Of a stretch of 64,000 nucleotides of DNA, positions 1 through 64,000 are shown in pieces. The stretch is from Actinomycetota bacterium. GTDB lineage: Bacteria > Actinomycetota > Thermoleophilia > BMS3ABIN01. The notes under the pieces were generated by a model. That model saw only the letters and a list, made by a program, of their open reading frames with translations. It did no database searches and was not told the origin of the DNA. The stretch is from NCBI GenBank assembly GCA_023382335.1, contig JAMCPM010000006.1:320372-384371 (forward strand). Direction: 5' to 3'. The position numbers were made by a program, and so were the translations under genes. The first letter of the stretch is position 1, and every line of letters begins with the position of its first letter.

Positions 1-742
1 CGAAGACTGAGTCAGTGCCCAGGTTCTGATCGGCGGTGCTGTCGAAAAAGACCTTCAGATCAGATTCGAGGTCACCCTCGGGCTTCCAGTAGCAGACCAT
101 CATCGGCGCCTTCGGGAAGGGATGGAGAACGACGGAGATGTCTGATTCCATATGACTCTTCGCCGTCGCCGCGCCAAAGAGGCTGATCAGATCCCCGAAC
201 AGCCCACTGTGAGTGTCCGCCAGCTTCTTTAGTTTCCGAGGGCACTGCTCGTTGAAAAATGGATCCCAGTCGGGGCCGCCCTTGAGATTCCGGAAAGTGA
301 CCCAGTCGCCGGTGATTTCCTTCCCCTGGCCGAAAAGGATGTAGCTCACAAACGGAATCGAGAACCACGGGTGCGTGTGGCATTGTGATGCGATGCGTCC
401 CTGCCGGTCGATGGTGAAGTCCTTGCCGAGACACTGGATCGTCAGCACACCGCCATCGAACCGGGCGCCCAGGGCTTCAGCCCTTGATTCCAGGTCAACC
501 TCCGGCAGCCTCCGCTTCAAATCCTCGAGTCTCTCCTGCTGCTTTTCTTCCATCGTCATCTGGGTAGTGACGCGCGCCTCGAAACTCTCGATCGTCGCCC
601 GGTCCAGATGCGGGCAAAAGGACAGCTGCGCACGTTTCCCGATCACCGCAGTGGCGAAAGCAAGACAGGTAGCTTGGCCGCACTTGCCGCAGTTCATCTT
701 GGGAAGCACCTTGAAGATATCGAGCGGGGAAGTTGCCGCCAC
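1..742 (-). CDS. DUF3786 protein with N-terminal 4Fe-4S domain (3' end outside window)
   Basis: About 247 residues are visible, running without a stop off the left edge. I chose the GTG at 742 because GGAGGAGAATCA precedes it. Near residue 18 the protein has N-C-G-K-C-G-Q-A-T-C, the CxxCGxxxC pattern of the Fe-S domain of the corrinoid iron-sulfur protein large subunit (PF04060 type); further cysteines follow. The rest resembles DUF3786, a family of anaerobes often encoded near CO dehydrogenase/acetyl-CoA synthase genes. Role is unknown; involvement in one-carbon or corrinoid redox chemistry is inferred from the Fe-S domain and from cooS 6 kb away. The other readable frames here lack recognisable motifs and were discarded. 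Confidence 0.75.
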   Translation of the reverse strand, partial: MAATSPLDIFKVLPKMNCGKCGQATCLAFATAVIGKRAQLSFCPHLDRATIESFEARVTTQMTMEEKQQERLEDLKRRLPEVDLESRAEALGARFDGGVLTIQCLGKDFTIDRQGRIASQCHTHPWFSIPFVSYILFGQGKEITGDWVTFRNLKGGPDWDPFFNEQCPRKLKKLADTHSGLFGDLISLFGAATAKSHMESDISVVLHPFPKAPMMVCYWKPEGDLESDLKVFFDSTADQNLGTDSVF

Positions 743-921
743 TGATTCTCCTCCATGGCTCTCGGGGTTGGTTTTGCCAGGGCATGAAATCCGGTTTCTT
801 CTGAATTTCTTCTGAATAGATTAACACGGCGGGGCTGCTCTTTGCCGGCCTGAAATTTACTTTTTGAGCAAGTTGAAAGGGCAGCTAAAATAAATATGCG
901 GGTCTCGACTTGTCATAGGCG

Positions 922-1485
922 TTAATCCTGTTGCTCACCGGTCCCCGGTGCCTTCTTGGCTTCGGCTGTCGCGGGCTTGACACCGGACGCGCTTGCCTCT
1001 ATCGAGAAAACGACTTCATTCTTCGATGTCCTGTAGATACTGTATTTATTTTCAGGATAGTGTCCCTGTGCGGTTCCATTATCAAAGAATATAGTCTTTG
1101 ACTCTCCGGGGTTCAGGCTCAGACCGTTCAGTTTCTGATAGTATTTCTCGCTCGTCCCGGTTGTGGCGTCAGTCATCCTGTAGAAGATTTCCAGATTGTC
1201 CATTACCTGGCCACTGGAGTTTTTTAGCTCGATCTGCAGACTGTCCGGGATGCTCTTCTTTGTCTGGGGATCGAAGTTGTCTTCGACGAGGGCGGAGGTT
1301 ATCGCCAGTCCCGGCGCGGTGGCATTGTTCTTGATGGGGTTGGCCGCCACCGGTAGCACCTGGCCACCACCGGCCTGGGTTGCGCCCGGCGCCGTAGAAC
1401 CGGCACTTCCCCCTCCACAGGAGGCAAGCGTGCCGGTGGCGAGCAGAATCGCGATAAAAGCAAATGCGGCTGATGTTTTTTTCAT
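922..1485 (-). CDS. Lipoprotein encoded at the end of the ABC export operon
   Basis: 187 residues. The ATG at 1485 overlaps the stop of the upstream permease gene (ATGA) and follows GGAAGGAAG. The N-terminus is a lipoprotein signal: MKKTSAAF, a hydrophobic stretch and the lipobox L-A-S-C, then a Gly/Ser/Ala/Thr-rich linker. The mature part is predicted beta-rich and contains no family motif I recognise; it may have an FxLyD or immunoglobulin-like fold, which is only an impression. Co-translation with the permeases suggests a surface component or substrate of the exporter. The C-terminus is Lys/Ala/Glu-rich and probably disordered. Confidence 0.75.
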   Translation of the reverse strand: MKKTSAAFAFIAILLATGTLASCGGGSAGSTAPGATQAGGGQVLPVAANPIKNNATAPGLAITSALVEDNFDPQTKKSIPDSLQIELKNSSGQVMDNLEIFYRMTDATTGTSEKYYQKLNGLSLNPGESKTIFFDNGTAQGHYPENKYSIYRTSKNEVVFSIEASASGVKPATAEAKKAPGTGEQQD

Positions 1486-2459
1486 TTCATCTTCCTTCCG
1501 GTAAGGTTGCGTTTGTTTACTTGAGTCAGTGATATTAATGTGGTCGAGAAAAGGCCGGCAGCCAGCCATCCCGTGTCTTTCCAGGTATCGCCCCAGATCA
1601 GTGATAACGGTTGTCTGTCATAGATCTCCTTGACCCCCAGGAAGGCGAAGCTCGCCCGCTCAAAGTGCTTGCTAATCGAGCTTTCCTCAAGGAAGTTGCG
1701 GGCGGTCTCGTAGCCGCTGAAATGCGCCATAACGTCCTGTTCGTGGGATCTATCGACCTGCAGACTCGCAAAGAGGCCTCCGGGCACCTGGTTGTCGGGG
1801 TCCATGGTGTCACCTATCTGCGGAATGATGAGAACGACAACAAGCCAGAGGACAAAACATGCCATCAGTGATATCCCCGGCTGGCGCATCACGGCCGTGA
1901 GACCCAGCGCCAGCATGCTCCAGATCATCAAATAAACCCAGGCGTCCGCCATGCTGAGGCTCAGTTTGACAAGCTCGGAAGAAGATAATGAGGCGGCGCC
2001 CACGAATCTCACGGTGAACATTATGATGATCTGCAGGCAGGCGATAGCGATCAGCCAGACAATAGCGAGCGCGGCGATCTTTCCCGCAGCCACATCCAGA
2101 GCTCCGATCGGCCTGCTGAAAAGAAGGCGCAACGTGCCGCGATGCTTTTCCTTGGCAAGCAGGCCGTAACCAATGACGATGGCCAGCACGGCACCGATTA
2201 TTTGCAGGTATTCGAAACTGCCGCGCAGCAGCTGCAATGCGGACAGCGATGGCGGCGCCTGCGCGGGCACTCCGCCGCTCTGGCGCAGGGCTTCCACGTA
2301 ATGATTGTAATCATCAATTCGTGAGTGATAGTCGAGCGAAGCGATGACGAGCGATATCGTGACCGCCAGCGCCAGGACAGCGCAGAGCAAGAGGAAATAT
2401 CTGCTTGACAGGATATCCTTCAGCTCCTTTCGAAGGATTGTCAGTGACGCCCTACTCAT
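1482..2459 (-). CDS. ABC-2 type transporter permease
   Basis: 325 residues with six likely membrane segments: one near residues 20-42, a block at about 85-245, and one close to the C-terminus. The motif KEKHRGTLRLLFSRP after the second segment is typical of ABC-2 permeases of the NosY/DUF3526 type. The large loop between the first two segments is extracellular and may bind substrate. The start overlaps the stop of the preceding permease (2452-3384) by 8 bp, so the two are translationally coupled and probably form a heterodimer with the ATPase at 3381. Substrate is not determinable. Confidence 0.85.
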   Translation of the reverse strand: MSRASLTILRKELKDILSSRYFLLLCAVLALAVTISLVIASLDYHSRIDDYNHYVEALRQSGGVPAQAPPSLSALQLLRGSFEYLQIIGAVLAIVIGYGLLAKEKHRGTLRLLFSRPIGALDVAAGKIAALAIVWLIAIACLQIIIMFTVRFVGAASLSSSELVKLSLSMADAWVYLMIWSMLALGLTAVMRQPGISLMACFVLWLVVVLIIPQIGDTMDPDNQVPGGLFASLQVDRSHEQDVMAHFSGYETARNFLEESSISKHFERASFAFLGVKEIYDRQPLSLIWGDTWKDTGWLAAGLFSTTLISLTQVNKRNLTGRKMK

Positions 2460-3384
2460 ATAGCGGCCTTCTCAGTGCATCTCGCTTCACCATATACAAC
2501 GCTGTAAGACAACCAAGCAAGCCGGCCGCCGCCAGCATGAACAGGTCCAGCCACGGCGAAGCCCCGCCACCGCCCAGGTGCAGGAGTGACGAGCTGAGGT
2601 CCTTGAAACGCTCTGTCAACGAAAGCGGCTTGAGGACGGTCCGGTTGATATCGAAGAAGCTTCCCGGAGCCGTCGGCTGTGCCGCAACCGGGTTGAGCAG
2701 AGCGACCGGGTGTTCGGCTGTTCCCAGTTGTGGCATCACGAAAGTTAGAATGACCCAGGCAAGCATGGGCGCAAGCAAAGCGCCAGACTCGCGCCTGCCC
2801 ACCGACCCACAGGCCAGCCCGATGCAGTTGAACGGCAGCAGGAACAGCCAAGCAAGCATCAGGAACCCTGCCAGTGAAAGCGTCTCTGCGGTGTCCAGAG
2901 CCCTGCCACTGATAAGCAGGATAGCCGCCCAGCTGATCACCCCCGCACAAGCGATTATCATAGCCATCAGAAATTGCATTCCCAACAGCTTTCCAATCAC
3001 ATATTGTCTGCCCCTCAACTGCCTGGAGAAGATCATGTCGATGACACCGGCCTTGCGGTCTGCAAGTCCCGACTGGACTCCCAGTACGATCGCCAGAAGC
3101 GTTCCGATCAGGACGACATAGATGACGGTATTCTTCATGAGCTCGAGGGGTTCCTGTGAGGAAAAGGGGTTCGGCGCCGAGGTTGCGCCTTCCCGCACGG
3201 TTTCGTTGTAGACATCCGTTACCGTTTGATGCGTAGCCCAGCCTATGAACCCCGACAGCAGCACCATTCCCACGAATATCACCAGCAGCAGCATCGCCAG
3301 ACGGTTGGTGCGAGCGAGTCGAAGCTCCTGAAAAGCAATCGCCAACACAGGATTTTTCCCTGAATGGGGATCACTTTTATTCAT
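2452..3384 (-). CDS. ABC-2 type transporter permease
   Basis: 310 residues, same architecture as the next gene: first membrane segment at about 30-50, an extracellular loop, a second segment near 90-110, then the cytoplasmic motif DRKAGVIDMIFSRQLRGRQY characteristic of ABC-2 permeases, followed by four more segments. Its start overlaps the stop of the ATPase gene (ATGA at 3381-3384). It is the first of two paralogous permeases, suggesting a heteromeric channel. Paired permeases of this kind occur in copper (NosFY), antimicrobial-peptide and lipoprotein-related exporters; nothing here decides among them. Confidence 0.85.
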   Translation of the reverse strand: MNKSDPHSGKNPVLAIAFQELRLARTNRLAMLLLVIFVGMVLLSGFIGWATHQTVTDVYNETVREGATSAPNPFSSQEPLELMKNTVIYVVLIGTLLAIVLGVQSGLADRKAGVIDMIFSRQLRGRQYVIGKLLGMQFLMAMIIACAGVISWAAILLISGRALDTAETLSLAGFLMLAWLFLLPFNCIGLACGSVGRRESGALLAPMLAWVILTFVMPQLGTAEHPVALLNPVAAQPTAPGSFFDINRTVLKPLSLTERFKDLSSSLLHLGGGGASPWLDLFMLAAAGLLGCLTALYMVKRDALRRPLYE

Positions 3385-4139
3385 CTGCGGCCGGAATCGA
3401 TGCGAAGATAGATATCCTCGAGGGAATTCTCCCCGGGGAAGGCTTTCATTGTGTCAACGAGTGAATCCTGGTACAACAGGCGCCCATCGCGAAGGATGCC
3501 GATACTCGTGCAGGTCTTGGTCACTTCCGAGAGCGAATGAGTGTTCATGAAGATGGTCATGCCCAGCTCGTGATTAAGGCTGATGATGATCTCCCGCAGA
3601 TTGATTACACCCTGGGGATCGAGGCCGGACGTCGGCTCGTCCAGGAACAACACCCTCGGCATGTGCATGATAGCCTGGGCGATTCCTGCCCGCTGGCGCA
3701 TCCCTTTGCTGAAAGTCTCGAGCCTCTTCTTTTCGTGCCCCGTGAACTCCAGGAATTCGAGCACGTCTCTGATCCGGCCTCCTGGCCTGGATAACCCTGA
3801 CAGCCGGGCAAAGTAGGAGAGGTTCTCCTCGAGGGTGAGCCGGTCGTAAAACTCTACATTCTCAGGAAGATAGCCGATGATGCTACGCACCTCCCTCCCC
3901 TGCCGCATTGTGTCGAAGCCGCATACTTCGACGGTTCCACTAGTGGGACTAAGCAGGGTCGTGATTATGCTTACAGCCGTGGTCTTCCCGGCTCCGTTGT
4001 GGCCGAGCAGGCCGAAGACCTCACCTTCGGCGATCGTCAGGTCAAGATCGATCAACGCCCGCTTCTCCCCATAGTTCTTGCAGGCTTTTTGTGTTTGAAT
4101 CACAGGCCTTCCATTCTTTTTCTCCCAGTCTCCATTCAT
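3381..4139 (-). CDS. ABC transporter ATP-binding protein
   Basis: 252 residues. Walker A is GHNGAGKT, the signature is FSKGMRQRAG, Walker B is VLFLDEPTSGLDP, and a switch His follows in NTHSLSE. This is the CcmA/NosF-like ATPase class that drives ABC-2 exporters. The start is ATG 4139 after TCTGGAGGATAAATAA. First gene of a four-gene operon: ATPase, two permeases, lipoprotein, each junction overlapping by 4 to 8 bases. The 100 bp upstream end in a terminator hairpin, so the operon has its own promoter, which I could not place. Confidence 0.92.
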   Translation of the reverse strand: MNGDWEKKNGRPVIQTQKACKNYGEKRALIDLDLTIAEGEVFGLLGHNGAGKTTAVSIITTLLSPTSGTVEVCGFDTMRQGREVRSIIGYLPENVEFYDRLTLEENLSYFARLSGLSRPGGRIRDVLEFLEFTGHEKKRLETFSKGMRQRAGIAQAIMHMPRVLFLDEPTSGLDPQGVINLREIIISLNHELGMTIFMNTHSLSEVTKTCTSIGILRDGRLLYQDSLVDTMKAFPGENSLEDIYLRIDSGRR

Positions 4140-4240
4140 TTATTTATCCTCCAGAGACAAGCGACGTCCTTTCCGTGCTCTTTTTCATTTATATGCGGCG
4201 AAGATGAAAACCAGATGAAAGCATTGGAAAAATTAATGAA

Positions 4241-4275
4241 CGCGAAGGGCCGGTTTCCCGGCCCTTCGCGTTTTT
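4241..4275 (-). terminator. Strong hairpin terminator
   Basis: A perfect 13-bp stem, CGCGAAGGGCCGG at 4241-4253 and its complement at 4258-4270, with a TTTC loop. On the + strand it is followed by TTTTT; on the - strand by a mixed T-rich run. It lies 45 bp beyond the stop of the minus-strand gene ending at 4320 and ahead of the ABC operon, so termination of the former is the likely role; it may act in both directions. Confidence 0.85.
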
Positions 4276-4319
4276 GTGATTGATAACCATGCCGCCGCTA
4301 TTGATGACGGATACGGTCG

Positions 4320-4634
4320 CTATTCGACACCATCGAACTGATGATCGGCGTTGGCGCTTTCCGGGTCGGCATGCCCGCCACCCGGAAGGTTCTCGTCCGC
4401 TTCATTTGTGTCTGCCTGCTCCGCCCCCGCGGCCTTTTCGTCGGCGGTCCCATATTCGGATTCACTGGCATTGTCAGTTTTTTCCGCGCCGCTTCCCTGC
4501 ACCTGCTGAGCCGCTGGCGTTGTGGGCGTCGTTGCGGTCCGGCCAGACGCTTTGGCTATCGCGCCGATGCCGCCGAAAACAAGCAGACTGACCGTCACCA
4601 TGGAGATCAACAGCATTTTTCTCTTTCTCTTCAA
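4320..4634 (-). CDS. Small acidic secreted or membrane-anchored protein
   Basis: 104 residues from a TTG at 4634, chosen because GGGAGGTGATT sits six bases upstream. The N-terminus KRKRKM plus a hydrophobic stretch (LLISMVTVSLLVFGGIGAI) is a signal peptide or single anchor. The remainder is low-complexity, Ala/Glu/Asp/Thr-rich and ends in GGGHADPESANADHQFDGVE. A tail of this type (HAD..., DHQFxGxE) occurs, as I recall, in short proteins beside PepSY-domain and two-component genes in Gram-positive bacteria. It is divergent from the OmpR-type two-component system, so it may be a target or an accessory of that system. Function unknown. Confidence 0.65.
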   Translation of the reverse strand: MKRKRKMLLISMVTVSLLVFGGIGAIAKASGRTATTPTTPAAQQVQGSGAEKTDNASESEYGTADEKAAGAEQADTNEADENLPGGGHADPESANADHQFDGVE

Positions 4635-4833
4635 AGCAATCACCTCCCTTCCCCTGGTTAAGTGCTGCCCGGTTAAGTACTCCGGGCACTTTTCGCTATT
4701 ATTGTAGGAAGGCGACATGAACCTGCGATGAACTTTCGGAAATTTTTTTCCCGGCGTTCATCTGCTGTTAATGAAAACAAGCTATAAGAGAATCAGGGGA
4801 AGCAGGACTCGGTGACAGGGGCGTCGTGAGATC

Positions 4834-5502
4834 ATGAGGATACTTGTAGTCGAAGACGTAAGACGGCTTGCCGCCTATATCAAAAAGGGCCTCGAAGCCC
4901 AGAGCTACAGCGTGGATTGCGCCTACGACGGCGAAGAGGCAGAACAGCGCGCCCTGGCCGGCGATTACGACCTGCTGCTGCTCGATCTCATGCTTCCGAA
5001 GAAGGACGGCCTTACGGTCTGCCGGGATCTGCGAAAAAAGGGCCTGTCAAAGCCGATTCTGATGCTCACGGCGAAAAGGGAGGTCGAAGATCGGATCGCC
5101 GGCCTCGATTGCGGCGCTGACGATTACCTGGTCAAGCCGTTTGACTTCGCGGAACTCCTTGCACGCATCCGTTCCCTGTTGAGGCGCCCACAGGAAAGAC
5201 TTTCGGAACCCCTTGAAGTGAAAGACATCACGATGGACAGCTCGATCCGCACGGTTAAAAGAGCCGGCCAGGTGATCAAGCTAAGCGTGAAGGAATATGC
5301 CGTCCTGGACTACCTTCTCAGGAACAAGAATATGGTGCTCACACGTACGCAGATCCTCAATCATTGCTGGGACTGGAACCTTGAAACTTTCAGCAACGTT
5401 GTTGACGTGTATGTAAGGAAACTGCGCCGGAAGCTCGATCCCGTCGATCGGGAACGGTATATAAAGACCGTCCGCGGGGTCGGATATAAAATCGAGGACT
5501 AA
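4834..5502 (+). CDS. OmpR/PhoB-family response regulator
   Basis: 222 residues. Receiver domain at 1-115: acidic pocket E7-D8, phosphoacceptor D51 in LLLDLMLP, T79 region (MLTA), and K101 in LVKPFDF. A winged-helix DNA-binding domain follows (about 125-220), with the VDVYVRKLRRKLD recognition helix and the final RGVGYKIED. Length is normal for the family. It is followed immediately by its sensor kinase. A TATAAG at 4783-4788 could be the -10 element. Likely phosphorylated by the partner kinase to control genes such as the divergent secreted protein; targets are inferred only from position. Confidence 0.93.
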   Translation: MRILVVEDVRRLAAYIKKGLEAQSYSVDCAYDGEEAEQRALAGDYDLLLLDLMLPKKDGLTVCRDLRKKGLSKPILMLTAKREVEDRIAGLDCGADDYLVKPFDFAELLARIRSLLRRPQERLSEPLEVKDITMDSSIRTVKRAGQVIKLSVKEYAVLDYLLRNKNMVLTRTQILNHCWDWNLETFSNVVDVYVRKLRRKLDPVDRERYIKTVRGVGYKIED

Positions 5503-5503
5503 C

Positions 5504-6478
5504 ATATTCCGTTCTGCAAGGATAAAGCTTTCCGCCTTCTATGCCTGCAGCATCCTGCTGGTCGTGGTGGTCTTCAGCGTGGGCGTCTTTGCCTTCTATA
5601 ACAGAAACGCGGATGCGGATTTCGAATATCAGGGAGAGGACAATCAGCAGGAGGCGGCGCTCCAGCAACAGGTGGCTGATGCAGACCGGCACCGGCTGCT
5701 GTTGGCTTTAGCCGTCGTCGACTCGGGCACTTTGGCGGTATCGATGGTGCTGGGATGGTTTCTGGCCGGCAGGACCCTCGCGCCGATCCAGGAGGCCATG
5801 GACAGGCAGAAGCAGTTTGCGTCCGACGCCGCGCATGAGCTGAGCACGCCGCTCTCAGTAATGAAGGCGGGGCTGGAGACCATTGAAGCGGGCGCAAGGC
5901 CGACTCTTGAGGATTACCGGGAACTGAAAAATGACCTGCTCGAGGAGACAAACCGCCTTGTCGGCCTGGCCGGCAATCTGCTCTTCCTGTCGCGCAGCGA
6001 CTCATCCTCGCCAGCCGCGGTTTATTCGCTGTTGGACGTTTCCGCTGTTTGTTCCAGTGTGCTGGAGCTGCTAGACAGCTATGCCTGTCAGAAAGGTGTG
6101 CGCCTCACTGGCAATATCATGCCGGGCCTGCAAATAGCGGGTGATGAGAGCCAGATCAAACGGCTGGTGCTCAATCTGCTGAAAAACGCCGTGGATTACA
6201 ATACGAAAGAAGGAGAAGCGCGGCTATCCCTCCAGGCATCGGGCGGCGAGGTGGTCATGGACATCGTTGACACCGGTATAGGAATAGACGAACAAGATCT
6301 GCCTCACGTATTCAACCGTTTTTTCAAGGCTGACTCTGCGAGGGCGAGATCGTCGAGCGGCAATGGACTGGGACTTTCCATCGTCAAGGAAATCGTGGCA
6401 GCGCACAAAGGCCATATCAAGATCGAAAGCCGGCTCGGTGAAGGAACCAGGGTCGTCGTTACATTTAATAGGCGCTAG
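5504..6478 (+). CDS. Sensor histidine kinase of the OmpR-type pair; start codon unusual
   Basis: Partner of the preceding regulator. The cytoplasmic part has the H-box AAHELSTPL, N-box NLLKNAVDYN, G1 DTGIGID, F-box FNRFFKADS and G2 GNGLGLSIV. Two membrane segments flank a short, Gln/Glu-rich extracytoplasmic loop. The frame is open upstream of the first conventional start (GTG 5564), and that start would cut the first membrane segment in half. The upstream residues (IFRSARIKLSAFY...) look like a genuine kinase N-terminus, but no ATG, GTG or TTG exists in frame between 5465 and 5563. I place the start at ATA 5504, one base after the regulator stop, with GAGG six bases before it. A start at 5564 or a sequencing error is possible. 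Confidence 0.85.
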   Translation: MFRSARIKLSAFYACSILLVVVVFSVGVFAFYNRNADADFEYQGEDNQQEAALQQQVADADRHRLLLALAVVDSGTLAVSMVLGWFLAGRTLAPIQEAMDRQKQFASDAAHELSTPLSVMKAGLETIEAGARPTLEDYRELKNDLLEETNRLVGLAGNLLFLSRSDSSSPAAVYSLLDVSAVCSSVLELLDSYACQKGVRLTGNIMPGLQIAGDESQIKRLVLNLLKNAVDYNTKEGEARLSLQASGGEVVMDIVDTGIGIDEQDLPHVFNRFFKADSARARSSSGNGLGLSIVKEIVAAHKGHIKIESRLGEGTRVVVTFNRR

Positions 6479-6501
6479 TCATTGAGATAGTGCCTGAGCT
6501 T

Positions 6502-6648
6502 TCACGAGAATGCCGCAAGCACGTTCAAACGGCCAGCCTTTCGGTGACATGTCTGTTTTTCGGTGGCATGTCTGTTCACCAGACCATTAATCTTCCTCAG
6601 GTCATCGTCAGTGACACCCATGTATGTCTTCAGGTCCTTAAGGGCTTC
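6502..6648 (-). pseudogene. Possible gene remnant in a 320-bp gap
   Basis: The gap between the kinase and cooS (6479-6798) holds no intact gene. On the minus strand a frame of 48 codons reads like protein (ALKDLKTYMGVTDDDLRKIN...) and ends at a TGA at 6502-6504. The preceding bases continue a similar pattern (GISDDDIV) in another frame, as expected after a frameshift. No start or ribosome site is visible. The direct repeat CATGTCTGTT occurs twice at 6548-6585. I do not recognise the family; it may be chance. Confidence 0.2.
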
Positions 6649-6798
6649 ACGATATCATCGTCCGAGATACCGGCCTCAGGTTATCCACGGGACTTTCCTT
6701 TTTCATCCGGCGATCCTTATCTGGCATCAGTCTCGGGGCGCGCTCATCTTTCAGCCGAACGGTCTTTTCAGAATTTAGAATAGAGCCGGCTGAACCCG

Positions 6799-8691
6799 TC
6801 AGCTTGTCAAGCCCAGCTCACTTCTTTTCTTTTCTATATGCTCTATCAGGGCATCCGCGGCGGCCTCCGGGTCTTCTTCCACCAATACCCTGCCACCGGT
6901 CAAGCCTTCGACGTCTGAAGTAAGGATGCCGGTGATCAGCTTGCTGCCCGTTACCGGCGGCACCGGCGACAGATGAGTCAGCAGACCGTAGGTGACCGAG
7001 AAGAAGGCATCGGCGACCGCTTTCTGCTCCAGCCATTCAGGCGCGGAGACAACCACGGGTAGTTGAGGTATATCAACATCCAGTTTCGCCGCGACGGCGG
7101 CTGTGACATCGGCGATCCTGCCAATATCGGTGCAGGAACCAAACGACAGCACCGGCGGCACGCCCAGCGCATCGCACACCGCCTTGAGGCCATCGCCCGC
7201 CAGGACAGCGGATTCGGGTCCGGTAAAACCGGCGTTTTGAAGTGTGGAGCTGGTGCACCCGCCACTGACGACCAGGATATCATTGGCTACCAGTTTTTCC
7301 GTGAGCTTGATGATATTGCAGCCGCGCGTTTCGGGGCTGGCGGTCGTGCAACCGACCACGGCCGCGATTCCCCTGATTTTGCCTGAAGCGATCGCGTCGA
7401 TTAGCGGCTGGATATCGCCGCCCAGGGCGCCCAGCACCGACTCGGTCGAGAACCCGGCCACTGTCGTCATGCTTTCCTCGGGGATGCTGACCTCGCCGCG
7501 CTCACCAAAAGCCCCGATGGCGCGTATAAGGATTTGCCGGGCGGTCTCGTCGGCTGTTTCCGGTGTGTGCTCGAGGCGTTCCACACCGGTCATGCGCACC
7601 GCCTGATCGGTCGTGACCAGCCTGGTGTTGAATCGCTCGGCGTACTCGGGCAGCGACGGTATGGAACAATTATAGTCCATCATCACCAGATCGATGGCGC
7701 CGGTTCCCAGCGCGAACTCCTGATGCAGCCAGTTGCCCAGTTGTCCCGCGAATGCGCTGTCCGGCCGCTGCATCATCTCCTGGCCTTCACACATCGAGCC
7801 GTAGACCTTGATGCCCTGCGCTCCGGCCTGGCGGGCCATCGCTACGAATTCCTCCCGCCCGGCCATTCCGGCTACGATCGATGCCAGCAGCGGCTGGTGG
7901 CCGTGACAGACGATGTTCACTGAATCCTCATCCAGGATGCCGAGATTAACCGTGCCGGCGCCGATGCCGGCCGCGCCCATGAGGATATCCTGAAGCATAT
8001 TGATGACCGACAGGCCCGCATAGGAGTTTGCAATGGACAGTTTCATCGCGGTCAATAGCATGTCGACGGGGTCATTGTTGACGCTGGTCATGCATTTGAC
8101 CAGAGCCGTGCGGATCTCCGAGTTCACACCGCCCGGCATGATACCAAGTTCTTTCCATACATCAATCCTTTTTGCCGGCGCGAAAGCTTCCGTCAGCGTC
8201 ATCGTCTCGTTGTCGGGCTTGTTGATCTCATTGATGATCAGACTGGCAACCTCTTCGGCTATTGTGTTGGCGGGCTGGTCGATGCTGATTCCCAGTGAGC
8301 TTGCCACGGCATTCAGGCGCTCGACGTCCCGGATGCTGAAACCGGTCTCCCCCCGGGCCGCAGCCAGCAGCGTTCTGGCGGCGTTCTCAGCATGATATGT
8401 ATTGCCCGCCGCGCCGATAGCGGCCTTCTGCAGTAGATTGCGAGCGACGATCAGGTCAGGTGAAGCGCCACACACGCCAAACGGGGATTTGGCCGTAATC
8501 CTGCAGGGGCCGTTGGAACACAGGACGCAGCAGCTCCCCTGAAGGCCCTGCCGGCATTGAGGCTGCTGTGACTCATAACGGTCAAAAACCGTGGTCATGC
8601 CCGCTTCCTGAAGTGTTTTATCAGCGCTGCACAGCGCCGTGTCGGAACAGAGCGCGCCTTCACATCTTGATGCCGTGCTGTTTTCCCGCAT
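6799..8691 (-). CDS. cooS: Anaerobic (Ni-Fe) carbon monoxide dehydrogenase catalytic subunit
   Basis: 630 residues from ATG 8691 (AAGGAG seven bases upstream); a TTG 18 bp earlier is less likely. Oxidises CO to CO2 at a Ni-Fe-S C-cluster. Against the Carboxydothermus CODH-II numbering I infer D-cluster C46 and C54; B-cluster C55, C58, C63, C74; C-cluster ligands in HGHQP (H263/H265), C301, C342, C448, C479, C520; and Lys557. All are present. Of the usual run of four histidines near residue 100, only H100 remains. No cooF, cooC or acetyl-CoA synthase genes adjoin, so it is an orphan CODH. Divergent from a SufR-like regulator that probably controls it. Confidence 0.95.
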   Translation of the reverse strand: MRENSTASRCEGALCSDTALCSADKTLQEAGMTTVFDRYESQQPQCRQGLQGSCCVLCSNGPCRITAKSPFGVCGASPDLIVARNLLQKAAIGAAGNTYHAENAARTLLAAARGETGFSIRDVERLNAVASSLGISIDQPANTIAEEVASLIINEINKPDNETMTLTEAFAPAKRIDVWKELGIMPGGVNSEIRTALVKCMTSVNNDPVDMLLTAMKLSIANSYAGLSVINMLQDILMGAAGIGAGTVNLGILDEDSVNIVCHGHQPLLASIVAGMAGREEFVAMARQAGAQGIKVYGSMCEGQEMMQRPDSAFAGQLGNWLHQEFALGTGAIDLVMMDYNCSIPSLPEYAERFNTRLVTTDQAVRMTGVERLEHTPETADETARQILIRAIGAFGERGEVSIPEESMTTVAGFSTESVLGALGGDIQPLIDAIASGKIRGIAAVVGCTTASPETRGCNIIKLTEKLVANDILVVSGGCTSSTLQNAGFTGPESAVLAGDGLKAVCDALGVPPVLSFGSCTDIGRIADVTAAVAAKLDVDIPQLPVVVSAPEWLEQKAVADAFFSVTYGLLTHLSPVPPVTGSKLITGILTSDVEGLTGGRVLVEEDPEAAADALIEHIEKKRSELGLTS

Positions 8692-8777
8692 TCGCTTTCT
8701 CCTTGTCAATCGTTAACCCGATAAACGTTGGCCGATGCATTTCAAACCAATCGATGACAAGGGTATTAAACTATTTC

Positions 8778-8823
8778 CACTATGTCAATAGTGTTTACTA
8801 TGCACGGCCAGAAAGGCTATAAT
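8778..8823. promoter_or_regulatory. Divergent cooS/regulator promoters with palindromic operator
   Basis: CACTATGTCAATAGTG at 8778-8793 is a 16-bp interrupted palindrome (6-bp arms, GTCA centre). On the minus strand its centre contains TTGACA (8783-8788), a perfect -35 hexamer for cooS; a good -10 for it is not evident. On the plus strand the palindrome abuts TTTACT (8794-8799), 18 bp before a consensus TATAAT (8818-8823) that precedes the regulator gene. Further ACTAT copies lie on both sides. A protein bound here could block both genes; identity of the binder is inferred from location. Confidence 0.6.
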
Positions 8824-8849
8824 TCCCCGAGCAGGCCGATTGGGAGACG

Positions 8850-9533
8850 ATGAACATAACCAGCGACGAAATAAACAGGCTTCTGGCGGATCCGACGCGG
8901 TTGAAAATCTACCGGTCGATCATCGCTGCTGGCGGTAGCCCGGTAACCGTTGCCGGCATTGCCGCAGAGTTTGATTTGCATCCCAACGTTGCCCGGCTGC
9001 ATCTGGAAAAAATGGCTGCCGGCGGACTGCTTGAATCCGAGATTTTCAAGACTGCCAGCGGTGGCCGGCCCGGTCGCCGCTATACAATCGGCTCGGTGGT
9101 GACCTCGCAATACCCACCCCGCGACTATCAGTTGCTCGCATCGATCGCGCTCAGCGCCCTGGTAAGCGGCAACAAGCCGGACAGTGTGGCCCGAAGGCGG
9201 GGCAGGGAGGAAGGAAAACGGGCTGTCGAGGCTGCTGGCCTGCTATCAGGCAATACCAACCTGGAGCAGAAAATCGCGAGTTTTGGGAACCTGGTGGATG
9301 AACAGGGCCTTTTTGCCAACATCACCCGCCTGGACAAGGAAAAACTGGAGGTCGAAGTCTTTAACTGCGTCTTCCGGGAACTGTCGCCCGGTCAGAAAAT
9401 GGTCTGCAGTCTGCACCGCAACCTGATCCGCGGAATCAGTGAATCATTCTTCGGCAAGGTCCGTGTCGACGGCAAGTCAGGCATTGCCAAAGGAGAGAGC
9501 AGCTGCCATTTTCTGATCAGGTTTCTTTCCTGA
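8850..9533 (+). CDS. SufR-like winged-helix regulator with Cys-rich C-terminal domain
   Basis: 227 residues. Residues 5-85 form an ArsR-like winged helix (LADPTRLKIYRSI, then LHPNVARLHLEKM as recognition helix, then a GRPGRRY wing). The C-terminal domain has C173, C186 and C219. C173-x12-C186 matches the first spacing of the CX12CX13CX14C cluster-binding motif of SufR; the third SufR cysteine is replaced, while C219 sits in SSCHFLI where the last one is expected. This suggests an Fe-S or other redox-sensing repressor with altered ligation. Divergent position makes cooS and its own gene the likely targets. The start is ATG 8850 after GGGAGA. Confidence 0.8.
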   Translation: MNITSDEINRLLADPTRLKIYRSIIAAGGSPVTVAGIAAEFDLHPNVARLHLEKMAAGGLLESEIFKTASGGRPGRRYTIGSVVTSQYPPRDYQLLASIALSALVSGNKPDSVARRRGREEGKRAVEAAGLLSGNTNLEQKIASFGNLVDEQGLFANITRLDKEKLEVEVFNCVFRELSPGQKMVCSLHRNLIRGISESFFGKVRVDGKSGIAKGESSCHFLIRFLS

Positions 9534-9580
9534 GGAAGGTGGAGACTTACTACGCTCCAGTTCGTAGAGGACGAATTGAC

Positions 9581-12289
9581 CTAAGGGCTTTTGCCCGGCA
9601 CTTCGTTAAAAAAGCCGTTCCACAGCACTCTCTGTGAGGAAATCGATGGCGCCGATTCAACCGGGAAGGAATTCCATTTTACGGTCGCGACCTCGACGGG
9701 CCCGTCCATTTCGCCGGGGAACTGCCTGGTGTAGCTGCCGCCGGGCATGATCGGTCCCCCGCTATATGTCTGACTGCCGATCCTGATGGTGTAACCGATG
9801 GCCGACCCACCCGGCGGATTGGCTATCAGCACCCAGTTGGCGGCGCCGGAGCTTTGCATGTCATACCAGGTCCAGTGGTAATCGGGGGCTAGGGCGGTAC
9901 TGGGAATGCCTGGCACTTCCTCGAACGAGGGACCCCATAACACTCGTTGTGAGGCGATGGACGTGGCCGGATGATTATGCTGGGCGTCTGAGAAGGTGTG
10001 TATTTCCACCGGCCCGCCCATGACGTTCTCGAAGGTAAGGGTCTTGGTGTCTCCAGGCCCTATCGGCCCGCCGTCGACTACAATGTCATCGCCTGTGTCC
10101 TGACCGATCTTGATACGGAAGTAGATGGCCGGTGCGCCCGGACGGTTGCTGATCAGCACCCAGTTGGCGGCGCCCGCGCTTTGCATGTCGTACCACGTCC
10201 AGTAATAGTCGCTTGAAAGTTCACCAGCCGGTATGCCTGGCACCTCGTTGAAGGAGGTGTCGCCGTTTATCAGCACCCGCTGCGAGGCTGCCACGTAGGC
10301 GGGGATCGCGCCGCCAACCCCGTCAGACCATGCTTCCACTTCCACCGGTCCGCCCATGACGCCGGGAAACCGGGGCGTTACGCTGGCGCCCGCGGCGATC
10401 TGGCCGCTGCTCTTGGTCGATCCCTCGATCCTGATCCGGTAATAAATCGGATTGGCGGAAGGATTCGAAACCAGCACCCAGTTTTTGTAACCGGCGCTCA
10501 CCTCGTCATACCAGGTCCAGTAAAAGTGGTTCGAGAACTTCTGTGTATCTGTCCCCACCACCTCCTCGAGGGAGTTGCCGGCCCAGAGGATCCGCTGGCT
10601 GACCAGGGCGCTGTAGCGGGAGTGATAGCCGGCGTCGACCGGTCCTCCGATAACACCGCTGTAGCGCGTATAGAGGACGTTCCCGGGAGTCACCTGTCCC
10701 GGTGAAATCCCCGGAAGAGACGGCATCGGCCTAGCGATGCCCGCTATGGAAACATCGAACCAGGCATCGCCGCCGCCCGCGGGCCTGGCAAACAGGATCC
10801 AGTTAGCCGCGTAGAGGTCGTCATACCAGGTAAAGCCGCAGCGCCTGCCGCTGTGGTTGATAAAAACATCATCTTCGTTATTGCTATCGCCCGGCACCAT
10901 GTTATTGCTTGAGGAATGAAACGCCACGTAACTGCCGTCGGCCGAGACGGCGGGCTCCCCGCTGCTGCCTGCCGCGGCGCCGCCGTCATAGCGGAGCGAG
11001 ATCAGATCGGTGGCGCCGGTGACCGTGTCCTTGGAATAGATGTCGAAATTGCCGTTACCGTCGCTGTCGCTCAGGTTATCGGCGCCCGATTCGAATGCGA
11101 CGTAGCGGCCGTTATCGGAGATTGATGCATCCTCGCTAGCCCCGGTTGCCTCGGACCCGGATGACGAGATCGATATTCTTGTTGTGGCGCCCGATTCCGT
11201 GTCTTTCCGGAACACATCGCGGGCATCGTTATTGTCGCCGGCAACCAGGTTGTCGGCGTCCGAGTGAAAGGCGACGTAGCGGCCGTTGGCGGATATAGCA
11301 GGGGCGCTGCTTGCTGCATTTCCTTTCACACCCGCGGGGCTGGTTGATTCGAGTGTCACTTCGCGGGTTTGCATGTTCTTCAAAAAAATATCAATGATTG
11401 CGTCCGGGTCGCCCGTGCCCATTCCGGATTGCGATGAGAAGGCCACAAGATTGCCGTCCGCTGATATTGATGGTTCGAAGCTGTCGTCAACCACTTGGTT
11501 ACCGTTGGACGCCAGCGAGACACGCCTTGTTTCGTGAGTCTGCGTATCCTTGCGGAAGACATCGGTGTCATTGTTGTTATCGAGCGGTACGAGGTTGGTT
11601 GCATCTGATTCGAACGCCACATACCGGCCGTCAGCCGAAATGGATGGCCTTACACTGTTGGAATTGCCCTTCACGGCGCCGTCAGTGCTGGAGGAGACGA
11701 GCGTCGTAATTCCCAGCTGCGTATCGCGCAAGAAGACGTCAGCGACGAAGTCCTGATCGGCCGTTGACAGGTTGGTCGCGTAAGAGAAGAAGGCTACGTA
11801 GCGTCCGTCCGCGGATACGGCCGCGCCGCCGCTGTCGCCGTCGCCCTTGGCGCCCAACGTGCTCTTGGAAACAAGGCTGATGGCCCCCGTCTGCGTGTCT
11901 TTGACAAAAACGTCGGCCGTGGTATCCGGATCGTCCGGTGTCAAGTTGGAGGCATGGGAATGAAAAGCAACGTAGCGGCCGTCGGTGGAGATTGAGTCGG
12001 CATTGCTGCTGTCGTTTCCTTGCCCGCCCGTGGCGCTGGTGGAAAGACGCGAGACGATCATGGGGCCTGCGCTCGAGGAACTGGTTGTGAGGAAGAGGAA
12101 AGCGGCGATTAACGTGCCCAGCCACAGAGCGACGAGCCATAAAGCTTTATAAGCTTTATTACCCTTTTGAGGCGCTCTCCAGGAAGTCCGTACGAGTGCC
12201 GAACGTCCACGATGTTTGGATGCCTCCACCTTACCCGCCCGCTCGGGAACAGGGCAATAATTATAGCACCGAAGAGCGCCGCCCTTCAA
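9581..12289 (-). CDS. Large secreted beta-propeller protein with four WTWYD modules
   Basis: Up to 902 residues. A single hydrophobic segment near residue 50-75 (LWLVALWLGTLIAAFLFL) is a signal or anchor. Residues about 95-480 contain seven repeats of the PD40/TolB type, each with SADGRYVAF and NLxxxDxxxxxDVFxKDTQTG. Then come four modules of roughly 100 residues, each starting WTWYD (first copy FTWYD), continuing NWVLI, a beta-rich region, FPGxMGGPVEV and ending SQRVLWG. The modules resemble cell-surface adhesion repeats, but I cannot name a family. The start is uncertain: TTG 12289 has no good ribosome site and GTG 12229 is an alternative. Monocistronic; function unknown, extracellular location likely. 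Confidence 0.8.
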   Translation of the reverse strand: MKGGALRCYNYCPVPERAGKVEASKHRGRSALVRTSWRAPQKGNKAYKALWLVALWLGTLIAAFLFLTTSSSSAGPMIVSRLSTSATGGQGNDSSNADSISTDGRYVAFHSHASNLTPDDPDTTADVFVKDTQTGAISLVSKSTLGAKGDGDSGGAAVSADGRYVAFFSYATNLSTADQDFVADVFLRDTQLGITTLVSSSTDGAVKGNSNSVRPSISADGRYVAFESDATNLVPLDNNNDTDVFRKDTQTHETRRVSLASNGNQVVDDSFEPSISADGNLVAFSSQSGMGTGDPDAIIDIFLKNMQTREVTLESTSPAGVKGNAASSAPAISANGRYVAFHSDADNLVAGDNNDARDVFRKDTESGATTRISISSSGSEATGASEDASISDNGRYVAFESGADNLSDSDGNGNFDIYSKDTVTGATDLISLRYDGGAAAGSSGEPAVSADGSYVAFHSSSNNMVPGDSNNEDDVFINHSGRRCGFTWYDDLYAANWILFARPAGGGDAWFDVSIAGIARPMPSLPGISPGQVTPGNVLYTRYSGVIGGPVDAGYHSRYSALVSQRILWAGNSLEEVVGTDTQKFSNHFYWTWYDEVSAGYKNWVLVSNPSANPIYYRIRIEGSTKSSGQIAAGASVTPRFPGVMGGPVEVEAWSDGVGGAIPAYVAASQRVLINGDTSFNEVPGIPAGELSSDYYWTWYDMQSAGAANWVLISNRPGAPAIYFRIKIGQDTGDDIVVDGGPIGPGDTKTLTFENVMGGPVEIHTFSDAQHNHPATSIASQRVLWGPSFEEVPGIPSTALAPDYHWTWYDMQSSGAANWVLIANPPGGSAIGYTIRIGSQTYSGGPIMPGGSYTRQFPGEMDGPVEVATVKWNSFPVESAPSISSQRVLWNGFFNEVPGKSP

Positions 12290-12421
12290 CTGATCGAGCT
12301 ACGTCCCTGGAGAACCTCCGCCAATTAGTTTTAGTTGACCGGGCGACATATCTATGCGATATATTCTGAGCAATAGACGAATATCGGTAAGCCTTCAATC
12401 TCGGCAGATGGAAGACCTGTA

Positions 12422-12559
12422 AGTTCTGAATTACTCAATATTAACCCTAGCGCCTGGAAGATGCGACTGAAGGCGAAAAAAGGCTTTGCTAACGAGGTTG
12501 CCGAGAATGAGAAAATATTCTTATTCGGGAACGATGTTCAGCTTATAAAGCTTGACTAG
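12422..12559 (+). pseudogene. C-terminal fragment of an HTH-nucleotidyltransferase gene
   Basis: An open frame ending at TAG 12557-12559 reads ...NPSAWKMRLKAKKGFANEV, then AENEKIFLFGNDVQLIKLD. It aligns with the C-terminus of the intact nucleotidyltransferase at 17258-17839 (EWKKKM..., GEKIFLIGTEDELRKSS). The HTH and catalytic parts are missing. No start codon context is visible. First piece of a decayed duplicate of the 16.3-18.4 kb toxin cluster. The 130 bp before it (12290-12421) show nothing recognisable. Confidence 0.6.
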
Positions 12560-12711
12560 GCTACGAAGACTACGTACCAGTTTACCCGCTGATAGGGAAC
12601 ATGGATAGACATTGCTAATTCCCTCTGGGTAATGTCCATGGGCACGAGGAACTCCTCCAGCAGCATTTCACCGGGATGTGTAGGCTCTCTGCGTGTGGGA
12701 ATCCTTACCAT
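12556..12711 (-). pseudogene. Truncated higA antitoxin remnant
   Basis: 51 codons starting MVRIPTRREPTHPGEM and ending early after HVPYQRVNW. The first 45 residues are about 85 percent identical by eye to the intact HigA at 16351-16659, including the start of its HTH, but the second half of the HTH and the C-terminus are gone. The stop overlaps the end of the nucleotidyltransferase fragment on the other strand, marking a deletion junction. Confidence 0.8.
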
Positions 12712-12723
12712 CATCTTTTCCTT

Positions 12724-12879
12724 TCAGTGATAATCTGTGATTTCAACATCGGCCGGTCCTGATTCGATCCATCTGAAACAGATACGATAATGATCATTTA
12801 TATGAATGCTGTGCTGACCCTTCCGGTCTTTCGACAAAGCTTCCAGCTTATTGCCGGGTGGTATCTTCAACTCTGGGAG
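12724..12879 (-). pseudogene. Truncated higB toxin remnant
   Basis: 51 residues from [18 protein letters not shown] to VEITDYH plus stop, closely matching the second half of the intact HigB at 16676-16969. The first half is missing. The remnant lies under the 3' end of the parE-like gene at 12848-13138, whose last residues are read out of frame from this higB DNA. Spacing to the higA remnant is preserved. Confidence 0.8.
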
Positions 12880-13138
12880 TATGCCAGAGCCTTAGCACGT
12901 AAATTGTGGAGGCCTGAATCTCATATCGCATTTCATAGCGGCCCACAAGAATCCGACGAACTTCACGCGGCTCGAACTCTTCCAATTTCTCACCAATGCC
13001 CGGATGTGTCAGCAAACCTTGAGGCGCCGCCGATAGGGCCTGTACCGCCTGTGCTGCTGCATGAATGTCCACCAGAGCCAGAAACTCATAAAGCCTTACC
13101 AGGTCGGAGAGGGCCTTACTCGTCCATTTGAGCTCCAT
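12848..13138 (-). CDS. ParE/RelE-superfamily toxin, orphan copy
   Basis: 96 residues, about 90 percent identical to the intact toxin at 17889-18164 up to YVLRLWH. It keeps the RelE/ParE fold features ([34 protein letters not shown]). The last ten residues ([10 protein letters not shown]) are unique because the reading frame runs into a higB fragment. The matching antitoxin gene upstream has lost its DNA-binding half. Start ATG 13138 overlaps the TGA of that remnant. It is either a toxin tolerated through the truncated antitoxin or the intact paralogous antitoxin at 18164, or inactive; sequence alone does not decide. Confidence 0.7.
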
Positions 13139-13239
13139 CAGCGCGGTGGCTTAAGCGGCTTTTCAGTGTCCAGACTGTCAGCCCAGGCCTGCACTGCCTG
13201 ATGGTCAAGACGCTTAGCCCAAAACGGGCCATTTAGCAT
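13138..13239 (-). pseudogene. 33-codon remnant of a ribbon-helix-helix antitoxin
   Basis: A short open frame beginning ATG 13239 whose last 22 residues (DHQAVQAWADSL, then TEKPLKPP) match the C-terminus of the RHH antitoxin at 18164-18424. The N-terminal DNA-binding domain is replaced by eleven unrelated residues. Stop and toxin start overlap as TGATGG on the shared strand. No clear ribosome site precedes the ATG. It could still encode the toxin-binding tail; most likely it is decay. Confidence 0.5.
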
Positions 13240-13303
13240 AAAAATAAGCTGATCAGCCTAAAAAATTTACTAACAGCTGTCAGTAGTTATATTGAATTTC
13301 CAT

Positions 13304-14842
13304 CTATGACGTTTTCTTTTCAGGACTCTTGCTTGCCTCTTTCAGTATTAACAAGATAAATTCCCCGAAAGGCAGGATCCCTTCGTCTAGCCGTGCCTTT
13401 GCCAATGCTTCAAAATATTCACCTCGCTGATCGTTCTTAATGGTCACCCATGAATAACCGGCAGAAAGCAAGAGATAATTCATCAACAGTCTTCCCGTCC
13501 TGCCGTTACCATCCAAATATGGATGAATGGTGACAAAGAAGTAATGCGCCAGGATCGCCCTTGCGACTGGATTTTTGATCTCACCTACAAGCTTGACGTA
13601 GTTTGCCATCAGTTCCGGCAGCTTTTCGTGAGAAGGCGGCGCGTAGCGCGTTCCCCTGATATAAACGGGCATATTTCGGTAAGCAGTCAGACTGTAGTAG
13701 TCGACTATGCCTGCGTCAGTAGAAGGCTTAAAGAGATTGGAGTAGGTGTCTTTTATGAAATCTTCAGTCATGTGGGGTTTTTCGAAATCTTTCTTCACCC
13801 CAGCCAAAATGAAATCGAATGCTTCTGAATATCCGACGATCGCCATCCGGTTCTTCAGCTTCTCAAGATGGTCAGCACCTTCGCCTTTTTCTTCCTTGGG
13901 AGCACGACCAGAAAGCAGCACATCTACGTCTTCCGGTGTAATTCTGTATCCCTCAAGGGATGTGGAATGATAAGTATCATAGTTCTTGTGTTCTCTGGCT
14001 TGCTTTAAGAGTTGACTAAGTGGTTGCTTTTTTATCCGGGCAATCTTCGACTTCAGGTGTTTGTTTAAGACGTCTTCAAATTCTTTTGCCTGCTGCTCCT
14101 GCCTGATGACCCATGGTGGAGACAACACGGCGGGTCTTTCAGGCGCAAACCTGGTTTCTTCTTTTTGTTTTTTGACAACCTGGTAATGCGTGTAGTCTTC
14201 AATTATTTTCTTCAGAGCTGTTGCCAAGTCCGGTCTATTGGCCTCCCGGGCTAACTCGATTAGCCGTTTGAATATAACCGGTTTGGGTCTGGTGGCATAT
14301 ATCGCCGCTAGCATCCTGCGGTCAAAATCAGTGCCGGCAATAAAACTGCTCACTTCCTTCAGCGGTAATTTATTGACATCGACCAGCACCAGTTCTGGAA
14401 CAGCGACCGGAATCTGCCGCCCAGCCATATCCTGCTTCCTGATCAATCGATCATCGAAGTGAGGATCGTACCTAAGCTCAATCTCAAAATCCAATGGCAG
14501 GGAAATTGATCGGTTGGTTTTATCTTTTGTCTTCACGGTCAGGCGTTTTTGAGCTGCCTGGTCCCCGACATATACCGAAAGGGCTGATTCTCCCCGTAGA
14601 GACCATTCGTGACTCGCAAGGATTTGTTCTATTGACTGCCAGTAAAGAAGCGGAAACGCTTCCTCGATTTCATCTTCGGGCTTCTTAAGGATCCAGCAAC
14701 CTCGGGACACCTTGAAGATCAGCCTACGTTTTCTGAGATAATCACGTTGCCTTTGGTCCGGGGTCTCTCCCGAAGAAACCACGTATTTATGTAGCTTTGT
14801 TTTTTCGGCCCACCATTTCATGGCCTTTTCCTGCAGAGTCAT
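13304..14842 (-). CDS. AbiEi-like antitoxin domain fused to Fic AMP-transferase
   Basis: 512 residues from ATG 14842 (GAGG ten bases upstream). The N-terminal ~220 residues resemble AbiEi-type antitoxins: a winged helix, RGCWILKKP, ESALSVY, and a conserved-looking LVLVDVNKLPLKEV to RMLAAIYATRPKP segment. After a linker comes a Fic domain with the catalytic motif HPYLDGNGRTGR at 440-451, complete for AMP or NMP transfer to a target hydroxyl. STSLEG at 293-298 fits the inhibitory motif (S/T)xxxE(G/N) just before the Fic core, so activity is probably autoinhibited. Four phased repeats precede the gene. Probably a self-regulating toxin/defence protein that represses its own promoter; targets unknown. 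Confidence 0.85.
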   Translation of the reverse strand: MTLQEKAMKWWAEKTKLHKYVVSSGETPDQRQRDYLRKRRLIFKVSRGCWILKKPEDEIEEAFPLLYWQSIEQILASHEWSLRGESALSVYVGDQAAQKRLTVKTKDKTNRSISLPLDFEIELRYDPHFDDRLIRKQDMAGRQIPVAVPELVLVDVNKLPLKEVSSFIAGTDFDRRMLAAIYATRPKPVIFKRLIELAREANRPDLATALKKIIEDYTHYQVVKKQKEETRFAPERPAVLSPPWVIRQEQQAKEFEDVLNKHLKSKIARIKKQPLSQLLKQAREHKNYDTYHSTSLEGYRITPEDVDVLLSGRAPKEEKGEGADHLEKLKNRMAIVGYSEAFDFILAGVKKDFEKPHMTEDFIKDTYSNLFKPSTDAGIVDYYSLTAYRNMPVYIRGTRYAPPSHEKLPELMANYVKLVGEIKNPVARAILAHYFFVTIHPYLDGNGRTGRLLMNYLLLSAGYSWVTIKNDQRGEYFEALAKARLDEGILPFGEFILLILKEASKSPEKKTS

Positions 14843-14856
14843 TTCAAATATTCCTC

Positions 14857-14952
14857 AGCGAATAAAATTCAACATTTTATAGCGGAAAATGTTCAATATT
14901 TCTTAGCGGTAACTATACAATAATCTATAGCGAGAAAAAACATTTGCATGCA
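14857..14952. repeat. Four 24-bp tandem repeats in the fic promoter
   Basis: AGCG occurs at 14857, 14881, 14905 and 14929, exactly 24 bp apart. Each is followed by an A/T-rich block; the first three copies share a TTCAAyATTT or AyACAATAAT core about 11 bases after the AGCG. A weaker fifth half-copy (ATTTCAAATATT) reaches to the start codon of the fic gene at 14842. Spacing near 2.3 helical turns places successive copies at a constant angular step. Likely operator for the protein's own N-terminal winged helix. Nothing else is seen in 14953-15096 apart from an isolated TATAAT at 14990-14995. Confidence 0.75.
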
Positions 14953-15096
14953 AGGTTTTCTCTGTGGAAAGATGAAAAGAGGGAGTTCCTATAATAATGG
15001 AGCGATCGGTCTAAAAATATAGGAATAGCAACCGACTTATAGGGCGTAAACCGGATTGTGGAAAAAGAGCCACTTTGCGGGTAATTTGTGCTTTAA

Positions 15097-15260
15097 GGTT
15101 CGAGTCCTTTCAGGGGTTTACGATATTGGAAATCAAAAAATGCCTTCATTAACAGGCATTTTTTAAGGTCGGGTGTTGGAAGACCAGGTGCTACGTTACT
15201 CGAACCGGCATAAGGATGAGTTTTTCCTTTTGAATGCCTTACAACGGCATCTGAAGTTGC
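15097..15260. repeat. tRNA-flank-like repeat element 1
   Basis: About 164 bp similar to the element at 17019-17183. In order it has GGTTCGAGTCC, GGGGTTTACGATATTGG, an 11-bp stem hairpin (AAAAAATGCCT at 15135-15145, complement at 15154-15164), GTGTTGGAAGACC, and ACTCGAACC (15198-15206), the inverse of its first nine bases. Read on the minus strand it resembles a T-arm plus CCA followed by a terminator, as next to the tRNA-Met at 18603. An apparent 64-codon frame across it on the minus strand is probably not a gene. Confidence 0.65.
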
Positions 15261-15264
15261 TACC

Positions 15265-15468
15265 TTAAGCCACTTTACTCGAAGCACTCAAGGGCGGAAG
15301 GTTTTTCGTATTCCGCCGATAGCCGCCTTTCTTTGCTCCAAGTTGCGCATATTCCTCTTCGCTAATTACATAGAGGATGAAGATTAAACTACGTGCCAGG
15401 TCCGTCCCGGCTTCATGTGCCTTTCGCTTGAGAAAATTTAAGTTCTCAATCCCCTCGTGAACAAAGTT
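15265..15468 (-). pseudogene. Protein-like gene fragment without start
   Basis: A 67-codon open frame ends at TAA 15265-15267 and reads as plausible protein: NFVHEGIENLNFLKRKAHE, then LARSLIFILYVISEEEYAQL and KKGGYRRN. No ATG, GTG or TTG is in frame and it continues open into the end of the downstream-oriented lipoprotein gene. Probably the 3' end of a gene that lost its 5' part. I recognise no family. Confidence 0.3.
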
Positions 15469-15481
15469 AGTGGAAATCGTG

Positions 15482-15973
15482 CTATTTGACCACGCTGCAA
15501 TTCTTCAGCGAAATCCGGTCCATGGCCATGTCGTCTACCTGACCCTTGACCGTCACGCTCTCACCCTTGGTCAGCATCGGTATGTCGGCTTTATTGAACA
15601 GGCATTCAATCGCGGTGCCCGGGTAGGGATCGGCTGCGTCGTTCCCGGCTTCCTGAGTCGCGACGATCACGGCAAAGGTCCCGGCGGCGCTGGCGGCCTT
15701 AAACTTGTTAACATAGCCATCCAGCTGCACATATTCACCCTTGTACTTTCTCAGGGCGGATGTCTCGCTGGCGTCGAATTCCTTGATGAAAGCGGTCATA
15801 TCAACGTCCGTACTTTCTGCCGTCGTCGCTGCCGCCTTCGTATTCGTGGCTGCGGATGCCGGTGCAGACTCGGACTTCTCATCAGATTGACAGCCGGTAA
15901 ACAGGATCATCGCTAACAGCACCGCAACCCCCATGCTCCAAAGTAACTTCTTGTACTTGTTGAGATCACCCAT
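15482..15973 (-). CDS. OB-fold (tRNA_anti-like) lipoprotein
   Basis: 163 residues. Signal sequence with lipobox L-F-T-G-C near residue 28, then a Ser/Ala/Thr-rich linker to about residue 60. The mature domain (65-163) has the layout of the tRNA_anti-like OB-fold family (PF12869): EYVQLDGYVNKF, a central strand, IECLF, and SVTVKGQVDD near the end. Such proteins are small extracytoplasmic binders of unknown ligand. The start is ATG 15973 after AAGGCAGGG. It stands alone between two repeat elements inside the accessory region. Confidence 0.75.
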   Translation of the reverse strand: MGDLNKYKKLLWSMGVAVLLAMILFTGCQSDEKSESAPASAATNTKAAATTAESTDVDMTAFIKEFDASETSALRKYKGEYVQLDGYVNKFKAASAAGTFAVIVATQEAGNDAADPYPGTAIECLFNKADIPMLTKGESVTVKGQVDDMAMDRISLKNCSVVK

Positions 15974-16086
15974 TGACCCTGCCTTTCATGTCTTTATTTG
16001 GAAAAGTAGCAGCCAAGCGACGCATCCTGGTAGTGCCTTATGAAGATAAGGTTGTGGATGACTCGGCATGCATTTCTTTAATTAGT

Positions 16087-16326
16087 TCAGCGAGCATCAA
16101 CATTCGGCTCGCGATTGATGAGGAACACCTTTAGCACATCGGCCGGTCGTCCTGACAGCGCAAGATTAAACTCGGCAATCCGGGCAGCCTCTGAGTACTT
16201 GAAGACAGCCGAAAGCTCTGCAGGTTCCGGCTCACACCAGACTTCCGTTAATACTTTCATAGATGATAGGCCGATGAAAGTATCGCTTTTATGTGAAATA
16301 TGATAGCGAGGTTCATTACTCCGCAC
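16087..16326 (-). CDS. Hypothetical protein downstream of higBA
   Basis: 79 codons in the same orientation as higBA, ending at 16087. The second half looks protein-like (PAELSAVFKYSEAARIAEFN, PADVLKVFLINREP). An internal ATG (MKVLTEVWCEP) could be the real start. No domain recognised, no strong ribosome site. It could be a cargo gene of the toxin cluster or a fragment. Confidence 0.3.
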   Translation of the reverse strand: MRSNEPRYHISHKSDTFIGLSSMKVLTEVWCEPEPAELSAVFKYSEAARIAEFNLALSGRPADVLKVFLINREPNVDAR

Positions 16327-16350
16327 GTCGCTAACATAGGTTCCCGGAAT

Positions 16351-16659
16351 CTAGGTGCCTGTACGCAGCGGTCGGATAGACCCGATCTCTTTAGCCTCGT
16401 TCCGCCTCGCTTTATACAGATCCCAGCGAATCTGGAGATTCATCCAGAAATCCTCAGTCATGCCAAAGAACCTGGCGAGGCGCAGAGCGGTACTGGGAGT
16501 CACCCCCCGGCGCTGGTTGACTATCTCGTTTACGCGCTGATAGGGAACATGGATGGCTGTGGCCAGATCCCTTTGGCTGATACCCATAGGCACGAGGAAT
16601 TCTTCCAGCAACATTTCACCGGGATGCGTCGGCTCTCTATGTGTGGGGATCCTCACCAT
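16351..16659 (-). CDS. higA: HigA-family antitoxin (XRE HTH)
   Basis: 102 residues. The hallmark N-terminus HPGEMLLEEFLVPMGISQ is followed by an HTH (RDLATAIHVPYQRVNEIVNQRRGVT) and TEDFWMNLQIRWDLYKA, all standard for HigA/VapI antitoxins. It binds and neutralises HigB and represses the operon. Start ATG 16659 follows AAAGGAAAC. It is encoded after the toxin with a 16-bp gap, the usual inverted order for higBA. A truncated duplicate lies at 12556-12711. Confidence 0.95.
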   Translation of the reverse strand: MVRIPTHREPTHPGEMLLEEFLVPMGISQRDLATAIHVPYQRVNEIVNQRRGVTPSTALRLARFFGMTEDFWMNLQIRWDLYKARRNEAKEIGSIRPLRTGT

Positions 16660-16675
16660 GATTGTTTCCTTTCAG

Positions 16676-16969
16676 TCAATGATAATCTGTTATTTCGACG
16701 CCGACCGGCCCCGATTCAGTCCATTTGAAACAGACTCGGTACTGATCGTTAATATGAATGCCGTGCTGACCTCTTCGGTCTTTCGTCAAAGCTTCAAGCT
16801 TATTTCCGGTTGGTATCTTCAACTCTGGGAGAATCCGAACCGAATCCAGCTGATCGAGCTTTCTCACGGCAATTTTCCAGAGCAGCCTCGGACAGAGTTT
16901 TCGGGCCTCTTTCGTGTTCCTGCCGTTAAAGACGTCTTCCGTGCCCCTGTTTTTGAAGGACCGGATCAC
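16676..16969 (-). CDS. higB: HigB-family mRNA-interferase toxin
   Basis: 97 residues from a GTG. Typical HigB: MIRSFKNRGTEDVF at the N-terminus, [13 protein letters not shown] in the middle, GQHGIHINDQYRVCFKW and VEITDYH at the end. Ribosome-dependent RNase of the RelE superfamily. It precedes higA in one operon. A fragment containing only its second half is found at 12724-12879, with several substitutions, so the two copies have diverged for some time. Confidence 0.95.
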   Translation of the reverse strand: MIRSFKNRGTEDVFNGRNTKEARKLCPRLLWKIAVRKLDQLDSVRILPELKIPTGNKLEALTKDRRGQHGIHINDQYRVCFKWTESGPVGVEITDYH

Positions 16970-17018
16970 GATGCCATGATAGCACGGTAGTCATGCTACA
17001 ACAAGAAATTCTTTTAGA

Positions 17019-17183
17019 AGTTCGAGTCCTGCCGGGGGGTTTACGATATTGACGAAATTATTTTGGCTTAACTAAGCCAAAAACGAGCCGGTGGATATTG
17101 GTAGACCACTTACTTTCGTTATTCGAAAAGCTACCGGGACGAGATTCGTCTTTTAAACGGACTAAAGCGGCATTTGATGAGGA
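17019..17183. repeat. tRNA-flank-like repeat element 2
   Basis: Diverged copy of the element at 15097-15260: AGTTCGAGTCCTG, GGGGGGTTTACGATATTG, a hairpin (TTTTGGCTTA at 17061-17070, complement 17073-17082), GATATTGGTAGACC, GTTATTCGAAAAG, then a matching tail (GACGAGATTCGTCTTTTAAA, CGGCATTTGATGAGG). It occupies most of the gap between higB and the nucleotidyltransferase gene. Confidence 0.65.
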
Positions 17184-17257
17184 AATGATACCGACATATG
17201 GATCGATAATCGTGTTACTATATTTTTAGGTCTATTGCCCCAATTTTATAGGAACAC

Positions 17258-17839
17258 ATGCTATCGACTCTAATCACATCCAAGGCTCGCGTAGAGCTAA
17301 TCACCTGGTTTATTACTCATCCCGCTGAACGCTTCTATTACCGTCAGTTAATCGACATTCTGAACGCGAGCAAGCAATCGATTCAGAACGAATTGGCGCG
17401 ACTGGAAAGCGCGGGCTTGCTTTCCAGCCAGAAAGAAGGAAACATACGCTTTTTCTGGGTCAATCAGGATTTCATCCTGTATCCGGAAATCAAAAGTATG
17501 ATCCTTAAAACCGTCGGGGTCGGCGACGAGCTTCGGAAATCCCTTTCCAAGATCGGTGAAATTAAATCAGCGTTCATCTATGGATCGGTGGCAAACAACC
17601 GGGAGGATGCACGCTCTGACATCGATGTCATGGTGATCGGTGACGTCACGGTAGTCGCTGTCCATGAAGCCATCATGAAAGTCGAAAAGCATCTGGGACG
17701 GGAAGTCAACTACACGATTTTTAGCCCGGGCGAATGGAAGAAGAAGATGAATAACAAAACAGCATTCGTACGAGGCGTTGCCCGGGGTGAGAAAATATTC
17801 TTGATTGGAACCGAGGATGAGTTGCGGAAGAGTAGCTGA
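17258..17839 (+). CDS. Winged-helix protein with MNT-type nucleotidyltransferase domain
   Basis: 193 residues. Residues 1-75 form a winged helix (RFYYRQLIDILNASKQSIQNE as HTH). Residues about 95-170 are a minimal nucleotidyltransferase: YGSVANNREDARSDIDVMVIG supplies the GS motif and the D-x-D metal ligands. Such proteins often pair with a HEPN-domain toxin as an MNT antitoxin; none follows here. A toxin of the ParE type is convergent. A C-terminal fragment of a homologue exists at 12422-12559. The first codon ATG 17258 has only a weak ribosome site. A mobile antitoxin-like role is inferred. Confidence 0.8.
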   Translation: MLSTLITSKARVELITWFITHPAERFYYRQLIDILNASKQSIQNELARLESAGLLSSQKEGNIRFFWVNQDFILYPEIKSMILKTVGVGDELRKSLSKIGEIKSAFIYGSVANNREDARSDIDVMVIGDVTVVAVHEAIMKVEKHLGREVNYTIFSPGEWKKKMNNKTAFVRGVARGEKIFLIGTEDELRKSS

Positions 17840-17888
17840 TGCAAGCCGGCCAGATACCGTAGGACATCGACATCCTCGCGATTAAAAC

Positions 17889-18164
17889 TTATCGCTCTTC
17901 CCGAGGGTGCCAAAGCCTCAACACGTAAATAATGGAAGCCTGAATCTCATATCGCATTTCATAGCGACCCACAAGAATACGGCGAACTTCGCGCGGCTCG
18001 AACTCTTCCAGTTTCTCACCAATGCGCGGATGTGTCAGCAAACCTCGTGACGCTGCAGATAGAGCCTGTACGGTTTGAGCAGCTGCTTGAATGTCCACCG
18101 GAGTCAGGAACTCATTAAGCCTGACCAAGTCGGAGAGGGCCTTGCTCGTCCATTTAAGCTCCAT
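17889..18164 (-). CDS. ParE/RelE-superfamily toxin
   Basis: 91 residues, with the compact ParE-type layout: [16 protein letters not shown] helix, a central acidic helix, then beta strands [17 protein letters not shown] and [13 protein letters not shown]. Its start overlaps the antitoxin stop (18164), so the pair is translationally coupled, antitoxin first. Cellular target (gyrase or ribosome) cannot be told from sequence. A nearly identical but partner-less copy is at 12848-13138. Confidence 0.9.
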   Translation of the reverse strand: MELKWTSKALSDLVRLNEFLTPVDIQAAAQTVQALSAASRGLLTHPRIGEKLEEFEPREVRRILVGRYEMRYEIQASIIYVLRLWHPREER

Positions 18165-18424
18165 CAGTGCGGGGGCTTAAGCGGCTTTTCAGTAGCCAGG
18201 CTGTCAGCCCAGGCCTGCACAGCCTGATGCTCGATTACACGACCGGCATCAACATCGGCCAGTGCCTCTCGCGTTAGTCTGCTTCGCTCTTCTTCCTGCT
18301 CAATCCAGGCGGAAAGGGCTTGCTTTACAACCCAGCCGCGCGAGCGCTCCAGACGGGCTGCTACCCGATCGACCTTTTCTGCCAGCGGCAGCGGCACATG
18401 AGCAGTTAACACCTTGGTTTTCAT
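18164..18424 (-). CDS. Ribbon-helix-helix antitoxin
   Basis: 86 residues. The N-terminus KVLTAHVPLPLAEKVDRVAA and RSRGWVVKQALSAW is a MetJ/Arc/CopG-type ribbon-helix-helix, with the strand residues T-A-H-V-P entering DNA. The C-terminal half, ending in QAWADSL and TEKPLKPP, should wrap the toxin. A T-rich upstream region with ATTAATAATGATT-like direct and inverted TTAAT words (18437-18480) is a plausible self-operator. Intact partner of the toxin at 17889. Confidence 0.9.
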   Translation of the reverse strand: MKTKVLTAHVPLPLAEKVDRVAARLERSRGWVVKQALSAWIEQEEERSRLTREALADVDAGRVIEHQAVQAWADSLATEKPLKPPH

Positions 18425-18522
18425 GGTAAACCTCCTTATCTATTTAATCATTATCAATCATAGCGATTAATAATGATTAAAACAACATCATTTTTCCCAA
18501 GAATCCTTGAATTAAACAGCAA

Positions 18523-18602
18523 GTGCGAGTCCTGCGAGCGGTTTACGATATTGGCGAAAACTTTTTGTCTCAACCAAGCCAAAAAAAGGAGGCGTCAGAC
18601 GT
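18523..18602. repeat. tRNA-flank repeat element 3, adjoining tRNA-Met
   Basis: Contains GCGAGTCCTG, GCGGTTTACGATATTGGCG, an imperfect A/T-tract hairpin (18562-18587) and GACGTTGG, then runs directly into the 3' CCA end of tRNA-Met. It matches the first half of elements 1 and 2, while their second half corresponds in position to the tRNA itself. This is the probable original of the three repeats and also serves as the tRNA terminator. Confidence 0.65.
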
Positions 18603-18679
18603 TGGTAGCGGTGGTAGGACTCGAACCTACGACACGCGGATTATGATTCCGCTGCTCTGACCAACTGAGCTACACCGCC
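18603..18679 (-). tRNA. tRNA-Met (CAU anticodon)
   Basis: 77 nt including an encoded CCA. Acceptor GGCGGTG pairs with CACCGCT (one G-U), D-arm AGCTCAGTTGGTCAGAGC, anticodon stem GCGGA/TCCGC with loop ATCATAA, T-arm GTAGG-TTCGAGT-CCTAC. CAU with this body indicates elongator Met; tRNA-Ile2 (lysidine-modified) cannot be fully excluded. Its downstream flank is copied twice in the preceding 3.5 kb. Confidence 0.93.
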
Positions 18680-18715
18680 ACATGAAGCCGGCGCCGTCGA
18701 CGGCCGGTGAAAAGG

Positions 18716-18791
18716 TGGAGCCCGGTTACGGACTTGAACCGTAGACCCCCTCCTTACCATGGAGGTGCTCTACCAACTGAGCTAACCGGGC
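18716..18791 (-). tRNA. tRNA-Thr (GGU anticodon)
   Basis: 76 nt with encoded CCA. Acceptor GCCCGGT/ACCGGGC, anticodon stem CCTCC/GGAGG with loop ATGGTAA, T-arm ACGG-TTCAAGT-CCGT. It lies 36 bp upstream of tRNA-Met on the same strand. Confidence 0.95.
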
Positions 18792-18797
18792 TTGTTA

Positions 18798-18882
18798 TGG
18801 TGGAGGAGGCTGGATTCGAACCAGCGTAGGCGTCGCCAACGGATTTACAGTCCGCCCCCTTTAACCACTCGGGCACTCCTCC
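18798..18882 (-). tRNA. tRNA-Tyr (GUA anticodon)
   Basis: 85 nt with a long variable arm as expected for bacterial tRNA-Tyr, encoded CCA, acceptor GGAGGAG/CTCCTCC, anticodon stem CGGA/TCCG with loop CTGTAAA, T-arm GCTGG-TTCGAAT-CCAGC. First gene of the Tyr-Thr-Met cluster, six bases before tRNA-Thr. Confidence 0.95.
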
Positions 18883-19098
18883 AGAAAAATCATGCGCCGC
18901 GGGTTTCCGCGCGCATAAGGCGACAGCAAATATTAGGGAATGCTGTGAGAGTTTTCAAGCTTCCCGTATCGTCAGAATTATACCATAGGGCTTTTGTCCT
19001 CTTCATATTCCTTAATCCTGCCGGGTGCGGCAAGTCCTTGAACCCTTTGATTGCGGCTGCTATCGTAAATATTGAACCCTAACCCAGCATGGAGAAAC

Positions 19099-19383
19099 AT
19101 GGATTTACAGCTGACTTTGCTGCTCTGCCTCGGAGCCATGGTCCTGAACCTGCCCTTCGGTTACTACCGGGCGGGAACCAGAAAGTTCTCATGGCAATGG
19201 TTTCTGGCAGTACATCTGCCGGTGCCGCTGATCGTCGCCTTGAGGCTGATAAGCGGCATCAGCTGGGAAGCGATACCGCTCATCTTCACCAGCGACGTAG
19301 CCGGGCAGATCATCGGCGGCATGATTCGGGCAGGCGTAAAAACGCCGGTCACTAAAGAAGTTTCCGTCGAGGAAGATGAATAG
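19099..19383 (+). CDS. Small integral membrane protein
   Basis: 94 residues from ATG 19099, preceded by GGAG five bases upstream; an ATG-less extension upstream is unlikely. Three hydrophobic segments: about 3-22 (LTLLLCLGAMVLNLPFGYY), 33-53 (FLAVHLPVPLIVALRLI) and 62-80. The C-terminus is polar and acidic. No family recognised. The next small gene starts 41 bp downstream on the same strand. Confidence 0.7.
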   Translation: MDLQLTLLLCLGAMVLNLPFGYYRAGTRKFSWQWFLAVHLPVPLIVALRLISGISWEAIPLIFTSDVAGQIIGGMIRAGVKTPVTKEVSVEEDE

Positions 19384-19424
19384 CCGGAAATCATGGAAGC
19401 AATAGAAGGACGAGTAAGAAGGAA

Positions 19425-19577
19425 ATGAACGTCAAGCTCACAAACAAACTGCGCAAACTCTTCGGCGGCCGGGCCATTCCGCTCTGCCCCACCTGCAAGT
19501 ACGACTGGCGCTCCGCCTGCCGCAATCTGGACAGGCCGCGGGTCACCGACTGCGACGAGTACCAGAAGCGTTACTAG
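19425..19577 (+). CDS. 50-residue four-cysteine protein (zinc-binding-like)
   Basis: Begins ATG 19425 after GAAGGAA. Sequence is basic at the N-terminus (MNVKLTNKLRKLFGG) followed by four cysteines, CPTC then C-R-N and D-C-D-E-Y near the end, as in small metal-binding ribbons: Cx2C, x8, C, x11, C. In the same orientation as the small membrane protein and probably co-transcribed. The codon usage is ordinary for this genome. Function unknown. Confidence 0.65.
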   Translation: MNVKLTNKLRKLFGGRAIPLCPTCKYDWRSACRNLDRPRVTDCDEYQKRY

Positions 19578-19584
19578 AATATAG

Positions 19585-19624
19585 AGGGACACATAACTTA
19601 ATTTGAATTAAGTAATGTGTCCCT
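19585..19624. repeat. 40-bp palindrome between convergent genes
   Basis: AGGGACACATAACTTAATT and its near-exact complement flank a two-base centre (arms 19585-19603 and 19606-19624, differing at one pair). Located 7 bp after the 50-residue gene and 17 bp before the hyuB stop. It can fold as a terminator for both directions, but GGGACACAT ends and perfect symmetry also resemble REP/MITE palindromes. Confidence 0.7.
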
Positions 19625-19641
19625 TAAATTATTACCCGTAT

Positions 19642-21255
19642 TTAGCGCTGGCCGTAGCCGCCTCCGCCCGGCGTTTCCACAGTAACGACATCACCCTTCG
19701 CCAGCGACACCGTCAGCTTGGCCGCGACTTCCTTGCCGTTTATGAGGTTTCGGCCGGGTTTTCCCGGACTTCCTCCGGCGGCGCCACGCGGAGCGTGGCG
19801 CCGCCGGTCACTTAATAATGAAAGCCTCGCCGGCGCCAGCACTTTGATCGAGCGCACAACGCCGTCGCCACCGCTCCAGACCCCCTCGCCTCCGGAACCG
19901 CTCCTGAACTGGTAACGCTCGACCCTCAGCGGAAAAGCCATCTCCAGCGCTTCGATCGGGGTATTGAGAGTATTGGTCATGCCCAGATGGATGCCGCTGG
20001 AGCCCGTCATCCCCGGGCAGGCCCCGGCGCCGCCGCCGATGGTCTCGTAATAATTGAACTGACTTCCGGGCTGCTCGCTTCCCAGCGTCAGATTGTTCAT
20101 CGTTCCCTGCCCCTGCGCCGGCAGCGGCATCGTCTGGGAGAACGCCAGCAGCAGCGCGTCGGCGATCCGCTGCGAAGTCTCGACGTTACCGGCGGCCATG
20201 GCAGCCGGCGGCCTGGCATTGACCAGTGTCCCCTCCGCGGCGGTGATATGGACCGGCGCCAGCGCGCCGGCGTTCGCCGGAATATCCGGATCGGTCACCG
20301 CCCGCAACATGAAATAACAGGCCGAGCGCGTCACCGCCATAGGGCAGTTGAGGTTCCCTTCTTCCTGTGGTGAAGTCCCCTCGAAGTCGATGTGCATCTC
20401 TTCGCCGCGCACCGTCACGGTAACGGCGATGGTGAGATCGCGGCCGTCGCGCTCAAGGTAATCCTCGGCCCTGAATTCGCCATCAGGCAGGCCGGCGATC
20501 GCCCGGCGCATCCGCCTCTCCGCATAAGCCACCGCGGCGTCCATGGCGGCCAGCACTTCGGCGCGGCCGCGCCGCTCGATCAACTCGAGCAACCGCCGCT
20601 CGGCGATGTGTCCTGCTCCCACCTGGGCGCGAAGGTCGCCGCGGCGCTCTTCCGGACGGCGCATCCGGCCGACCAGCCCTTCGAGAAATTCCTCCTGCGG
20701 CACGCCAGCGGCCACCAGCCTCGACGGCGGTATCACCACGCCCTCCTCTTCGAGTGTGCGCGAAGCCGCCGGCATGCTGCCGGGCTCGGAGCCGCCAACG
20801 TCGGCGTGGTGCGCCCGGCTGGCGGCGAAGGCTATGATCTCACCGGGGCCGCTGCCGGCCACGCTGCCGGCTCCAGCATTCGATCCGCTGCCGGCCGCAG
20901 AACTCTCACTGCCACTCCCAACGAGCGGCATCGAAATGGGGCTCACCACGGTGATGTCCGGCAGGTGCGTGCCGCCACGGTAGGGATCGTTGAGGATGAA
21001 GACGTCACCCGGCTCCGGCCGCTCGGCCAGCACGGCCCCGACCGCATCGGGCATCGCTCCCAGGTGCACGGGAATATGTTCAGCCTGGGCGATCATGCGG
21101 CCGGCGGCGTCAAACAGCGCTGTCGAGCAATCACGCCGCTCCTTGATGTTGGTGGAATAGGCCGACCGGATCAGGGCGGCCCCCATCTCCTCGCAGAGCG
21201 AGCGCAGCGACGATTCGATCACCTGGATAGTAATCGGGTCGAGCGGCGGGCTCAT
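19642..21255 (-). CDS. hyuB: Hydantoinase B/oxoprolinase family protein (HyuB)
   Basis: 537 residues from ATG 21255, which follows GCGAGGGAATC. Family core motifs: DPITIQVIESSLRSLCEEMG, STNIKERRDCSTALFD, DVFILNDPYRGGTHLPD, FAASRAHHADVGG, and GNVETSQRIADALL. It supplies the second subunit of ATP-dependent hydantoinase or 5-oxoprolinase-type ring-opening enzymes (acetone carboxylase superfamily). Odd: a Gly/Ser/Ala-rich stretch of about 25 residues splits the strand before FAASRAHH, a place normally compact. The frame stays open through a 15-bp tandem repeat upstream, so an N-terminal extension is conceivable but lacks a start. Confidence 0.92.
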   Translation of the reverse strand: MSPPLDPITIQVIESSLRSLCEEMGAALIRSAYSTNIKERRDCSTALFDAAGRMIAQAEHIPVHLGAMPDAVGAVLAERPEPGDVFILNDPYRGGTHLPDITVVSPISMPLVGSGSESSAAGSGSNAGAGSVAGSGPGEIIAFAASRAHHADVGGSEPGSMPAASRTLEEEGVVIPPSRLVAAGVPQEEFLEGLVGRMRRPEERRGDLRAQVGAGHIAERRLLELIERRGRAEVLAAMDAAVAYAERRMRRAIAGLPDGEFRAEDYLERDGRDLTIAVTVTVRGEEMHIDFEGTSPQEEGNLNCPMAVTRSACYFMLRAVTDPDIPANAGALAPVHITAAEGTLVNARPPAAMAAGNVETSQRIADALLLAFSQTMPLPAQGQGTMNNLTLGSEQPGSQFNYYETIGGGAGACPGMTGSSGIHLGMTNTLNTPIEALEMAFPLRVERYQFRSGSGGEGVWSGGDGVVRSIKVLAPARLSLLSDRRRHAPRGAAGGSPGKPGRNLINGKEVAAKLTVSLAKGDVVTVETPGGGGYGQR

Positions 21256-21261
21256 GATTCC

Positions 21262-21330
21262 CTCGCCTGGCAGATGCGCACCTGGCAGATACTCGCCCGG
21301 CAGATACTCGCCCGGCAGATGCGCACCTGG
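21262..21330. repeat. 15-bp minisatellite at the hyuB translation start
   Basis: Four full units and a partial fifth of CTCGCCYGGCAGATR or CGCACCTGGCAGATR, 15 bp each, between the hyuA stop and hyuB start. On the coding strand each unit carries GGCGAG or GGTGCG; the last copy supplies the ribosome-binding GGCGAGGG. In the hyuB frame it would read repeated LPGE(Y) or LPGA(H). Confidence 0.85.
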
Positions 21331-21343
21331 AACAACCGTCGAG

Positions 21344-23419
21344 TCACGCCTCCCGCCTTTCCAACCACAAATTATCACTGTTATCAATGCTTGACATCCA
21401 CCCGGGAGGCACCACTGTCGTCGCTTCGCCTTCCTCGATGACCGCGGGGCCGGCAATCACAGCGGCGCCCATTTCCCGGCGCTGCCAGACCTGAGCTTCC
21501 TTCCAGGCGCCATCGAAGTAAGCCCGCCTTCGCTCAAACGTGCCCGGCGCCGCCGCCTCGGTCTGCAACTCGGGGCGCACCAGCGAAGTCAAAACCGTAA
21601 GCCTGACGTTGACCAGCTCCACGGGTTCACCTTCGGCCCGGTAACCGTAAACTTTTTCGTGTTCGCGTTCGAACGCCGCCGACAAGTCGCCGCTTGAGAA
21701 ACCTTCGCCGATATCAACCGTCAGCTCATGGGACTGGCCTCTATACCGCAGATCGGCGCGGCGGACCAGCCGGCTCTCGCCCGTCGACATCATCCCCTGC
21801 CGGACGTCCCCGATCCGCGTCCCCTCTGATTCCGCTCCGGCTTCGCGCTTAAGTTCCTCGAATGCCTGCCGCATGAACCGGTCATCCCATTCCCCGGGAC
21901 GGTAAACCGTCCGGACCCAGTCGCGCCGGCGCTCGCCGACGACCATGCCCAGAGCCGAGAGCACGCCGCAGCTGTCGGGAATCAGCACGCGGCCGATGTC
22001 GAGTTCAGCCGCCAGGTCGGCGCCATGCATCGGCCCGGCGCCGCCGAATGAGACCAGCACAAAATTACGCGGATCGTGGCCGCGCTCGACGCTGATGACT
22101 CTCAGCGCCTTGACCATCTCGGCGTTGGCCACCCGGCGGATCCCCATCGCTGTTTCCTCGATACCGGTCCCGAGCAGCCTTGCCAGGCGCGCCAGCGCCG
22201 CCTCAGCCTCTTCGCGTACCAGCGCCAGGCCGCCGCCCGCCGGCGCTCCCAGCCAATCGCCAAGATAGCCGAGGAAGAGATTGGCGTCGGTAACCGTCGC
22301 CTGCTCGCCGCCGCGGCCGTAACAGGCGGGGCCGGGAAGGGCTCCGGCGCTCTCGGGGCCGACCCGCAGGGCGCCGCCGGCATCGATCCAGGCAATGGAG
22401 CCGCCACCGGCGCCGATCGTATGGATATCCACCATGGGAAGAGCAACCGGCGCGCCGCCGATCTCACGTTCGGAAGTTACCGCCGCGGCGCCTCCCCGCA
22501 CCAGAGTGACATCGGTGCTGGTGCCGCCCATGTCAAAAGCAATCAAATTGTCAACCTGACTGCGCCCGCCGGCGAACATGGCTCCGACGACGCCGGCCGC
22601 CGGCCCCGACAGTAGCAGCGGCGCCGCCGACCTTACCGCCTGCTCCAGCGGCAGCACACCGCCGCTCGATTGCATTATCCACGGAGCGGGCAATCCCGCA
22701 GCCGCGGTTCCCTTCCCCAATCGCTTGAGATAACGGGCGACCACCGGTGTCAGGTACGCATCCACAGCCGTCGTGCTGAAGCGCTCGTATTCACGGAACT
22801 GCGGCAGGACCTCGCTTGAAATCGATATATGGATGCCCGGCAGCGCCTTGCGCAGCGCCTCGGCAAGCTCCCGTTCATGGGCAGGCTCGAGGAAGGAAAA
22901 GAGCAGGCACACAGCAAGGGCTTCGATCGGCTTATCCGGCTCGGGGTCCCTCATCGGCAGACGCAACCCGCTCACATCCTCCGCGACCCGGTCGATCTCG
23001 CCGCGGGCCAGTGGTTCGGTTTCAGCGCCGGGCGCCACCCGTTCGCTGACGGTCAACCTGAATTCGCGGGGAACCAGGGGTTCGGGCCGCTGAGGGCAGA
23101 GATCGTAAAGACGCGGACGGTTCTGCCGGCCGATCTCGAGGATATCGCGGAACCCCTCGGTTGTCACAGAAGCGGTCAGCGCTCCCTTGCGCTCGAGCAG
23201 AGCGTTTGTCGCCGTGGTCATTCCGTGGGAAAAACCGGTAACCCGCTCCGGAGCCAGGCCGGCCTTTTCAAGGACGGCGGCGGCCGCAGACAAAACACCC
23301 TCCGCCTGGTCCGCGGTCGTGGGAAGCTTGGCGCGATATAGAATGCCGTCCGCGATCAGCACGGCGTCGGTGAATGTGCCGCCGACATCCACACCGAGCA
23401 GTACCGGGGAAACCCTCAC
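21344..23419 (-). CDS. hyuA: Hydantoinase A/oxoprolinase family protein (HyuA)
   Basis: 691 residues. The N-terminal ATP-binding signature GVDVGGTFTDAVL and the Hydant_A core (FSHGMTTATNALLERKGA, DMGGTSTDVTL, GAGGGSIAWID, VSFGGAGPMHGADLA) are all present. Acts with HyuB to hydrolyse a cyclic amide (hydantoin, 5-oxoproline or similar) with ATP. It is followed by hyuB after an 88-bp gap that includes the minisatellite. Substrate specificity is not predictable. Ordinary length and composition. Confidence 0.95.
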   Translation of the reverse strand: MRVSPVLLGVDVGGTFTDAVLIADGILYRAKLPTTADQAEGVLSAAAAVLEKAGLAPERVTGFSHGMTTATNALLERKGALTASVTTEGFRDILEIGRQNRPRLYDLCPQRPEPLVPREFRLTVSERVAPGAETEPLARGEIDRVAEDVSGLRLPMRDPEPDKPIEALAVCLLFSFLEPAHERELAEALRKALPGIHISISSEVLPQFREYERFSTTAVDAYLTPVVARYLKRLGKGTAAAGLPAPWIMQSSGGVLPLEQAVRSAAPLLLSGPAAGVVGAMFAGGRSQVDNLIAFDMGGTSTDVTLVRGGAAAVTSEREIGGAPVALPMVDIHTIGAGGGSIAWIDAGGALRVGPESAGALPGPACYGRGGEQATVTDANLFLGYLGDWLGAPAGGGLALVREEAEAALARLARLLGTGIEETAMGIRRVANAEMVKALRVISVERGHDPRNFVLVSFGGAGPMHGADLAAELDIGRVLIPDSCGVLSALGMVVGERRRDWVRTVYRPGEWDDRFMRQAFEELKREAGAESEGTRIGDVRQGMMSTGESRLVRRADLRYRGQSHELTVDIGEGFSSGDLSAAFEREHEKVYGYRAEGEPVELVNVRLTVLTSLVRPELQTEAAAPGTFERRRAYFDGAWKEAQVWQRREMGAAVIAGPAVIEEGEATTVVPPGWMSSIDNSDNLWLERREA

Positions 23420-23459
23420 AGCTGCCCGCCGATGAGATTTGCCGGTCGCCCCGCCAGGA

Positions 23460-24887
23460 TCATCCTCCCCGGTTCTGGATGAACGCCAGGAAGTTCAACG
23501 ACTCCCAGATTACCATCCAGACAAACAGCGCCTCGACCATGAAGCGGGCGCGGTCCCGCTCGAGCAGCCTTTCGATTCCGAAAAGCAGCAGGAAGGCGCC
23601 GAGCGGCAGCAACGGGTACAGGTAACGTCCGGGCACGCCGCCGATACCCGAACCAAAGGGAATTAGCACCGTGACCAGAGCCCCGACAACGAAGGCAAGT
23701 ACGGCGAAATTGATCCTTACCAGATCCATCCCGACCCTTGACTGGTCGGCAGCGGCTCCCCGAGCCGGAAACGACATGGCGCCCTCTCCCCGTAAGTAAT
23801 AATAAAGCAGCCCCATGATCGCCGCCGATAGCGCCGCGCCCACCGCCACCCAGGCGAAAGTCCAGAAGGGGAAGGGGAAGACCGGCTCGCCGAACCAGAA
23901 TGTGGGCAAAAGCTCGTCAAGCCGCAGCGAGCCAAAGTTGGCCAGGGGCGATTCGAAGAAGGAAGACATCAGCGGCCGCGCCGCGCTGGCGCCGGTGGCG
24001 TCGCCGTAGACGGCGATGTTGTGCGCCAGCCAGGGAAGCATGATAGCCGCGGCGACTCCATAGATGATTCCCGTATGCGCCAGGACCCGCCGGGCAGTCT
24101 CGCGTTTGTAATAGATCAGCAACCCCATAGCGATCAACACCACCGGCAACAGGAATATCGCCGTCATCTTCGACAACAGGGCGGCTCCGATCAGGGCGCC
24201 GGCCGCCAGGCTGCGCCTGTAGTTGACGCCCCGCCCGGCAATCCTCAACAGCAGCAGCACCGCAGCCGCCGAAAGCGGCACCGCCAGTGCGTCATTGGTG
24301 ATCTGTGACATATTGAGCGCGTAACCCTGGGTCAGCAGCACCACTACCGGGACCCCATAGACCAGCAGGCGGTCATCGGCATCTATCTCCCTTGCCGTCA
24401 GCCAGGCCAGTGGCACCATGGCCGAAGCCATCAGGGCCGCCAGCAGCCTCATGCCATATAGCTTGATGAAGGAATCGTCCGGCAGGGCCGCATATAGCGG
24501 CGCGTTGACCGCATAGTACAGAGGCGGTTGCATGGCCTCATAACCATAACGCCAGAGATTGCGCCGCAACCACTTTTCCTGATCCTGGTCGTTCAGGCCA
24601 TCGGGCAAGGGTTGCCAGGCAGCCGGATCGAGATACGCCGGCGTCGAGAGAGCGCCCACGGGCCGCCAGCCCCATTGATTGGATTCCACCGAGATGTCAA
24701 CCACACGCCTGGAGACAAAATCCTTGCCTTCCACCGGCAGGGAAAAGTTCTCGGACAGATATTGCACGAAATCAAAATGCTGCGCTTCGTCAACCCTGCT
24801 CCAGACCGGCTGGATCAGAGCGAAGACCACACCCTGCGCCAGCAGCGCCAGCCATAACAGAACGATGACCTTTCGCTCCCTTCCCAT
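23460..24887 (-). CDS. Polytopic membrane glycosyltransferase-like protein (GT-C fold)
   Basis: 475 residues from ATG 24887 (GTG 24893 possible). About ten membrane segments. The first periplasmic loop contains VWSRVDEAQHFDFVQYLSE, with the acidic pair expected of GT-C enzymes that use lipid-linked sugars, and QPPLYYAVNAPLYA follows. It resembles ArnT/DUF2142-type proteins. It lies 12 bp after the PIG-V-like gene, on the same strand, and probably shares its transcript. A role in decorating cell-surface polymers or glycoproteins is inferred; donor and acceptor unknown. Confidence 0.75.
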   Translation of the reverse strand: MGRERKVIVLLWLALLAQGVVFALIQPVWSRVDEAQHFDFVQYLSENFSLPVEGKDFVSRRVVDISVESNQWGWRPVGALSTPAYLDPAAWQPLPDGLNDQDQEKWLRRNLWRYGYEAMQPPLYYAVNAPLYAALPDDSFIKLYGMRLLAALMASAMVPLAWLTAREIDADDRLLVYGVPVVVLLTQGYALNMSQITNDALAVPLSAAAVLLLLRIAGRGVNYRRSLAAGALIGAALLSKMTAIFLLPVVLIAMGLLIYYKRETARRVLAHTGIIYGVAAAIMLPWLAHNIAVYGDATGASAARPLMSSFFESPLANFGSLRLDELLPTFWFGEPVFPFPFWTFAWVAVGAALSAAIMGLLYYYLRGEGAMSFPARGAAADQSRVGMDLVRINFAVLAFVVGALVTVLIPFGSGIGGVPGRYLYPLLPLGAFLLLFGIERLLERDRARFMVEALFVWMVIWESLNFLAFIQNRGG

Positions 24888-24898
24888 CGCCACGCCGT

Positions 24899-26002
24899 TC
24901 ACGCCACCCACCTGCCGGTCACAAACGCCGCCGTCGAAACCGCCAGCAGCAGGATGGACGCCGCCGAAACGGAAACCAGAACCCACTTCTTCCTGGAGAA
25001 CATCGCCAGCAGGATGAAGAAAGGGAAGACTACCAGCACATAGCGGCTCATCGACTTGGTGGTGCCGCTGACCAGCGGGAACAGCAGGCTGAGCAACATG
25101 TATAGAGTGTAGGAGCCAGGCAGCTTCTTGACGGCCACAACCGTGAGAATTCCCAGTAACAGGGTGACAGCCAGCTCATAGATCACCCATAGCTCTGATT
25201 GATTGACCAGGAAAGAGATGTCGTGGGTGAAGCTGCTCCAGATCGGGGTCAGTTCGTGGCCCCAGCCGGTGGCCTGCGTTTCGGCAAAGGCCAGAGGCCG
25301 GCCATAACCGAAATAAAGATATGTCATGAAGACGAATATTCCGCCGGGGACCAGTGACAGCCAGAGCACCGCCGGCCGGATCCTGCTGAGTGAGAAATCC
25401 TTCTGTGACAGGTATTCCCACACCAGCGGCAGCAGCAGCAGAATCCCGGATATTCGTGTCATCGAAGCCAGCAGCCCCCAGACCCCGGCCATGGCCCAGC
25501 GGCCGCGCCGCGCGTAATAAAAAGTGGCGACGGCGGTCATGAGGAACAGCGACTCGGTGTACAGCGTGGTAAAAAAGATCGATGTCGGAAAGATCGCCAG
25601 CAGCCAGACGGTCCGGCGGGCGACCTCGTCACCGTAATCATCACGCACCAGCCGGTAGAGGAAGATCATGCCGCCGAACATGAACGAGCTCGACAGCACC
25701 AGCCCCGCCAGCAGATAGCGTCCGCCAAAAACCCACCCCAGAGCCTTGACGGTCAGCGGATACAGCGGAAAAAACGCCATGTTGGACTGATCTCCCTGCA
25801 CCCAGTGATAACCGTCGGAGACGATTGACATGTACCAGTTGGCGTCCCACTGATACCAGATCGAAAGGTACCACGGCGGCGCTGAGTTCAAGGGTGCGGA
25901 AATTCCCTCGTGGATGGAGGGAAGGAAGAAATAACCAAAGGCGGCAAAGAGAACCACCAGCGCCCGGCTAAGGGTAAAGGACCGAATAACGGACCGGAGC
26001 AT
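24899..26002 (-). CDS. PIG-V/mannosyltransferase-like membrane protein
   Basis: 367 residues from ATG 26002 (GAGGGG eight bases upstream). The loop after the first membrane helix carries WYQWDANWYMSIVSDGYHW, the WDAxWY pattern of the PIG-V (GPI mannosyltransferase II-like) family, followed by NMAFFPLYPL and TLYTESLFL. About nine membrane segments. In prokaryotes such enzymes transfer mannose or related sugars from polyprenyl-phosphate donors outside the membrane. Operon with the GT-C gene downstream. Confidence 0.85.
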   Translation of the reverse strand: MLRSVIRSFTLSRALVVLFAAFGYFFLPSIHEGISAPLNSAPPWYLSIWYQWDANWYMSIVSDGYHWVQGDQSNMAFFPLYPLTVKALGWVFGGRYLLAGLVLSSSFMFGGMIFLYRLVRDDYGDEVARRTVWLLAIFPTSIFFTTLYTESLFLMTAVATFYYARRGRWAMAGVWGLLASMTRISGILLLLPLVWEYLSQKDFSLSRIRPAVLWLSLVPGGIFVFMTYLYFGYGRPLAFAETQATGWGHELTPIWSSFTHDISFLVNQSELWVIYELAVTLLLGILTVVAVKKLPGSYTLYMLLSLLFPLVSGTTKSMSRYVLVVFPFFILLAMFSRKKWVLVSVSAASILLLAVSTAAFVTGRWVA

Positions 26003-26211
26003 GTACAAACCCCTCGGATGAACCTGTTTTAAACGGATCGGACCTTCCTGACCCGCTAAAGTGATGATGTTAGAAAGGACCCGCGAGAAAGTCAAACCCG
26101 AGGCTGTGTTGCATCCAATCGTCACGATTTTTTAACCGATCCTTACCACGCCGCGGCCAATAAAAAAAACCGGCGACGCCGGTTCAGCCTATACGGGGAT
26201 GACCGGTCGCT

Positions 26212-27642
26212 CTATTTCTCCAGGACCTTCTCCTCGTGATATTCTTTTTCCGCGTTGACATCCAAGACTACATGTGACTCGCCGAGCACATTGCGCGCCG
26301 CCAGGATTCCCGTCTTCATGGAATGGTCCATGTTGTTGTATTTGTAGGTGCCGTAGCGCCCGATGATCTCCAGGTTGGAGAAGCCGCTGATGTATTCGCG
26401 AATCTTGTTGAGCGGCTCCGCGTAGCCCAGTTCGTAACTGGGATACGCCTTGGGCACGCGCACGACGAAGGCGTCGATCACATCTTCCATCTTGATGAAA
26501 CCGAGACGCTTGTCCAGGTCGCTGACGGTCAGATCGATCAGGTCCCGATCGTCCATTGACCAGATATCGTCACCCTCAAAACAGAAATACTCAGCCACGA
26601 TCGAGCTCTTGCCCTCGGGCGCCATGGCCTTGCTCCAGTTGCGCGGCTCGTGGATCCGTCCCAGCTTGATCGCAGGTTCATGGATGTAGATCCAGGTCTG
26701 GTCGGTGACCTCGGGCTTGTCGATCATCAGGTTGACGGTGACCAGATCGCGGTAGCGCAGCTTGTGCACCGCCTCGACGACGTCTGCCGGCGCCTCCGGC
26801 CGCATCGCCAGCACCAGCTCGGTCAGCGGCATGCTCGACAGAAGGTTGTTGACCTGCAATTGATAACTTTCTTCCGGAGTCTCGATATCCAGCGAGGTCA
26901 CCTTGCCGTTTTCGTGGTGAACGGCCGCAACCCGTGAGCGCATCCGAACCTCGTTACCGTGCATCTCCACGTCCTCAGCCAGCCGCTCGCTGATGCGGCC
27001 GATGCCCAGCCGCGGATAGAGAAACTTGTCGATCAGCGTCGCCACCTTGCGGTTCTTCTGCGGGAAGAGAGCATCCTTGACCGCCACTCGCAGAGATAAG
27101 CCCTTGATGCGCTGCGTGGCCCATTCGGCCTCGATCTGGCTACAGTCGATGCCCCAGACTTTCTCCGTATAATTCTTGAAGAAGCGCTTGAACAGCTCGC
27201 GGCCGAACTCGTTGCTGACCCAGTCTTCAAAGGAGACTATCTGCGGTTTGCCAAAGACATTCCTCACCTTGACGTAACCATAGTTGCCCAGGCATTTGGC
27301 GGTAGTGCCTACGCCCATACCGAACAGGGCATTAGCCGGCTTCAAAGGGTAATCAAAGAATTTCTCGAGATAGAAGATCTTGCTGGAACGGCTGACCCAG
27401 ATCGCCTCATCGCCCAGGATGTCGCGGAAGAACTTGTCTACTTCTTCATCCTTGGTAAAGAAACGATGGCCGCCGATGTCGAAGCGGAAACCGTCGCGCT
27501 CGATGGTGCGGGAGATGCCGCCGACCTGATCGCTCATCTCCAGGACGACGGTGCTTTTTTTGTTTTCACTTAAAACGAACGCGGCGCTCAGACCGGCCGG
27601 ACCCGCGCCGATCACCGCCACGTCGGTATTGTTACTGGTCAC
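26212..27642 (-). CDS. FAD-dependent UDP-galactopyranose mutase-like protein
   Basis: 476 residues. The N-terminal dinucleotide fold VAVIGAGPAGLSAAFVLSE binds FAD, followed by GGISRTIERDGFRFDIGGHRF, a signature of the protoporphyrinogen oxidase/UDP-galactopyranose mutase branch, then KVWGIDCSQIEAEWATQRIKG. The C-terminal half has YGTYKYNNMDHSM, a second flavin-binding region as in Glf-like enzymes. Neighbouring glycosyltransferases support a role in sugar-nucleotide or glycan modification. A classic Glf is shorter (~370 residues), so exact activity is open. Confidence 0.85.
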   Translation of the reverse strand: MTSNNTDVAVIGAGPAGLSAAFVLSENKKSTVVLEMSDQVGGISRTIERDGFRFDIGGHRFFTKDEEVDKFFRDILGDEAIWVSRSSKIFYLEKFFDYPLKPANALFGMGVGTTAKCLGNYGYVKVRNVFGKPQIVSFEDWVSNEFGRELFKRFFKNYTEKVWGIDCSQIEAEWATQRIKGLSLRVAVKDALFPQKNRKVATLIDKFLYPRLGIGRISERLAEDVEMHGNEVRMRSRVAAVHHENGKVTSLDIETPEESYQLQVNNLLSSMPLTELVLAMRPEAPADVVEAVHKLRYRDLVTVNLMIDKPEVTDQTWIYIHEPAIKLGRIHEPRNWSKAMAPEGKSSIVAEYFCFEGDDIWSMDDRDLIDLTVSDLDKRLGFIKMEDVIDAFVVRVPKAYPSYELGYAEPLNKIREYISGFSNLEIIGRYGTYKYNNMDHSMKTGILAARNVLGESHVVLDVNAEKEYHEEKVLEK

Positions 27643-27803
27643 AGATTATCTCCATATGCTGTCAGCCGTTTCGCAAAGTCCAACAAGGGAATAAATGATT
27701 CGAGAGGCTGGCAGGGTCGCGCCAATGTGGCTTAATTATAGCTTTTGCCATGAAAAGCAACAAGCAAAGGAAGGTAACAGGTTTGTAAGGTGGTCTTTCG
27801 GGG

Positions 27804-27985
27804 AAAAAAGATGAGCCCGCAGGTGGGGGGAGGCTAAACTCACTACCTACGGGCTCCCTTTTAGGGCGGAGGCGTTCGCCTCCTGTCCTGTAATTGGGTC
27901 TTTCAAAACAATTATCGACTCGCTCAGATGAACCTTTAGAAATCCGACTTTTTTGATAGTAAAAGAGCGCACCGGCGGTTTTGTT
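27804..27985 (-). ncRNA. Candidate small RNA with strong terminator
   Basis: The 388-bp gap 27643-28030 holds a 12-bp stem (27845-27856 with 27813-27824) followed on the minus strand by ATC and six T (27804-27809). One position pairs as G-U only in minus-strand RNA and would mismatch in plus-strand RNA, favouring minus transcription. A second perfect hairpin (GGAGGCG/CGCCTCC, 27868-27883) lies beside it. TACAAT on the minus strand (27992-27997) with TTTTGA 17 bp upstream could be a promoter. The resulting RNA would be about 180 nt with no ORF. Length would suit 6S RNA, but I cannot confirm its central bulge. Confidence 0.35.
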
Positions 27986-28030
27986 CCTGATATTGTAAGC
28001 GGGACAGCAGGCCATCAAAAGGAGTGACCG

Positions 28031-28363
28031 ATGCACGAAGACAGCGAAAGCTTCAACAATCCGGGGCCGCAGGTAAAGGTTCAGGTGCCCGCCGACATCC
28101 AGCGCGGCGTCTACGCCAACATGGCCAGAGTAAATCATTCCGAGTTCGAGTTCTCCATCGACTTCGCCAACGCCGACTTCGCCGGACAGGACCCCGCCGG
28201 CAATATTCCGGCTGTGGTCGTGGCCCGGATAATGGTCAGCCACGAGTTCATGCCCCATCTGCTCGATGCCCTGCAGGATAACTACAGCAGGTACCTTACT
28301 CGCCGTGACATAGAAGGCCTTCCCGAGACCGAAAGGCCTGCCGAGGGCGACGACGCCCATTAG
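28031..28363 (+). CDS. DUF3467 family protein
   Basis: 110 residues. ATG 28031 is preceded by AAGGAGTGACCG. Core features of DUF3467: QVPADIQRGVYANMARVNHS, EFEFSIDFA, and VVARIMVSHEFMPHLLDAL. Members are widespread in anaerobes and archaea and have no assigned function. The next gene (glutaredoxin-like) begins 15 bp after its stop, suggesting a redox-linked operon, though that link is positional only. Confidence 0.9.
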   Translation: MHEDSESFNNPGPQVKVQVPADIQRGVYANMARVNHSEFEFSIDFANADFAGQDPAGNIPAVVVARIMVSHEFMPHLLDALQDNYSRYLTRRDIEGLPETERPAEGDDAH

Positions 28364-28378
28364 GGAGGACGAAGATCG

Positions 28379-28663
28379 ATGTTAAAACACGTTGAAGGCG
28401 ATGATCTGGGCGGCATCATGCTTTATGCGCTCAGCACCTGCATGTGGTGCCGCAAGACCAAGCAGTTGCTCGGCGACCTGCATGCCGCCTACGACTTCAT
28501 CGATGTCGACCTGCTTGATAAGGCCGAGCAGCAAGCAGTTACCGCTGACATCAAGAAATGGAACCCTGACAATACCTTCCCGACCGTTGTCATCAACGGC
28601 GAGACGTGCATCGTCGGTTACGAACCTGACAAGATCCAGGCAGAGCTGCATAAATGGAAGTGA
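28379..28663 (+). CDS. Glutaredoxin-like protein (CxxC)
   Basis: 94 residues with a thioredoxin fold: [17 protein letters not shown] gives the CMWC active site, [11 protein letters not shown] the cis-proline, and [10 protein letters not shown] the C-terminal helix. Start ATG 28379 has GGGAGGA upstream; an internal ATG at residue 14 would give a more standard length. Its stop overlaps the start of the FTR gene by 10 bp. It is the likely disulfide substrate or partner of that reductase. Confidence 0.88.
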
Positions 28664-29175
28664 CCGAAGAAGTAAGGAGCTACTACGAGCGTTTGCGCAG
28701 CGACGCCGAGGCGGCGGGCTATCATCTCAACCCGGACGAAGAAGCAACCCTGGACCTGGTCCGCGGGCTGATCGTCAACGAAAAACGTCTCAGCTATCCT
28801 TCATGCCCCTGCCGACTGGCCTCCGGCGATATCGATGACGACCTCGACATCGTCTGTCCCTGCGATTACCGCGATCCCGATCTGGGCGACTATGGCATGT
28901 GCTACTGCGCCCTTTATGTGACCGGCGAGATCCTGGGCGGCGAGAAGGAGGTCCGGCCGATTCCGGAGAGGCGGCCGCCGGAAGAGCAACGCCGGAGCCA
29001 GAGGCTGGATGCTGCCGAGAAGTCCGGATCCGGCGCCGGCGAATCCGCGAAAACCTCCTTGAGCAAACCGGTATGGCGCTGCCGGGTCTGCGGCTATCTT
29101 TGCGGCCGCGATCAACCGCCTGAGGTATGTCCCATCTGCAAGGCCCGCAAGGAACGCTTCGAACGATTCATGTAG
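28654..29175 (+). CDS. Ferredoxin:thioredoxin reductase catalytic subunit fused to rubredoxin
   Basis: 173 residues. Residues 1-100 are the FTR catalytic subunit with the six diagnostic cysteines in three CxC pairs: C51-P-C53, C68-P-C70 (in CPCDYRDPD) and C83-Y-C85. By family knowledge four bind a 4Fe-4S cluster and two form the redox disulfide. The usual CHC motif is CYC here, so the active-site histidine is absent. After a charged linker, residues 140-173 are a rubredoxin-like knuckle pair (C143xxC146, C159xxC162). Coupled by overlap to the glutaredoxin-like gene, so the pair probably forms an anaerobic thiol-redox relay fed by ferredoxin. Confidence 0.92.
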
Positions 29176-29276
29176 CCCCCTGATTCCTTCCCCGGAGTTC
29201 GCGCGGCGTCGCTGCCCTTCACCAAAATCGGTTATACTTCCCGTGTCATACCAAGTTGATGATCATGGAGCTAGAT

Positions 29277-30050
29277 ATGGCTGAGATCGAGGCCGCGAAC
29301 GCGGTTGCTGCAGGAAACGGAGAACGCGAACTGATAATCAGCATCGCCAACCTGCACAAAATCTACGATACCGGTGAGGTCAGGGTGCACGCGCTTCGCG
29401 GCATCGACTTCGAGGTGGGCCGCGGCGAGATGGTTGCCGTCATGGGGCCCAGCGGCTCCGGAAAGACGACATTGCTAAATTGCATGTCCGGCATCGACGA
29501 GCCCTCAGAGGGTGAGGTTATGATCCGCGGAGAGGCGCTGTACCGCATGCGCGACAACAGCCGTACCGATTTCCGCGCCTCGAACATGGGCTTCATTTTC
29601 CAGACATTCAACCTGCTGCCCGTGCTGACCGTGGTCGAGAACGTCGAGCTGCCGGCGCTGGTCGCGGGCATCAAGCCCGGCGAGGCGCGCAAGCGGGCGC
29701 TCCGCTACGTCGAGGCCATCGGGCTGGGAGACCAGGCGGGCAAACGCCCCGCGGAGATCTCCGGCGGCCAGCAGCAGCGGGTCGCCATCGCCCGCGCTCT
29801 GGTCAACGATCCGGCGATCGTCTGGTGCGACGAGCCCACCGGTAATCTCGACAGCGAGAACCAGGACCAGATCATGGACCTGCTGTGCAACCTCAACAAG
29901 GATCACGGGCAGACATTCGTCCTGGTCACCCACAGCGATGAGGTAGGCGCCCGCGCCGACCGCATCGTACACATGCGCGACGGCCTCATCGAACACGATC
30001 TGGCAAACGGCGGCACCATCTCGCCGGCGTCATCCGACAACAAGCTGTAG
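29277..30050 (+). CDS. ABC transporter ATPase, LolD/MacB type
   Basis: 257 residues from ATG 29277 (GGAG six bases upstream); other in-frame starts at 29256-29265 are less well placed. Walker [12 protein letters not shown]-loop [11 protein letters not shown], signature [15 protein letters not shown], Walker [14 protein letters not shown], all typical of mechanotransmission exporters of the LolD/MacB/FtsE class. TATACT (29233-29238) may be the -10. Partner is the 1010-residue permease 12 bp downstream. Confidence 0.95.
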
Positions 30051-30062
30051 GCGCGGCGAAAA

Positions 30063-33000
30063 ATGGAAAAGCTTTTCGGGGTACCAATAAATAACATGCT
30101 CGCCGGCCTGCTGATCGTTCTGGCGATCGGAGCCGTCGTCATCATCATCGCTTCGCTGCGCAATCCCGTCCTCTTCAAGATGGGCGTTCGCAACATCACC
30201 CGCCGGCCGGCGCAGACGACCCTGATCGTCCTGGGGCTGATGCTGACCACGCTGCTGTTCTCCTCCGCCCTCTCCACCGGCGATACCATGAACTATTCCA
30301 TCCGCAAGAGCGCGCTCGACCAGCTGGGACCGATCGATGAAGTCGTCCAGGCCAAAGCTGTCTCCGGTCAGGAAGACCACATGATGAACCAGACCGGCAA
30401 GGCGCAGACCAATGGTGAGTATTTTGGTCCTGACACCATCACCAGGATCAAGAGCGCTGTTGAGCCCGCGGGCCTTGTCGATGGCGTCGCTCCCATAGTC
30501 AGTGAAAACTTTCCCGCCGTGTCGCCGGACAGCAAACAGACCTTGCCACAGATCAGGGTGCTTGGCGTCGAACAGGATTACGCGCGGCAGACCGAGCCGC
30601 TGAAGACAGCCTCAGGGCAGGAGCTCCAGGTCGGATCGCTGGCGCCCGGCACTGCCTTCCTCAACACCCGGGCCGCCCAAAAGCTTGATGTGGGCCCCGG
30701 CGACAAAGTCCAGCTGTTTTCATCAACCGGCCCGCAGCAGTTCACTGTCGCGGACATCTATGACAGCGGCGGCAAGTCGGGCGAGGTCGGCGAATCGATG
30801 GTCGTGCCGGCGGCGTCGGCGCAGCAGCTGACGGAAACGCCGGGAATGTTCAACATGGTTCTGATCTCCAACCAGGGCGGCCTGTTCGAGGGTATCGACA
30901 AGACCGGCGCCGTCACCTCGGCGCTCGACCCCGTGGTCGCCGGCACCAATCTGGAGGTCCAGCCGGTCAAGCAGAAAGCCCTGGATATGGCCGAGCAGGC
31001 CTCCAGCAGTTTCACCAGCATCTTCCTGCTCTTCGGCGAGTTCTCGATGGTGGCCGGCATCCTTTTGATCTTCCTGATATTCGTGATGCTCGCTGCCGAG
31101 CGCAAGACCGAACTCGGCGTCATGCGGGCGATGGGTTCAAAGCGCCGTGACGTCCTGAAGGTGTTCGCCTTCGAAGGAGTCGTTTACTCGGCGCTGGCGG
31201 CGGCCGTGGGCGCGATCCTGGGCATCGTCGTCGGCTGGGCCATGGTGCAGATCCTTGCCAGCGCCTTTGGCAGCTTCGAGGAATTCAGCTTTTCCTTCAG
31301 CTTTAACATCAAGAGCCTGATCATCTCTTATTCCATGGGAATGATCGCCACATATGTGATAGTCGTGATCTCAGCCTGGCGCGCGGGACGCATCAATATC
31401 GTGCGCGCCATCCGCGACATCCCCGAACCACAAAAAAGCGGTCGGCGCAAACGATGGCTGGCGGCCAGCATCGGCATGATCGCCTTTGGCGTGCTGATCA
31501 CCATTGCCGGACTCAAATCGAACCAGGCAGGCCCGTTCATGCTGGGAGTCTCCCTCGGCATCGTCGGCGTTCCCTTCCTGCTGCGCTATTTCCGCCTGCC
31601 GGACCGCATCGCCTTCTCCGTCGCCGGCATGGGCCTGCTGTTCTGGTGGCTGATGCCGGAAAAATGGATCCACAAGATCTTCTGGTTCATTCCTGAGGGA
31701 ATGAACGCCGGCATGGAGATGTTCATCCTGTCCGGTATCGCCGTAGTGGCGGGGGCCATCTGGACGGTCATGTACAATTCCGACATCCTGCTGGCGGCGA
31801 TCGTCGCCGTCTTCGGGCGGATCAAGAGCCTGCCGCCTATACTGAAGATCTCGGTCAACTATCCGATGCGAACGCGTTTCCGCACCGGTATGGCCCTGGC
31901 GATGTTCTCACTGATCATCTTCACCATGACCTTCATGGCGGCGATGATGCTCTCGATCTCGTCGTTATATGACGACATCCCCCGTGTCTCGGGCGGTTTT
32001 GATATCCAGGGAATGACCGGCTACGCCAATCCCGTTCGCGATGCGTCCGGGACCATAGCGGCTCAGGGTGATGGCGTCAGCCCAAATGATTTCACCGCCG
32101 TCGGCAGCCTCGCTTCCGCGGGCGCCGAGATCAGACAGCAGGGAGCGCCCAACCAGGACTGGTCACAGTTCGTCTTACAGGGAGCTGACGCAGGATACCT
32201 GGATAACATCAACTACGGCTTCAAGATAAAAGACGCGGCATACAAGACCGACGCCGAGGTCTGGCAGGCGGTCAAGAACCAGCCGGGGCTGGCGGTCGTT
32301 CACACCAGCCTGCTGCCATCCAAGAGTAATTTCCAGCAGGGCGGCCCCGAGGTCCGTTTCCTGATGAGCGGTGTCTACCAGGAAGACTCGCAGCTGCCGG
32401 ATAATCTGTTCATCGAGGTCAAGGACCCGGCAAGCGGCAAGGTGTCGCAGCTCAAGGTGATCGGCGTCATCGAACCGCTGGCTTTTTACGCGCAGATGGG
32501 AATCTTCACGTCTCAGGACACCATTGCGGGGATGTCGTCGCGGCCGGTCCCGCCGACTTCGTTCTGGTTCAAGACGGCGCCGGGGGTAAATGTCGGCGAG
32601 GCTTCAAGGGGACTGCAACGGACCTTTTACACCAATGGCATGACCACCAACGTCATCGAGGAGACTATCCGCTCTTCGATGCGGGCCATGACCATGATCA
32701 ACAACCTGCTCACCGGCTTCATGGGGCTGGGCCTGGTTGTGGGCATCGCCGCACTTGGTGTGATCGCGGCGCGGGCGGTGGTCGAGCGACGGCAACAGAT
32801 CGGCATGTTGCGCGCGATCGGCTTCAGGCGCAGCATGGTGCAGCGGGCTTTCCTGCTGGAATCGTCGTTCGTGGCTATCCTGGGCATCGCCATCGGCACC
32901 GCTCTGGGGCTTTCCTTATGCTACTCGGTGATGGATTTCATGTCGGGGCAGATCGAGGGGCTGACCTTCAAGGTGCCCTGGACCAACGTCATCTTTATCG

Positions 33001-33095
33001 CGGTGCTGGCCTATGCTGCTTCGCTCCTCACCACATATCTGCCGGCACGTCAGGCTTCAAGGGTTTATCCCGCCGAGGCGCTCAGGTATGAATAG
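30063..33095 (+). CDS. Large FtsX/MacB-type ABC permease
   Basis: 1010 residues. An N-terminal membrane helix (about 12-32), a periplasmic domain, a first FtsX unit (about 320-445; LGVMRAMGSKRRDVLKVF), a central set of extra helices (about 465-620), a second periplasmic domain, and a second FtsX unit at the C-terminus (IGMLRAIGFRRSMVQRAFLLES). Duplicated FtsX permeases of this size export or rearrange lipoproteins, peptides or lipids. It begins 12 bp after the ATPase stop; only a weak ribosome site, so translation is likely coupled. No adaptor (MacA-like) gene follows. Confidence 0.93.
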   Translation: MEKLFGVPINNMLAGLLIVLAIGAVVIIIASLRNPVLFKMGVRNITRRPAQTTLIVLGLMLTTLLFSSALSTGDTMNYSIRKSALDQLGPIDEVVQAKAVSGQEDHMMNQTGKAQTNGEYFGPDTITRIKSAVEPAGLVDGVAPIVSENFPAVSPDSKQTLPQIRVLGVEQDYARQTEPLKTASGQELQVGSLAPGTAFLNTRAAQKLDVGPGDKVQLFSSTGPQQFTVADIYDSGGKSGEVGESMVVPAASAQQLTETPGMFNMVLISNQGGLFEGIDKTGAVTSALDPVVAGTNLEVQPVKQKALDMAEQASSSFTSIFLLFGEFSMVAGILLIFLIFVMLAAERKTELGVMRAMGSKRRDVLKVFAFEGVVYSALAAAVGAILGIVVGWAMVQILASAFGSFEEFSFSFSFNIKSLIISYSMGMIATYVIVVISAWRAGRINIVRAIRDIPEPQKSGRRKRWLAASIGMIAFGVLITIAGLKSNQAGPFMLGVSLGIVGVPFLLRYFRLPDRIAFSVAGMGLLFWWLMPEKWIHKIFWFIPEGMNAGMEMFILSGIAVVAGAIWTVMYNSDILLAAIVAVFGRIKSLPPILKISVNYPMRTRFRTGMALAMFSLIIFTMTFMAAMMLSISSLYDDIPRVSGGFDIQGMTGYANPVRDASGTIAAQGDGVSPNDFTAVGSLASAGAEIRQQGAPNQDWSQFVLQGADAGYLDNINYGFKIKDAAYKTDAEVWQAVKNQPGLAVVHTSLLPSKSNFQQGGPEVRFLMSGVYQEDSQLPDNLFIEVKDPASGKVSQLKVIGVIEPLAFYAQMGIFTSQDTIAGMSSRPVPPTSFWFKTAPGVNVGEASRGLQRTFYTNGMTTNVIEETIRSSMRAMTMINNLLTGFMGLGLVVGIAALGVIAARAVVERRQQIGMLRAIGFRRSMVQRAFLLESSFVAILGIAIGTALGLSLCYSVMDFMSGQIEGLTFKVPWTNVIFIAVLAYAASLLTTYLPARQASRVYPAEALRYE

Positions 33096-33148
33096 GCGGC
33101 GCTTAGGTACTGGTGAGGCGAACGCCGAGGAGTGTAGCGCGCGAAGCT

Positions 33149-36114
<2,966 letters not shown>

Positions 36115-36116
36115 TC

Positions 36117-36497
36117 ATGAGACTAAAGGTGATGGCGCCGGCAAAGATCGTCGCCGACCGTGACGCCAGCAAGGTCGTGGCCAAAAGCCCGGATGGATAC
36201 TTCTGCCTGCTGCCGCACCACGTCGACTTCGTCTCCGAGCTGATCCCGGGGATCCTTTCCCTGGAAGACGGGGACGGCCGTGAAGAATCCTTCGCCATCG
36301 ACGAAGGCATCCTGGTCAAGTGTGGCGATGAGGTGCTCGTGGCTACGCGCAGCGCCTATGGGGAAACACCGGGGCGGAAGATCGACCCCGCCGAGGCGGA
36401 ATCCCGGATGGCCCCTGACGGCGAGGAAGCCAGATGCCGCGAGATCGTAGCCGGGATGGAATCAGAATTCGTCAACCGGTTCCTGAAAGAGGATTGA
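36117..36497 (+). CDS. atpC: N-ATPase subunit epsilon
   Basis: 126 residues; ATG 36117 follows GAGGAG and lies 2 bp after the atpD stop. The N-terminal beta-sandwich of epsilon is recognisable (RLKVMAPAKIVADRD, KSPDGYFCLLPHHVDFVSEL, FAIDEGILVKCGDEVLVAT). The C-terminal helices are shortened and divergent, as in N-ATPases. Central-stalk subunit linking beta to the c-ring. Confidence 0.93.
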   Translation: MRLKVMAPAKIVADRDASKVVAKSPDGYFCLLPHHVDFVSELIPGILSLEDGDGREESFAIDEGILVKCGDEVLVATRSAYGETPGRKIDPAEAESRMAPDGEEARCREIVAGMESEFVNRFLKED

Positions 36498-36782
36498 TTG
36501 AACCGGCCCGCCCGAAAACCCGACCATAGCCGTTTCTGGTATGACTTCGGCCGGTATAACCTCACCGGCTGGTCGATCGTGCTGCCGACGCTGGGAGGCA
36601 TCGCCCTGGGTTACTGGCTTGACCAGAACCACCCCTCATCCTTCTCCTGGACCATCACGCTGATGGTCGTGGGACTGACCCTCGGCTGTCTCAACGCCTG
36701 GTACTGGATCTCCCGCACCAACCGCAAAAAGGAAAACGGTGGGAAAAAGACCGGCCTGGAGGGTAAAAGGGGAAACAGATGA
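36498..36782 (+). CDS. atpQ: N-ATPase accessory membrane subunit AtpQ (AtpI-like)
   Basis: 94 residues starting at TTG 36498 immediately after the atpC stop (GAGG upstream). Two membrane helices: GWSIVLPTLGGIALGYWLD and WTITLMVVGLTLGCLNAWYW; basic C-terminal tail. The AtpI/AtpQ family helps assemble the c-ring. The TTG start and zero spacing point to coupled translation. It precedes AtpR, the standard N-ATPase order. Confidence 0.9.
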   Translation: MNRPARKPDHSRFWYDFGRYNLTGWSIVLPTLGGIALGYWLDQNHPSSFSWTITLMVVGLTLGCLNAWYWISRTNRKKENGGKKTGLEGKRGNR

Positions 36783-36813
36783 GAAATTTATCAAATATTC
36801 CGGGGGGCATCAC

Positions 36814-37110
36814 GTGACCGCCGTCGATTACATCTTTCTGCCGGCGGTAGCCGGCATCGGCCTGGGAACGATATATTTCGGCGGCCTCTGGTGGACCCTT
36901 GGCAGGATCATGACAGCCAGAAACCCGGCGCTGTTCACGCTCGGCAGTTATCTGGGCCGCCTCTCCGCCGCATTTCTGGGATTTTACCTGGTTGCGCGCG
37001 CCGGCCAGTGGCAAGGGCTGCTGGTCTGCCTGACGTCCTTCATCCTCGTGCGCACAGTTATGATCCGCTACTGGGGCAAGCCCCAGCTGATCCGCAAGGA
37101 TGAGCCGTGA
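36814..37110 (+). CDS. atpR: N-ATPase accessory membrane subunit AtpR
   Basis: 98 residues from GTG 36814, which has GGGGGG seven bases upstream; a longer frame from 36739 overlaps atpQ and is less likely. Three hydrophobic helices with the marker GGLWWTLGRIM after the first, typical of AtpR. This subunit is peculiar to N-ATPases and has been proposed to contact the ring glutamates. Its stop overlaps the GTG of atpB. Confidence 0.9.
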   Translation: MTAVDYIFLPAVAGIGLGTIYFGGLWWTLGRIMTARNPALFTLGSYLGRLSAAFLGFYLVARAGQWQGLLVCLTSFILVRTVMIRYWGKPQLIRKDEP

Positions 37111-37859
37111 TCAACATCAGTCCCGACAGCACGGTCCTGTGGAGCTGGGGCCCGGTGCATATCAACCTGACGATCGTGTTCACCTGGGTCGTGATGGCGC
37201 TGGTGGTGACTCTGGCCTGGCTGGCCACCCGGAACCTCAAATTCCACCCGCCGCTGTCGCGCTGGCAGAACATTTTCGAAGCGGTGGTGACGGTGATGCG
37301 CAACCACATCCATGACATCCTCGGCATCCACATCGGCCGCTACCTGCCCTTCATCGGCACCCTGTTCCTCTTCATTTCTTTTTCCAACCTGCTGATCGTG
37401 CTTCCCGGTTTCGAGGCGCCGACGGGTTCGCTATCGACCACCCTGGCGCTGGCGATCTGCGTCTTCATATCGGTTCCGATCTACAGCATCTCCGAGGTCG
37501 GCGTCCGCGGCTACCTCAAGCATTTCATCGAGCCCTCGCCGCTGATGCTGCCGATGCACCTGCTCACCGAGCTCACCCGCACCCTGACGCTCGCCGTCAG
37601 GCTGTTCGGCAACATCATGAGCGAATCGATGATCGGCGCCGCGATCCTGGCGGTCGTGCCCTTTCTGCTGCCGGTGGTGATGAAGGGTTTCGGCCTGCTC
37701 ATCGGCCAGATCCAGGCATATATCTTCGTGGTGCTGGCCTCCATCTATATCGCGTCCGCTTCAGGCATGGGCGAAGTTCATGGGTCAAACGGCTCCGTCA
37801 GCGGCGATGGCGGCAGCCATAGAAAAAACCATTCAAGCAAAGGAGTGAGAAATGGATAA
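37107..37859 (+). CDS. atpB: N-ATPase subunit a
   Basis: 250 residues from GTG 37107 (overlap GTGA with atpR). Five to six membrane helices. The essential arginine lies in LTLAVRLFGNIMSES, and the final helix is LIGQIQAYIFVVLASIYIA. Forms the ion half-channels against the c-ring. A hydrophilic Gly/Ser/His tail of about 28 residues at the C-terminus is unusual. Overlaps atpE by 8 bp. Confidence 0.95.
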   Translation: MINISPDSTVLWSWGPVHINLTIVFTWVVMALVVTLAWLATRNLKFHPPLSRWQNIFEAVVTVMRNHIHDILGIHIGRYLPFIGTLFLFISFSNLLIVLPGFEAPTGSLSTTLALAICVFISVPIYSISEVGVRGYLKHFIEPSPLMLPMHLLTELTRTLTLAVRLFGNIMSESMIGAAILAVVPFLLPVVMKGFGLLIGQIQAYIFVVLASIYIASASGMGEVHGSNGSVSGDGGSHRKNHSSKGVRNG

Positions 37860-38121
37860 TGCCACCATCATCGGCCTGGGATCGATGGGGGTTGCCGGCC
37901 TGACCATGGCCATCGGCTCCATCGGTCCGGCGCTCGCAGAAGGCAGGGCTGTGGCGCGAGCGCTGCAATCGATCGCGCAGCAGCCAGACGAATCGGACGT
38001 GTTGTCAAGAGTCCTGTTCGTCGGCCTGGCTATGATCGAATCGATTGCGATCTATTGTTTCGTCATCTCGATAATCCTGATTTTTGTCAATCCGTTCTGG
38101 AACAAGCTCTCGACGGGATAG
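37852..38121 (+). CDS. atpE: N-ATPase subunit c, sodium-type ligand set
   Basis: 89 residues, two helices. Helix 1 has GPALAEGRAV (E30); helix 2 has GLAMIESIAIY (E63, S64, Y68). By alignment to the Ilyobacter c subunit, E30, E63, S64 and Y68 correspond to Q32, E65, S66 and Y70, while T67 is I65 here. The paired glutamates plus Ser and Tyr are the N-ATPase sodium-binding pattern. The loop SIAQQPDES links to gamma/epsilon. RBS GGAGTG overlaps the end of atpB. Confidence 0.95.
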   Translation: MDNATIIGLGSMGVAGLTMAIGSIGPALAEGRAVARALQSIAQQPDESDVLSRVLFVGLAMIESIAIYCFVISIILIFVNPFWNKLSTG

Positions 38122-38127
38122 GAAATC

Positions 38128-38955
38128 GTGCCGCTCGACGCCTTTACAATCATCGCCCAGATCTTCAATTTCGTGGTGCTGATGCTGCTGCTGCGGCGGT
38201 TCCTGTACGGTCCCATCGTCAGGACCATGGACGCCCGCGAGACACACATCACCATGGAACTCGATGAGGCGGAACGCAAGGAGTGTGAAGCCAGGCATGA
38301 AGCTGCCGAGCTGAAGCGGGAGCGGGAAGAGCTCGAGGACCAGCGCGGCGAGTTCCTGACCCAGGCGCAGATGGACGCCGACCAAAAGCGCAACGAACTG
38401 GTCAAGGAGGCGCGAGACGAGGTCGAGGCGCGCAAAGCGGCCTGGCAGGAAGCGATCGCCCGCGAAAAAGAGAGCTTTCTTGACAATCTTCGCCAGCGGG
38501 CCGGCGAGCAGGTCTACATCATCACCAGGCGGGTCCTTTCAGACCTTGCCAACGTCGATCTCGAGCAGTTCATCATCGACTCCTTCCTCAAACGTCTGCG
38601 GAGCATGGAGGATGAAGGCCTCGACCGGGTCGCGGCCCAGATGTCAGAATTGCGCAGGCTGGAAGCGGACGAAGCTGAAAAGTCTGCCCTGCCTAAACCT
38701 GAAGCGGCCATAACCACAGCCTTCGACATCGATGAAGACGCGCGCCGCCGCATCGAGCAGGCCGTGCATGAGCGCCTGGGCCCGAACGTACAGGTACGGT
38801 TCGAAGTGACTCCGAAGCTTATCTGCGGCATCGAACTCAAGACTCGCGGTTACAAGGCCGCGTGGAGCCTGCAGGATTATCTCGAAACCCTCGACGAGAG
38901 TCTTTCGCGGGCATTTACCGGCCGCGAACCGGAAGCCATGGAAGCCGGCCTTTGA
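38128..38955 (+). CDS. atpF: N-ATPase subunit b with delta-like C-terminus
   Basis: 275 residues from GTG 38128, six bases after atpE. One N-terminal helix ([20 protein letters not shown]), a long charged coiled coil (about 35-155), then an extended C-terminal domain (about 160-275) in the place of the delta subunit; no atpH exists in the operon. Such a long AtpF is characteristic of N-ATPases. Peripheral stalk. Confidence 0.93.
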
Positions 38956-40535
38956 CCGGGCAGAAAAAACCGCGCCAAGACCTCGACCAGGTCCTCGAAG
39001 ATACTTTTGAGACTGTCGAGAGCGTCGTCCGGGGCCAGGAGGCCGAACTGGGTTTCCGGGAGGCCGGCACCGTCAGTTTCGTGGGCAAGGGGATCGCCCG
39101 CATCGAAGGCCTTCCCAACGTCCGTTCTGAGGAACTCGTGCGCTTCGCCGGAGGTCAGCTCGGTATCGCGCTGAACCTCGAGCCAAAGGAAGTGGCGGTC
39201 GTGCTTTTGGGCAGGCGGGGCGGCATCGAGGCCGGACAGGAAGTCCGCCGCACCGGCCGCGTCGTGGACGTGCCGGTCGGGGAGGGACTGCTCGGCCGCG
39301 TCATCGACGCCACGGGCTCGCCTCTGGACGAAGACAGGCCCATAAATTTTTCCGAGCGCCGGCCGGTCGAGCGGCCCGCGCCCTCGATCATCGACCGGGC
39401 TCCCGTGACCGTTCCCCTGCAGACCGGCATCCAGGTGATCGACGCGCTCATCCCGATAGGCCGCGGTCAACGTGAGCTGCTCATCGGCGATCGCCACACC
39501 GGCAAGAGCGCCATCGCCCTGGACACGATAATCAACCAGGTTGATAAAGACGTTATCTGTGTTTATTGCGCCATCGAACAGCGCGGCTCCTCCACGGCCG
39601 AGCTGATCGATAACCTCAAACATTACGGCGCCATGGAGAACAGCATCGTCGTCGTGGCGTCGGCCGAGGATTCGCTGGGGCTCAGGTTCACCGCTCCCTA
39701 TGCGGCGACGACGATCGGCGAGTATTTCATGGAAAAGGGGCGCGACGTGCTCGTGGTCTATGACGACCTCACCAAGCATGCCCGCTGTTACCGCGAGCTG
39801 TCGCTGCTGCTCAGGCGCCCGCCTGCCCGCGAGGCATATCCCGGCGACATCTTCTATATCCATTCACGGTTGCTGGAGCGGTCGACGCACCTTAGCGCCG
39901 ATCTCGGCGGCGGCTCGCTCACGGCGCTGCCGATCGTCGAGACCGAGGCGCAGAATATCGCCGCTTATATTCCCACCAATCTTATATCCATCACCGACGG
40001 GCAGGTCTACTTCTCGCCAGAAAGGTATCAGGAAGGAGTGCTGCCGGCGGTGGATGTCGGCCGCTCGGTCTCGCGTGTGGGCGGCAAGGCGCAGCTGCCT
40101 GCCTACAAGGCGGTCGCTCCCGACCTGCGCCTGTCTTTTTCACAGTTCGAGGAACTGGAGACCTTCTCCCGCTTCGGCACCAACCTCGAGGACGAGACGC
40201 GGGCAGCGCTGGAGCGCGGGCGGCGGGTGCGCGAGACGCTCAAGCAATCGCAGTTCCGCACCCGCACGGTGCCGCAACAGATCGCCATACTCCTTGCCGT
40301 TACCCGCGGCTATTTTGACAATATGCCGCTTGATGATATAACTCACGCCAAGCGAAAGGTCGAGGTGGAGGTCGAAACGCATCTGCCCGAGCTGTGCCAG
40401 CGCATACTCGACGGTGAAGAGCTGAGCCCCAAAGACATCGAGGCGATCACCGACAGGATCGCAAATGCCCTGGAAATGGGACGTGAAAGCCCTGATTCAG
40501 AATCGAATGCCCTGCCGGACGGCGGTGCGTCATAG
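38952..40535 (+). CDS. atpA: N-ATPase subunit alpha
   Basis: 527 residues from TTG 38952, overlapping the atpF stop as TTGA. P-loop [28 protein letters not shown], and [13 protein letters not shown] (alpha signature). The N-terminal 25 residues are charged and differ from standard AtpA. Non-catalytic nucleotide subunit of F1. Continues into atpG with the stop and ATG adjoining. Confidence 0.96.
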
Positions 40536-41507
40536 ATGCAGACGCTCGAGGTCCTGAAACGCAAGATCGGCAATGCCAAGGATGTGCAGTCGGTGGTCAG
40601 CGCCATGAAGGTGCTGGCGATAGTCAGCATCCGCCAGTTCGAGAAATCGCTGGCCTCCCTCAAGGATTACCAGCGCACCCTGGACCTCGGCCTGCAGGCA
40701 ACGCTGGCTGATTTCAGCGGCAACGAAGATGAAGCCGCCTACGATCCTTTTGCCTATCTGACGCCGGCACCGAAAAGCGCGGGGAAGGCCGGCCCGGAAT
40801 CAGCGATTGAAAACAGGCCCGCAACGCACACTTGCGCCGTGGTTTTCGGCTCCGAGCAGGGGCTATCCGGGCAATTCAACGAGAGTGTCGCCAGCTATGC
40901 CCTCGAGCAGCTGACGGCAATGGGCATCGCCCGCGAAGACCGGTCGCTGCTGGCGCTGGGCGATCATGTCTCATACCGGCTGAAGGCGGCTCGCGAGCCG
41001 GTTCAGAAGAAGTTTGTCATCGAGGGTTCGGTAAAGGCGATGAGGCAGACTGTCCAGGCGCTGTTTTTGTACTTCGGGGAGATGCAGCAGCGCGGAGAAT
41101 GCGGCCAGATACTGCTCTTCCATCATAAATCCCTGACCGGTGCTCACAACGTCCTGAATACCAGCCTCCTTTATCCACTGGATCTGGGCAGCCTCAGGCA
41201 TCTGCGTGACCGGGAATGGCCATCGAGTTCGCTGCCGGTCTTCACCATGGACCGGAACCGGCTGCTGGCCGCTTTGATACGCCAGTATATCCGTGCTTCT
41301 CTGGAACAGGCTTTTGTGGAATCACTGGTGAGTGAGAATGCCAGCCGGCTGGTGGCGATGCAGGTAGCGGAGAGCAACGTCGCTGACTTCCTTGACGATC
41401 TTCGCCATGAATTCAACGAGCAGCGGCAGAGCGAGATAACTTCCGAGATCCTGGATATCGTCGCCGGCCTGGAAGCAATGGAAAAAAGCGGTATGGATCA
41501 GCCCTAG
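40536..41507 (+). CDS. atpG: N-ATPase subunit gamma
   Basis: 323 residues. Gamma-type N-terminal helix (MQTLEVLKRKIGNAKDVQSV) and C-terminal helix (MQVAESNVADFLDDLRHEFN, then SEITSEILDIVAG), with the Rossmann-like middle (CAVVFGSEQGLSGQFNE). Longer than standard AtpG (about 290), as usual for N-ATPases. Last gene of the operon, convergent with a small cysteine-rich protein whose stop overlaps by 4 bp; no separate terminator is seen. Confidence 0.94.
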   Translation: MQTLEVLKRKIGNAKDVQSVVSAMKVLAIVSIRQFEKSLASLKDYQRTLDLGLQATLADFSGNEDEAAYDPFAYLTPAPKSAGKAGPESAIENRPATHTCAVVFGSEQGLSGQFNESVASYALEQLTAMGIAREDRSLLALGDHVSYRLKAAREPVQKKFVIEGSVKAMRQTVQALFLYFGEMQQRGECGQILLFHHKSLTGAHNVLNTSLLYPLDLGSLRHLRDREWPSSSLPVFTMDRNRLLAALIRQYIRASLEQAFVESLVSENASRLVAMQVAESNVADFLDDLRHEFNEQRQSEITSEILDIVAGLEAMEKSGMDQP

Positions 41508-41683
41508 TTCTCGCTGGCGGCTGAAGCAAGCTCCTCGGGATCGCGATCCCAGTCCATCTGGAGCTCCTCTGCCAGCTGGTCGCCCGTGACCCATTCATGC
41601 GCGCCCGTAGGCGATTCTTCACAAGGAGCGACTAACGGAGAATTGGTGACGGCCTTGCAGTATTTACAAAGAAAACAGTCCAT
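41504..41683 (-). CDS. 59-residue cysteine-rich protein
   Basis: Starts ATG 41683 with GGGAGG seven bases before. MDCFLCKYCKAV, then C-E near residue 21 and GAHEWV: three close cysteines, one further cysteine and an H-x-W, the layout of small zinc ribbons seen as single-domain proteins in many bacteria. The C-terminal half is acidic. Overlaps the end of atpG on the opposite strand. Function unknown. Confidence 0.65.
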   Translation of the reverse strand: MDCFLCKYCKAVTNSPLVAPCEESPTGAHEWVTGDQLAEELQMDWDRDPEELASAASEN

Positions 41684-41816
41684 GCCTGCCTCCCTGTAGC
41701 AGTGCCTTATTATCTCATCCATGAGAAAAAATGAAACCCGCAATCATTTTTTCTCATCGGACGGCGCGTTTTTCCTCCAGACTGCTTATCTTGCGCCGCG
41801 CCCCTCCATCGCAGCC

Positions 41817-42542
41817 TTACGCCGCAGCCTTCCTCCTCTTCGCTTTCCAGTCGAGCATCAGCTCGGGGGCCGGCGCCGTCTGGCGGCGGACGAAGTCGAT
41901 GCCGTTGAGATAGAGCATCTCCTCCCGCATCCAGGCATCGAAGGGCTGGTGCGAGCGCGCGAACCTGGCCATGGCGCCGGCGGGATCTTCCCCCTCGGCG
42001 TAAAGAACACCGGCGGGGCCGTCGGCAGTGCGCACGACGAAGAGCTTCTCGATGCTGAGACCGTACCGCTCCTGATAGCTGCGGTATTCATTCTCGCGCG
42101 AGGCCAGCAGTTCATCCAGCCACTGGCGCCACTTGCCCTTGAGGCCCGGCTGGATAGGGATAACGGTGGCGTATGGGACATCAGGCCCTTCGCGATCCAG
42201 ACGCGGCGATTCAAAGACAAGGTCCCCCAGCGCGACGGCGTCAGCCTTGCAGAAGTCGACTCCGGTGATATCGTGAAGCCGGTCACGATACCAGAGGTCG
42301 TAATCTTCCGTCGATTCTTCCAGCATCCTCATCGACTTCGCCGGATCCTGGCCCTCGTAATACATGATAATCACGTCGCCGGAGGCCGTCGGCTCGAGCC
42401 ATGCCCGTTCCACTTCGAGCCCCACGCGATTGCGCGAAACGCCATGCTCTTCGACACGCCCCGCCCTGACATCGCATATGAAATCGATGAACTCGCTTGT
42501 CTTCCCGGGTAGGATGTTAAGAATTGTTGTTGTGACTGCCAT
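41817..42542 (-). CDS. DUF6176-like protein with two tandem domains
   Basis: 241 residues from ATG 42542 (AAGGAG nine bases upstream). Two homologous halves: the first has LPGKTSEFIDFI, YYEGQDPAKSMRMLEES, DLWYRDRLHDITGVDF; the second has QPGLKGKWRQWLDE, YAEGEDPAGAMARFARS, DAWMREEMLYLNGIDF. Each half should be a ferredoxin-like (dimeric alpha-beta barrel) unit, so the duplication could make an intramolecular dimer. No catalytic role known. Monocistronic. Confidence 0.7.
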   Translation of the reverse strand: MAVTTTILNILPGKTSEFIDFICDVRAGRVEEHGVSRNRVGLEVERAWLEPTASGDVIIMYYEGQDPAKSMRMLEESTEDYDLWYRDRLHDITGVDFCKADAVALGDLVFESPRLDREGPDVPYATVIPIQPGLKGKWRQWLDELLASRENEYRSYQERYGLSIEKLFVVRTADGPAGVLYAEGEDPAGAMARFARSHQPFDAWMREEMLYLNGIDFVRRQTAPAPELMLDWKAKRRKAAA

Positions 42543-42768
42543 CGCGATCATCTCCTTAAAAGCTTTATCTTTCACCCGAAGCATCACGCGATCGCAGATA
42601 CATCCTGTAACCGCATATCGCGGGGGTTTCTAGTTTGGACATTCCCGTTTGGAGAGTAGCTGAAACGAAGACAGAGGGCATTCGAGCCGGAAGAACGGAT
42701 GAGGTTGATTCAAAAGCGCCTGCGGCGAAGAAAGTGTTTAGCCGGCCGGCGCGGGGGAATAAGAACCT

Positions 42769-42799
42769 TGCGCCATCTGAGGTGGGTTCGGATGGCGCA
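42769..42799 (-). terminator. Hairpin downstream of the nitronate monooxygenase-like gene
   Basis: Nine-base arms TGCGCCATC (42769-42777) and GATGGCGCA (42791-42799) 18 bp past the stop of the minus-strand gene ending at 42817. On that strand it is followed by AGGTTCTTATT, a weak T tract. The remainder of 42543-42768 shows no gene: a plus-strand frame there has no homology features. Confidence 0.6.
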
Positions 42800-42816
42800 C
42801 TACTATTTTATGCGGG

Positions 42817-43980
42817 TCAACCCGTCAGGCGGGCCGGACCGGCGTCTTCAGCCTCCGATTTATCCGCCGTGCCGGCGGCCTCCGACTCTGCGGATGCGGC
42901 CTCGGCGGTTTCGTATTCCCGTATCAGGGACGTCATCAGTTCGTGCACCGAGATGATCTCGGTCGCGCGCCAGGCGTTGGAACCGGCGAAAGCAAAACCA
43001 TGCTTGAGCAGGCCGCGCTGGGCATTGACCAGCGCGAAGAAGATGCAGTACGGGCTTTCTTCATAGTCGCAGGTGCGGATGCAGTGGTACGGGCATTTGT
43101 ACGGCTTCTTCTTGCCTTCACTGACGTCGTCGAGAAACTTGTTTCGGATCGCCCGTCCCGGCATGCCCACCGGGCTGTTGATAACGACGATGTCCTCCTC
43201 GGCGGAATCGATGTAGGCCTGCTTGAATTCGTTGGAGGCGTTGCACTCATGGGTGGTGACGAAGCGGGTGCCCAGCTGCACCCCGGCGGCGCCAAGGTGG
43301 ATGAAGCGAGCTATGTCCTCGCCGGTATAGACCCCGCCGGCAGCGATCACGGGAATGTCGATGCCGTGCTTGGCGATGAAGGGTTTGATCTCAGATATTA
43401 CTTCCGGTACCAGATTCTCCAGCGTGTGGCCGGCGTCATCGATGTCCTCAGGCCTGAAGCCCAGGTGTCCTCCCGCCATCGGCCCCTCAACCACAATCGC
43501 GTCCGGAAGGCGGTTGTGGCGCTCGCTCCAACGCTTGCAGATGATGCGGGCGGCGCGGCCGGAAGAAACGATCGGCACCAGCTTCGTCTTCACGTTGCCG
43601 TTAAGCAGCTGCGGCAGATCCAGAGGCAGGCCGCCGCCGGAGAAGATGATGTCGATACCTTCGGAAACGGATGTCTTGACCATGTCGGCGTAATTGGACA
43701 GGGCGACCATGATGTTGACGCCAAGGATTCCCTTGGTATGTTCCCGCGCCTCGCGGATCTGATTTCTGATGGCGCGGACGTTCGAGCCCAGATAGTTTGA
43801 GAAGAAATCGGATTCGGTCATGCCGATGCCGGCGGCGGCGATGACGCCGATGCCGCCCTCGTTGGCTACGGCTGCCGCCAGACCCGCGAGCGATATACCG
43901 ACACCCATGCCTCCCTGGATGATGGGTATCCTCGCCCTGAGTTCCCCGATCTTCAGTTCCTGCAACTTGTTAATCCTCAT
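42817..43980 (-). CDS. Nitronate monooxygenase-family flavoprotein with C-terminal Cys cluster
   Basis: 387 residues from ATG 43980 (AAGG close upstream; an ATG four codons earlier is possible). TIM-barrel flavoenzyme: IPIIQGGMGVGISLAGLAAA, GVNIMVALSNY, VEGPMAGGHLGF, IPVIAAGGVYTG, GAAGVQLGTRFVTTHEC. The usual family oxidises nitronates or reduces enoyl-ACP (FabK). Unlike the standard members it has a C-terminal CPYHCIRTCDYEESPYC (C-x3-C-x3-C-x7-C) that could bind an Fe-S cluster, as in a subgroup from anaerobes. Likely a reductase rather than a monooxygenase, by inference. Confidence 0.88.
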   Translation of the reverse strand: MRINKLQELKIGELRARIPIIQGGMGVGISLAGLAAAVANEGGIGVIAAAGIGMTESDFFSNYLGSNVRAIRNQIREAREHTKGILGVNIMVALSNYADMVKTSVSEGIDIIFSGGGLPLDLPQLLNGNVKTKLVPIVSSGRAARIICKRWSERHNRLPDAIVVEGPMAGGHLGFRPEDIDDAGHTLENLVPEVISEIKPFIAKHGIDIPVIAAGGVYTGEDIARFIHLGAAGVQLGTRFVTTHECNASNEFKQAYIDSAEEDIVVINSPVGMPGRAIRNKFLDDVSEGKKKPYKCPYHCIRTCDYEESPYCIFFALVNAQRGLLKHGFAFAGSNAWRATEIISVHELMTSLIREYETAEAASAESEAAGTADKSEAEDAGPARLTG

Positions 43981-44008
43981 AATTACCTTCATTACTTTTG
44001 CGTATCAC

Positions 44009-44036
44009 GAAAAAGAGCCCCCCTTCCGGAGGGCCC
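44009..44036 (-). terminator. Terminator of the cold shock gene
   Basis: GC-rich hairpin around GCCCTCC-GGAA-GGGGGGC on the minus strand followed by TCTTTTT (44009-44015 on the + strand as A-run). It sits 32 bp downstream of the csp stop and upstream of the flavoprotein gene. Confidence 0.75.
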
Positions 44037-44067
44037 CCTTTGGATTCCTCATTTGGAAAACGAGTTC

Positions 44068-44271
44068 CTAGCTTATCGGCGTTACGTTCGTAGCCTGGGG
44101 ACCCTTAGGGCCTTCGGCGGCTTCGAAAGTCTCTTTCTGTCCCTCAGAGAGGGTTTTAAAACCGTCTCCCTGAATCTGAGAAAAGTGCACGAAGAGATCG
44201 TTGCCGTTCTCCTGCTCTATAAAGCCGAAACCTTTTTGATCGGAGAACCATTTGACTGTTCCTTCTGGCAA
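44068..44271 (-). CDS. csp: Cold shock protein (CspA family)
   Basis: 67 residues from TTG 44271, chosen because GGAAGGAGGAATTACC precedes it. Contains both RNA-binding motifs, KGFGFIEQ (RNP1) and LFVHFSQI (RNP2), and the typical EGTVKWF start. Single-stranded nucleic-acid chaperone. An upstream region of about 150 bp (44272-44420) without genes probably forms the long 5' leader usual for csp mRNAs. Confidence 0.96.
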
Positions 44272-44435
44272 GGTAATTCCTCCTTCCCGCTGATCCTGTG
44301 GTAGGAGCACTCGAATTACGTCCAGAACGTTCAGCCAAGTACTGCTAACCAAATTAACACCCGCATCTTCACGGGCTGATATAACTATAGGGGAATTGCC
44401 GGCTGGAGGCAAATTTTCCCGGTCAAGGAACGGAT

Positions 44436-44461
44436 CCGGAATGGTCTTCCGACCATTCCGG
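44436..44461 (-). terminator. Perfect 11-bp hairpin
   Basis: CCGGAATGGTC (44436-44446), loop TTCC, GACCATTCCGG (44451-44461). Lies 5 bp beyond the stop of the DUF488 gene. Without a good T tract on the minus strand it may be a partial terminator or mRNA-stabilising end. Confidence 0.65.
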
Positions 44462-44466
44462 GTTTG

Positions 44467-44982
44467 TCAAAGAGGATAGGTGATCTTTCCCTGGCGGACA
44501 ACTGCAAATGGCGTCATCACGTGGAGCTCCATCCTGCCGTCAGGAAAGATGTGCAGCACCTCATAACCCCGGGCTGTGAAGAAATCGGCGATGAGAGAGC
44601 GGTGGCAACGGAAGGGGACCGCTTCAGCGCACATGACTGCCGTAGGCTTCTTCTTCGCCAGCTCCGCCAGCTCCGCCGCCGCTAAAGTAAATTCTTCTGA
44701 CTGCATGTAGTCGGCATAGCCACGGAAGCCTGCGTTGCGCCAGCCGGTGTTGATGGAGTCCGGGCGCGGCTTGCGCCATCCCCCCAAGTTTTTCGTGTGT
44801 ATGTAAGCGATTCCGGCCGCCGGCAGGCTGTCCACCAGAGATTCCTTGTTGAACCAGGGCACACGGCGCGACCGCGGAACCGAGCGCACGTCGGCGACTC
44901 GCTGCATGCCAGCATTCCTTAGCAGGGCGATGAATTCATCCAGAGTATGGGTCGAGTGCCCGATTGTCCACAAAGTGGCCAC
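44467..44982 (-). CDS. DUF488 family protein
   Basis: 171 residues from GTG. The hallmark N-terminus WTIGHSTHTLDEFIALL, the RSVPRSRRVPWFN loop and the C-terminal MCAEAVPFRCHRSLIAD define DUF488, a conserved family with a Cys and CH-R motif; no established activity. It is divergent from the PEBP-family gene, with 107 bp between starts. The ribosome site for the GTG is weak. Confidence 0.9.
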   Translation of the reverse strand: MATLWTIGHSTHTLDEFIALLRNAGMQRVADVRSVPRSRRVPWFNKESLVDSLPAAGIAYIHTKNLGGWRKPRPDSINTGWRNAGFRGYADYMQSEEFTLAAAELAELAKKKPTAVMCAEAVPFRCHRSLIADFFTARGYEVLHIFPDGRMELHVMTPFAVVRQGKITYPL

Positions 44983-45089
44983 AGGCTTTTATTGGCCGGA
45001 TGCGGCACGGTTCAAACGCGGCGATAACGGCAAGACTAGAGATTAGACTAGAGATTAGACTACTAACATCTGGGAGGTCGAAACTGAAG

Positions 45090-45563
45090 ATGATGAGACT
45101 TACCAGCGAAACTTTCCCGGACGGCGGCCGAATCCCGCGTGAGTCTGCCTGCACTGCCAAGGGTGGCGGCAACCTTTCGCCGCAGGTCTCCTGGCAGGGA
45201 CAGCCCGACGGCACCGGCTCATTTGCCCTGGTGATGGACGATGAGAACCCGCCCTGCGGCAGCGGGGACGACGCCTGCGTTCACTGGGCGCTCTTCAATA
45301 TTCCCGCTTCCGTGAAAGGCCTGCGGGAGGGCCAGGGCGCGGAAGAAATCAAAGCCACGGAAGGATTGACTTATAACGGCCAGGCCGGCTATGCCGGTCC
45401 CTGCCCTCCCCGTCCCCATTCATACAAGCTGACTGTCTTTGCGCTCAGGCCGGGAGCGGCCGCAGTGCCCGGGGGAATCAGGTTGACCAGAAGCAGTTTT
45501 GCGTCCCGCTATGCCGAGGAGATACTCGACCACGCGACTATCGAGGCGACATTCTCGCCCTAG
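45090..45563 (+). CDS. YbhB/YbcL (PEBP-like) protein
   Basis: 157 residues from ATG 45090, GGGAGG twelve bases upstream. PEBP fold: ESACTAKGGGNLSPQVSW, LVMDDENPPC, VHWALFNIPASV, and GYAGPCPPRPHSYKLTVFAL. These proteins bind phosphate-like ligands; bacterial role unclear. A 14-bp direct duplication (GACTAGAGATTA-type, 45034-45060) precedes the gene in the leader. Confidence 0.9.
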   Translation: MMRLTSETFPDGGRIPRESACTAKGGGNLSPQVSWQGQPDGTGSFALVMDDENPPCGSGDDACVHWALFNIPASVKGLREGQGAEEIKATEGLTYNGQAGYAGPCPPRPHSYKLTVFALRPGAAAVPGGIRLTRSSFASRYAEEILDHATIEATFSP

Positions 45564-45572
45564 AAGCGCCGG

Positions 45573-45926
45573 CTAGTAATCTATCGTGGGACTGATGCCA
45601 ACGTAGTTATGGCACTTGTCGCAGAAATTGGTCCGGTCGGTGTGGCAGGACTCGCACTGCTTGGTGCTCTGTCCCGGCTGCTTGAGTATGTTCATGTGAT
45701 TGCGCATGTAGCTGAGATCGACTGCGCCGTTGGGAAGCAGCGGCTTGGGTAGATTGGCCGCATACTGATCCATGATGGCGCTGTACTGCTGCGCGGATGC
45801 GCTCACCGATATCGGGCTGGGATCGCCGTTGAAGAAGTGCCCGCTGCCGGCGTAGACGGAAAACGGCAGGTAAAGAATAGCCGCGAATATGATCAGGACG
45901 ATGATTGCCTTCAGTCTCATGCTCAT
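45573..45926 (-). CDS. dsrJ: DsrJ-like multihaem cytochrome c with only two haem sites
   Basis: 117 residues; ATG overlaps the dsrK stop (ATGA). One N-terminal hydrophobic helix (AIIVLIIFAAILYLPFSVYA) anchors it or is a signal. The end reads CESCH...FCDKCHNYVGISPTIDY. DsrJ proteins normally continue after the NYxG region to a third CxxCH. Here the protein stops, no such motif follows in any frame, and no other cysteine exists, so neither the third haem nor a Cys ligand is possible. Probably a reduced DsrJ that passes electrons with DsrM and DsrK. Confidence 0.75.
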   Translation of the reverse strand: MSMRLKAIIVLIIFAAILYLPFSVYAGSGHFFNGDPSPISVSASAQQYSAIMDQYAANLPKPLLPNGAVDLSYMRNHMNILKQPGQSTKQCESCHTDRTNFCDKCHNYVGISPTIDY

Positions 45927-47485
45927 GCTTTAGCTCCCAGTTCTATAGCCCTGGCGACCAACTGGTGCACGCCTCCCGCCGTTGTCATTGGCACTCCATA
46001 CTTGGGCATGATTTTTGTGAATTGAGCCTTGCAGATGGCGCAGATCAGCGCCATGAAGTTGACTCCGTCGCTTTCCATGACACTGTGCAGCGCCTGCATG
46101 CGGGGCATGGCGCCCTGGATCCTTATCTGCAGGATCTCGTCGCTCAGCAGTCCGCCGCCGCCGCCGCAACAGAAAGTCTTCTCATGGATGGTGTCCTTGT
46201 CCATGTCCACGAACTTGTTGCACGACGCCCTGATCAGATCCCTGGGAATGGTGAACTGCCCGCCGGGCTTGTCGCCCATCGCCGATCCCCGGGCCACGTT
46301 GCATGAGTCATGGAAGGTGACGGTGAGATCATCATTGGCCGACTTGTCCAGCTTGATGGCCCCACGATTCACCAGGTCGAGGGTGAACTCGCAGATGTGC
46401 TGCGGCGAGGGATACTTCGGGTCCAGTGTGTCGAAGGGCCCGATCAGGGTGTTCCAGAATGAATAAGCCACGCGCCAGGCATGCCCGCACTCGCCGACGA
46501 CCAGGCGCTTGGGCTTGATCTCGCGGATGGCGTCGGAGACGCGTGAGGCCACCTTCTGCATCTGGCCGTAGTTACCAATGAACATGCCGAAGTTGCCGGC
46601 CTCGGAAGCGGCGGTGCTGAAGGTCCAGCTGATGCCCGCCTGGTGGAACACTTTGGCGTAACCGAGCAGCGATTCGACATGCGGTGAAGCAAAGAAGTCA
46701 GCCGAGGGCGTGACCATCAGCACCTCGGCGCCGACCTCATCCAGAGGCAGGCGGATCTTCTGGCCGGTCTCTTCCTCGAGATCTTCCTCGGTGGATTCAA
46801 GCGTCGCTTTCAGCGCCTTGGGGTTCATGCCCAGATTGTTGCCGACTGTATGGACCTTGCCGATGATCTCGTTCACATATTTCTGCCCCAGGCCAATGCT
46901 GTCCATTATCTCCCGGGCCGCCATCGAGATCTCGGCGGTGTCGATACCGTAAGGGCAGAAAACCGAACAGCGGCGGCACTGCGAGCACTGGTGGAAGTAG
47001 GCATACCACTCGCCGAGGACGTTCAGGTCCAGCCTGTGCGCCCCGGCCAGCTTGCCGAAGAGCTTGCCCTCAGTGGTGAAATACTTCTTGTATACCTTGC
47101 GCAGGAGCTCGGCCCGGGCCACCGGCATGTTGTTGGGATCGCCGGTGCCGAGGTAGAACTGGCACTTGTCGGTGCAGGAGCCGCACCTGACACAGGTGTC
47201 GAGGTAGACCTGCAGGGACTTGTACTTCTCCAGCAGCTCGCCCAGCTTGCGGACGGCGGCTTCCTCCCAGTTGTCTACCAGCGTTTCCGGAAAACCCAGT
47301 TTGGCCTGGATCTCCGGCTTTGCCATGTAAGGTTTTACGTCGGCGGTCACACCCTTGACGATCAGGCCTTCCTCGACACGGGGCATGAAGACTTCGCCGG
47401 TTAGTTCCGGAGCCTTGAAATCCTTGTTTGGGGTTGACGCGGAGACTATCTCTGCAGGTGTCTTTTCGACGGTTTTTTCAGCCAT
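45923..47485 (-). CDS. dsrK: DsrK/HdrD-like iron-sulfur protein
   Basis: 520 residues. Two ferredoxin 4Fe-4S motifs near residues 96-165 (CVRCGSCTDKC with later C, and CSQCRRCSVFCPYG). Two CCG-type domains follow, including VVGECGHAWR, HDSCNVARGS and KTFCCGGGGGLLSDE, which by homology to HdrB/D hold a special 4Fe-4S cluster for disulfide chemistry. In the Dsr complex this subunit reduces the DsrC trisulfide/disulfide. Operon order M-K-J, no O or P genes. No dsrAB or dsrC in the window, so the physiological partner is unknown. Confidence 0.88.
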   Translation of the reverse strand: MAEKTVEKTPAEIVSASTPNKDFKAPELTGEVFMPRVEEGLIVKGVTADVKPYMAKPEIQAKLGFPETLVDNWEEAAVRKLGELLEKYKSLQVYLDTCVRCGSCTDKCQFYLGTGDPNNMPVARAELLRKVYKKYFTTEGKLFGKLAGAHRLDLNVLGEWYAYFHQCSQCRRCSVFCPYGIDTAEISMAAREIMDSIGLGQKYVNEIIGKVHTVGNNLGMNPKALKATLESTEEDLEEETGQKIRLPLDEVGAEVLMVTPSADFFASPHVESLLGYAKVFHQAGISWTFSTAASEAGNFGMFIGNYGQMQKVASRVSDAIREIKPKRLVVGECGHAWRVAYSFWNTLIGPFDTLDPKYPSPQHICEFTLDLVNRGAIKLDKSANDDLTVTFHDSCNVARGSAMGDKPGGQFTIPRDLIRASCNKFVDMDKDTIHEKTFCCGGGGGLLSDEILQIRIQGAMPRMQALHSVMESDGVNFMALICAICKAQFTKIMPKYGVPMTTAGGVHQLVARAIELGAKA

Positions 47486-47531
47486 TGTTTATCCTCTCAC
47501 CACTACAGATCTTATTATTTGCCAAGTTCTC

Positions 47532-48338
47532 CTAGGGGTCAGGAGACTCTTTGCCGACGATGAGCGCATGCGGAGCCGGCACCGGATCCTGAGACTTGGC
47601 CCGGCGGGGGTTCTTGACCGTCCAGGGGCCCCAGCGCTTTTTCCTGGAATTATCAATCTGGTTACGCGTCGGGCTGAAGAAGATTCCGACCGCGTGGATA
47701 AGCTTGCTGAAGGGGAAGTAGATCAGCAGCAACATCACCAGGCTGAAATGGATCAGGAACAGCCTGTTGCCGGGAACGGTCCCGGGATTGAACGTGAACA
47801 GGCCGCCAACGAACATCTTGATGTCAGGAAGATCCGCCCTGACGCCGCCGCCCTCCCAGAACCTGGAGAGAAGCCCGGTGGTGGCGATGCACATCAGCAG
47901 GCCCAGCAACAGATAGTCGTTGAAGACTGAAATATAGAAATGCCTGTCGATGACCAGCCGCAGGATAAACAGGAAAGCCAGGGCCGATAGCAGAATAAAT
48001 CCGGTATAAAGGTCAAAATTCACCAGATTGTCAAAAAAGGCGGGAGTCGCGGGGAAAAGAAATCTCAGGTGCTTCATGAAGACAAAGAGGCCGGCCAGAT
48101 GGAAGACGTAGCCACCCGCCCAGATGAGCTTGTTGCTCTTGAAGAGGCTCTTGAAAAGGACGACCTCCTGCACCACGCGCGAGCCGACGCCGATGCCGGT
48201 CTTGGGAGCGGGCGTAAGCGGGATCTTAAGGGGGGCCGGTGTGGCAGCGTACTTCCAGACTTTCAGCAAAACGCCGACCAGGAAAATGTCGACGGCAATA
48301 TAAAAATATGCGCTAAAAACAATGGTCAACCAGGTCAT
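47532..48338 (-). CDS. dsrM: DsrM/NarI-like membrane cytochrome b subunit
   Basis: 268 residues from ATG 48338 with a strong AAGGAGGAAAT. Six membrane helices with histidines at the right positions for two haems b (GGYVFHLAGLFVFMKH, LFLIHFSLVMLLLIYFPFSKLIHAVG), and SPTRNQ near the end, typical of DsrM. Membrane quinol dehydrogenase module that supplies electrons to DsrK. Spaced 46 bp from dsrK. First gene of the three-gene operon. Confidence 0.88.
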   Translation of the reverse strand: MTWLTIVFSAYFYIAVDIFLVGVLLKVWKYAATPAPLKIPLTPAPKTGIGVGSRVVQEVVLFKSLFKSNKLIWAGGYVFHLAGLFVFMKHLRFLFPATPAFFDNLVNFDLYTGFILLSALAFLFILRLVIDRHFYISVFNDYLLLGLLMCIATTGLLSRFWEGGGVRADLPDIKMFVGGLFTFNPGTVPGNRLFLIHFSLVMLLLIYFPFSKLIHAVGIFFSPTRNQIDNSRKKRWGPWTVKNPRRAKSQDPVPAPHALIVGKESPDP

Positions 48339-48597
48339 ATTTCCTCCTTGAACGCCAGAAATACCTCCGCAGGTATGGATTATTATGAGGTAGACAATGA
48401 AATTAGTCAAATAAGCCATGTTCGTATGGTTAGGTGGGCGAATCCAGCTATTATTCTTCCATTGGCTAGCTTAGAGGCGCACTAGTATACTCTCTACAGG
48501 TGGTATTAACTGTTTTTAACGGCAGGAAGACCTGCATACTGCGAAGCACGTCGGGACGGGGCCCGGGTTCACAATCCAGCTTTTATTCATCCAAGCC

Positions 48598-49602
48598 ATG
48601 AAAAGAAAACTAACAGTCAGTGTGGTAATTCCCAATTTTGGAAGAGGGGAAGAGGTCCTGGAATGCATCAAATCGATCCGGGAATCCCTTTATCCGCCGG
48701 ACGAGATCGTGGTCGTCGACGATTGCAGCACTGACGACTCCGTAGAATTCCTCAGGTCAAACGGCATCACCGTAGTCGAGCATAGCGAGAATCAGGGAAC
48801 CGCCACAGCCAGAAATACCGGCGCTAAAAACTCCACCGGAGAAATCCTTGTCTTTATTGATTCAGATGTAGTGATTCATGAGGATACGATCCAGAAATGC
48901 ATGGATCGCTTCGAGCGCGATCAGGCAGTATCGGTAATCGTTGGAATGCCGGATAAAACCAATAAATATCCCGGCGTCGTCACCGCCCACTTTCTGATGA
49001 GAATGTATTTCAGGCTACTGAAATTTTCTGAAAACGTTTCTTATACCAATGGCACCATGACCGCGGTAAGAAGAAATGTCTTCGAAAAGCTGGGCGGCTA
49101 TAACGAGAACCTGAAGACTCCGGGAATCGAAGATGCCGAGTTCGGGCTGGAAGCATACCGCAATAACGAAAAGATCTTTCTGGATAAGACCAACCTGGTG
49201 ACGCATAACAAGAAAATCGATTTTTGGGGTCTCATCAGAAGTGATATGGCCAGGACTGTCGATCGCGTGTTCTTCATGTTTCGCAAAAGGCAGGTGCAAT
49301 CGATCCTGGCGGAAAAACGCTTCCTGACGATCTCCATGTCCCAGATAATTTCGGCGCTGACAGCACCCGCCATTCTTGTCTTCCTTCTCCTGACGATATA
49401 TTCCCGGTTATTTCTGATTCCTCTCGCCGTCTGCCTGATCTCATTCTTCTTCCTGAACCAGGAGTACCTTGCCTTCATAAAAAAAGAAGCGGGGCTCGCT
49501 TCTTCGATCAAGATCTATTTATTACTGCTTGTCGATATGTTTTTCGTGAACCTGGCTTTTTTGAAAGGAATGACCCTTTATGCTCTGGGCCGGAGGTACT
49601 AG
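48598..49602 (+). CDS. Family 2 glycosyltransferase with C-terminal membrane helices
   Basis: 334 residues. GT-A domain: SVVIPNFGRGEEVLECIKS, VVVDDCSTDDS, GTATARNTGAKNSTGE, and the D-x-D in LVFIDSDVVIHED. EDAEFGLE is the acceptor-side acidic motif. Two or three hydrophobic helices at the C-terminus (about 245-330) anchor it, as in hyaluronan-synthase-like or dolichyl-type GT2 enzymes. AT-richer and spaced differently from the neighbours. The radical SAM gene starts 3 bp after its stop. Product unknown. Confidence 0.88.
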   Translation: MKRKLTVSVVIPNFGRGEEVLECIKSIRESLYPPDEIVVVDDCSTDDSVEFLRSNGITVVEHSENQGTATARNTGAKNSTGEILVFIDSDVVIHEDTIQKCMDRFERDQAVSVIVGMPDKTNKYPGVVTAHFLMRMYFRLLKFSENVSYTNGTMTAVRRNVFEKLGGYNENLKTPGIEDAEFGLEAYRNNEKIFLDKTNLVTHNKKIDFWGLIRSDMARTVDRVFFMFRKRQVQSILAEKRFLTISMSQIISALTAPAILVFLLLTIYSRLFLIPLAVCLISFFFLNQEYLAFIKKEAGLASSIKIYLLLLVDMFFVNLAFLKGMTLYALGRRY

Positions 49603-49605
49603 AAG

Positions 49606-50682
49606 TTGAAGCATTATCTGCAAAGCGCGGTTAATTATATGGTCAGGTCGAGGCCGTTCGAGGTCACGGTCTTTCTGACCTCGTCCTGCAACTTCAAATG
49701 CGATCATTGTTTTTACTGGAAGGAGTTAAACCGGAAAGGTGAACTGACTCTGGAAGAATTCAAAGCTATCGCGCGGACGATGCCCACGCTCGAAAGGCTG
49801 ATATTCACCGGAGGAGAACCGTTTTTACGCGAGGACATCGATGAGATAATCGCTGAATTTTACCGGCATGCCCATCCCATGTATATAACCATTCCCACCA
49901 ATGGTTATATGACGAACACCATTGTCGAAAAAACCACGAGCATCCTGGAAAAAGCGCCTGACTGCTTTGTGAATATCAGCCTCCAGCTCAATGACCTGGG
50001 TGAGGACAGGGATGAGTTCGTAAAGGTAAAGGGAAGCTTCGATCACCTGGTCAATACCGCCAACGAGCTGGCCAGGCTCAAGAAAAGGTTTCCAAACCTG
50101 GGGCTGACCTCGATCTGCATTCAAACTTCCGAGAACGAAGAAAGGCTCCAGCAGATATATGATTTTGCACAAATGGATCTGGCGGCGGACAACTTCGCCT
50201 TTTCAATCGTAAGAGGCAATCCCAGGAACCCGGATATAAAAAATATCGATCCGCAGATATATCGTCAGATGTGCCAACAACTGCTTGAGTCGTATAAAAA
50301 CAAGCATACTGATAGCAGGATCCCGTTATATAAATTCTTCCTGACCAATCGTGAGCTTGTTTACGACTACACGTACAAGACCCTGGTTGAAGACTCCTAC
50401 CAGGTCAAGTGTTATGCCGGCGTTCTCAGAGCGGTGATCCGGGAAAATGGTGCTGTCTATCCCTGCGAGATACTGATGGAACAGGGGGATGAATTTTCAA
50501 TCGGCAATCTTCGCGATCACGGCCTGGATTTCATGAAGCTCTGGAAGTCCAGTGAAAGAAAAGAAGTATACCGGCGAATTACCGAGCAAAAGTGCTTCTG
50601 CACTCATGGCTGCGACATGATGGTCAACACCATGTTTAATCGAAAATTCCCGTTTCTGGTGGCAAGGAAACTGGTTTCTTAA
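49606..50682 (+). CDS. Radical SAM/SPASM domain protein
   Basis: 358 residues from TTG 49606, with GGAGG upstream inside the end of the GT2 gene. The radical SAM motif is CNFKCDHC (about 27-34), followed by FTGGEPFLRED. The C-terminal SPASM region supplies extra cysteines: KCYAG, YPCEI and the final QKCFCTHGCD, for auxiliary Fe-S clusters. Some members modify peptides, others sugars or lipids. Coupling with a glycosyltransferase and no precursor-peptide gene nearby argues for a glycan or lipid role, without proof. Confidence 0.9.
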   Translation: MKHYLQSAVNYMVRSRPFEVTVFLTSSCNFKCDHCFYWKELNRKGELTLEEFKAIARTMPTLERLIFTGGEPFLREDIDEIIAEFYRHAHPMYITIPTNGYMTNTIVEKTTSILEKAPDCFVNISLQLNDLGEDRDEFVKVKGSFDHLVNTANELARLKKRFPNLGLTSICIQTSENEERLQQIYDFAQMDLAADNFAFSIVRGNPRNPDIKNIDPQIYRQMCQQLLESYKNKHTDSRIPLYKFFLTNRELVYDYTYKTLVEDSYQVKCYAGVLRAVIRENGAVYPCEILMEQGDEFSIGNLRDHGLDFMKLWKSSERKEVYRRITEQKCFCTHGCDMMVNTMFNRKFPFLVARKLVS

Positions 50683-51719
50683 TTCCCCGCAAGTCCGCCC
50701 ACGCGCCTGAAATTGAAGATCGAATCCGTGCCGGCGCACAGCAGTATGAACAGCGGCAGTAGCAAAAAAGCGATGATATCACCGGTGAAGCTGCCGGCAC
50801 TGACAATGCCAAGAGTCGCCAGCAGGCCAAAGAACGCCATGTGCAACAGATAGACCGGGTAGGAATGCCTGCCGACCCGGGTCAGGGCCTTCTGCAGGAA
50901 CAGGCGGTCGGGATTCAGCGCTATCGAAAACAGGCAGGCGCAAAAGCAGGCAAGAATAAAGACCAGCGAAACCGGCACGGTGTAGTCCTGGAATCCTGAT
51001 TCGGTGTAGCGGATCCCGAACAGGGATACTTCCAGCACAGTCCAGGAAACCAGGCAGGCCGTGAAGCTGTTCAACCTCCCACCGTATAGCGACAGCAATG
51101 GCTTGATCGCCAGTCCCATCGAAAAAAGAATCAGATTACCGAGGATGAGATCCAGGTAATATGGCACGCCCCAGGAAAAAGTCGCACCCCTGAGAACAGA
51201 CTGCATACTCGGCGGGATCAGAAGGGCGATGATAACCGCGCTCGCCAGCAAGTATCTTGCCGGCCCCAACTTCCGCAGGAGCAGATATATGAATGGCGCC
51301 GCCAGATAGCACTGGATGATCGCCGGCACGAACCAGAATATGCCCGTGGTATCAAGTGATTGGCCTCCAAGATACGTTACCGCCGTCTGCCAGCTGAGTT
51401 CATGCAGTTGCCGGTATTCACCCGGAAAGAAGAATGGCGTTATCAGCAGGGCCAGCCAGTAGAGAGGATATATCCGAAGTGCCCGGTCGAGATAGAATCT
51501 GGCGATCAGCCTGGTGGAGGCGCCATCGCGCAGACGCCTTTCGAGTGAACAATAAATGGCGTAACCGCTGAGCACGAAGAAAAGTGCGATGACGCCGCGG
51601 GGAACTATGCTGATCCAGCCAAGATAGAAATCAGTGTGATAATGCTGGGTGTAATGAGCAAACAGAACCACAAAGAGAGCGATCCCCTTGATGTAGTCAG
51701 TGGTCTGTCTGGTGTCCAT
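50679..51719 (-). CDS. Acyltransferase 3 family membrane protein
   Basis: 346 residues, about ten helices. N-terminal catalytic region: YIKGIALFVVLFAHYTQHYH with the essential His, then FFVLSGYAIYCSLE and the R-x10-H-type arginine in LDRALRIYPLYWLAL. OafA/YrhL-like O-acyltransferases add acetyl or other acyl groups to cell-surface sugars. It converges with and overlaps the radical SAM gene by 4 bp. Confidence 0.9.
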   Translation of the reverse strand: MDTRQTTDYIKGIALFVVLFAHYTQHYHTDFYLGWISIVPRGVIALFFVLSGYAIYCSLERRLRDGASTRLIARFYLDRALRIYPLYWLALLITPFFFPGEYRQLHELSWQTAVTYLGGQSLDTTGIFWFVPAIIQCYLAAPFIYLLLRKLGPARYLLASAVIIALLIPPSMQSVLRGATFSWGVPYYLDLILGNLILFSMGLAIKPLLSLYGGRLNSFTACLVSWTVLEVSLFGIRYTESGFQDYTVPVSLVFILACFCACLFSIALNPDRLFLQKALTRVGRHSYPVYLLHMAFFGLLATLGIVSAGSFTGDIIAFLLLPLFILLCAGTDSIFNFRRVGGLAGN

Positions 51720-51767
51720 TTTTTTGTCTCGTCGGACATTCGTTTGGCAGGAAGAAAATGGAACCTA

Positions 51768-51843
51768 TGGAGCCGACGTGCGGAGTCGAACCGCAGACCT
51801 GCTCATTACGAGTGAGCTGCTCTACCAGCTGAGCTACGTCGGC
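51768..51843 (-). tRNA. tRNA-Thr (CGU anticodon)
   Basis: 76 nt with CCA encoded. Acceptor GCCGACG/CGTCGGC, anticodon stem GCTCA/TGAGC with loop CTCGTAA, T-arm GCGG-TTCGACT-CCGC. Second Thr isoacceptor in the window. Located between glycan genes; flanks show no repeats. Confidence 0.95.
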
Positions 51844-51978
51844 TAGAGGCGAAGAGAGTGAGTCGTTCCGTCATGCAGATCGAATCCCCGCTTCGCGGTC
51901 TTTAATTATAGCGAAGGGGCTGTGAGTAGGAAAATCCGGAGCGGGCGCCCTGTCCCCTGTCTTGCTTCTGTCCGGTGG

Positions 51979-53076
51979 TTAGCGGGCCAACTCGCGGTAG
52001 AGATCGAGCGTCTTGGCCACGGCGTTGTCCCAGGAGAAAAGCGCCGCGCGCTCGCGGCCGCGCCGGCGAAGCCTCTGCTTGAGGCTGTCGTTGGTGAGAA
52101 CCTCGGTGACGGCCGCGCTCAGGGCGGCCGAACGCGGGGCCACCAGCAGGCCGCCGTCGCCGACCACCTCGGGCAGGCTCGATGAGTTCGAGCACACCAC
52201 CGGCGTGCCGCAGGCCATCGCCTCCAGCGGCGGCAGGCCGAAGCCCTCGTACAGCGAAGGATAGACGAACAGGTCTGCGGCGGAATAAAGGGCCGGCAGA
52301 TCCTGGTCGGCGATGAATCCGGGGATGACGACCAGCCCGCCCACACCCCGGCGCCCGGCCTCCTTCTTGACCTCCAGCCAGTCGCCGCTCTTCTCACCGG
52401 CCAGCACCAGCTTGTAATGCGACCTGATCTTCGGCGACAGCGCCGCGAAAGCGCTGACGAGCGCACCCACATTCTTGTGGGCCACAAATTCTCCCAGCCA
52501 CAAAATATGCGGCCGGCCGATCTTGTACTTGGCCATGACCGTCTCGATCTCCGCTTCGCTGCGGGGCCCGAACTCGCGGCCGACGCCGTCGAGGATCACC
52601 GACACCTTTCCCAGAGGCAGGCTGAAATGGGCCAGCAGGTAAGATTGCGAGACAGTCGACACCGTGATGACGTGGTCGGCTTTCTGGATGGCGTCCGCCA
52701 ACAGGCCGCGATAGGCGCGACGCTGCCGGAAACTGGGAATCGACTTGGGAAACAGCAGCGGGATGATGTCATGCGCCGTCACCAGCAGCGGACAGTCCAG
52801 ACTGTTCGGCGCCACTACGTACGGCGTGTGGAAAAGCGAGCAATCGGCCTTGTTGACGATGCCGCCGATCTTGTTGAGATTGCGCGAAGAGAATACTTCC
52901 TGGTTCAGACGCACCATGGTGAAATTCTCGCCGGCGGGGAGCCGGTCCTTGGTGTCGTCATTGTAGAAACAGACGACCTCCAGGTCGGGGACCTGCGAAA
53001 ACTGCTTGAGCAGGTTGCGGGAATATGTCCCCACTCCCTTCCAGGAAATAAAACGGGCGTCAAAACCTATTCGCAA
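51979..53076 (-). CDS. Family 4 glycosyltransferase
   Basis: 365 residues. GT-B fold: [21 protein letters not shown], then [23 protein letters not shown]-terminal EX7E motif region [21 protein letters not shown] and [17 protein letters not shown]. Retaining enzyme that transfers sugars (often mannose or glucose) from nucleotide donors in the cytoplasm. Separate transcription unit, ends 135 bp from the tRNA-Thr. Confidence 0.93.
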
Positions 53077-53123
53077 ATTTCCTCCATCAGAAATTGCCGC
53101 GGGACGAAGCGGATACCCGGCGG

Positions 53124-56100
53124 TTACGCCAACGCTTTCGCCAGCAGGCGACGGATGTCCTCTACCTTGAACGGTTTGGCTATGACCGCGTCGACCCTGC
53201 TTTCCTTCATCTTATCGGGGTCGAGCTGGTCACCCCAACCTGTTATCAGTGCCACCGGCGTCCTTCTCGAACGATTCTTTATCTGTTCGACTACTTCCCA
53301 GCCCGACATGTCCGGCATGCCCAGGTCGGTAAAGACAAGATCGAAGGGCACGCCTGCCTTGGCGGCCCGGTCGAACACCAGCAGCCCCTCCGAACCGGAA
53401 GCCGCTGTTTCAAACTCCTGCCCCATGTTGTCCAGCATGTCGCCCATGAGAGTCCTGATCATGGCGGCGTCATCGATCACGAGGACCTTTGCCTGCTTCA
53501 TCAGTTCGGGAACCTCTTCCCGCGCGGTCGCCTCGTACAGGTCAGAGAGCGCGGCTACCGGCAGGCGCACCGTGAACCTGGTGCCCTTACCCTTGCGGCT
53601 GTCCACCATTATATCCCCGCCGTGGCGGTTGACGATGCCGTAAGCAACACTGAGGCCCAGGCCGCTGCCGCCTACGCCCTTGGTGGTGAAAAACGGCTCG
53701 AAGATCCGGCGGCGGACATCTTTCTCCATGCCCTGGCCGTTGTCGGCAACCAGGGCGCGCAGCCACTCGCCTCCCGGTTCGACCTCGGTCATCAGCATGA
53801 TGGCGCCGCCGCCGGGCAGGGCATCGGCGGCATTGAGTATCAGGTTCATGAAGACCTCGCCCAGTTCCGACTCGTTGCCGTTCACCGGCGGCAAGTCTCC
53901 GAATTCCATGGCCAGCTCGATCTTGACGCCGCGAGCGATGGCTTCATCATGCCAGCGCGGCCGAGCCACGTCGATGGCGTTGGCAATCACCCGGTTCAGG
54001 TCCACTGTCGAGAAACTGCGCGTTGTCCGCACCCGCGTGAACTCCTGAATGCGGCGCACGGTATCCGCCGCCTCGATTGCAGCCCGCTGCATGCTCTGCA
54101 GGGCCGACATGAATTCAAGCCGGTCGTCGCCCTCAAGACCAGCGAGGCCAGGTTTGCCTCCGGCTGTGACGATTTCTTCACCCCGCGCCAGAAGCATCTG
54201 GCAGTTGCCGAGGATCACGGTCAGGAAATTGTTGAAGTCATGGGCGACGCCGCCTGCCATCTCACCAAGCGCGCGGATCTTCTCCGACTGGGTAAGCTGC
54301 TCGCGCAGGTGTTCCTGCTCGGTGATATCGCGCACGTCATGGACGGCGCCGACGATCTCCCCGCTGGCATCGATAATGGGGTCGGACGATATATTGAGGA
54401 TCCTTCCGATATGTGGCTCCTCGACCGAGATGCTGTGGCTGACGCCTTCCTTGAAAGCTTTTTTCTGAGGACATATCGAGAGCGGCTTGTTGGCGCCATG
54501 AAAAACTTCGTAGCATTTCTTGCCGATCAGTTCCTGCTCGTTGACTCCCAGCAGCCTGCCAAGCGCCCTGTTGGCGCGGATGATTTTGAAATCCCGGTCG
54601 TGGATGGATACGCCATTGGTCATGGCATCGAAGGTAGTCTCCCATTCGTTCTTGCCCCGCGCGACGTCGTTGAACAGGCGGGCGTTTTCGATGGCCACGC
54701 TGATCGACCGGCCCACGGACGTCAGCAGCAGCTGCTCGGCCTCGCTGAATTCGTGGGGCGCCAGGGTGCCTACGGTAAGCACTCCCAGGATCTTGTCCTT
54801 GGAGATAAGCGGCACTCCGCCCAGCGAGGCCATCGGCATCGCTGCCGGCATCCCTGGAGCCTTAAGGGGGCTGCTTTGATAATCGTCGATGAATATCGCT
54901 TTTCCACTGGCGGCAATGGCCCCGGAGAGGCCGTCCCCGATCCTGAGGGTCTTTATGTGTTCGCGCATCTGCCCGGGAATGTCGTAAGTGGCGGCAACCG
55001 GTTCCAGGCATTCGGCGCCGTCGACCTGGAAGAAAATCGTGCCGCCATCATAATCCAGCGCTTTCACCACCGTATTCAGCGATGACTGCAGGGTGCTCTC
55101 GAGGTCGAGCGAGGCGGAAGCGGTCGTCACGACTGCGTTAAGAACCGCCAGTTCACGGTTGCGCCTGAGTATCTCGTTGGTCATGTTCCGCTCCACTGAG
55201 ATATCCCGGGCGATGCCGACCATGGCCACGGGCCTGCCCTGATCGTCCTCGACCTTTGCCGAAGAGACGAAGACCGGGAACGAGCCGCCGTCCTGGCGGC
55301 GGTAGAGCATCTGCCCTTCCCATCCGCCATCGAGCGTCTTCGTGCAGATCTCCTCCTTGAGTTTGCCCGGATTTTCATCAGACCATAGTTCACCCATATG
55401 CATTCCCAGCATGCTCTCGACGCTGCGCCCGAACATGGCTGCGCCGGCTTCATTGATCGATACGATGTCACCGTTCAGGTCGGAGATGACAACACATTCG
55501 TGCGTGTTCTCAACGGCGGCGGCCAGCAGCTTGAGCCGCTGCCCGGATTCTTTCTTTTCGGTGATGTCATGAGCAACCACACGCCACTGCAGGCCCTGGG
55601 CGCCGTCACCAGGCAGGGCGCGCGCGTGAATCTCAACTATGACGCGGCGTCCCTCGCCGGTAAGAAACGTGCGCTCAGACGAGAATACCCTCCCCGGTCC
55701 GCTTTGCTCCCTGAAGGCGACGAGGTTCGCCCTGGTTTTTTTGCGGTCGGACCCGGCTTCAAAATCATAGATGTGCTTCCCTAGGATCTTCTCCCTGGGA
55801 AAAGATAGGGCGGCAGACATGGTGTCATTGCATTCGAGGATGACCCCATCCTCGTCCAGCGAGTACATCCAGTCGGCGGCGCCATTGTAAAGGTCGCGGT
55901 AGCGCTCCTCCGAATTGGAAAGCTGCTCGTAAACCTGGGCGCTGCCGGCGATGACAGAGGCCTGAGCGGCAATGCTTGACAGCAGTCCCAGTTCTTCTGT
56001 GGTGAATTCATGGATTTCGCTGGTGTAGACCGCGATGGCGCCCAGCCTCTGTCCATGATACGAAAGCGGCGTGACTACCATCGAACGGAAGCCTTTATTC

Positions 56101-58352
56101 CTGGCCGCTTCAACCAGCGCCTGCTCGGGGGCTTCCTTCAGGATATCGCCAACCGCCGTCTGCAGGCCTTGGTCGAAAACCCTCATGATTGGGGTGTCAT
56201 TGCGCCGAAGATACTCAAAATCAAAAGTGTCACTGCCGTTCAACTGCTCGATGAATTCTGGGCTATAACCGTGGCTGGCGACGATCTGCAGCTTGGTCCC
56301 GGAGGGCGCCGGCATGAAGATGTTGCAGATGTCGTAACCAAAGGTCTCGGCGACCTCGTTGACCAGGGTTGTGAGCGCCTTGCCCTGGCCCAGCAGCGAC
56401 ACGCTCTTTTCCATGATCGACTGCAACAGGTTTAGCCACCGGTTCTGCTGCTCGAGGCGCCGCTGCATCGCCTTGCTTTCAGTCACGTCGGTAGCGACAC
56501 CGACGATGCCCGTGACCTCGCCGTTTTCTAACAGCGGTGAGACCGTTTGCCTGAGGGTAATCCTCGAGCCGTCCTTACACTCTATATCCATTTCATAGCT
56601 GTCGGTCAGGCCGGCGGCGCGCCTCTCCATCATCGTTTTGAGCTTGGCGCGCTGGTCTTCAGGTACAAGCTCCAGGACATTCCGGCCCAGGAGTTCCCCG
56701 GGCTCGTAGCCGGTGATCTCCTTGCTGGCCGCATTCACGTAGGTGAAGTTCCGCTCGAAATCACATGTGTACGCAGCTTCGGCCATACTGTCAAGCAGGC
56801 TGCGCATGAACTCGCCGGTGCTGCCGATCTCCGCGAACAGGCGGCTGTTCTCGATCGCGATTCCCAACTGGCTCGAGAGCAGATTGATGAAACCGACATT
56901 GTCTTCCGAACAGATCTCCGATGAAGCTGAAAGAGCGGTAATGACCCCTAGCACGCGCTCGCCGCTGATGATAGGCATGGCCACCAGGCATTTGAGGCCG
57001 CGTTCAGCCGACAGCAACCTCGACTTCTCGCGGATACGCTTGTCTCCGGTAAAATTGCATGCGACTTCCGGTTTGCCGCTCTCGGCGACCATGCCGACCA
57101 GGCTTTCGCCGACCTTGTACTTTCCGACCGACTGAAGAATATGTTCATCGACTTCCAACGAGCTGCCTCGGAGTATGAGATATCCGTCCTGCATGAGGTA
57201 GACCGCGGCCATGTCGGCGCGCGTGGTCTCCTGCAAGGCTTTGGCAACCTGCTCATACAGGACATCGGGATCGAGGGAGCGCGCGGCGGCAACAACCTTG
57301 TTGACCGCTTCGAGTTCGCGCAGGCGCCGGTCCAGCTGTTCCCTGACCAGGAAGTCCGCGGTGATGTCTTCGAACAGGACCACTATGCCGCTGATCAGGC
57401 CTGATTTATCCTTTAGGGGGGCGGCGGTGACATTAAGGATCAGTTGCCCGTCTTCGACATCGATCGTGAATGCCGGATCGTTCCAGCTGGCGCCGGAATC
57501 CATGACCTCACGGAAATGGCTGTCGATTCCCAGAGCCGGCTTCGGGCTCATCATTTCAAGCAGCTTTTTGCCCATCGCCTGTTTCGAAGACAGCTTGGTG
57601 ATCGACTCCGCGGCCGGGTTCCAGACGCGGATCGTCAGGTCACGGTCGAGAACAGCGACGCCCGCGGTCATGCTGCCGAGGATCCGCTCGTCCAGTTCGC
57701 GGGTTGCCGCCAGCTCCCGGTCCCGCATCGTGATCTGGGCGACAGCCTGCTCTCTCTCCAGTGCGTCTTCGTACAACCTGCCCAGCATGCGGCCGAGGCG
57801 GGCCAGATGACCGCGTGCCGCGTCATAGATATGATCGGGTTTGTCAAACACATCGCCGGCTGCCTTTTGGAGCCGCATAAAATCGACGCCGGCAGTATCA
57901 GCCAGCTTCTTCAGCTCATCATCACCGGAAGGGATCTCGGAGATCGAGCCGGCGATGGCGCCGACGACGGCTCCGTTGGCGGTTATGGGACTGATGCAAA
58001 ATGAATGGGCGCCGATGACCGCATCTTCCTGATGGCCGCCGGCCAGGGTGTCTGCTACCTTTTTGCTTAAGGTGGCCTTGAAGAGCCGGCTGAGTTCGCT
58101 TTGCGGATTCTCTTCCATGGAATCGAGGAGGAGCCGGCAGAAATCATTGCCGACAATGGGTCTGCCTATCATGGAGCCATCGTTCTCGAAGGCCATTATC
58201 ATTGTTTCCATGTAATCAACGAAGGAAGCAATGGTGTCGAGGAGGAGCTCCTCCCCGAGAACCCGGACCAGAGTCCGGCTGCCTGCGTTGGGATGGGAAA
58301 GTTCCTCGCTCAACGGTCTCCCCCCCGCTGGAAAAAACATTGGACCCGGCAT
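53124..58352 (-). CDS. Hybrid sensor histidine kinase with PocR, five PAS and three GAF domains
   Basis: 1742 residues, soluble. Approximate order: PocR-type sensor (35-190), coiled linker, PAS (220-345), GAF (355-510), PAS (515-640), GAF (650-800), PAS (805-925), PAS (930-1050), GAF (1060-1225), PAS (1230-1345), HisKA with H1371 in GGVAHDFNN, HATPase (1475-1600; DNGQGMEK, GVGGSGLGLSVAYG), and a C-terminal receiver with D1676 in VFTDLGMPDMSG. No membrane helices, so signals are intracellular. The longest start is ATG 58352; TTG 58313 is preceded by a stronger GGGGGAGACC and may be the true one. No cognate regulator adjoins. Confidence 0.93.
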   Translation of the reverse strand: MPGPMFFPAGGRPLSEELSHPNAGSRTLVRVLGEELLLDTIASFVDYMETMIMAFENDGSMIGRPIVGNDFCRLLLDSMEENPQSELSRLFKATLSKKVADTLAGGHQEDAVIGAHSFCISPITANGAVVGAIAGSISEIPSGDDELKKLADTAGVDFMRLQKAAGDVFDKPDHIYDAARGHLARLGRMLGRLYEDALEREQAVAQITMRDRELAATRELDERILGSMTAGVAVLDRDLTIRVWNPAAESITKLSSKQAMGKKLLEMMSPKPALGIDSHFREVMDSGASWNDPAFTIDVEDGQLILNVTAAPLKDKSGLISGIVVLFEDITADFLVREQLDRRLRELEAVNKVVAAARSLDPDVLYEQVAKALQETTRADMAAVYLMQDGYLILRGSSLEVDEHILQSVGKYKVGESLVGMVAESGKPEVACNFTGDKRIREKSRLLSAERGLKCLVAMPIISGERVLGVITALSASSEICSEDNVGFINLLSSQLGIAIENSRLFAEIGSTGEFMRSLLDSMAEAAYTCDFERNFTYVNAASKEITGYEPGELLGRNVLELVPEDQRAKLKTMMERRAAGLTDSYEMDIECKDGSRITLRQTVSPLLENGEVTGIVGVATDVTESKAMQRRLEQQNRWLNLLQSIMEKSVSLLGQGKALTTLVNEVAETFGYDICNIFMPAPSGTKLQIVASHGYSPEFIEQLNGSDTFDFEYLRRNDTPIMRVFDQGLQTAVGDILKEAPEQALVEAARNKGFRSMVVTPLSYHGQRLGAIAVYTSEIHEFTTEELGLLSSIAAQASVIAGSAQVYEQLSNSEERYRDLYNGAADWMYSLDEDGVILECNDTMSAALSFPREKILGKHIYDFEAGSDRKKTRANLVAFREQSGPGRVFSSERTFLTGEGRRVIVEIHARALPGDGAQGLQWRVVAHDITEKKESGQRLKLLAAAVENTHECVVISDLNGDIVSINEAGAAMFGRSVESMLGMHMGELWSDENPGKLKEEICTKTLDGGWEGQMLYRRQDGGSFPVFVSSAKVEDDQGRPVAMVGIARDISVERNMTNEILRRNRELAVLNAVVTTASASLDLESTLQSSLNTVVKALDYDGGTIFFQVDGAECLEPVAATYDIPGQMREHIKTLRIGDGLSGAIAASGKAIFIDDYQSSPLKAPGMPAAMPMASLGGVPLISKDKILGVLTVGTLAPHEFSEAEQLLLTSVGRSISVAIENARLFNDVARGKNEWETTFDAMTNGVSIHDRDFKIIRANRALGRLLGVNEQELIGKKCYEVFHGANKPLSICPQKKAFKEGVSHSISVEEPHIGRILNISSDPIIDASGEIVGAVHDVRDITEQEHLREQLTQSEKIRALGEMAGGVAHDFNNFLTVILGNCQMLLARGEEIVTAGGKPGLAGLEGDDRLEFMSALQSMQRAAIEAADTVRRIQEFTRVRTTRSFSTVDLNRVIANAIDVARPRWHDEAIARGVKIELAMEFGDLPPVNGNESELGEVFMNLILNAADALPGGGAIMLMTEVEPGGEWLRALVADNGQGMEKDVRRRIFEPFFTTKGVGGSGLGLSVAYGIVNRHGGDIMVDSRKGKGTRFTVRLPVAALSDLYEATAREEVPELMKQAKVLVIDDAAMIRTLMGDMLDNMGQEFETAASGSEGLLVFDRAAKAGVPFDLVFTDLGMPDMSGWEVVEQIKNRSRRTPVALITGWGDQLDPDKMKESRVDAVIAKPFKVEDIRRLLAKALA

Positions 58353-58659
58353 TGTCCCGAGCCTTGAGATCGCCCGGCGGGAAAGGCAGACCGCCCCTCG
58401 AATCTGGGGTCAGCAGGTCCAGGCCGCTGGGGTGCTGCTAATATATTGCGCCAATCGGCCACCAGTTCCTTTTTCTGAAGCGCAGATCGGCACATGAATC
58501 ACGACTAATTTACCCATAATTGCCGTAAATTGAAACCGCGGTCCGGATTCGTGGAATTTCAGGAAGCGCTGTGGTTTTCATGCCGGCGCGAAACGCTTCC
58601 CCGGGTGTTAAACAAAGGCAACCGGGGTACCACCTTCACAAACTAGCAGGGAGGAAATC
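58353..58659. other. Intergenic region, divergent promoters
   Basis: 307 bp between the hybrid kinase and the YbaK-type gene. No gene, tRNA or clear inverted repeat was found. The only definite signal is the ribosome site GGGAGGAAATC before 58660. Promoters for both genes must lie here but no pair of good hexamers was seen. Confidence 0.6.
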
Positions 58660-59148
58660 ATGGCGGTTGCAGGCAGAGTGAAAAAATATCTCGACGATCA
58701 GGGTCTGGCGTATGAAGTAGTGAGCCATCAGGAGACGTTCAGCACCTGCGAGGAGGCCAAGGCGGTCGGCGTGATCGCCAGTCACGTGGCCAAGACGCTG
58801 GTCATCAAGACCCACGCCGGCGATGTCCTGGCGGTATTGCCGGCGTCGGAGAGGGTCGACATCCACAAACTGCGCGACATCGCAGATGACAACCACGCAC
58901 GGCTGGCGACTGAAGAGGAAATGAAGATGGAGTTCACCGATTTTGACCTGGGCGCGGTTCCACCGCTCGGTGAGCTATTCGAGGCGCCGGTGCTACTCGA
59001 CGGGCAGTTGGAGAATGCGGATGAGATAATTTTTGCGGCCGGCACGCACAGTGATTCAGTCAAGATGTCCGGTGAGGATTTCCTTAAGCTGACCCATCCC
59101 CAGGTCGTTGATATAGTGCTCGAGGAAGGGGAAGGCGGCGTCTACTAG
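58660..59148 (+). CDS. YbaK/EbsC family aminoacyl-tRNA deacylase-like protein
   Basis: 162 residues. YbaK fold: DDQGLAYEVVSHQETFSTCEEA, VAKTLVIKTHAGDVLAVLPA (with the catalytic-type Lys), ARLATEEEMKMEFTDFDLGAVPPLG and IIFAAGTHSDSVKMSGEDF. The family hydrolyses mischarged tRNAs (Cys-tRNA-Pro, Ala-tRNA-Pro and others). Convergent with addA; 39 bp between stops without an evident terminator. Confidence 0.9.
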   Translation: MAVAGRVKKYLDDQGLAYEVVSHQETFSTCEEAKAVGVIASHVAKTLVIKTHAGDVLAVLPASERVDIHKLRDIADDNHARLATEEEMKMEFTDFDLGAVPPLGELFEAPVLLDGQLENADEIIFAAGTHSDSVKMSGEDFLKLTHPQVVDIVLEEGEGGVY

Positions 59149-59187
59149 GTTGAGTGGGCGCGACTGCCCGTCAAGGCGGCTGCCGGG

Positions 59188-62100
59188 TCAAACGGCCCGG
59201 ACGCACAGGCGGGAGCCGTTTCGGCCGCCGGCGCACCAGTTGCAATAGTATTCGTTGACCTCTTCCAGCGGCGGGAACGAGCCGTCTGAAATGCTGTCGA
59301 TGGTTCCCTGGATCTCTGCTTCCAGCTTTCCGATATCCCCTGCCGGAAAGTCCTGGACTACCTCTATCGGGTCGTCTCCTCCCAGGTATAGAAGCACAAC
59401 CCGGACCGGTCCCTGATTCATTTTTGCAGCCGCCAGGGCATAAGAAACCATCTGCAGCCGGTATGTCTTTGCGGCCTCCGCTGGTGAGAGCCCCTCCTGG
59501 GGAGAGCCGGTCTTGTAATCGACGACGAGGCTGGCGCCTCCTTCTTTTTCAGGCAGGCAGAGGACGTCGATGGCGCCACGCAGAATCGTCGTCTGTCCGA
59601 TCAGCGTGGAAAAAGGCACCTCGCGGCGGAGCCTGCCGTCGCGGCCGGCACTGGGCAGCGAGGCGGCGACCGCCGAGCGCCGGAAATTATCGACCAGCCT
59701 GTTTGCCCGGTCGATGTCGGCGTCAGACAGGTGCGGCGCCTTTCCGCATGCCTGTTCGAGACGTTTCTCCATCGATTCCCTGCCGATGGGGGATTCAAGT
59801 ATCAGCAAGTCTTCTTCCAGTATTTTGTGCACAAGCGTGCCCATTTCCATCGCGGAAAGCGCCGGTTCAGAATCAGTCTGGTTCTTTGTCGTCGTCGCTT
59901 CCCTGAGCTCGGCGGCGCCAAGCATGTTCTCAAGATAGTAGCGCCGGGGACAAGCACGGATCGCGTCGAGCGCCGTTGGCGAGATAGCCGCCGGGACAAT
60001 GGCAGCGACGTCGGGCATTTTCATGATCTCGGGATCCAGGGCCGGCGGGACTCTTGAATCAGCGCCGCCACTGCCATTGGAGCGGCGGGCCGCCACGGTC
60101 TGCGGGTCCACGCATATATTGAGGCCGATGACATCGCCCTTTGCTGTTTCGATACGGTCGGCGCTGCCGAAGCCGGCATCCCTTTCCCAGTTCAATCCCA
60201 GGCTATTGCGGATCCAGTCGAATGGCCGCTCCTTTTTCTTCTGCTCGGGCGGTTTGTCCGCCCGCGCCACGCCGGTGAGCAGCAGATGCTTTTTGGCGCG
60301 TGTCATCGCAACGTACAACAGCCTTTTGAGCTCCTGCGATTCACGCTCCGCCAGTTCGGCCTTCAGTTCCTCGAAATCAAAAGCGTTGCCGTCGGCGCCT
60401 TCGTGGCCGCGATAGCGCAGGCCGACGCGCCCCTTGCCCCGGCGGTCGATCATCAAAGTCTCGCTGCGATGATTGCCGTTTGCCTGCAGCTTCGGCAGCA
60501 CCACCAGCGGGAATTCCAGGCCCTTGGCGCCGTGCATGGTCATGATCCGCACGGCGGTGACGTCTTCTTCTTCCGTGGGAGCTTCAACTTCACGCGCCTC
60601 GCTGTCCTGCTGGTGTTTGAGGAAATCTGTGAAGGCGGCGATGTCCCTTCCCCAGGAAGTCTCGAAATCCTGGGCGAGGTCGACGAGCTTGAACAGATTG
60701 GCCAGCTTCTGCCTGCCTTCATCCGAAGCTGCGACCGTGGCCCCGTAATCGTTGAAGCTCAGTATCTTCCTGATGAGGGTCCTCAGGCTGTCCCGCCCGG
60801 ATCCCGATCGCAGCAGACGAAATCTTTCCATGAAGGAATCGAGAGCCTTGCGATCCTTTTCAGACAGGGCTGCCAGCGGCCCCGGATGCGCGAGGACTTC
60901 CCAGAGCGTTTCCGGATAATCGGGATCGGCGGCCTGCTCGCAGTTGCGAAACCAGTAGAGGGCGTCATCGCTGAGTCCCGCCAGAGGCGATCGCAGGACG
61001 GCGATCAGGGAAAGATCGTCCTGAGGGTTGATAACTATCTGAATCATGCTAATCACGTCAAGGAGCTCGAGCTTGCTGAAGTATGAAGTGCTGACGGCAA
61101 AATAGCTCTCGATGCCGGCGCGGCTCAGGGCGTCGCGGTATACCTCCGAGCCATTCCTTGACAGCACCAGCATTGCGGCGTCGCCCGGCTTATAGCCCTG
61201 CCTGAATAGCGCCTGGAGCCGTTCCGCGATAAGATGCGCCTCGGCCCTGCGGGTCACATCGACCGGGACCGGCTTGATCCCCTGCTTCTTGTCGGGTTTG
61301 CCGCTATCGACCAGAATTACTTCTACGCGGATATCCTCGGGCTCATCCTCTGCCGAGGCTGGTTCCAGGCTCAGGTAACCAGGCTGAAGCATGTCCTCAC
61401 TATTGAAGATGAAATCGACGAAATCCAGGATCTGTTTCTGACTGCGGAAATTCTGTTTGAGTTCGATCAGGCGTCCCTGGGCGCGCGCTCTTTCTTTCTC
61501 CTGCTGAAAGAGGCCCACCTCGGCGTTGCGGAAACCATAGATGGCCTGGTTCTCATCGCCCACTACCATGAGGTTGCCGCCGGCGATCAGTGCAATGATC
61601 TCGTTCTGGAGCGGGTTGGTATCCTGATACTCGTCGACCATGATCAGCTTATAGCGCCCGGCAACGCTTGCGGCCACGCTCTTGTTGTCCTTTAGCAGAT
61701 TCTTGGTAAAGATGCTGAGATCGGCGAAATCGAGCATCTCGCGATTTCGCTTGGCCAGTGAATATTCGCTGTCGAAACTCTCGAGGAGCTTCCGGAAAAG
61801 ATCCAGTGTGTTAACGGCCAGCTGCGAACGGTTTGCGGACACAAACGCAGCCCGCGCCTGCTCGACGCGCTCGAACTCGTCCCTGACGCAGCCGCAGTTA
61901 CCTGCTTTGAACTCTCTGGCCGCCAGGCGCACTCGCTCGGCTGCATCCGCGCCGGCAAGCGCCGCCACGTACTCATCCAGCCTGTCAAACATTTTTGTCT
62001 GGGTGGCGGTAGGTTTTTTTAGCTGCACGAAAGCTGCCTGCGCCTCGTCGAGCGACTGCCTGAGGGCCTTTTCCGCTGCGCGGGCGTCCGGCGGCGCGGG

Positions 62101-62694
62101 CTGCGGCAGGGTGACCTCCCTCCCCTGGCTGCGAAGTGTTTCGTATGCCTTTGCAACAATCGCAAGCAGCTGCCCGCTCAGTTCGGGGTCGTAGGCGGTA
62201 ATGAATTCCATGCCGGCGCTGCCGTTTTCCTCGACGACCTTTTTCAGGCACGATTCAAACACTTCTTCCTGGAGGATGCGGGCCTGGGATTCATCCATGA
62301 CGGTGAAGTTCGGGTCGATCCCCGCCGCCAGGGCGTTGGCGCGCAATATGGTGGAGTAAAAACTGTCGATGGTGCTGATCTGAGCGCGTTCGATGTCGCG
62401 GTAGGCGATGGCTATCCTGCGAAGCTGATCTTCATCGAGTTTATCGTATGCGGTCGTCCTGTCGCGCAGGTCCTTGCGGATCCGCGACATCATCTCCGCC
62501 GCGGCCTTGCGAGTGAAAGTGATGGTCAGGATCTGATCGACCTCGGCTTTGCCGGTGACGATCGCGTGTACGAACCTGCGGGTGACCACCCCGGTCTTTC
62601 CGGAGCCGGCGCCCGCGGCCACGAAGATGCTTCCTTCAAGCGACTCGACCGCTTTTAGCTGCGCTTCTGTCAGCTTGAATTCATTCATCATCAT
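59188..62694 (-). CDS. addA: AddA-like UvrD helicase with C-terminal RecB-family nuclease
   Basis: 1168 residues; start at ATG 62694 or the next two ATGs, overlapping the upstream gene's end. Walker A FVAAGAGSGKTGVVT, motif Ia TFTRKAAAEM, motif II VDEYQDTNP, motif III GDENQAIYGFR, motif VI RLLYVAMTRAKKHL. The C-terminus is a PD-(D/E)xK nuclease with VVDYKTGSP. Cysteines in RACPRRYY and in the final CNWC plus C suggest a bound 4Fe-4S cluster. Works with the next protein to resect DNA double-strand ends for recombination and to degrade foreign DNA. Confidence 0.9.
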   Translation of the reverse strand: MMMNEFKLTEAQLKAVESLEGSIFVAAGAGSGKTGVVTRRFVHAIVTGKAEVDQILTITFTRKAAAEMMSRIRKDLRDRTTAYDKLDEDQLRRIAIAYRDIERAQISTIDSFYSTILRANALAAGIDPNFTVMDESQARILQEEVFESCLKKVVEENGSAGMEFITAYDPELSGQLLAIVAKAYETLRSQGREVTLPQPAPPDARAAEKALRQSLDEAQAAFVQLKKPTATQTKMFDRLDEYVAALAGADAAERVRLAAREFKAGNCGCVRDEFERVEQARAAFVSANRSQLAVNTLDLFRKLLESFDSEYSLAKRNREMLDFADLSIFTKNLLKDNKSVAASVAGRYKLIMVDEYQDTNPLQNEIIALIAGGNLMVVGDENQAIYGFRNAEVGLFQQEKERARAQGRLIELKQNFRSQKQILDFVDFIFNSEDMLQPGYLSLEPASAEDEPEDIRVEVILVDSGKPDKKQGIKPVPVDVTRRAEAHLIAERLQALFRQGYKPGDAAMLVLSRNGSEVYRDALSRAGIESYFAVSTSYFSKLELLDVISMIQIVINPQDDLSLIAVLRSPLAGLSDDALYWFRNCEQAADPDYPETLWEVLAHPGPLAALSEKDRKALDSFMERFRLLRSGSGRDSLRTLIRKILSFNDYGATVAASDEGRQKLANLFKLVDLAQDFETSWGRDIAAFTDFLKHQQDSEAREVEAPTEEEDVTAVRIMTMHGAKGLEFPLVVLPKLQANGNHRSETLMIDRRGKGRVGLRYRGHEGADGNAFDFEELKAELAERESQELKRLLYVAMTRAKKHLLLTGVARADKPPEQKKKERPFDWIRNSLGLNWERDAGFGSADRIETAKGDVIGLNICVDPQTVAARRSNGSGGADSRVPPALDPEIMKMPDVAAIVPAAISPTALDAIRACPRRYYLENMLGAAELREATTTKNQTDSEPALSAMEMGTLVHKILEEDLLILESPIGRESMEKRLEQACGKAPHLSDADIDRANRLVDNFRRSAVAASLPSAGRDGRLRREVPFSTLIGQTTILRGAIDVLCLPEKEGGASLVVDYKTGSPQEGLSPAEAAKTYRLQMVSYALAAAKMNQGPVRVVLLYLGGDDPIEVVQDFPAGDIGKLEAEIQGTIDSISDGSFPPLEEVNEYYCNWCAGGRNGSRLCVRAV

Positions 62695-64000
62695 TTTCCA
62701 TCCAGTACGGGATCGACTGGCGGCGGCAGATGCCGGCATAATCGCAATAGCCGCAGATGCGCTTTTTATCACTGGGCTCGCAGGGAAAAGCTGCCTGCCG
62801 GATATCATCGACGGCCCTGATCGCAAGATCCCTGGCCTCATCGAGCCGGGCCGCAAAAGTACCGGCGTCGACGAAGTCTTTCTCGTTGACCTCCCCGCAG
62901 CCAGCTCCCAGCTCGCCTTCCCAGCCGCTTAAGTAAAGACCCCCGCGTTTATCGCCGCGGATGGCGAAGTATTCCCCGCCGATAGGTTCCATGCCGAAAG
63001 CCTCTTTGAGAGCCAGTATGTAAAGAGGTATCTGGATCTCTTTCGATTCCGCGAATTTGGCGCTGGATATGACATTTCGTCCTGACTTGTAGTCGATCAC
63101 GATGGCGCTGTTGCTGTCACCCGTCCAGTCAACACGGTCGAGGCGTCCTCGCAGGCGAAAATCGCCGAGGACGAGCTCTTTCGGCGTGCTGTTCCTGCCG
63201 CCGCACCTGCTCTTGCCGGCGCCAAAGCTGATCTCGACGTCGTAATATTCCAAGCGCCGCGCGCAGGCGATCTCGCGGTCGATGTAACGGTTGAGATGAA
63301 AACCAAGCTCCGTCCTGAGGATGACAACGTCCAGATCGTCGCCGGCGTCTATGAACTCCTCCTCGATATATCTGGCCATCTGGCGGCGGAGCACTTCTAT
63401 TTGGGGAGGCCTGGCGTCGTGCAGATAGAGCTTGGCACGGCTGAGCTGGCCGTTGAAACGGCAGAGGATATTGTGCACCAGCTGACCCCGGTGAAGGCCC
63501 CTGGCCGCAGGCTCGAAGGACGCCGGCTTCAAGACCGATTCCACGAAATAGATGAAGGGGCAACTGAGGTAACGCTGCAATTCCGTCACCCTGAAATCGT
63601 CCAGCCTGCCAAAATTTTCGCGTACCGATGCCTCAACGATCTTCGGCTCCCGGGGGACCGAGGCATCGAGGCAGAACGCAAGCCTTTCGGCCAGTCCTGC
63701 AGGCGACGCCGTCTGGATCAGCGCATCCCGATCCGCACCGGCGTCATTTTGAGCGATCGAACGCAGGGCCTGCCCGGCGGTCGGCGCCTCATCGACGGCG
63801 AAAGTGATGTCCGATATCCTGCGCTCGCGGCGCGCGACTGTCTCTGCCTCGAACAGCTCCAGGACGTCATCCACAAACAGCGAGCGATTTGTGGGCTTAC
63901 CCTCTGAATCGCAGGATGGATAGCACAGGAATATTTTTGACCGCGCCCGGCTGAGGGTCCGGAAGAACAGGAATCGTTCTTCGGCAAGGCGGGCATCGCG
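62681..64000 (-). CDS. addB: AddB-like helicase/nuclease (5' part outside window)
   Basis: 439 residues visible, open to the right edge. It begins inside a helicase-like motif (EERFLFFRTLSRARSKIFL) matching motif VI of AddB/RecB-type proteins. A nuclease domain follows with YLSCPFIYFVESVL, VIDYKSGRN and the terminal Cys motif RICGYCDYAGICRRQ, the AddB Fe-S nuclease arrangement. Overlaps addA by about 14 bp, so the two are translationally coupled with addB first. Which of the two carries the active motor cannot be judged from the partial sequence. Confidence 0.88.
   Translation of the reverse strand, partial: RDARLAEERFLFFRTLSRARSKIFLCYPSCDSEGKPTNRSLFVDDVLELFEAETVARRERRISDITFAVDEAPTAGQALRSIAQNDAGADRDALIQTASPAGLAERLAFCLDASVPREPKIVEASVRENFGRLDDFRVTELQRYLSCPFIYFVESVLKPASFEPAARGLHRGQLVHNILCRFNGQLSRAKLYLHDARPPQIEVLRRQMARYIEEEFIDAGDDLDVVILRTELGFHLNRYIDREIACARRLEYYDVEISFGAGKSRCGGRNSTPKELVLGDFRLRGRLDRVDWTGDSNSAIVIDYKSGRNVISSAKFAESKEIQIPLYILALKEAFGMEPIGGEYFAIRGDKRGGLYLSGWEGELGAGCGEVNEKDFVDAGTFAARLDEARDLAIRAVDDIRQAAFPCEPSDKKRICGYCDYAGICRRQSIPYWMENDDE

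Follow-up and report, generated by a model that had tools for sequence, protein, structure and literature searches.

A 24-bp direct-repeat array with a period conserved across phyla as the probable autoregulatory operator of AbiEi-like/Fic fusion genes

Does the regular series of repeats in front of a Fic gene of an Actinomycetota bacterium serve as an operator, and is the N-terminal domain of the gene product the protein that reads it? In the window, i.e., the whole stretch of 64,000 nucleotides analysed here, AGCG recurs on the plus strand at 14857, 14881, 14905 and 14929, with steps of exactly 24 bp, as claimed in a reading made from the letters alone (hereafter the sequence-only reading). 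Both the recurrence and the spacing stood, while the repeat itself had to be redefined: the unit is a whole 24-mer, and AGCG is just its edge, seen as CGCT on the gene strand. The direct repeat has the consensus ~CGCTATAAAATATTGAACATTTTC on the gene strand, is present in ~3.8 copies, and is best conserved in CTATAnAnTATTGnAnA rather than in AGCG. The array extends to the ribosome-binding site and the start codon, so that a fourth, incomplete unit directly borders the ATG. The units below were delimited by self-comparison of the window.

14843 to 14932, minus strand: whole putative operator array, three full 24-bp direct repeats plus an 18-bp partial unit next to the start codon
14909 to 14932, minus strand: unit 1, CGCTATAGATTATTGTATAGTTAC, overlapping the predicted -10 element
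14885 to 14908, minus strand: unit 2, CGCTAAGAAATATTGAACATTTTC
14861 to 14884, minus strand: unit 3, CGCTATAAAATGTTGAATTTTATT
14843 to 14860, minus strand: partial unit 4, CGCTGAGGAATATTTGAA, holding the ribosome-binding region and abutting the ATG at 14842

A chance match of AGCG was ruled out in three ways. Tandem Repeats Finder reported a period of 24 with 3.0 copies at 14867-14938 (score 72, the third-highest among 24 rows in the window), the self-comparison of the whole window at lags 15-40 placed 14836-14936 at lag 24 second after a coding repeat at 21262, and the array gave p=0.005, the smallest attainable value, against 200 dinucleotide shuffles at lags 12-45. No second copy of the 24-bp unit (<=3 mismatches) was found in the 2.45-Mb genome, and such confinement to a single locus fits the expectation for an operator that serves its own gene alone.

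The gene that follows the array encodes a protein of two unlike halves, with the features below.

13304 to 14842, minus strand: AbiEi-like/Fic fusion gene, 512 aa
14198 to 14842, minus strand: N-terminal AbiEi-like region, residues 1-215, candidate winged-helix DNA binder (AlphaFold, Foldseek)
13949 to 13966, minus strand: class II Fic inhibitory motif STSLEG, residues 293-298
13469 to 13768, minus strand: Fic/DOC domain PF02661, residues 359-458
13490 to 13525, minus strand: active-site motif HPYLDGNGRTGR, residues 440-451

The name AbiEi-Fic, given to this gene in the sequence-only reading, is clear for the Fic half (PF02661, E 3.2e-17) and holds at the level of the fold only for the AbiEi half. 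Both hallmarks of class II Fic proteins were identified, namely (i) the catalytic motif HPFx[D/E]GN[G/K]R / PF02661, here HPYLDGNGRTGR, and (ii) the inhibitory motif [S/T]xxxE[G/N] on the N-terminal side of the Fic core, which was also found in 33 of 34 homologues. The product is a predicted AMPylating enzyme, potentially toxic. For the N-terminal ~215 residues, no Pfam or NCBIfam model, including those of AbiEi, gave a match. AlphaFold modelled these residues alone with pLDDT 81 and pTM 0.71, and Foldseek placed the model closest, among PDB entries, to AbiEi of S. agalactiae (6y8q; E 1.9e-5, prob 1.00), with a TM-score of just 0.40/0.47. The full-length protein was modelled poorly (pLDDT 52); AbiEi and Rv2827c were the top two matches of the structure search with that model. 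We use 'AbiEi-like' for the predicted structure as a statement at the fold level, because the profile-profile comparison of the N-domain with AbiEi_4 by hhalign (0.9-2.3%) was not significant.

The array lies in the promoter region, as the sequence-only reading had placed it: it overlaps the predicted promoter and spans from the predicted -10 element to the start codon.

14948 to 14953, minus strand: predicted -35 element TTGCAT (TTGCAA in homologues)
14924 to 14929, minus strand: predicted -10 element TATAGA (TAAAAT in homologues), within unit 1

Both elements are put forward as predictions from reading the sequence, because a sigma-70 consensus scan of the window copy returned no promoter above threshold; in the -35 region, a short insertion sets it apart from the homologues, and the -35/-10 spacing is poor. 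Close relatives have TTGCAA-N16-TAAAAT (N17 in L002) upstream of or overlapping the first unit, and the array and the best promoter candidate overlap at 30 of 35 AbiEi-Fic loci.

As a test fixed beforehand, the sequence-only reading had called for a search for phased repeats upstream of homologous genes. For the 200 bp upstream of each start, we took the best self-match lag within 12-45 and compared it with 200 dinucleotide shuffles. All 35 AbiEi-Fic loci of the first set had a direct array (best lag 24 in 27 and 23 in eight), and 34 reached p<=0.015 on their own, the exception being the weak array of L046 (p=0.07). A blind set picked afterwards, comprising two viral contigs and seven plasmids, gave lag 24 in nine out of nine (p=0.005 each), several of the nine being closely related to the first set, and brought the total to 44/44. 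The absence of phased repeats upstream of homologues, named as refuting in the sequence-only reading, was decisively contradicted. The signal was absent from Fic genes without the N-domain (0/12) and nearly so from flanking or coding segments (1/66) and from AbiEi_4 genes without Fic (1/29, the marginal L103 with lag 23 and p 0.02-0.05). Grouping the 34 proteins readable throughout by N-domain identity, with a cut-off of 60%, gave 18 clusters; were lags uniform over 34 values, the probability of 18 independent matches in two adjacent lags would be near 1e-22.

Homologues of the AbiEi-like/Fic protein were found in Actinomycetota, Alpha-, Beta- and Gammaproteobacteria, Bacteroidota and two viral contigs, at identities down to ~22%. 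Full-length homologues in genomes of the same family share 60-86% identity, and a tblastn search of plasmids recovered full-length ones at about 22-28%; the N-domain profiles of the two groups are homologous (hhalign 97.7%). Upstream regions of close homologues can be aligned, and in seven of them the columns CTATAnAnTnTTGnAnA are invariant at 24-bp steps, so that the recognised core appears not to be AGCG itself. The CGCT edge varies among the seven (CACT, TACT, ACTA and so on), more than the TATTGnAnA core, and AGCG was therefore rejected as the recognition core. The ~55%-identical homologues L030 and L031, as well as L044, L045 and L048 from the search of the phylum, have their own spelling with the spacing unchanged. 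Distant homologues carry direct arrays of 24 or 23 bp with quite different sequences, as in the examples listed here.

Pseudoalteromonas: ACATTAAAACCTATAAATGATATG, about six copies
Saccharobesus: AAAAGCTAATTTGCAATAACACT, 23 bp
Vibrio: GTAACTnAGAGTAATnTnnnTGC, 23 bp
Phyllobacterium, Acetobacter: AAAACTTGnnn
Shinella, Agrobacterium: AAAACGTGnnn
Rhizobium, Sinorhizobium: AAATTAGTGnnn

Operator similarity was correlated with N-domain identity (Mantel rho 0.46, p 0.001), and rho fell to 0.04 when the operator was reverse-complemented; common descent of the DNA may be a partial source of this correlation. Genome G013 has two AbiEi-Fic paralogues, L004 and L018, which are 60% identical and preceded by arrays (24 and 23 bp) that differ in their letters, and this suggests insulated self-recognition. 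In another homologue, that of M. huakuii (L112, 801-2338), the gene is split into two reading frames and the 24-bp array is intact. Genomes of the same family retain short Fic-gene remnants with the C-terminal part only (L007, L019), hinting at frequent loss of the gene. Scans of the viral and phage collections with the window family gave no matches, and the viral scan with the plasmid family found the two viral contigs. In one of these (L106, an IMG/VR contig with features at 216-1907 and 1971-3548), a 563-aa ORF resembling the large subunit of phage terminase is directly followed by an AbiEi-Fic gene that has a 24-bp array, and this arrangement suggests that phages or prophages carry the family.

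The orientation of the units separates these arrays from known AbiEi operators. Direct repeats outscored inverted repeats at 33 of the 35 AbiEi-Fic loci. In the published systems, AbiEi occupies 23 bp per monomer and represses its own promoter (PMC7319586, PMC3985639), the operator of S. agalactiae AbiEi being an inverted pair (PMC3985639) and that of Rv2827c a doubled inverted arrangement of 23-bp monomer sites (PMC7319586). We noticed the inverted geometry in AbiEi-only genes as well. Seven of the 12 tested (L075, L079, L081, L084, L088, L100 and L102) showed an inverted pair at the 1/21 limit, in the form of one ~46-54-bp inverted repeat directly preceding the start, for instance GGATAGATTTACCAGCAC...GCTGGTATATTTATCC. 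These AbiEi_4 genes have products of ~200 aa, and their repeats appear to extend the published AbiEi operator geometry to Actinomycetota. Set against these inverted ~23-bp sites, the Fic fusions seem to use the same site length in head-to-tail order. With 24 bp equal to 2.29 helical turns, neighbouring sites would be rotated by about 100-103 degrees and would not lie on one face of the helix; the regularity fits abutting protomers.

Taken together, we consider it very probable that the array is an autoregulatory operator along which AbiEi-Fic protomers line up head-to-tail, each taking up ~24 bp. The AbiEi-like N-domain would bind one unit as a protomer, and successive protomers would tile the DNA between the -10/-35 region and the start codon and block RNA polymerase. 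The protein would repress its own synthesis in this manner, and the potentially toxic AMPylating enzyme would be kept low. If the step is set by the protein footprint and by packing between protomers, it can be understood why the period is constant across phyla and the letters have drifted. There is good circumstantial evidence both for an operator function and for the N-domain as the binder: the overlap with the promoter, the uniqueness in the genome, the tracking of the fusion gene across phyla, and a step matching the 23-bp AbiEi site (PMC7319586). Binding by AbiEi-Fic itself, occupancy of neighbouring units, negative regulation and cooperativity of either sign are what we infer from these data, and the same applies to the labels 'cooperative' and 'sensitive switch' of the sequence-only reading. 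A positive sign of cooperativity should not be assumed, since AbiEi binds with positive cooperativity but its relative Rv2827c binds four sites with negative cooperativity (PMC7319586). It is attractive to speculate, albeit we regard it as unlikely, that AbiEi-Fic polymerises head-to-tail on the operator as a DNA-templated helical filament, the array being both a repressor site and a holding scaffold. The ~24-bp step with its residual twist of ~100 degrees would then set Fic-Fic contacts, and lost promoter occupancy would raise expression and switch AMPylation on.

Among the alternatives to autoregulatory tiling, the array may be bound by another regulator encoded by the host or by a mobile element, perhaps unlinked yet invariably present with these genes, with the Fic gene merely its target. 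The Fic protein itself is a candidate binder, and Fic genes often sit on mobile elements near other regulators (an HTH gene lies downstream in L072 and L113). However, no neighbour is common to all loci, nor was one found among the plasmid loci of AbiEi-Fic homologues, and the fusion gene is always there; the array is missing at Fic genes that have no N-domain, the unit is confined to one locus in the genome, and the period is as long as one AbiEi site (PMC7319586). On these grounds, another regulator is distinctly unlikely. We find it very improbable that the repeats work in the leader RNA, as a translational or attenuation element, instead of as DNA sites. Units past the -10 element would indeed be transcribed in the window and its close relatives, where they extend to the ribosome-binding site. 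However, the position at which the array ends ranges between -1 and -77, counted from the ATG, across homologues, which favours action at the DNA level. Many arrays lie well upstream and end at -41 to -77 (for instance, -184..-44 in L053, -198..-74 in L063 and -200..-75 in L071), overlapping or preceding the promoter, and what is conserved is the period, not an RNA structure.

Direct iterons of ~20 bp occur on plasmids, many homologues are plasmid-borne and one (L056) adjoins repA, yet a neutral array, made of replication iterons or of a tandem duplication that arose recently and travels with the gene, is extremely unlikely, as the window and its relatives lie on MAG contigs of chromosomal scale with no rep gene beside the array, the repeats are confined to the 5' end of the AbiEi-Fic gene, and one period with unrelated sequences in 18 clusters cannot be explained by a single duplication; chromosomal copies and the sequence-independent period likewise speak against plasmid iterons.

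Compared with the AbiEi operators of S. agalactiae abiE and M. tuberculosis Rv2827c, the present system has an N-domain that resembles AbiEi at the fold level, several putative ~23-bp monomer sites that overlap the promoter up to the start, and negative autoregulation, which is expected here. TAAAAT, the -10 element of the window's homologues, is also that of S. agalactiae AbiEi (PMC3985639, PMC7319586). In the published operators, the sites form inverted pairs separated by 3 or 13 bp, whereas here two to seven units follow head-to-tail at a fixed 23-24-bp step. Furthermore, the protein has a Fic domain at its C-terminal end and no AbiEii nucleotidyltransferase partner, the next gene on the strand at the window locus encoding a ParE toxin instead of AbiEii (DUF1814). 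Membership in the AbiE type IV toxin-antitoxin systems, with their inverted 23-bp repeats, was ruled out by the missing partner and by the operator geometry, as direct arrays prevail (33/35). CccR of Yersinia pseudotuberculosis binds as a dimer, through a C-terminal HTH, to a 10-bp palindrome split by 26 bp (PMC9755527). Both proteins join a Fic enzyme to a DNA-binding domain, a candidate one in AbiEi-Fic, and autorepression, known for CccR, is inferred for AbiEi-Fic; the candidate DNA binder is here N-terminal and AbiEi-like, the operator is a direct array, and neither a C-terminal HTH nor a palindromic operator was seen. SoFic is an anti-phage toxin (PMC12249575). The PADLOC SoFic model matches the Fic half (residues 284-505, E 5e-28), and the N-domain lies outside it; Fic genes that have no such N-domain showed no 24-bp array. 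Autorepression is known both for Fic-HTH proteins (CccR, PMC9755527) and for AbiEi, in neither case with direct arrays, and a search of the open-licence literature found no report of Fic with direct repeats or 24-bp arrays. The comparative support for a direct array at AbiEi-Fic genes appears unusually strong.

If autoregulatory tiling is correct, a large family of predicted AMPylating enzymes that spans several phyla, on plasmids, viral contigs and chromosomes, gains a common and directly testable control mechanism. The 23-24-bp direct array at the 5' end would provide a simple DNA signature that marks true family members and aids start-codon placement. The fixed spacing with drifting sequence, alongside sister AbiEi genes with an inverted pair, would represent one DNA-binding fold switching operator geometry, and the arrays form a natural series for studying the co-evolution of operator and reader.

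The stretch around the AbiEi-Fic gene of the window appears to be rich in small toxin-antitoxin genes. The ParE gene downstream (12848-13138, minus strand) is preceded by just the last ~22 codons of an antitoxin gene. An intact antitoxin-ParE pair is present at 17889-18424 (minus strand), and its DNA is ~88% identical over 330 bp to the copy at 12848-13210, which looks like a duplicated pair minus most of its antitoxin. Nearby are a toxin-antitoxin pair of the HigBA type and a nucleotidyltransferase that has a winged helix at its N-terminus (16351-16969, minus strand, and 17258-17839, plus strand).

Follow-up and report, generated by a model that had tools for sequence, protein, structure and literature searches.

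A DsrMKJ operon with a two-haem DsrJ in an actinobacterial genome that also has a complete DsrMCKJOP operon

Introduction

The membrane complex DsrMKJOP of sulfate reducers and of sulfur oxidizers with rDsr is the best-known relative of the operon described here. The cysteine of the CV motif of its DsrJ subunit is the ligand of a His/Cys haem, and the role of DsrJ and of this odd haem is an open question in both sulfate respiration and sulfur oxidation. Smaller complexes are also known. In the accessible text of PMC10504309, DsrMK-only complexes work without DsrO and DsrP and lack DsrJ as well. The cable bacteria carry dsrTMKJ, in which M, K and J stand together with the O and P homologues not adjacent, and a membrane-bound DsrMKJ complex is named in one of the three sources (PMC13047784, PMC10926707, PMC13293266; available parts). 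These bacteria are reductive-type Desulfobulbaceae, however, in which O/P homologues lie elsewhere in all closed genomes, and the same parts of these sources do not state the haem count of their DsrJ.

Closer to our genome, ACT_02 and ACT_11 (PMC9326234) and the Gaiellales SURF_19 (PMC7596348) belong to the same actinobacterial group and, as far as the available text of these papers goes, have two or three dsrAB sets. In the ACT metagenome-assembled genomes (MAGs), dsrAB copy 1 groups with reductive and copy 2, near DsrEFH, with oxidative sequences; ACT_02 is listed as 'DsrABCDMK', and dsrTMK and dsrD are transcribed in ACT_02 and ACT_11 (PMC9326234, available part). The accessible portions of PMC9326234 and PMC7596348 mention neither a two-haem DsrJ nor a separate MKJ operon. 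DsrMK-only, DsrMKJOP and cable dsrTMKJ are described in a set of papers (PMC10504309, PMC11406059, PMC7596348, PMC9326234, PMC10839748, PMC12948486, PMC10591310, PMC8076601, PMC13047784, PMC13293266, PMC10926707), whose available parts describe no two-haem DsrJ. No paper naming such a protein was found among the mostly open-access papers searched.

The operon reported here shares M, K and J with DsrMKJOP, as well as the cofactor ligands of M and K, and its DsrJ is homologous along its length. It differs in having no DsrO or DsrP and in its two-haem DsrJ, which lacks the Cys ligand and ~16 residues ahead of the first haem. Like the DsrMK-only complexes it stands without O and P, but it keeps a reduced DsrJ homologue overlapping dsrK.

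Results

The window, a 64,000-nucleotide stretch of contig JAMCPM010000006.1 (assembly GCA_023382335.1), carries a three-gene dsrM-dsrK-dsrJ operon at 48338-45573 on the minus strand:

47532..48338, minus strand: dsrM-like gene for a NarI-type membrane subunit with two haems b, 268 aa counted from the start that has an RBS
45923..47485, minus strand: dsrK, 520 aa, iron-sulfur subunit of the cytoplasmic side, which has a CCG domain and two 4Fe-4S motifs
45573..45926, minus strand: dsrJ, two-haem form, 117 aa

The dsrM reading frame opens at 48419, and the start at 48338 has AAGGAGGA before it; the gene ends at 47532. The overlap between dsrK and dsrJ is an ATGA. On the 3' side of dsrJ, a convergent PEBP-type gene on the plus strand ends 10 bases past the dsrJ stop, and the other flank is a divergent glycosyltransferase gene. 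With these neighbours the operon stands alone, and its gene content and flanks confirm the preliminary description of an operon of M, K and J only.

DsrK of the window matches the NCBIfam DsrK model with 561.8 bits, above the cut-off of 400, and keeps 16 of 16 conserved Cys columns, including every conserved Cys of the CCG region. A Tmc or Hmc complex was considered and rejected, as DsrK scores only 187 bits against TmcB (cut-off 735) and 142 against HmcF (cut-off 750), far under its DsrK score. DsrM falls below the cut-off of 300 of its NCBIfam model (143 bits), as does the DsrM of the complete operon on C20 (172.5 bits); it matches Pfam Nitrate_red_gam and retains the four invariant His columns of haem-b type. 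The window and C20 copies are 78% identical in K and 54% in M. A PDB sequence search with the window DsrK gave no match. Against the orthologous operon L018, Nei-Gojobori dN/dS is 0.074 for M, 0.045 for K and 0.155 for J, and all three genes are under purifying selection.

An alignment of 19 DsrJ proteins shows that canonical members carry the CV-motif Cys first, then an H-M motif, ~16 further residues and finally three haem sites. Of these elements, the window DsrJ has the distal H-M motif and the first and second CxxCH, and it also has an N-terminal anchor helix. Missing are the CV-motif Cys, the ~16-residue stretch ahead of haem site one, and the whole end of the protein beginning with the third site. 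It has exactly two CxxCH, and the CV-motif column holds no Cys either in it or in its two-haem relatives. The alignment thus bears out the initial observation that DsrJ ends just past the second CxxCH with no spare cysteine. A sequencing error or frameshift was rejected, since DsrJ of L018, whose DsrK is 92% identical to that of the window, stops at the same place, and no further CxxCH follows the stop in any frame downstream. In L019 and L020, too, the orthologous DsrJ ends soon after the second CxxCH, so that the early end is found in all three relatives. For the window DsrJ, AlphaFold places only the anchor helix (residues 3-27) with confidence and the rest with low confidence (mean pLDDT 70.8, pTM 0.32). 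A Pfam HTH_AraC match to the window DsrJ (E=0.005, below cut-off) was taken as chance, and a PDB sequence search with a three-haem DsrJ (L038) gave no match. The window DsrJ reaches 30.7 bits with the NCBIfam DsrJ model, whose cut-off is 100; calls of 'DsrJ absent' from family models may therefore hide a real subunit.

The genome of the window (2.45 Mb, 99% complete) encodes much more of the pathway. On C20, the genes run dsrM-C-K-J-O-P-A-B, an 81-aa ORF in the DsrD position, and dsrL, with a CobB/CbiA-type gene at the DsrN place upstream. The 81-aa ORF (L098:5874-6119), a candidate DsrD by its position, has no Pfam or NCBIfam match. DsrJ of this run keeps the Cys and two CxxCH, and its third site is CX6CH. 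C2 carries a second dsrAB with dsrL, dsrE and dsrF, followed by a DsrH-like frame (L099:7899-13045, plus strand), and C11 carries sat, aprB and aprA, then two HdrA-type genes at the position of QmoA/B, and qmoC. Sat, AprBA and QmoC are thus all encoded, and the partners DsrC and DsrAB are both present at genome level. The preliminary description had noted no dsrOP, dsrAB or dsrC. This stands for the window locus, where the operon encodes neither DsrO nor DsrP, and fails for the genome: dsrC, dsrAB and dsrOP were all found in the C20 and C2 sets, which exclude a genome-wide absence of dsr genes, and DsrO and DsrP on C20 accompany another MKJ. The window operon is the second DsrMKJ of the genome. 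Of the combination that had been set against the initial reading, DsrO/P elsewhere together with a three-haem DsrJ in sister strains, only half is found, as the C20 O/P have their own MKJ and the window orthologues keep a two-haem DsrJ.

Two further loci of the genome are of note. A separate DsrO/P-like module on C7 (L161:3591-6201, minus strand) joins DsrO-like, NrfD-like and three-haem cytochrome genes, and recalls the dsrOhPh-tetrahaem locus of cable bacteria. C8 encodes a second DsrC-like protein (L100:7264-7656, plus strand) that lacks the cysteines found at the C-terminus of the C20 DsrC and is perhaps not a sulfur carrier.

A homologue scan of genome contigs, in which at least 574 loci were found and the 80 best retained, places the operon among three layouts. 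MKJ alone with a two-haem DsrJ occurs in the window, L018, L019 and L020. L021, L022 and L024 share a run of M-C-K-J(two-haem)-A-B-L-A2 that contains no O/P and in which A2 denotes a second dsrA; L023 and L032, the MAGs ACT_11 and ACT_02 by isolate name, follow it as far as their contigs reach. The third layout, M-C-K-J-O-P-A-B with a DsrJ that has the Cys and a stretched third site, is that of L025, L027-L031 and C20, and the contig of L026 ends after J. Within the host class, 17 of 399 genomes bear K: seven have only the two-haem DsrJ, six only the three-site type and four both. No DsrO stands beside DsrJ in the seven two-haem-only genomes of the family. Three genera have orthologues of the window operon; in its own genus the accessory copy is patchy (two of seven sampled genomes, including the window genome, G000). 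A search for DsrP in 22 genomes found it, 57-100% identical, in the genomes of the third layout except G009, which is cut by a contig end. In G004-G007 and G013 (L021-L024, L032) DsrP was not found; the single match in each was an NrfD paralogue of 27-29% identity, which DsrP-bearing relatives also have. In G014, G015 and G021 the search gave nothing.

Outside the Actinomycetota, K was found in 133 of 295 Nitrospirota genomes. Among the best 30 of these 133, five of them from the reductive-type side, DsrJ is of a two-haem, lipoprotein-like form in nine loci, a tandem four-haem form in nine and a three-haem form in five, and none was seen in seven. The tandem form (L139, L143-L150) is a DsrJ-like lipoprotein whose two-haem unit is duplicated to give four CxxCH, encoded directly after dsrK; at these loci, no DsrO match above 200 bits was closer than 10 kb to K.

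Because DsrO paralogues in all 39 genomes make a family search ambiguous, we relied on adjacency to K together with the DsrP search. By this measure (DsrO >200 bits, at most 10 kb from K), DsrO accompanies 14 of 14 loci whose DsrJ has the Cys and the third site, L155 being counted among them with three CxxCH although it has no Cys before the H-M motif, and none of the 29 two- or four-haem loci. Fisher's exact test gives 1.3e-11 over these 43 loci, which are related rows and not 43 independent cases; the correlation rests on few independent changes, at least three on the K tree. Left out of the count were L131 and L026 (contig ends), L128 (partial K), and the seven Nitrospirota loci whose retrieved stretch showed no J (L134, L135, L137, L138, L142, L152 and L153). 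The near misses are a partial 96-bit DsrO match 6.7 kb from K in G561 and a 143-bit match 34 kb away in G571.

The wide DsrK tree has 51 rows and is rooted with reductive-type K. The window K groups on the side that holds the proteobacterial sulfur oxidizers, and the two-haem actinobacterial rows form one clade (98/95 in the first tree, 100/99 in the 51-row tree), nested in a clade whose other members carry O/P (MCKJOP). Forcing the ten OP-bearing rows into one clade is rejected (AU p=0.029, a moderate value for a constraint picked after the tree was seen), and a single clade of all two- and four-haem rows is rejected at p=3.5e-7, so that at least three changes of DsrJ type are needed. This nesting makes the two-haem form of the actinobacterial family derived rather than ancestral, and for the window operon the ancestral origin first suggested is not supported.

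In several Magnetococcales (L041, L042, L050, L057) the genes run dsrC-M-K; no J, O or P was recognised within 2-6 kb after K, and a DsrP relative (31-34% identical) is present elsewhere in each genome.

Discussion

Our data suggest that the window operon encodes a second, pared-down and probably working DsrMKJ, which, lacking the DsrO/P arm, would act as a quinone/cytochrome c–DsrC thiol oxidoreductase, and that its two-haem DsrJ arose by reduction of a DsrMCKJOP operon within the actinobacterial family. We give this joint reading a probability of about 0.72. On the cytoplasmic side, the special CCG iron-sulfur cluster of DsrK would be the site of electron exchange with DsrC, the thiol/trisulfide protein whose gene lies on C20. 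Electrons would be carried through the two haems b and a quinone site of DsrM, and the two-haem DsrJ outside may, as a shortened shuttle, link DsrM to an electron carrier in the periplasm. Loss of the DsrO/P arm would deprive the complex of the second quinone site and of an NrfD-type subunit that possibly pumps ions; the third haem and the haem with the Cys ligand would have been lost together with this arm. The simplified quinone-to-thiol electron module proposed in the preliminary description is supported by the ligands kept in K and M, and by relatives whose only DsrMKJ, in an operon with dsrC and dsrAB, has no O/P.

The two-haem form is the only DsrMKJ in some genera and stands beside the full complex in others, including the window genome, where the retained second complex perhaps serves the oxidative-looking dsrAB-L-E-F set. 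Both this link and the direction of electron flow are proposals of ours. Across 19 genomes of the family, A2-type dsrA, the kind that lies beside dsrL-E-F on C2, and the two-haem DsrJ occur together in ten and are both missing in five, with DsrJ only in one and A2 only in three (Fisher p=0.04, uncorrected for kinship). All four genomes with an accessory MKJ have A2. The link to the oxidative set is loose, since A2 occurs without the two-haem DsrJ in G075, G120 and G115 and the reverse holds in G098. We infer that the two-haem complex can serve sulfur oxidation, and that in a genus with no other complex it would have to serve both sets.

An alternative is that an MKJ with a two-haem DsrJ came first and that DsrMKJOP grew from it. 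The Nitrospirota with two- or four-haem DsrJ and no adjacent DsrO do form a basal grade of the oxidative-type side when the tree is rooted with the reductive type, and basal oxidative-type lineages with only dsrMK are described in the accessible text of PMC10504309. The reductive-type outgroup itself, however, has a three-haem DsrJ with DsrO, so that loss is an equally good reading for the Nitrospirota. For the window clade, we consider a relict unlikely: the clade is nested among OP-bearing actinobacterial rows (p=0.029), one clade of all two- and four-haem rows is rejected (p=3.5e-7), and the window DsrJ shares its N-terminal anchor with the C20-type DsrJ, whereas that of the Nitrospirota is lipoprotein-like.

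The operon might also be a redundant paralogue in decay that, given the full C20 DsrMCKJOP, sheds first the third haem and then function, as the patchy occurrence of the accessory copy in the genus could suggest. Yet M, K and J are all under purifying selection, their cofactor ligands are intact, the window conserves the ATGA coupling, orthologues exist in three genera, and seven genomes have the two-haem DsrJ as sole form. This makes decay the least probable of the alternatives. Nor do we expect the complex to borrow DsrO/P in trans, although G000 offers both the C20 proteins and the C7 module. Five genomes with the two-haem DsrJ as their only DsrJ have no DsrP, and in the DsrP search the C7-type NrfD was not found in them, each having one match, of C10 type. 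A thiol or disulfide other than DsrC could be the substrate, since dsrC is missing from the window operon and C8 encodes the second DsrC-like protein, the one with no C-terminal cysteines. This too seems improbable, as the nearest operons (L021-L024) place dsrC between M and K and the window K holds every conserved Cys of the CCG region. A working complex without the DsrO/P arm, with DsrC as its probable partner, remains our preferred reading.

The correlation between DsrJ type and DsrO hints at a sharp connection, open to testing, between loss of the haem and loss of the O/P arm. As a tentative generalization, to which we give somewhat less than even odds, the Cys-ligated haem, the third haem and the ~16-residue segment of DsrJ might be one functional unit for talking to DsrO/P, lost wherever O/P is lost to leave a two-haem 'DsrJ2' (tandem four-haem in some Nitrospirota). 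Part of the oxidative-type 'DsrMK only' systems might then be unrecognised DsrMKJ2 with its own periplasmic electron outlet, kept in Actinomycetota as a direction-specific second complex next to DsrMKJOP. Natural complexes without the His/Cys haem, the third haem and the DsrO/P arm offer a ready comparison, as a single genome encodes the same K and M subunits once with the arm and once without it.

Other forms of DsrJ also occur. In the C20-type DsrJ (L098:10675-11094, minus strand; also L025-L031) the third site is stretched to CX6CH, and to CX9CH in L027; with haem binding there putative, this site could be a halfway step toward the two-haem form. In the Nitrospirota, DsrJ of L155 has three haem sites and no Cys ahead of the H-M motif, which indicates that the Cys can be missing while the third haem is kept.
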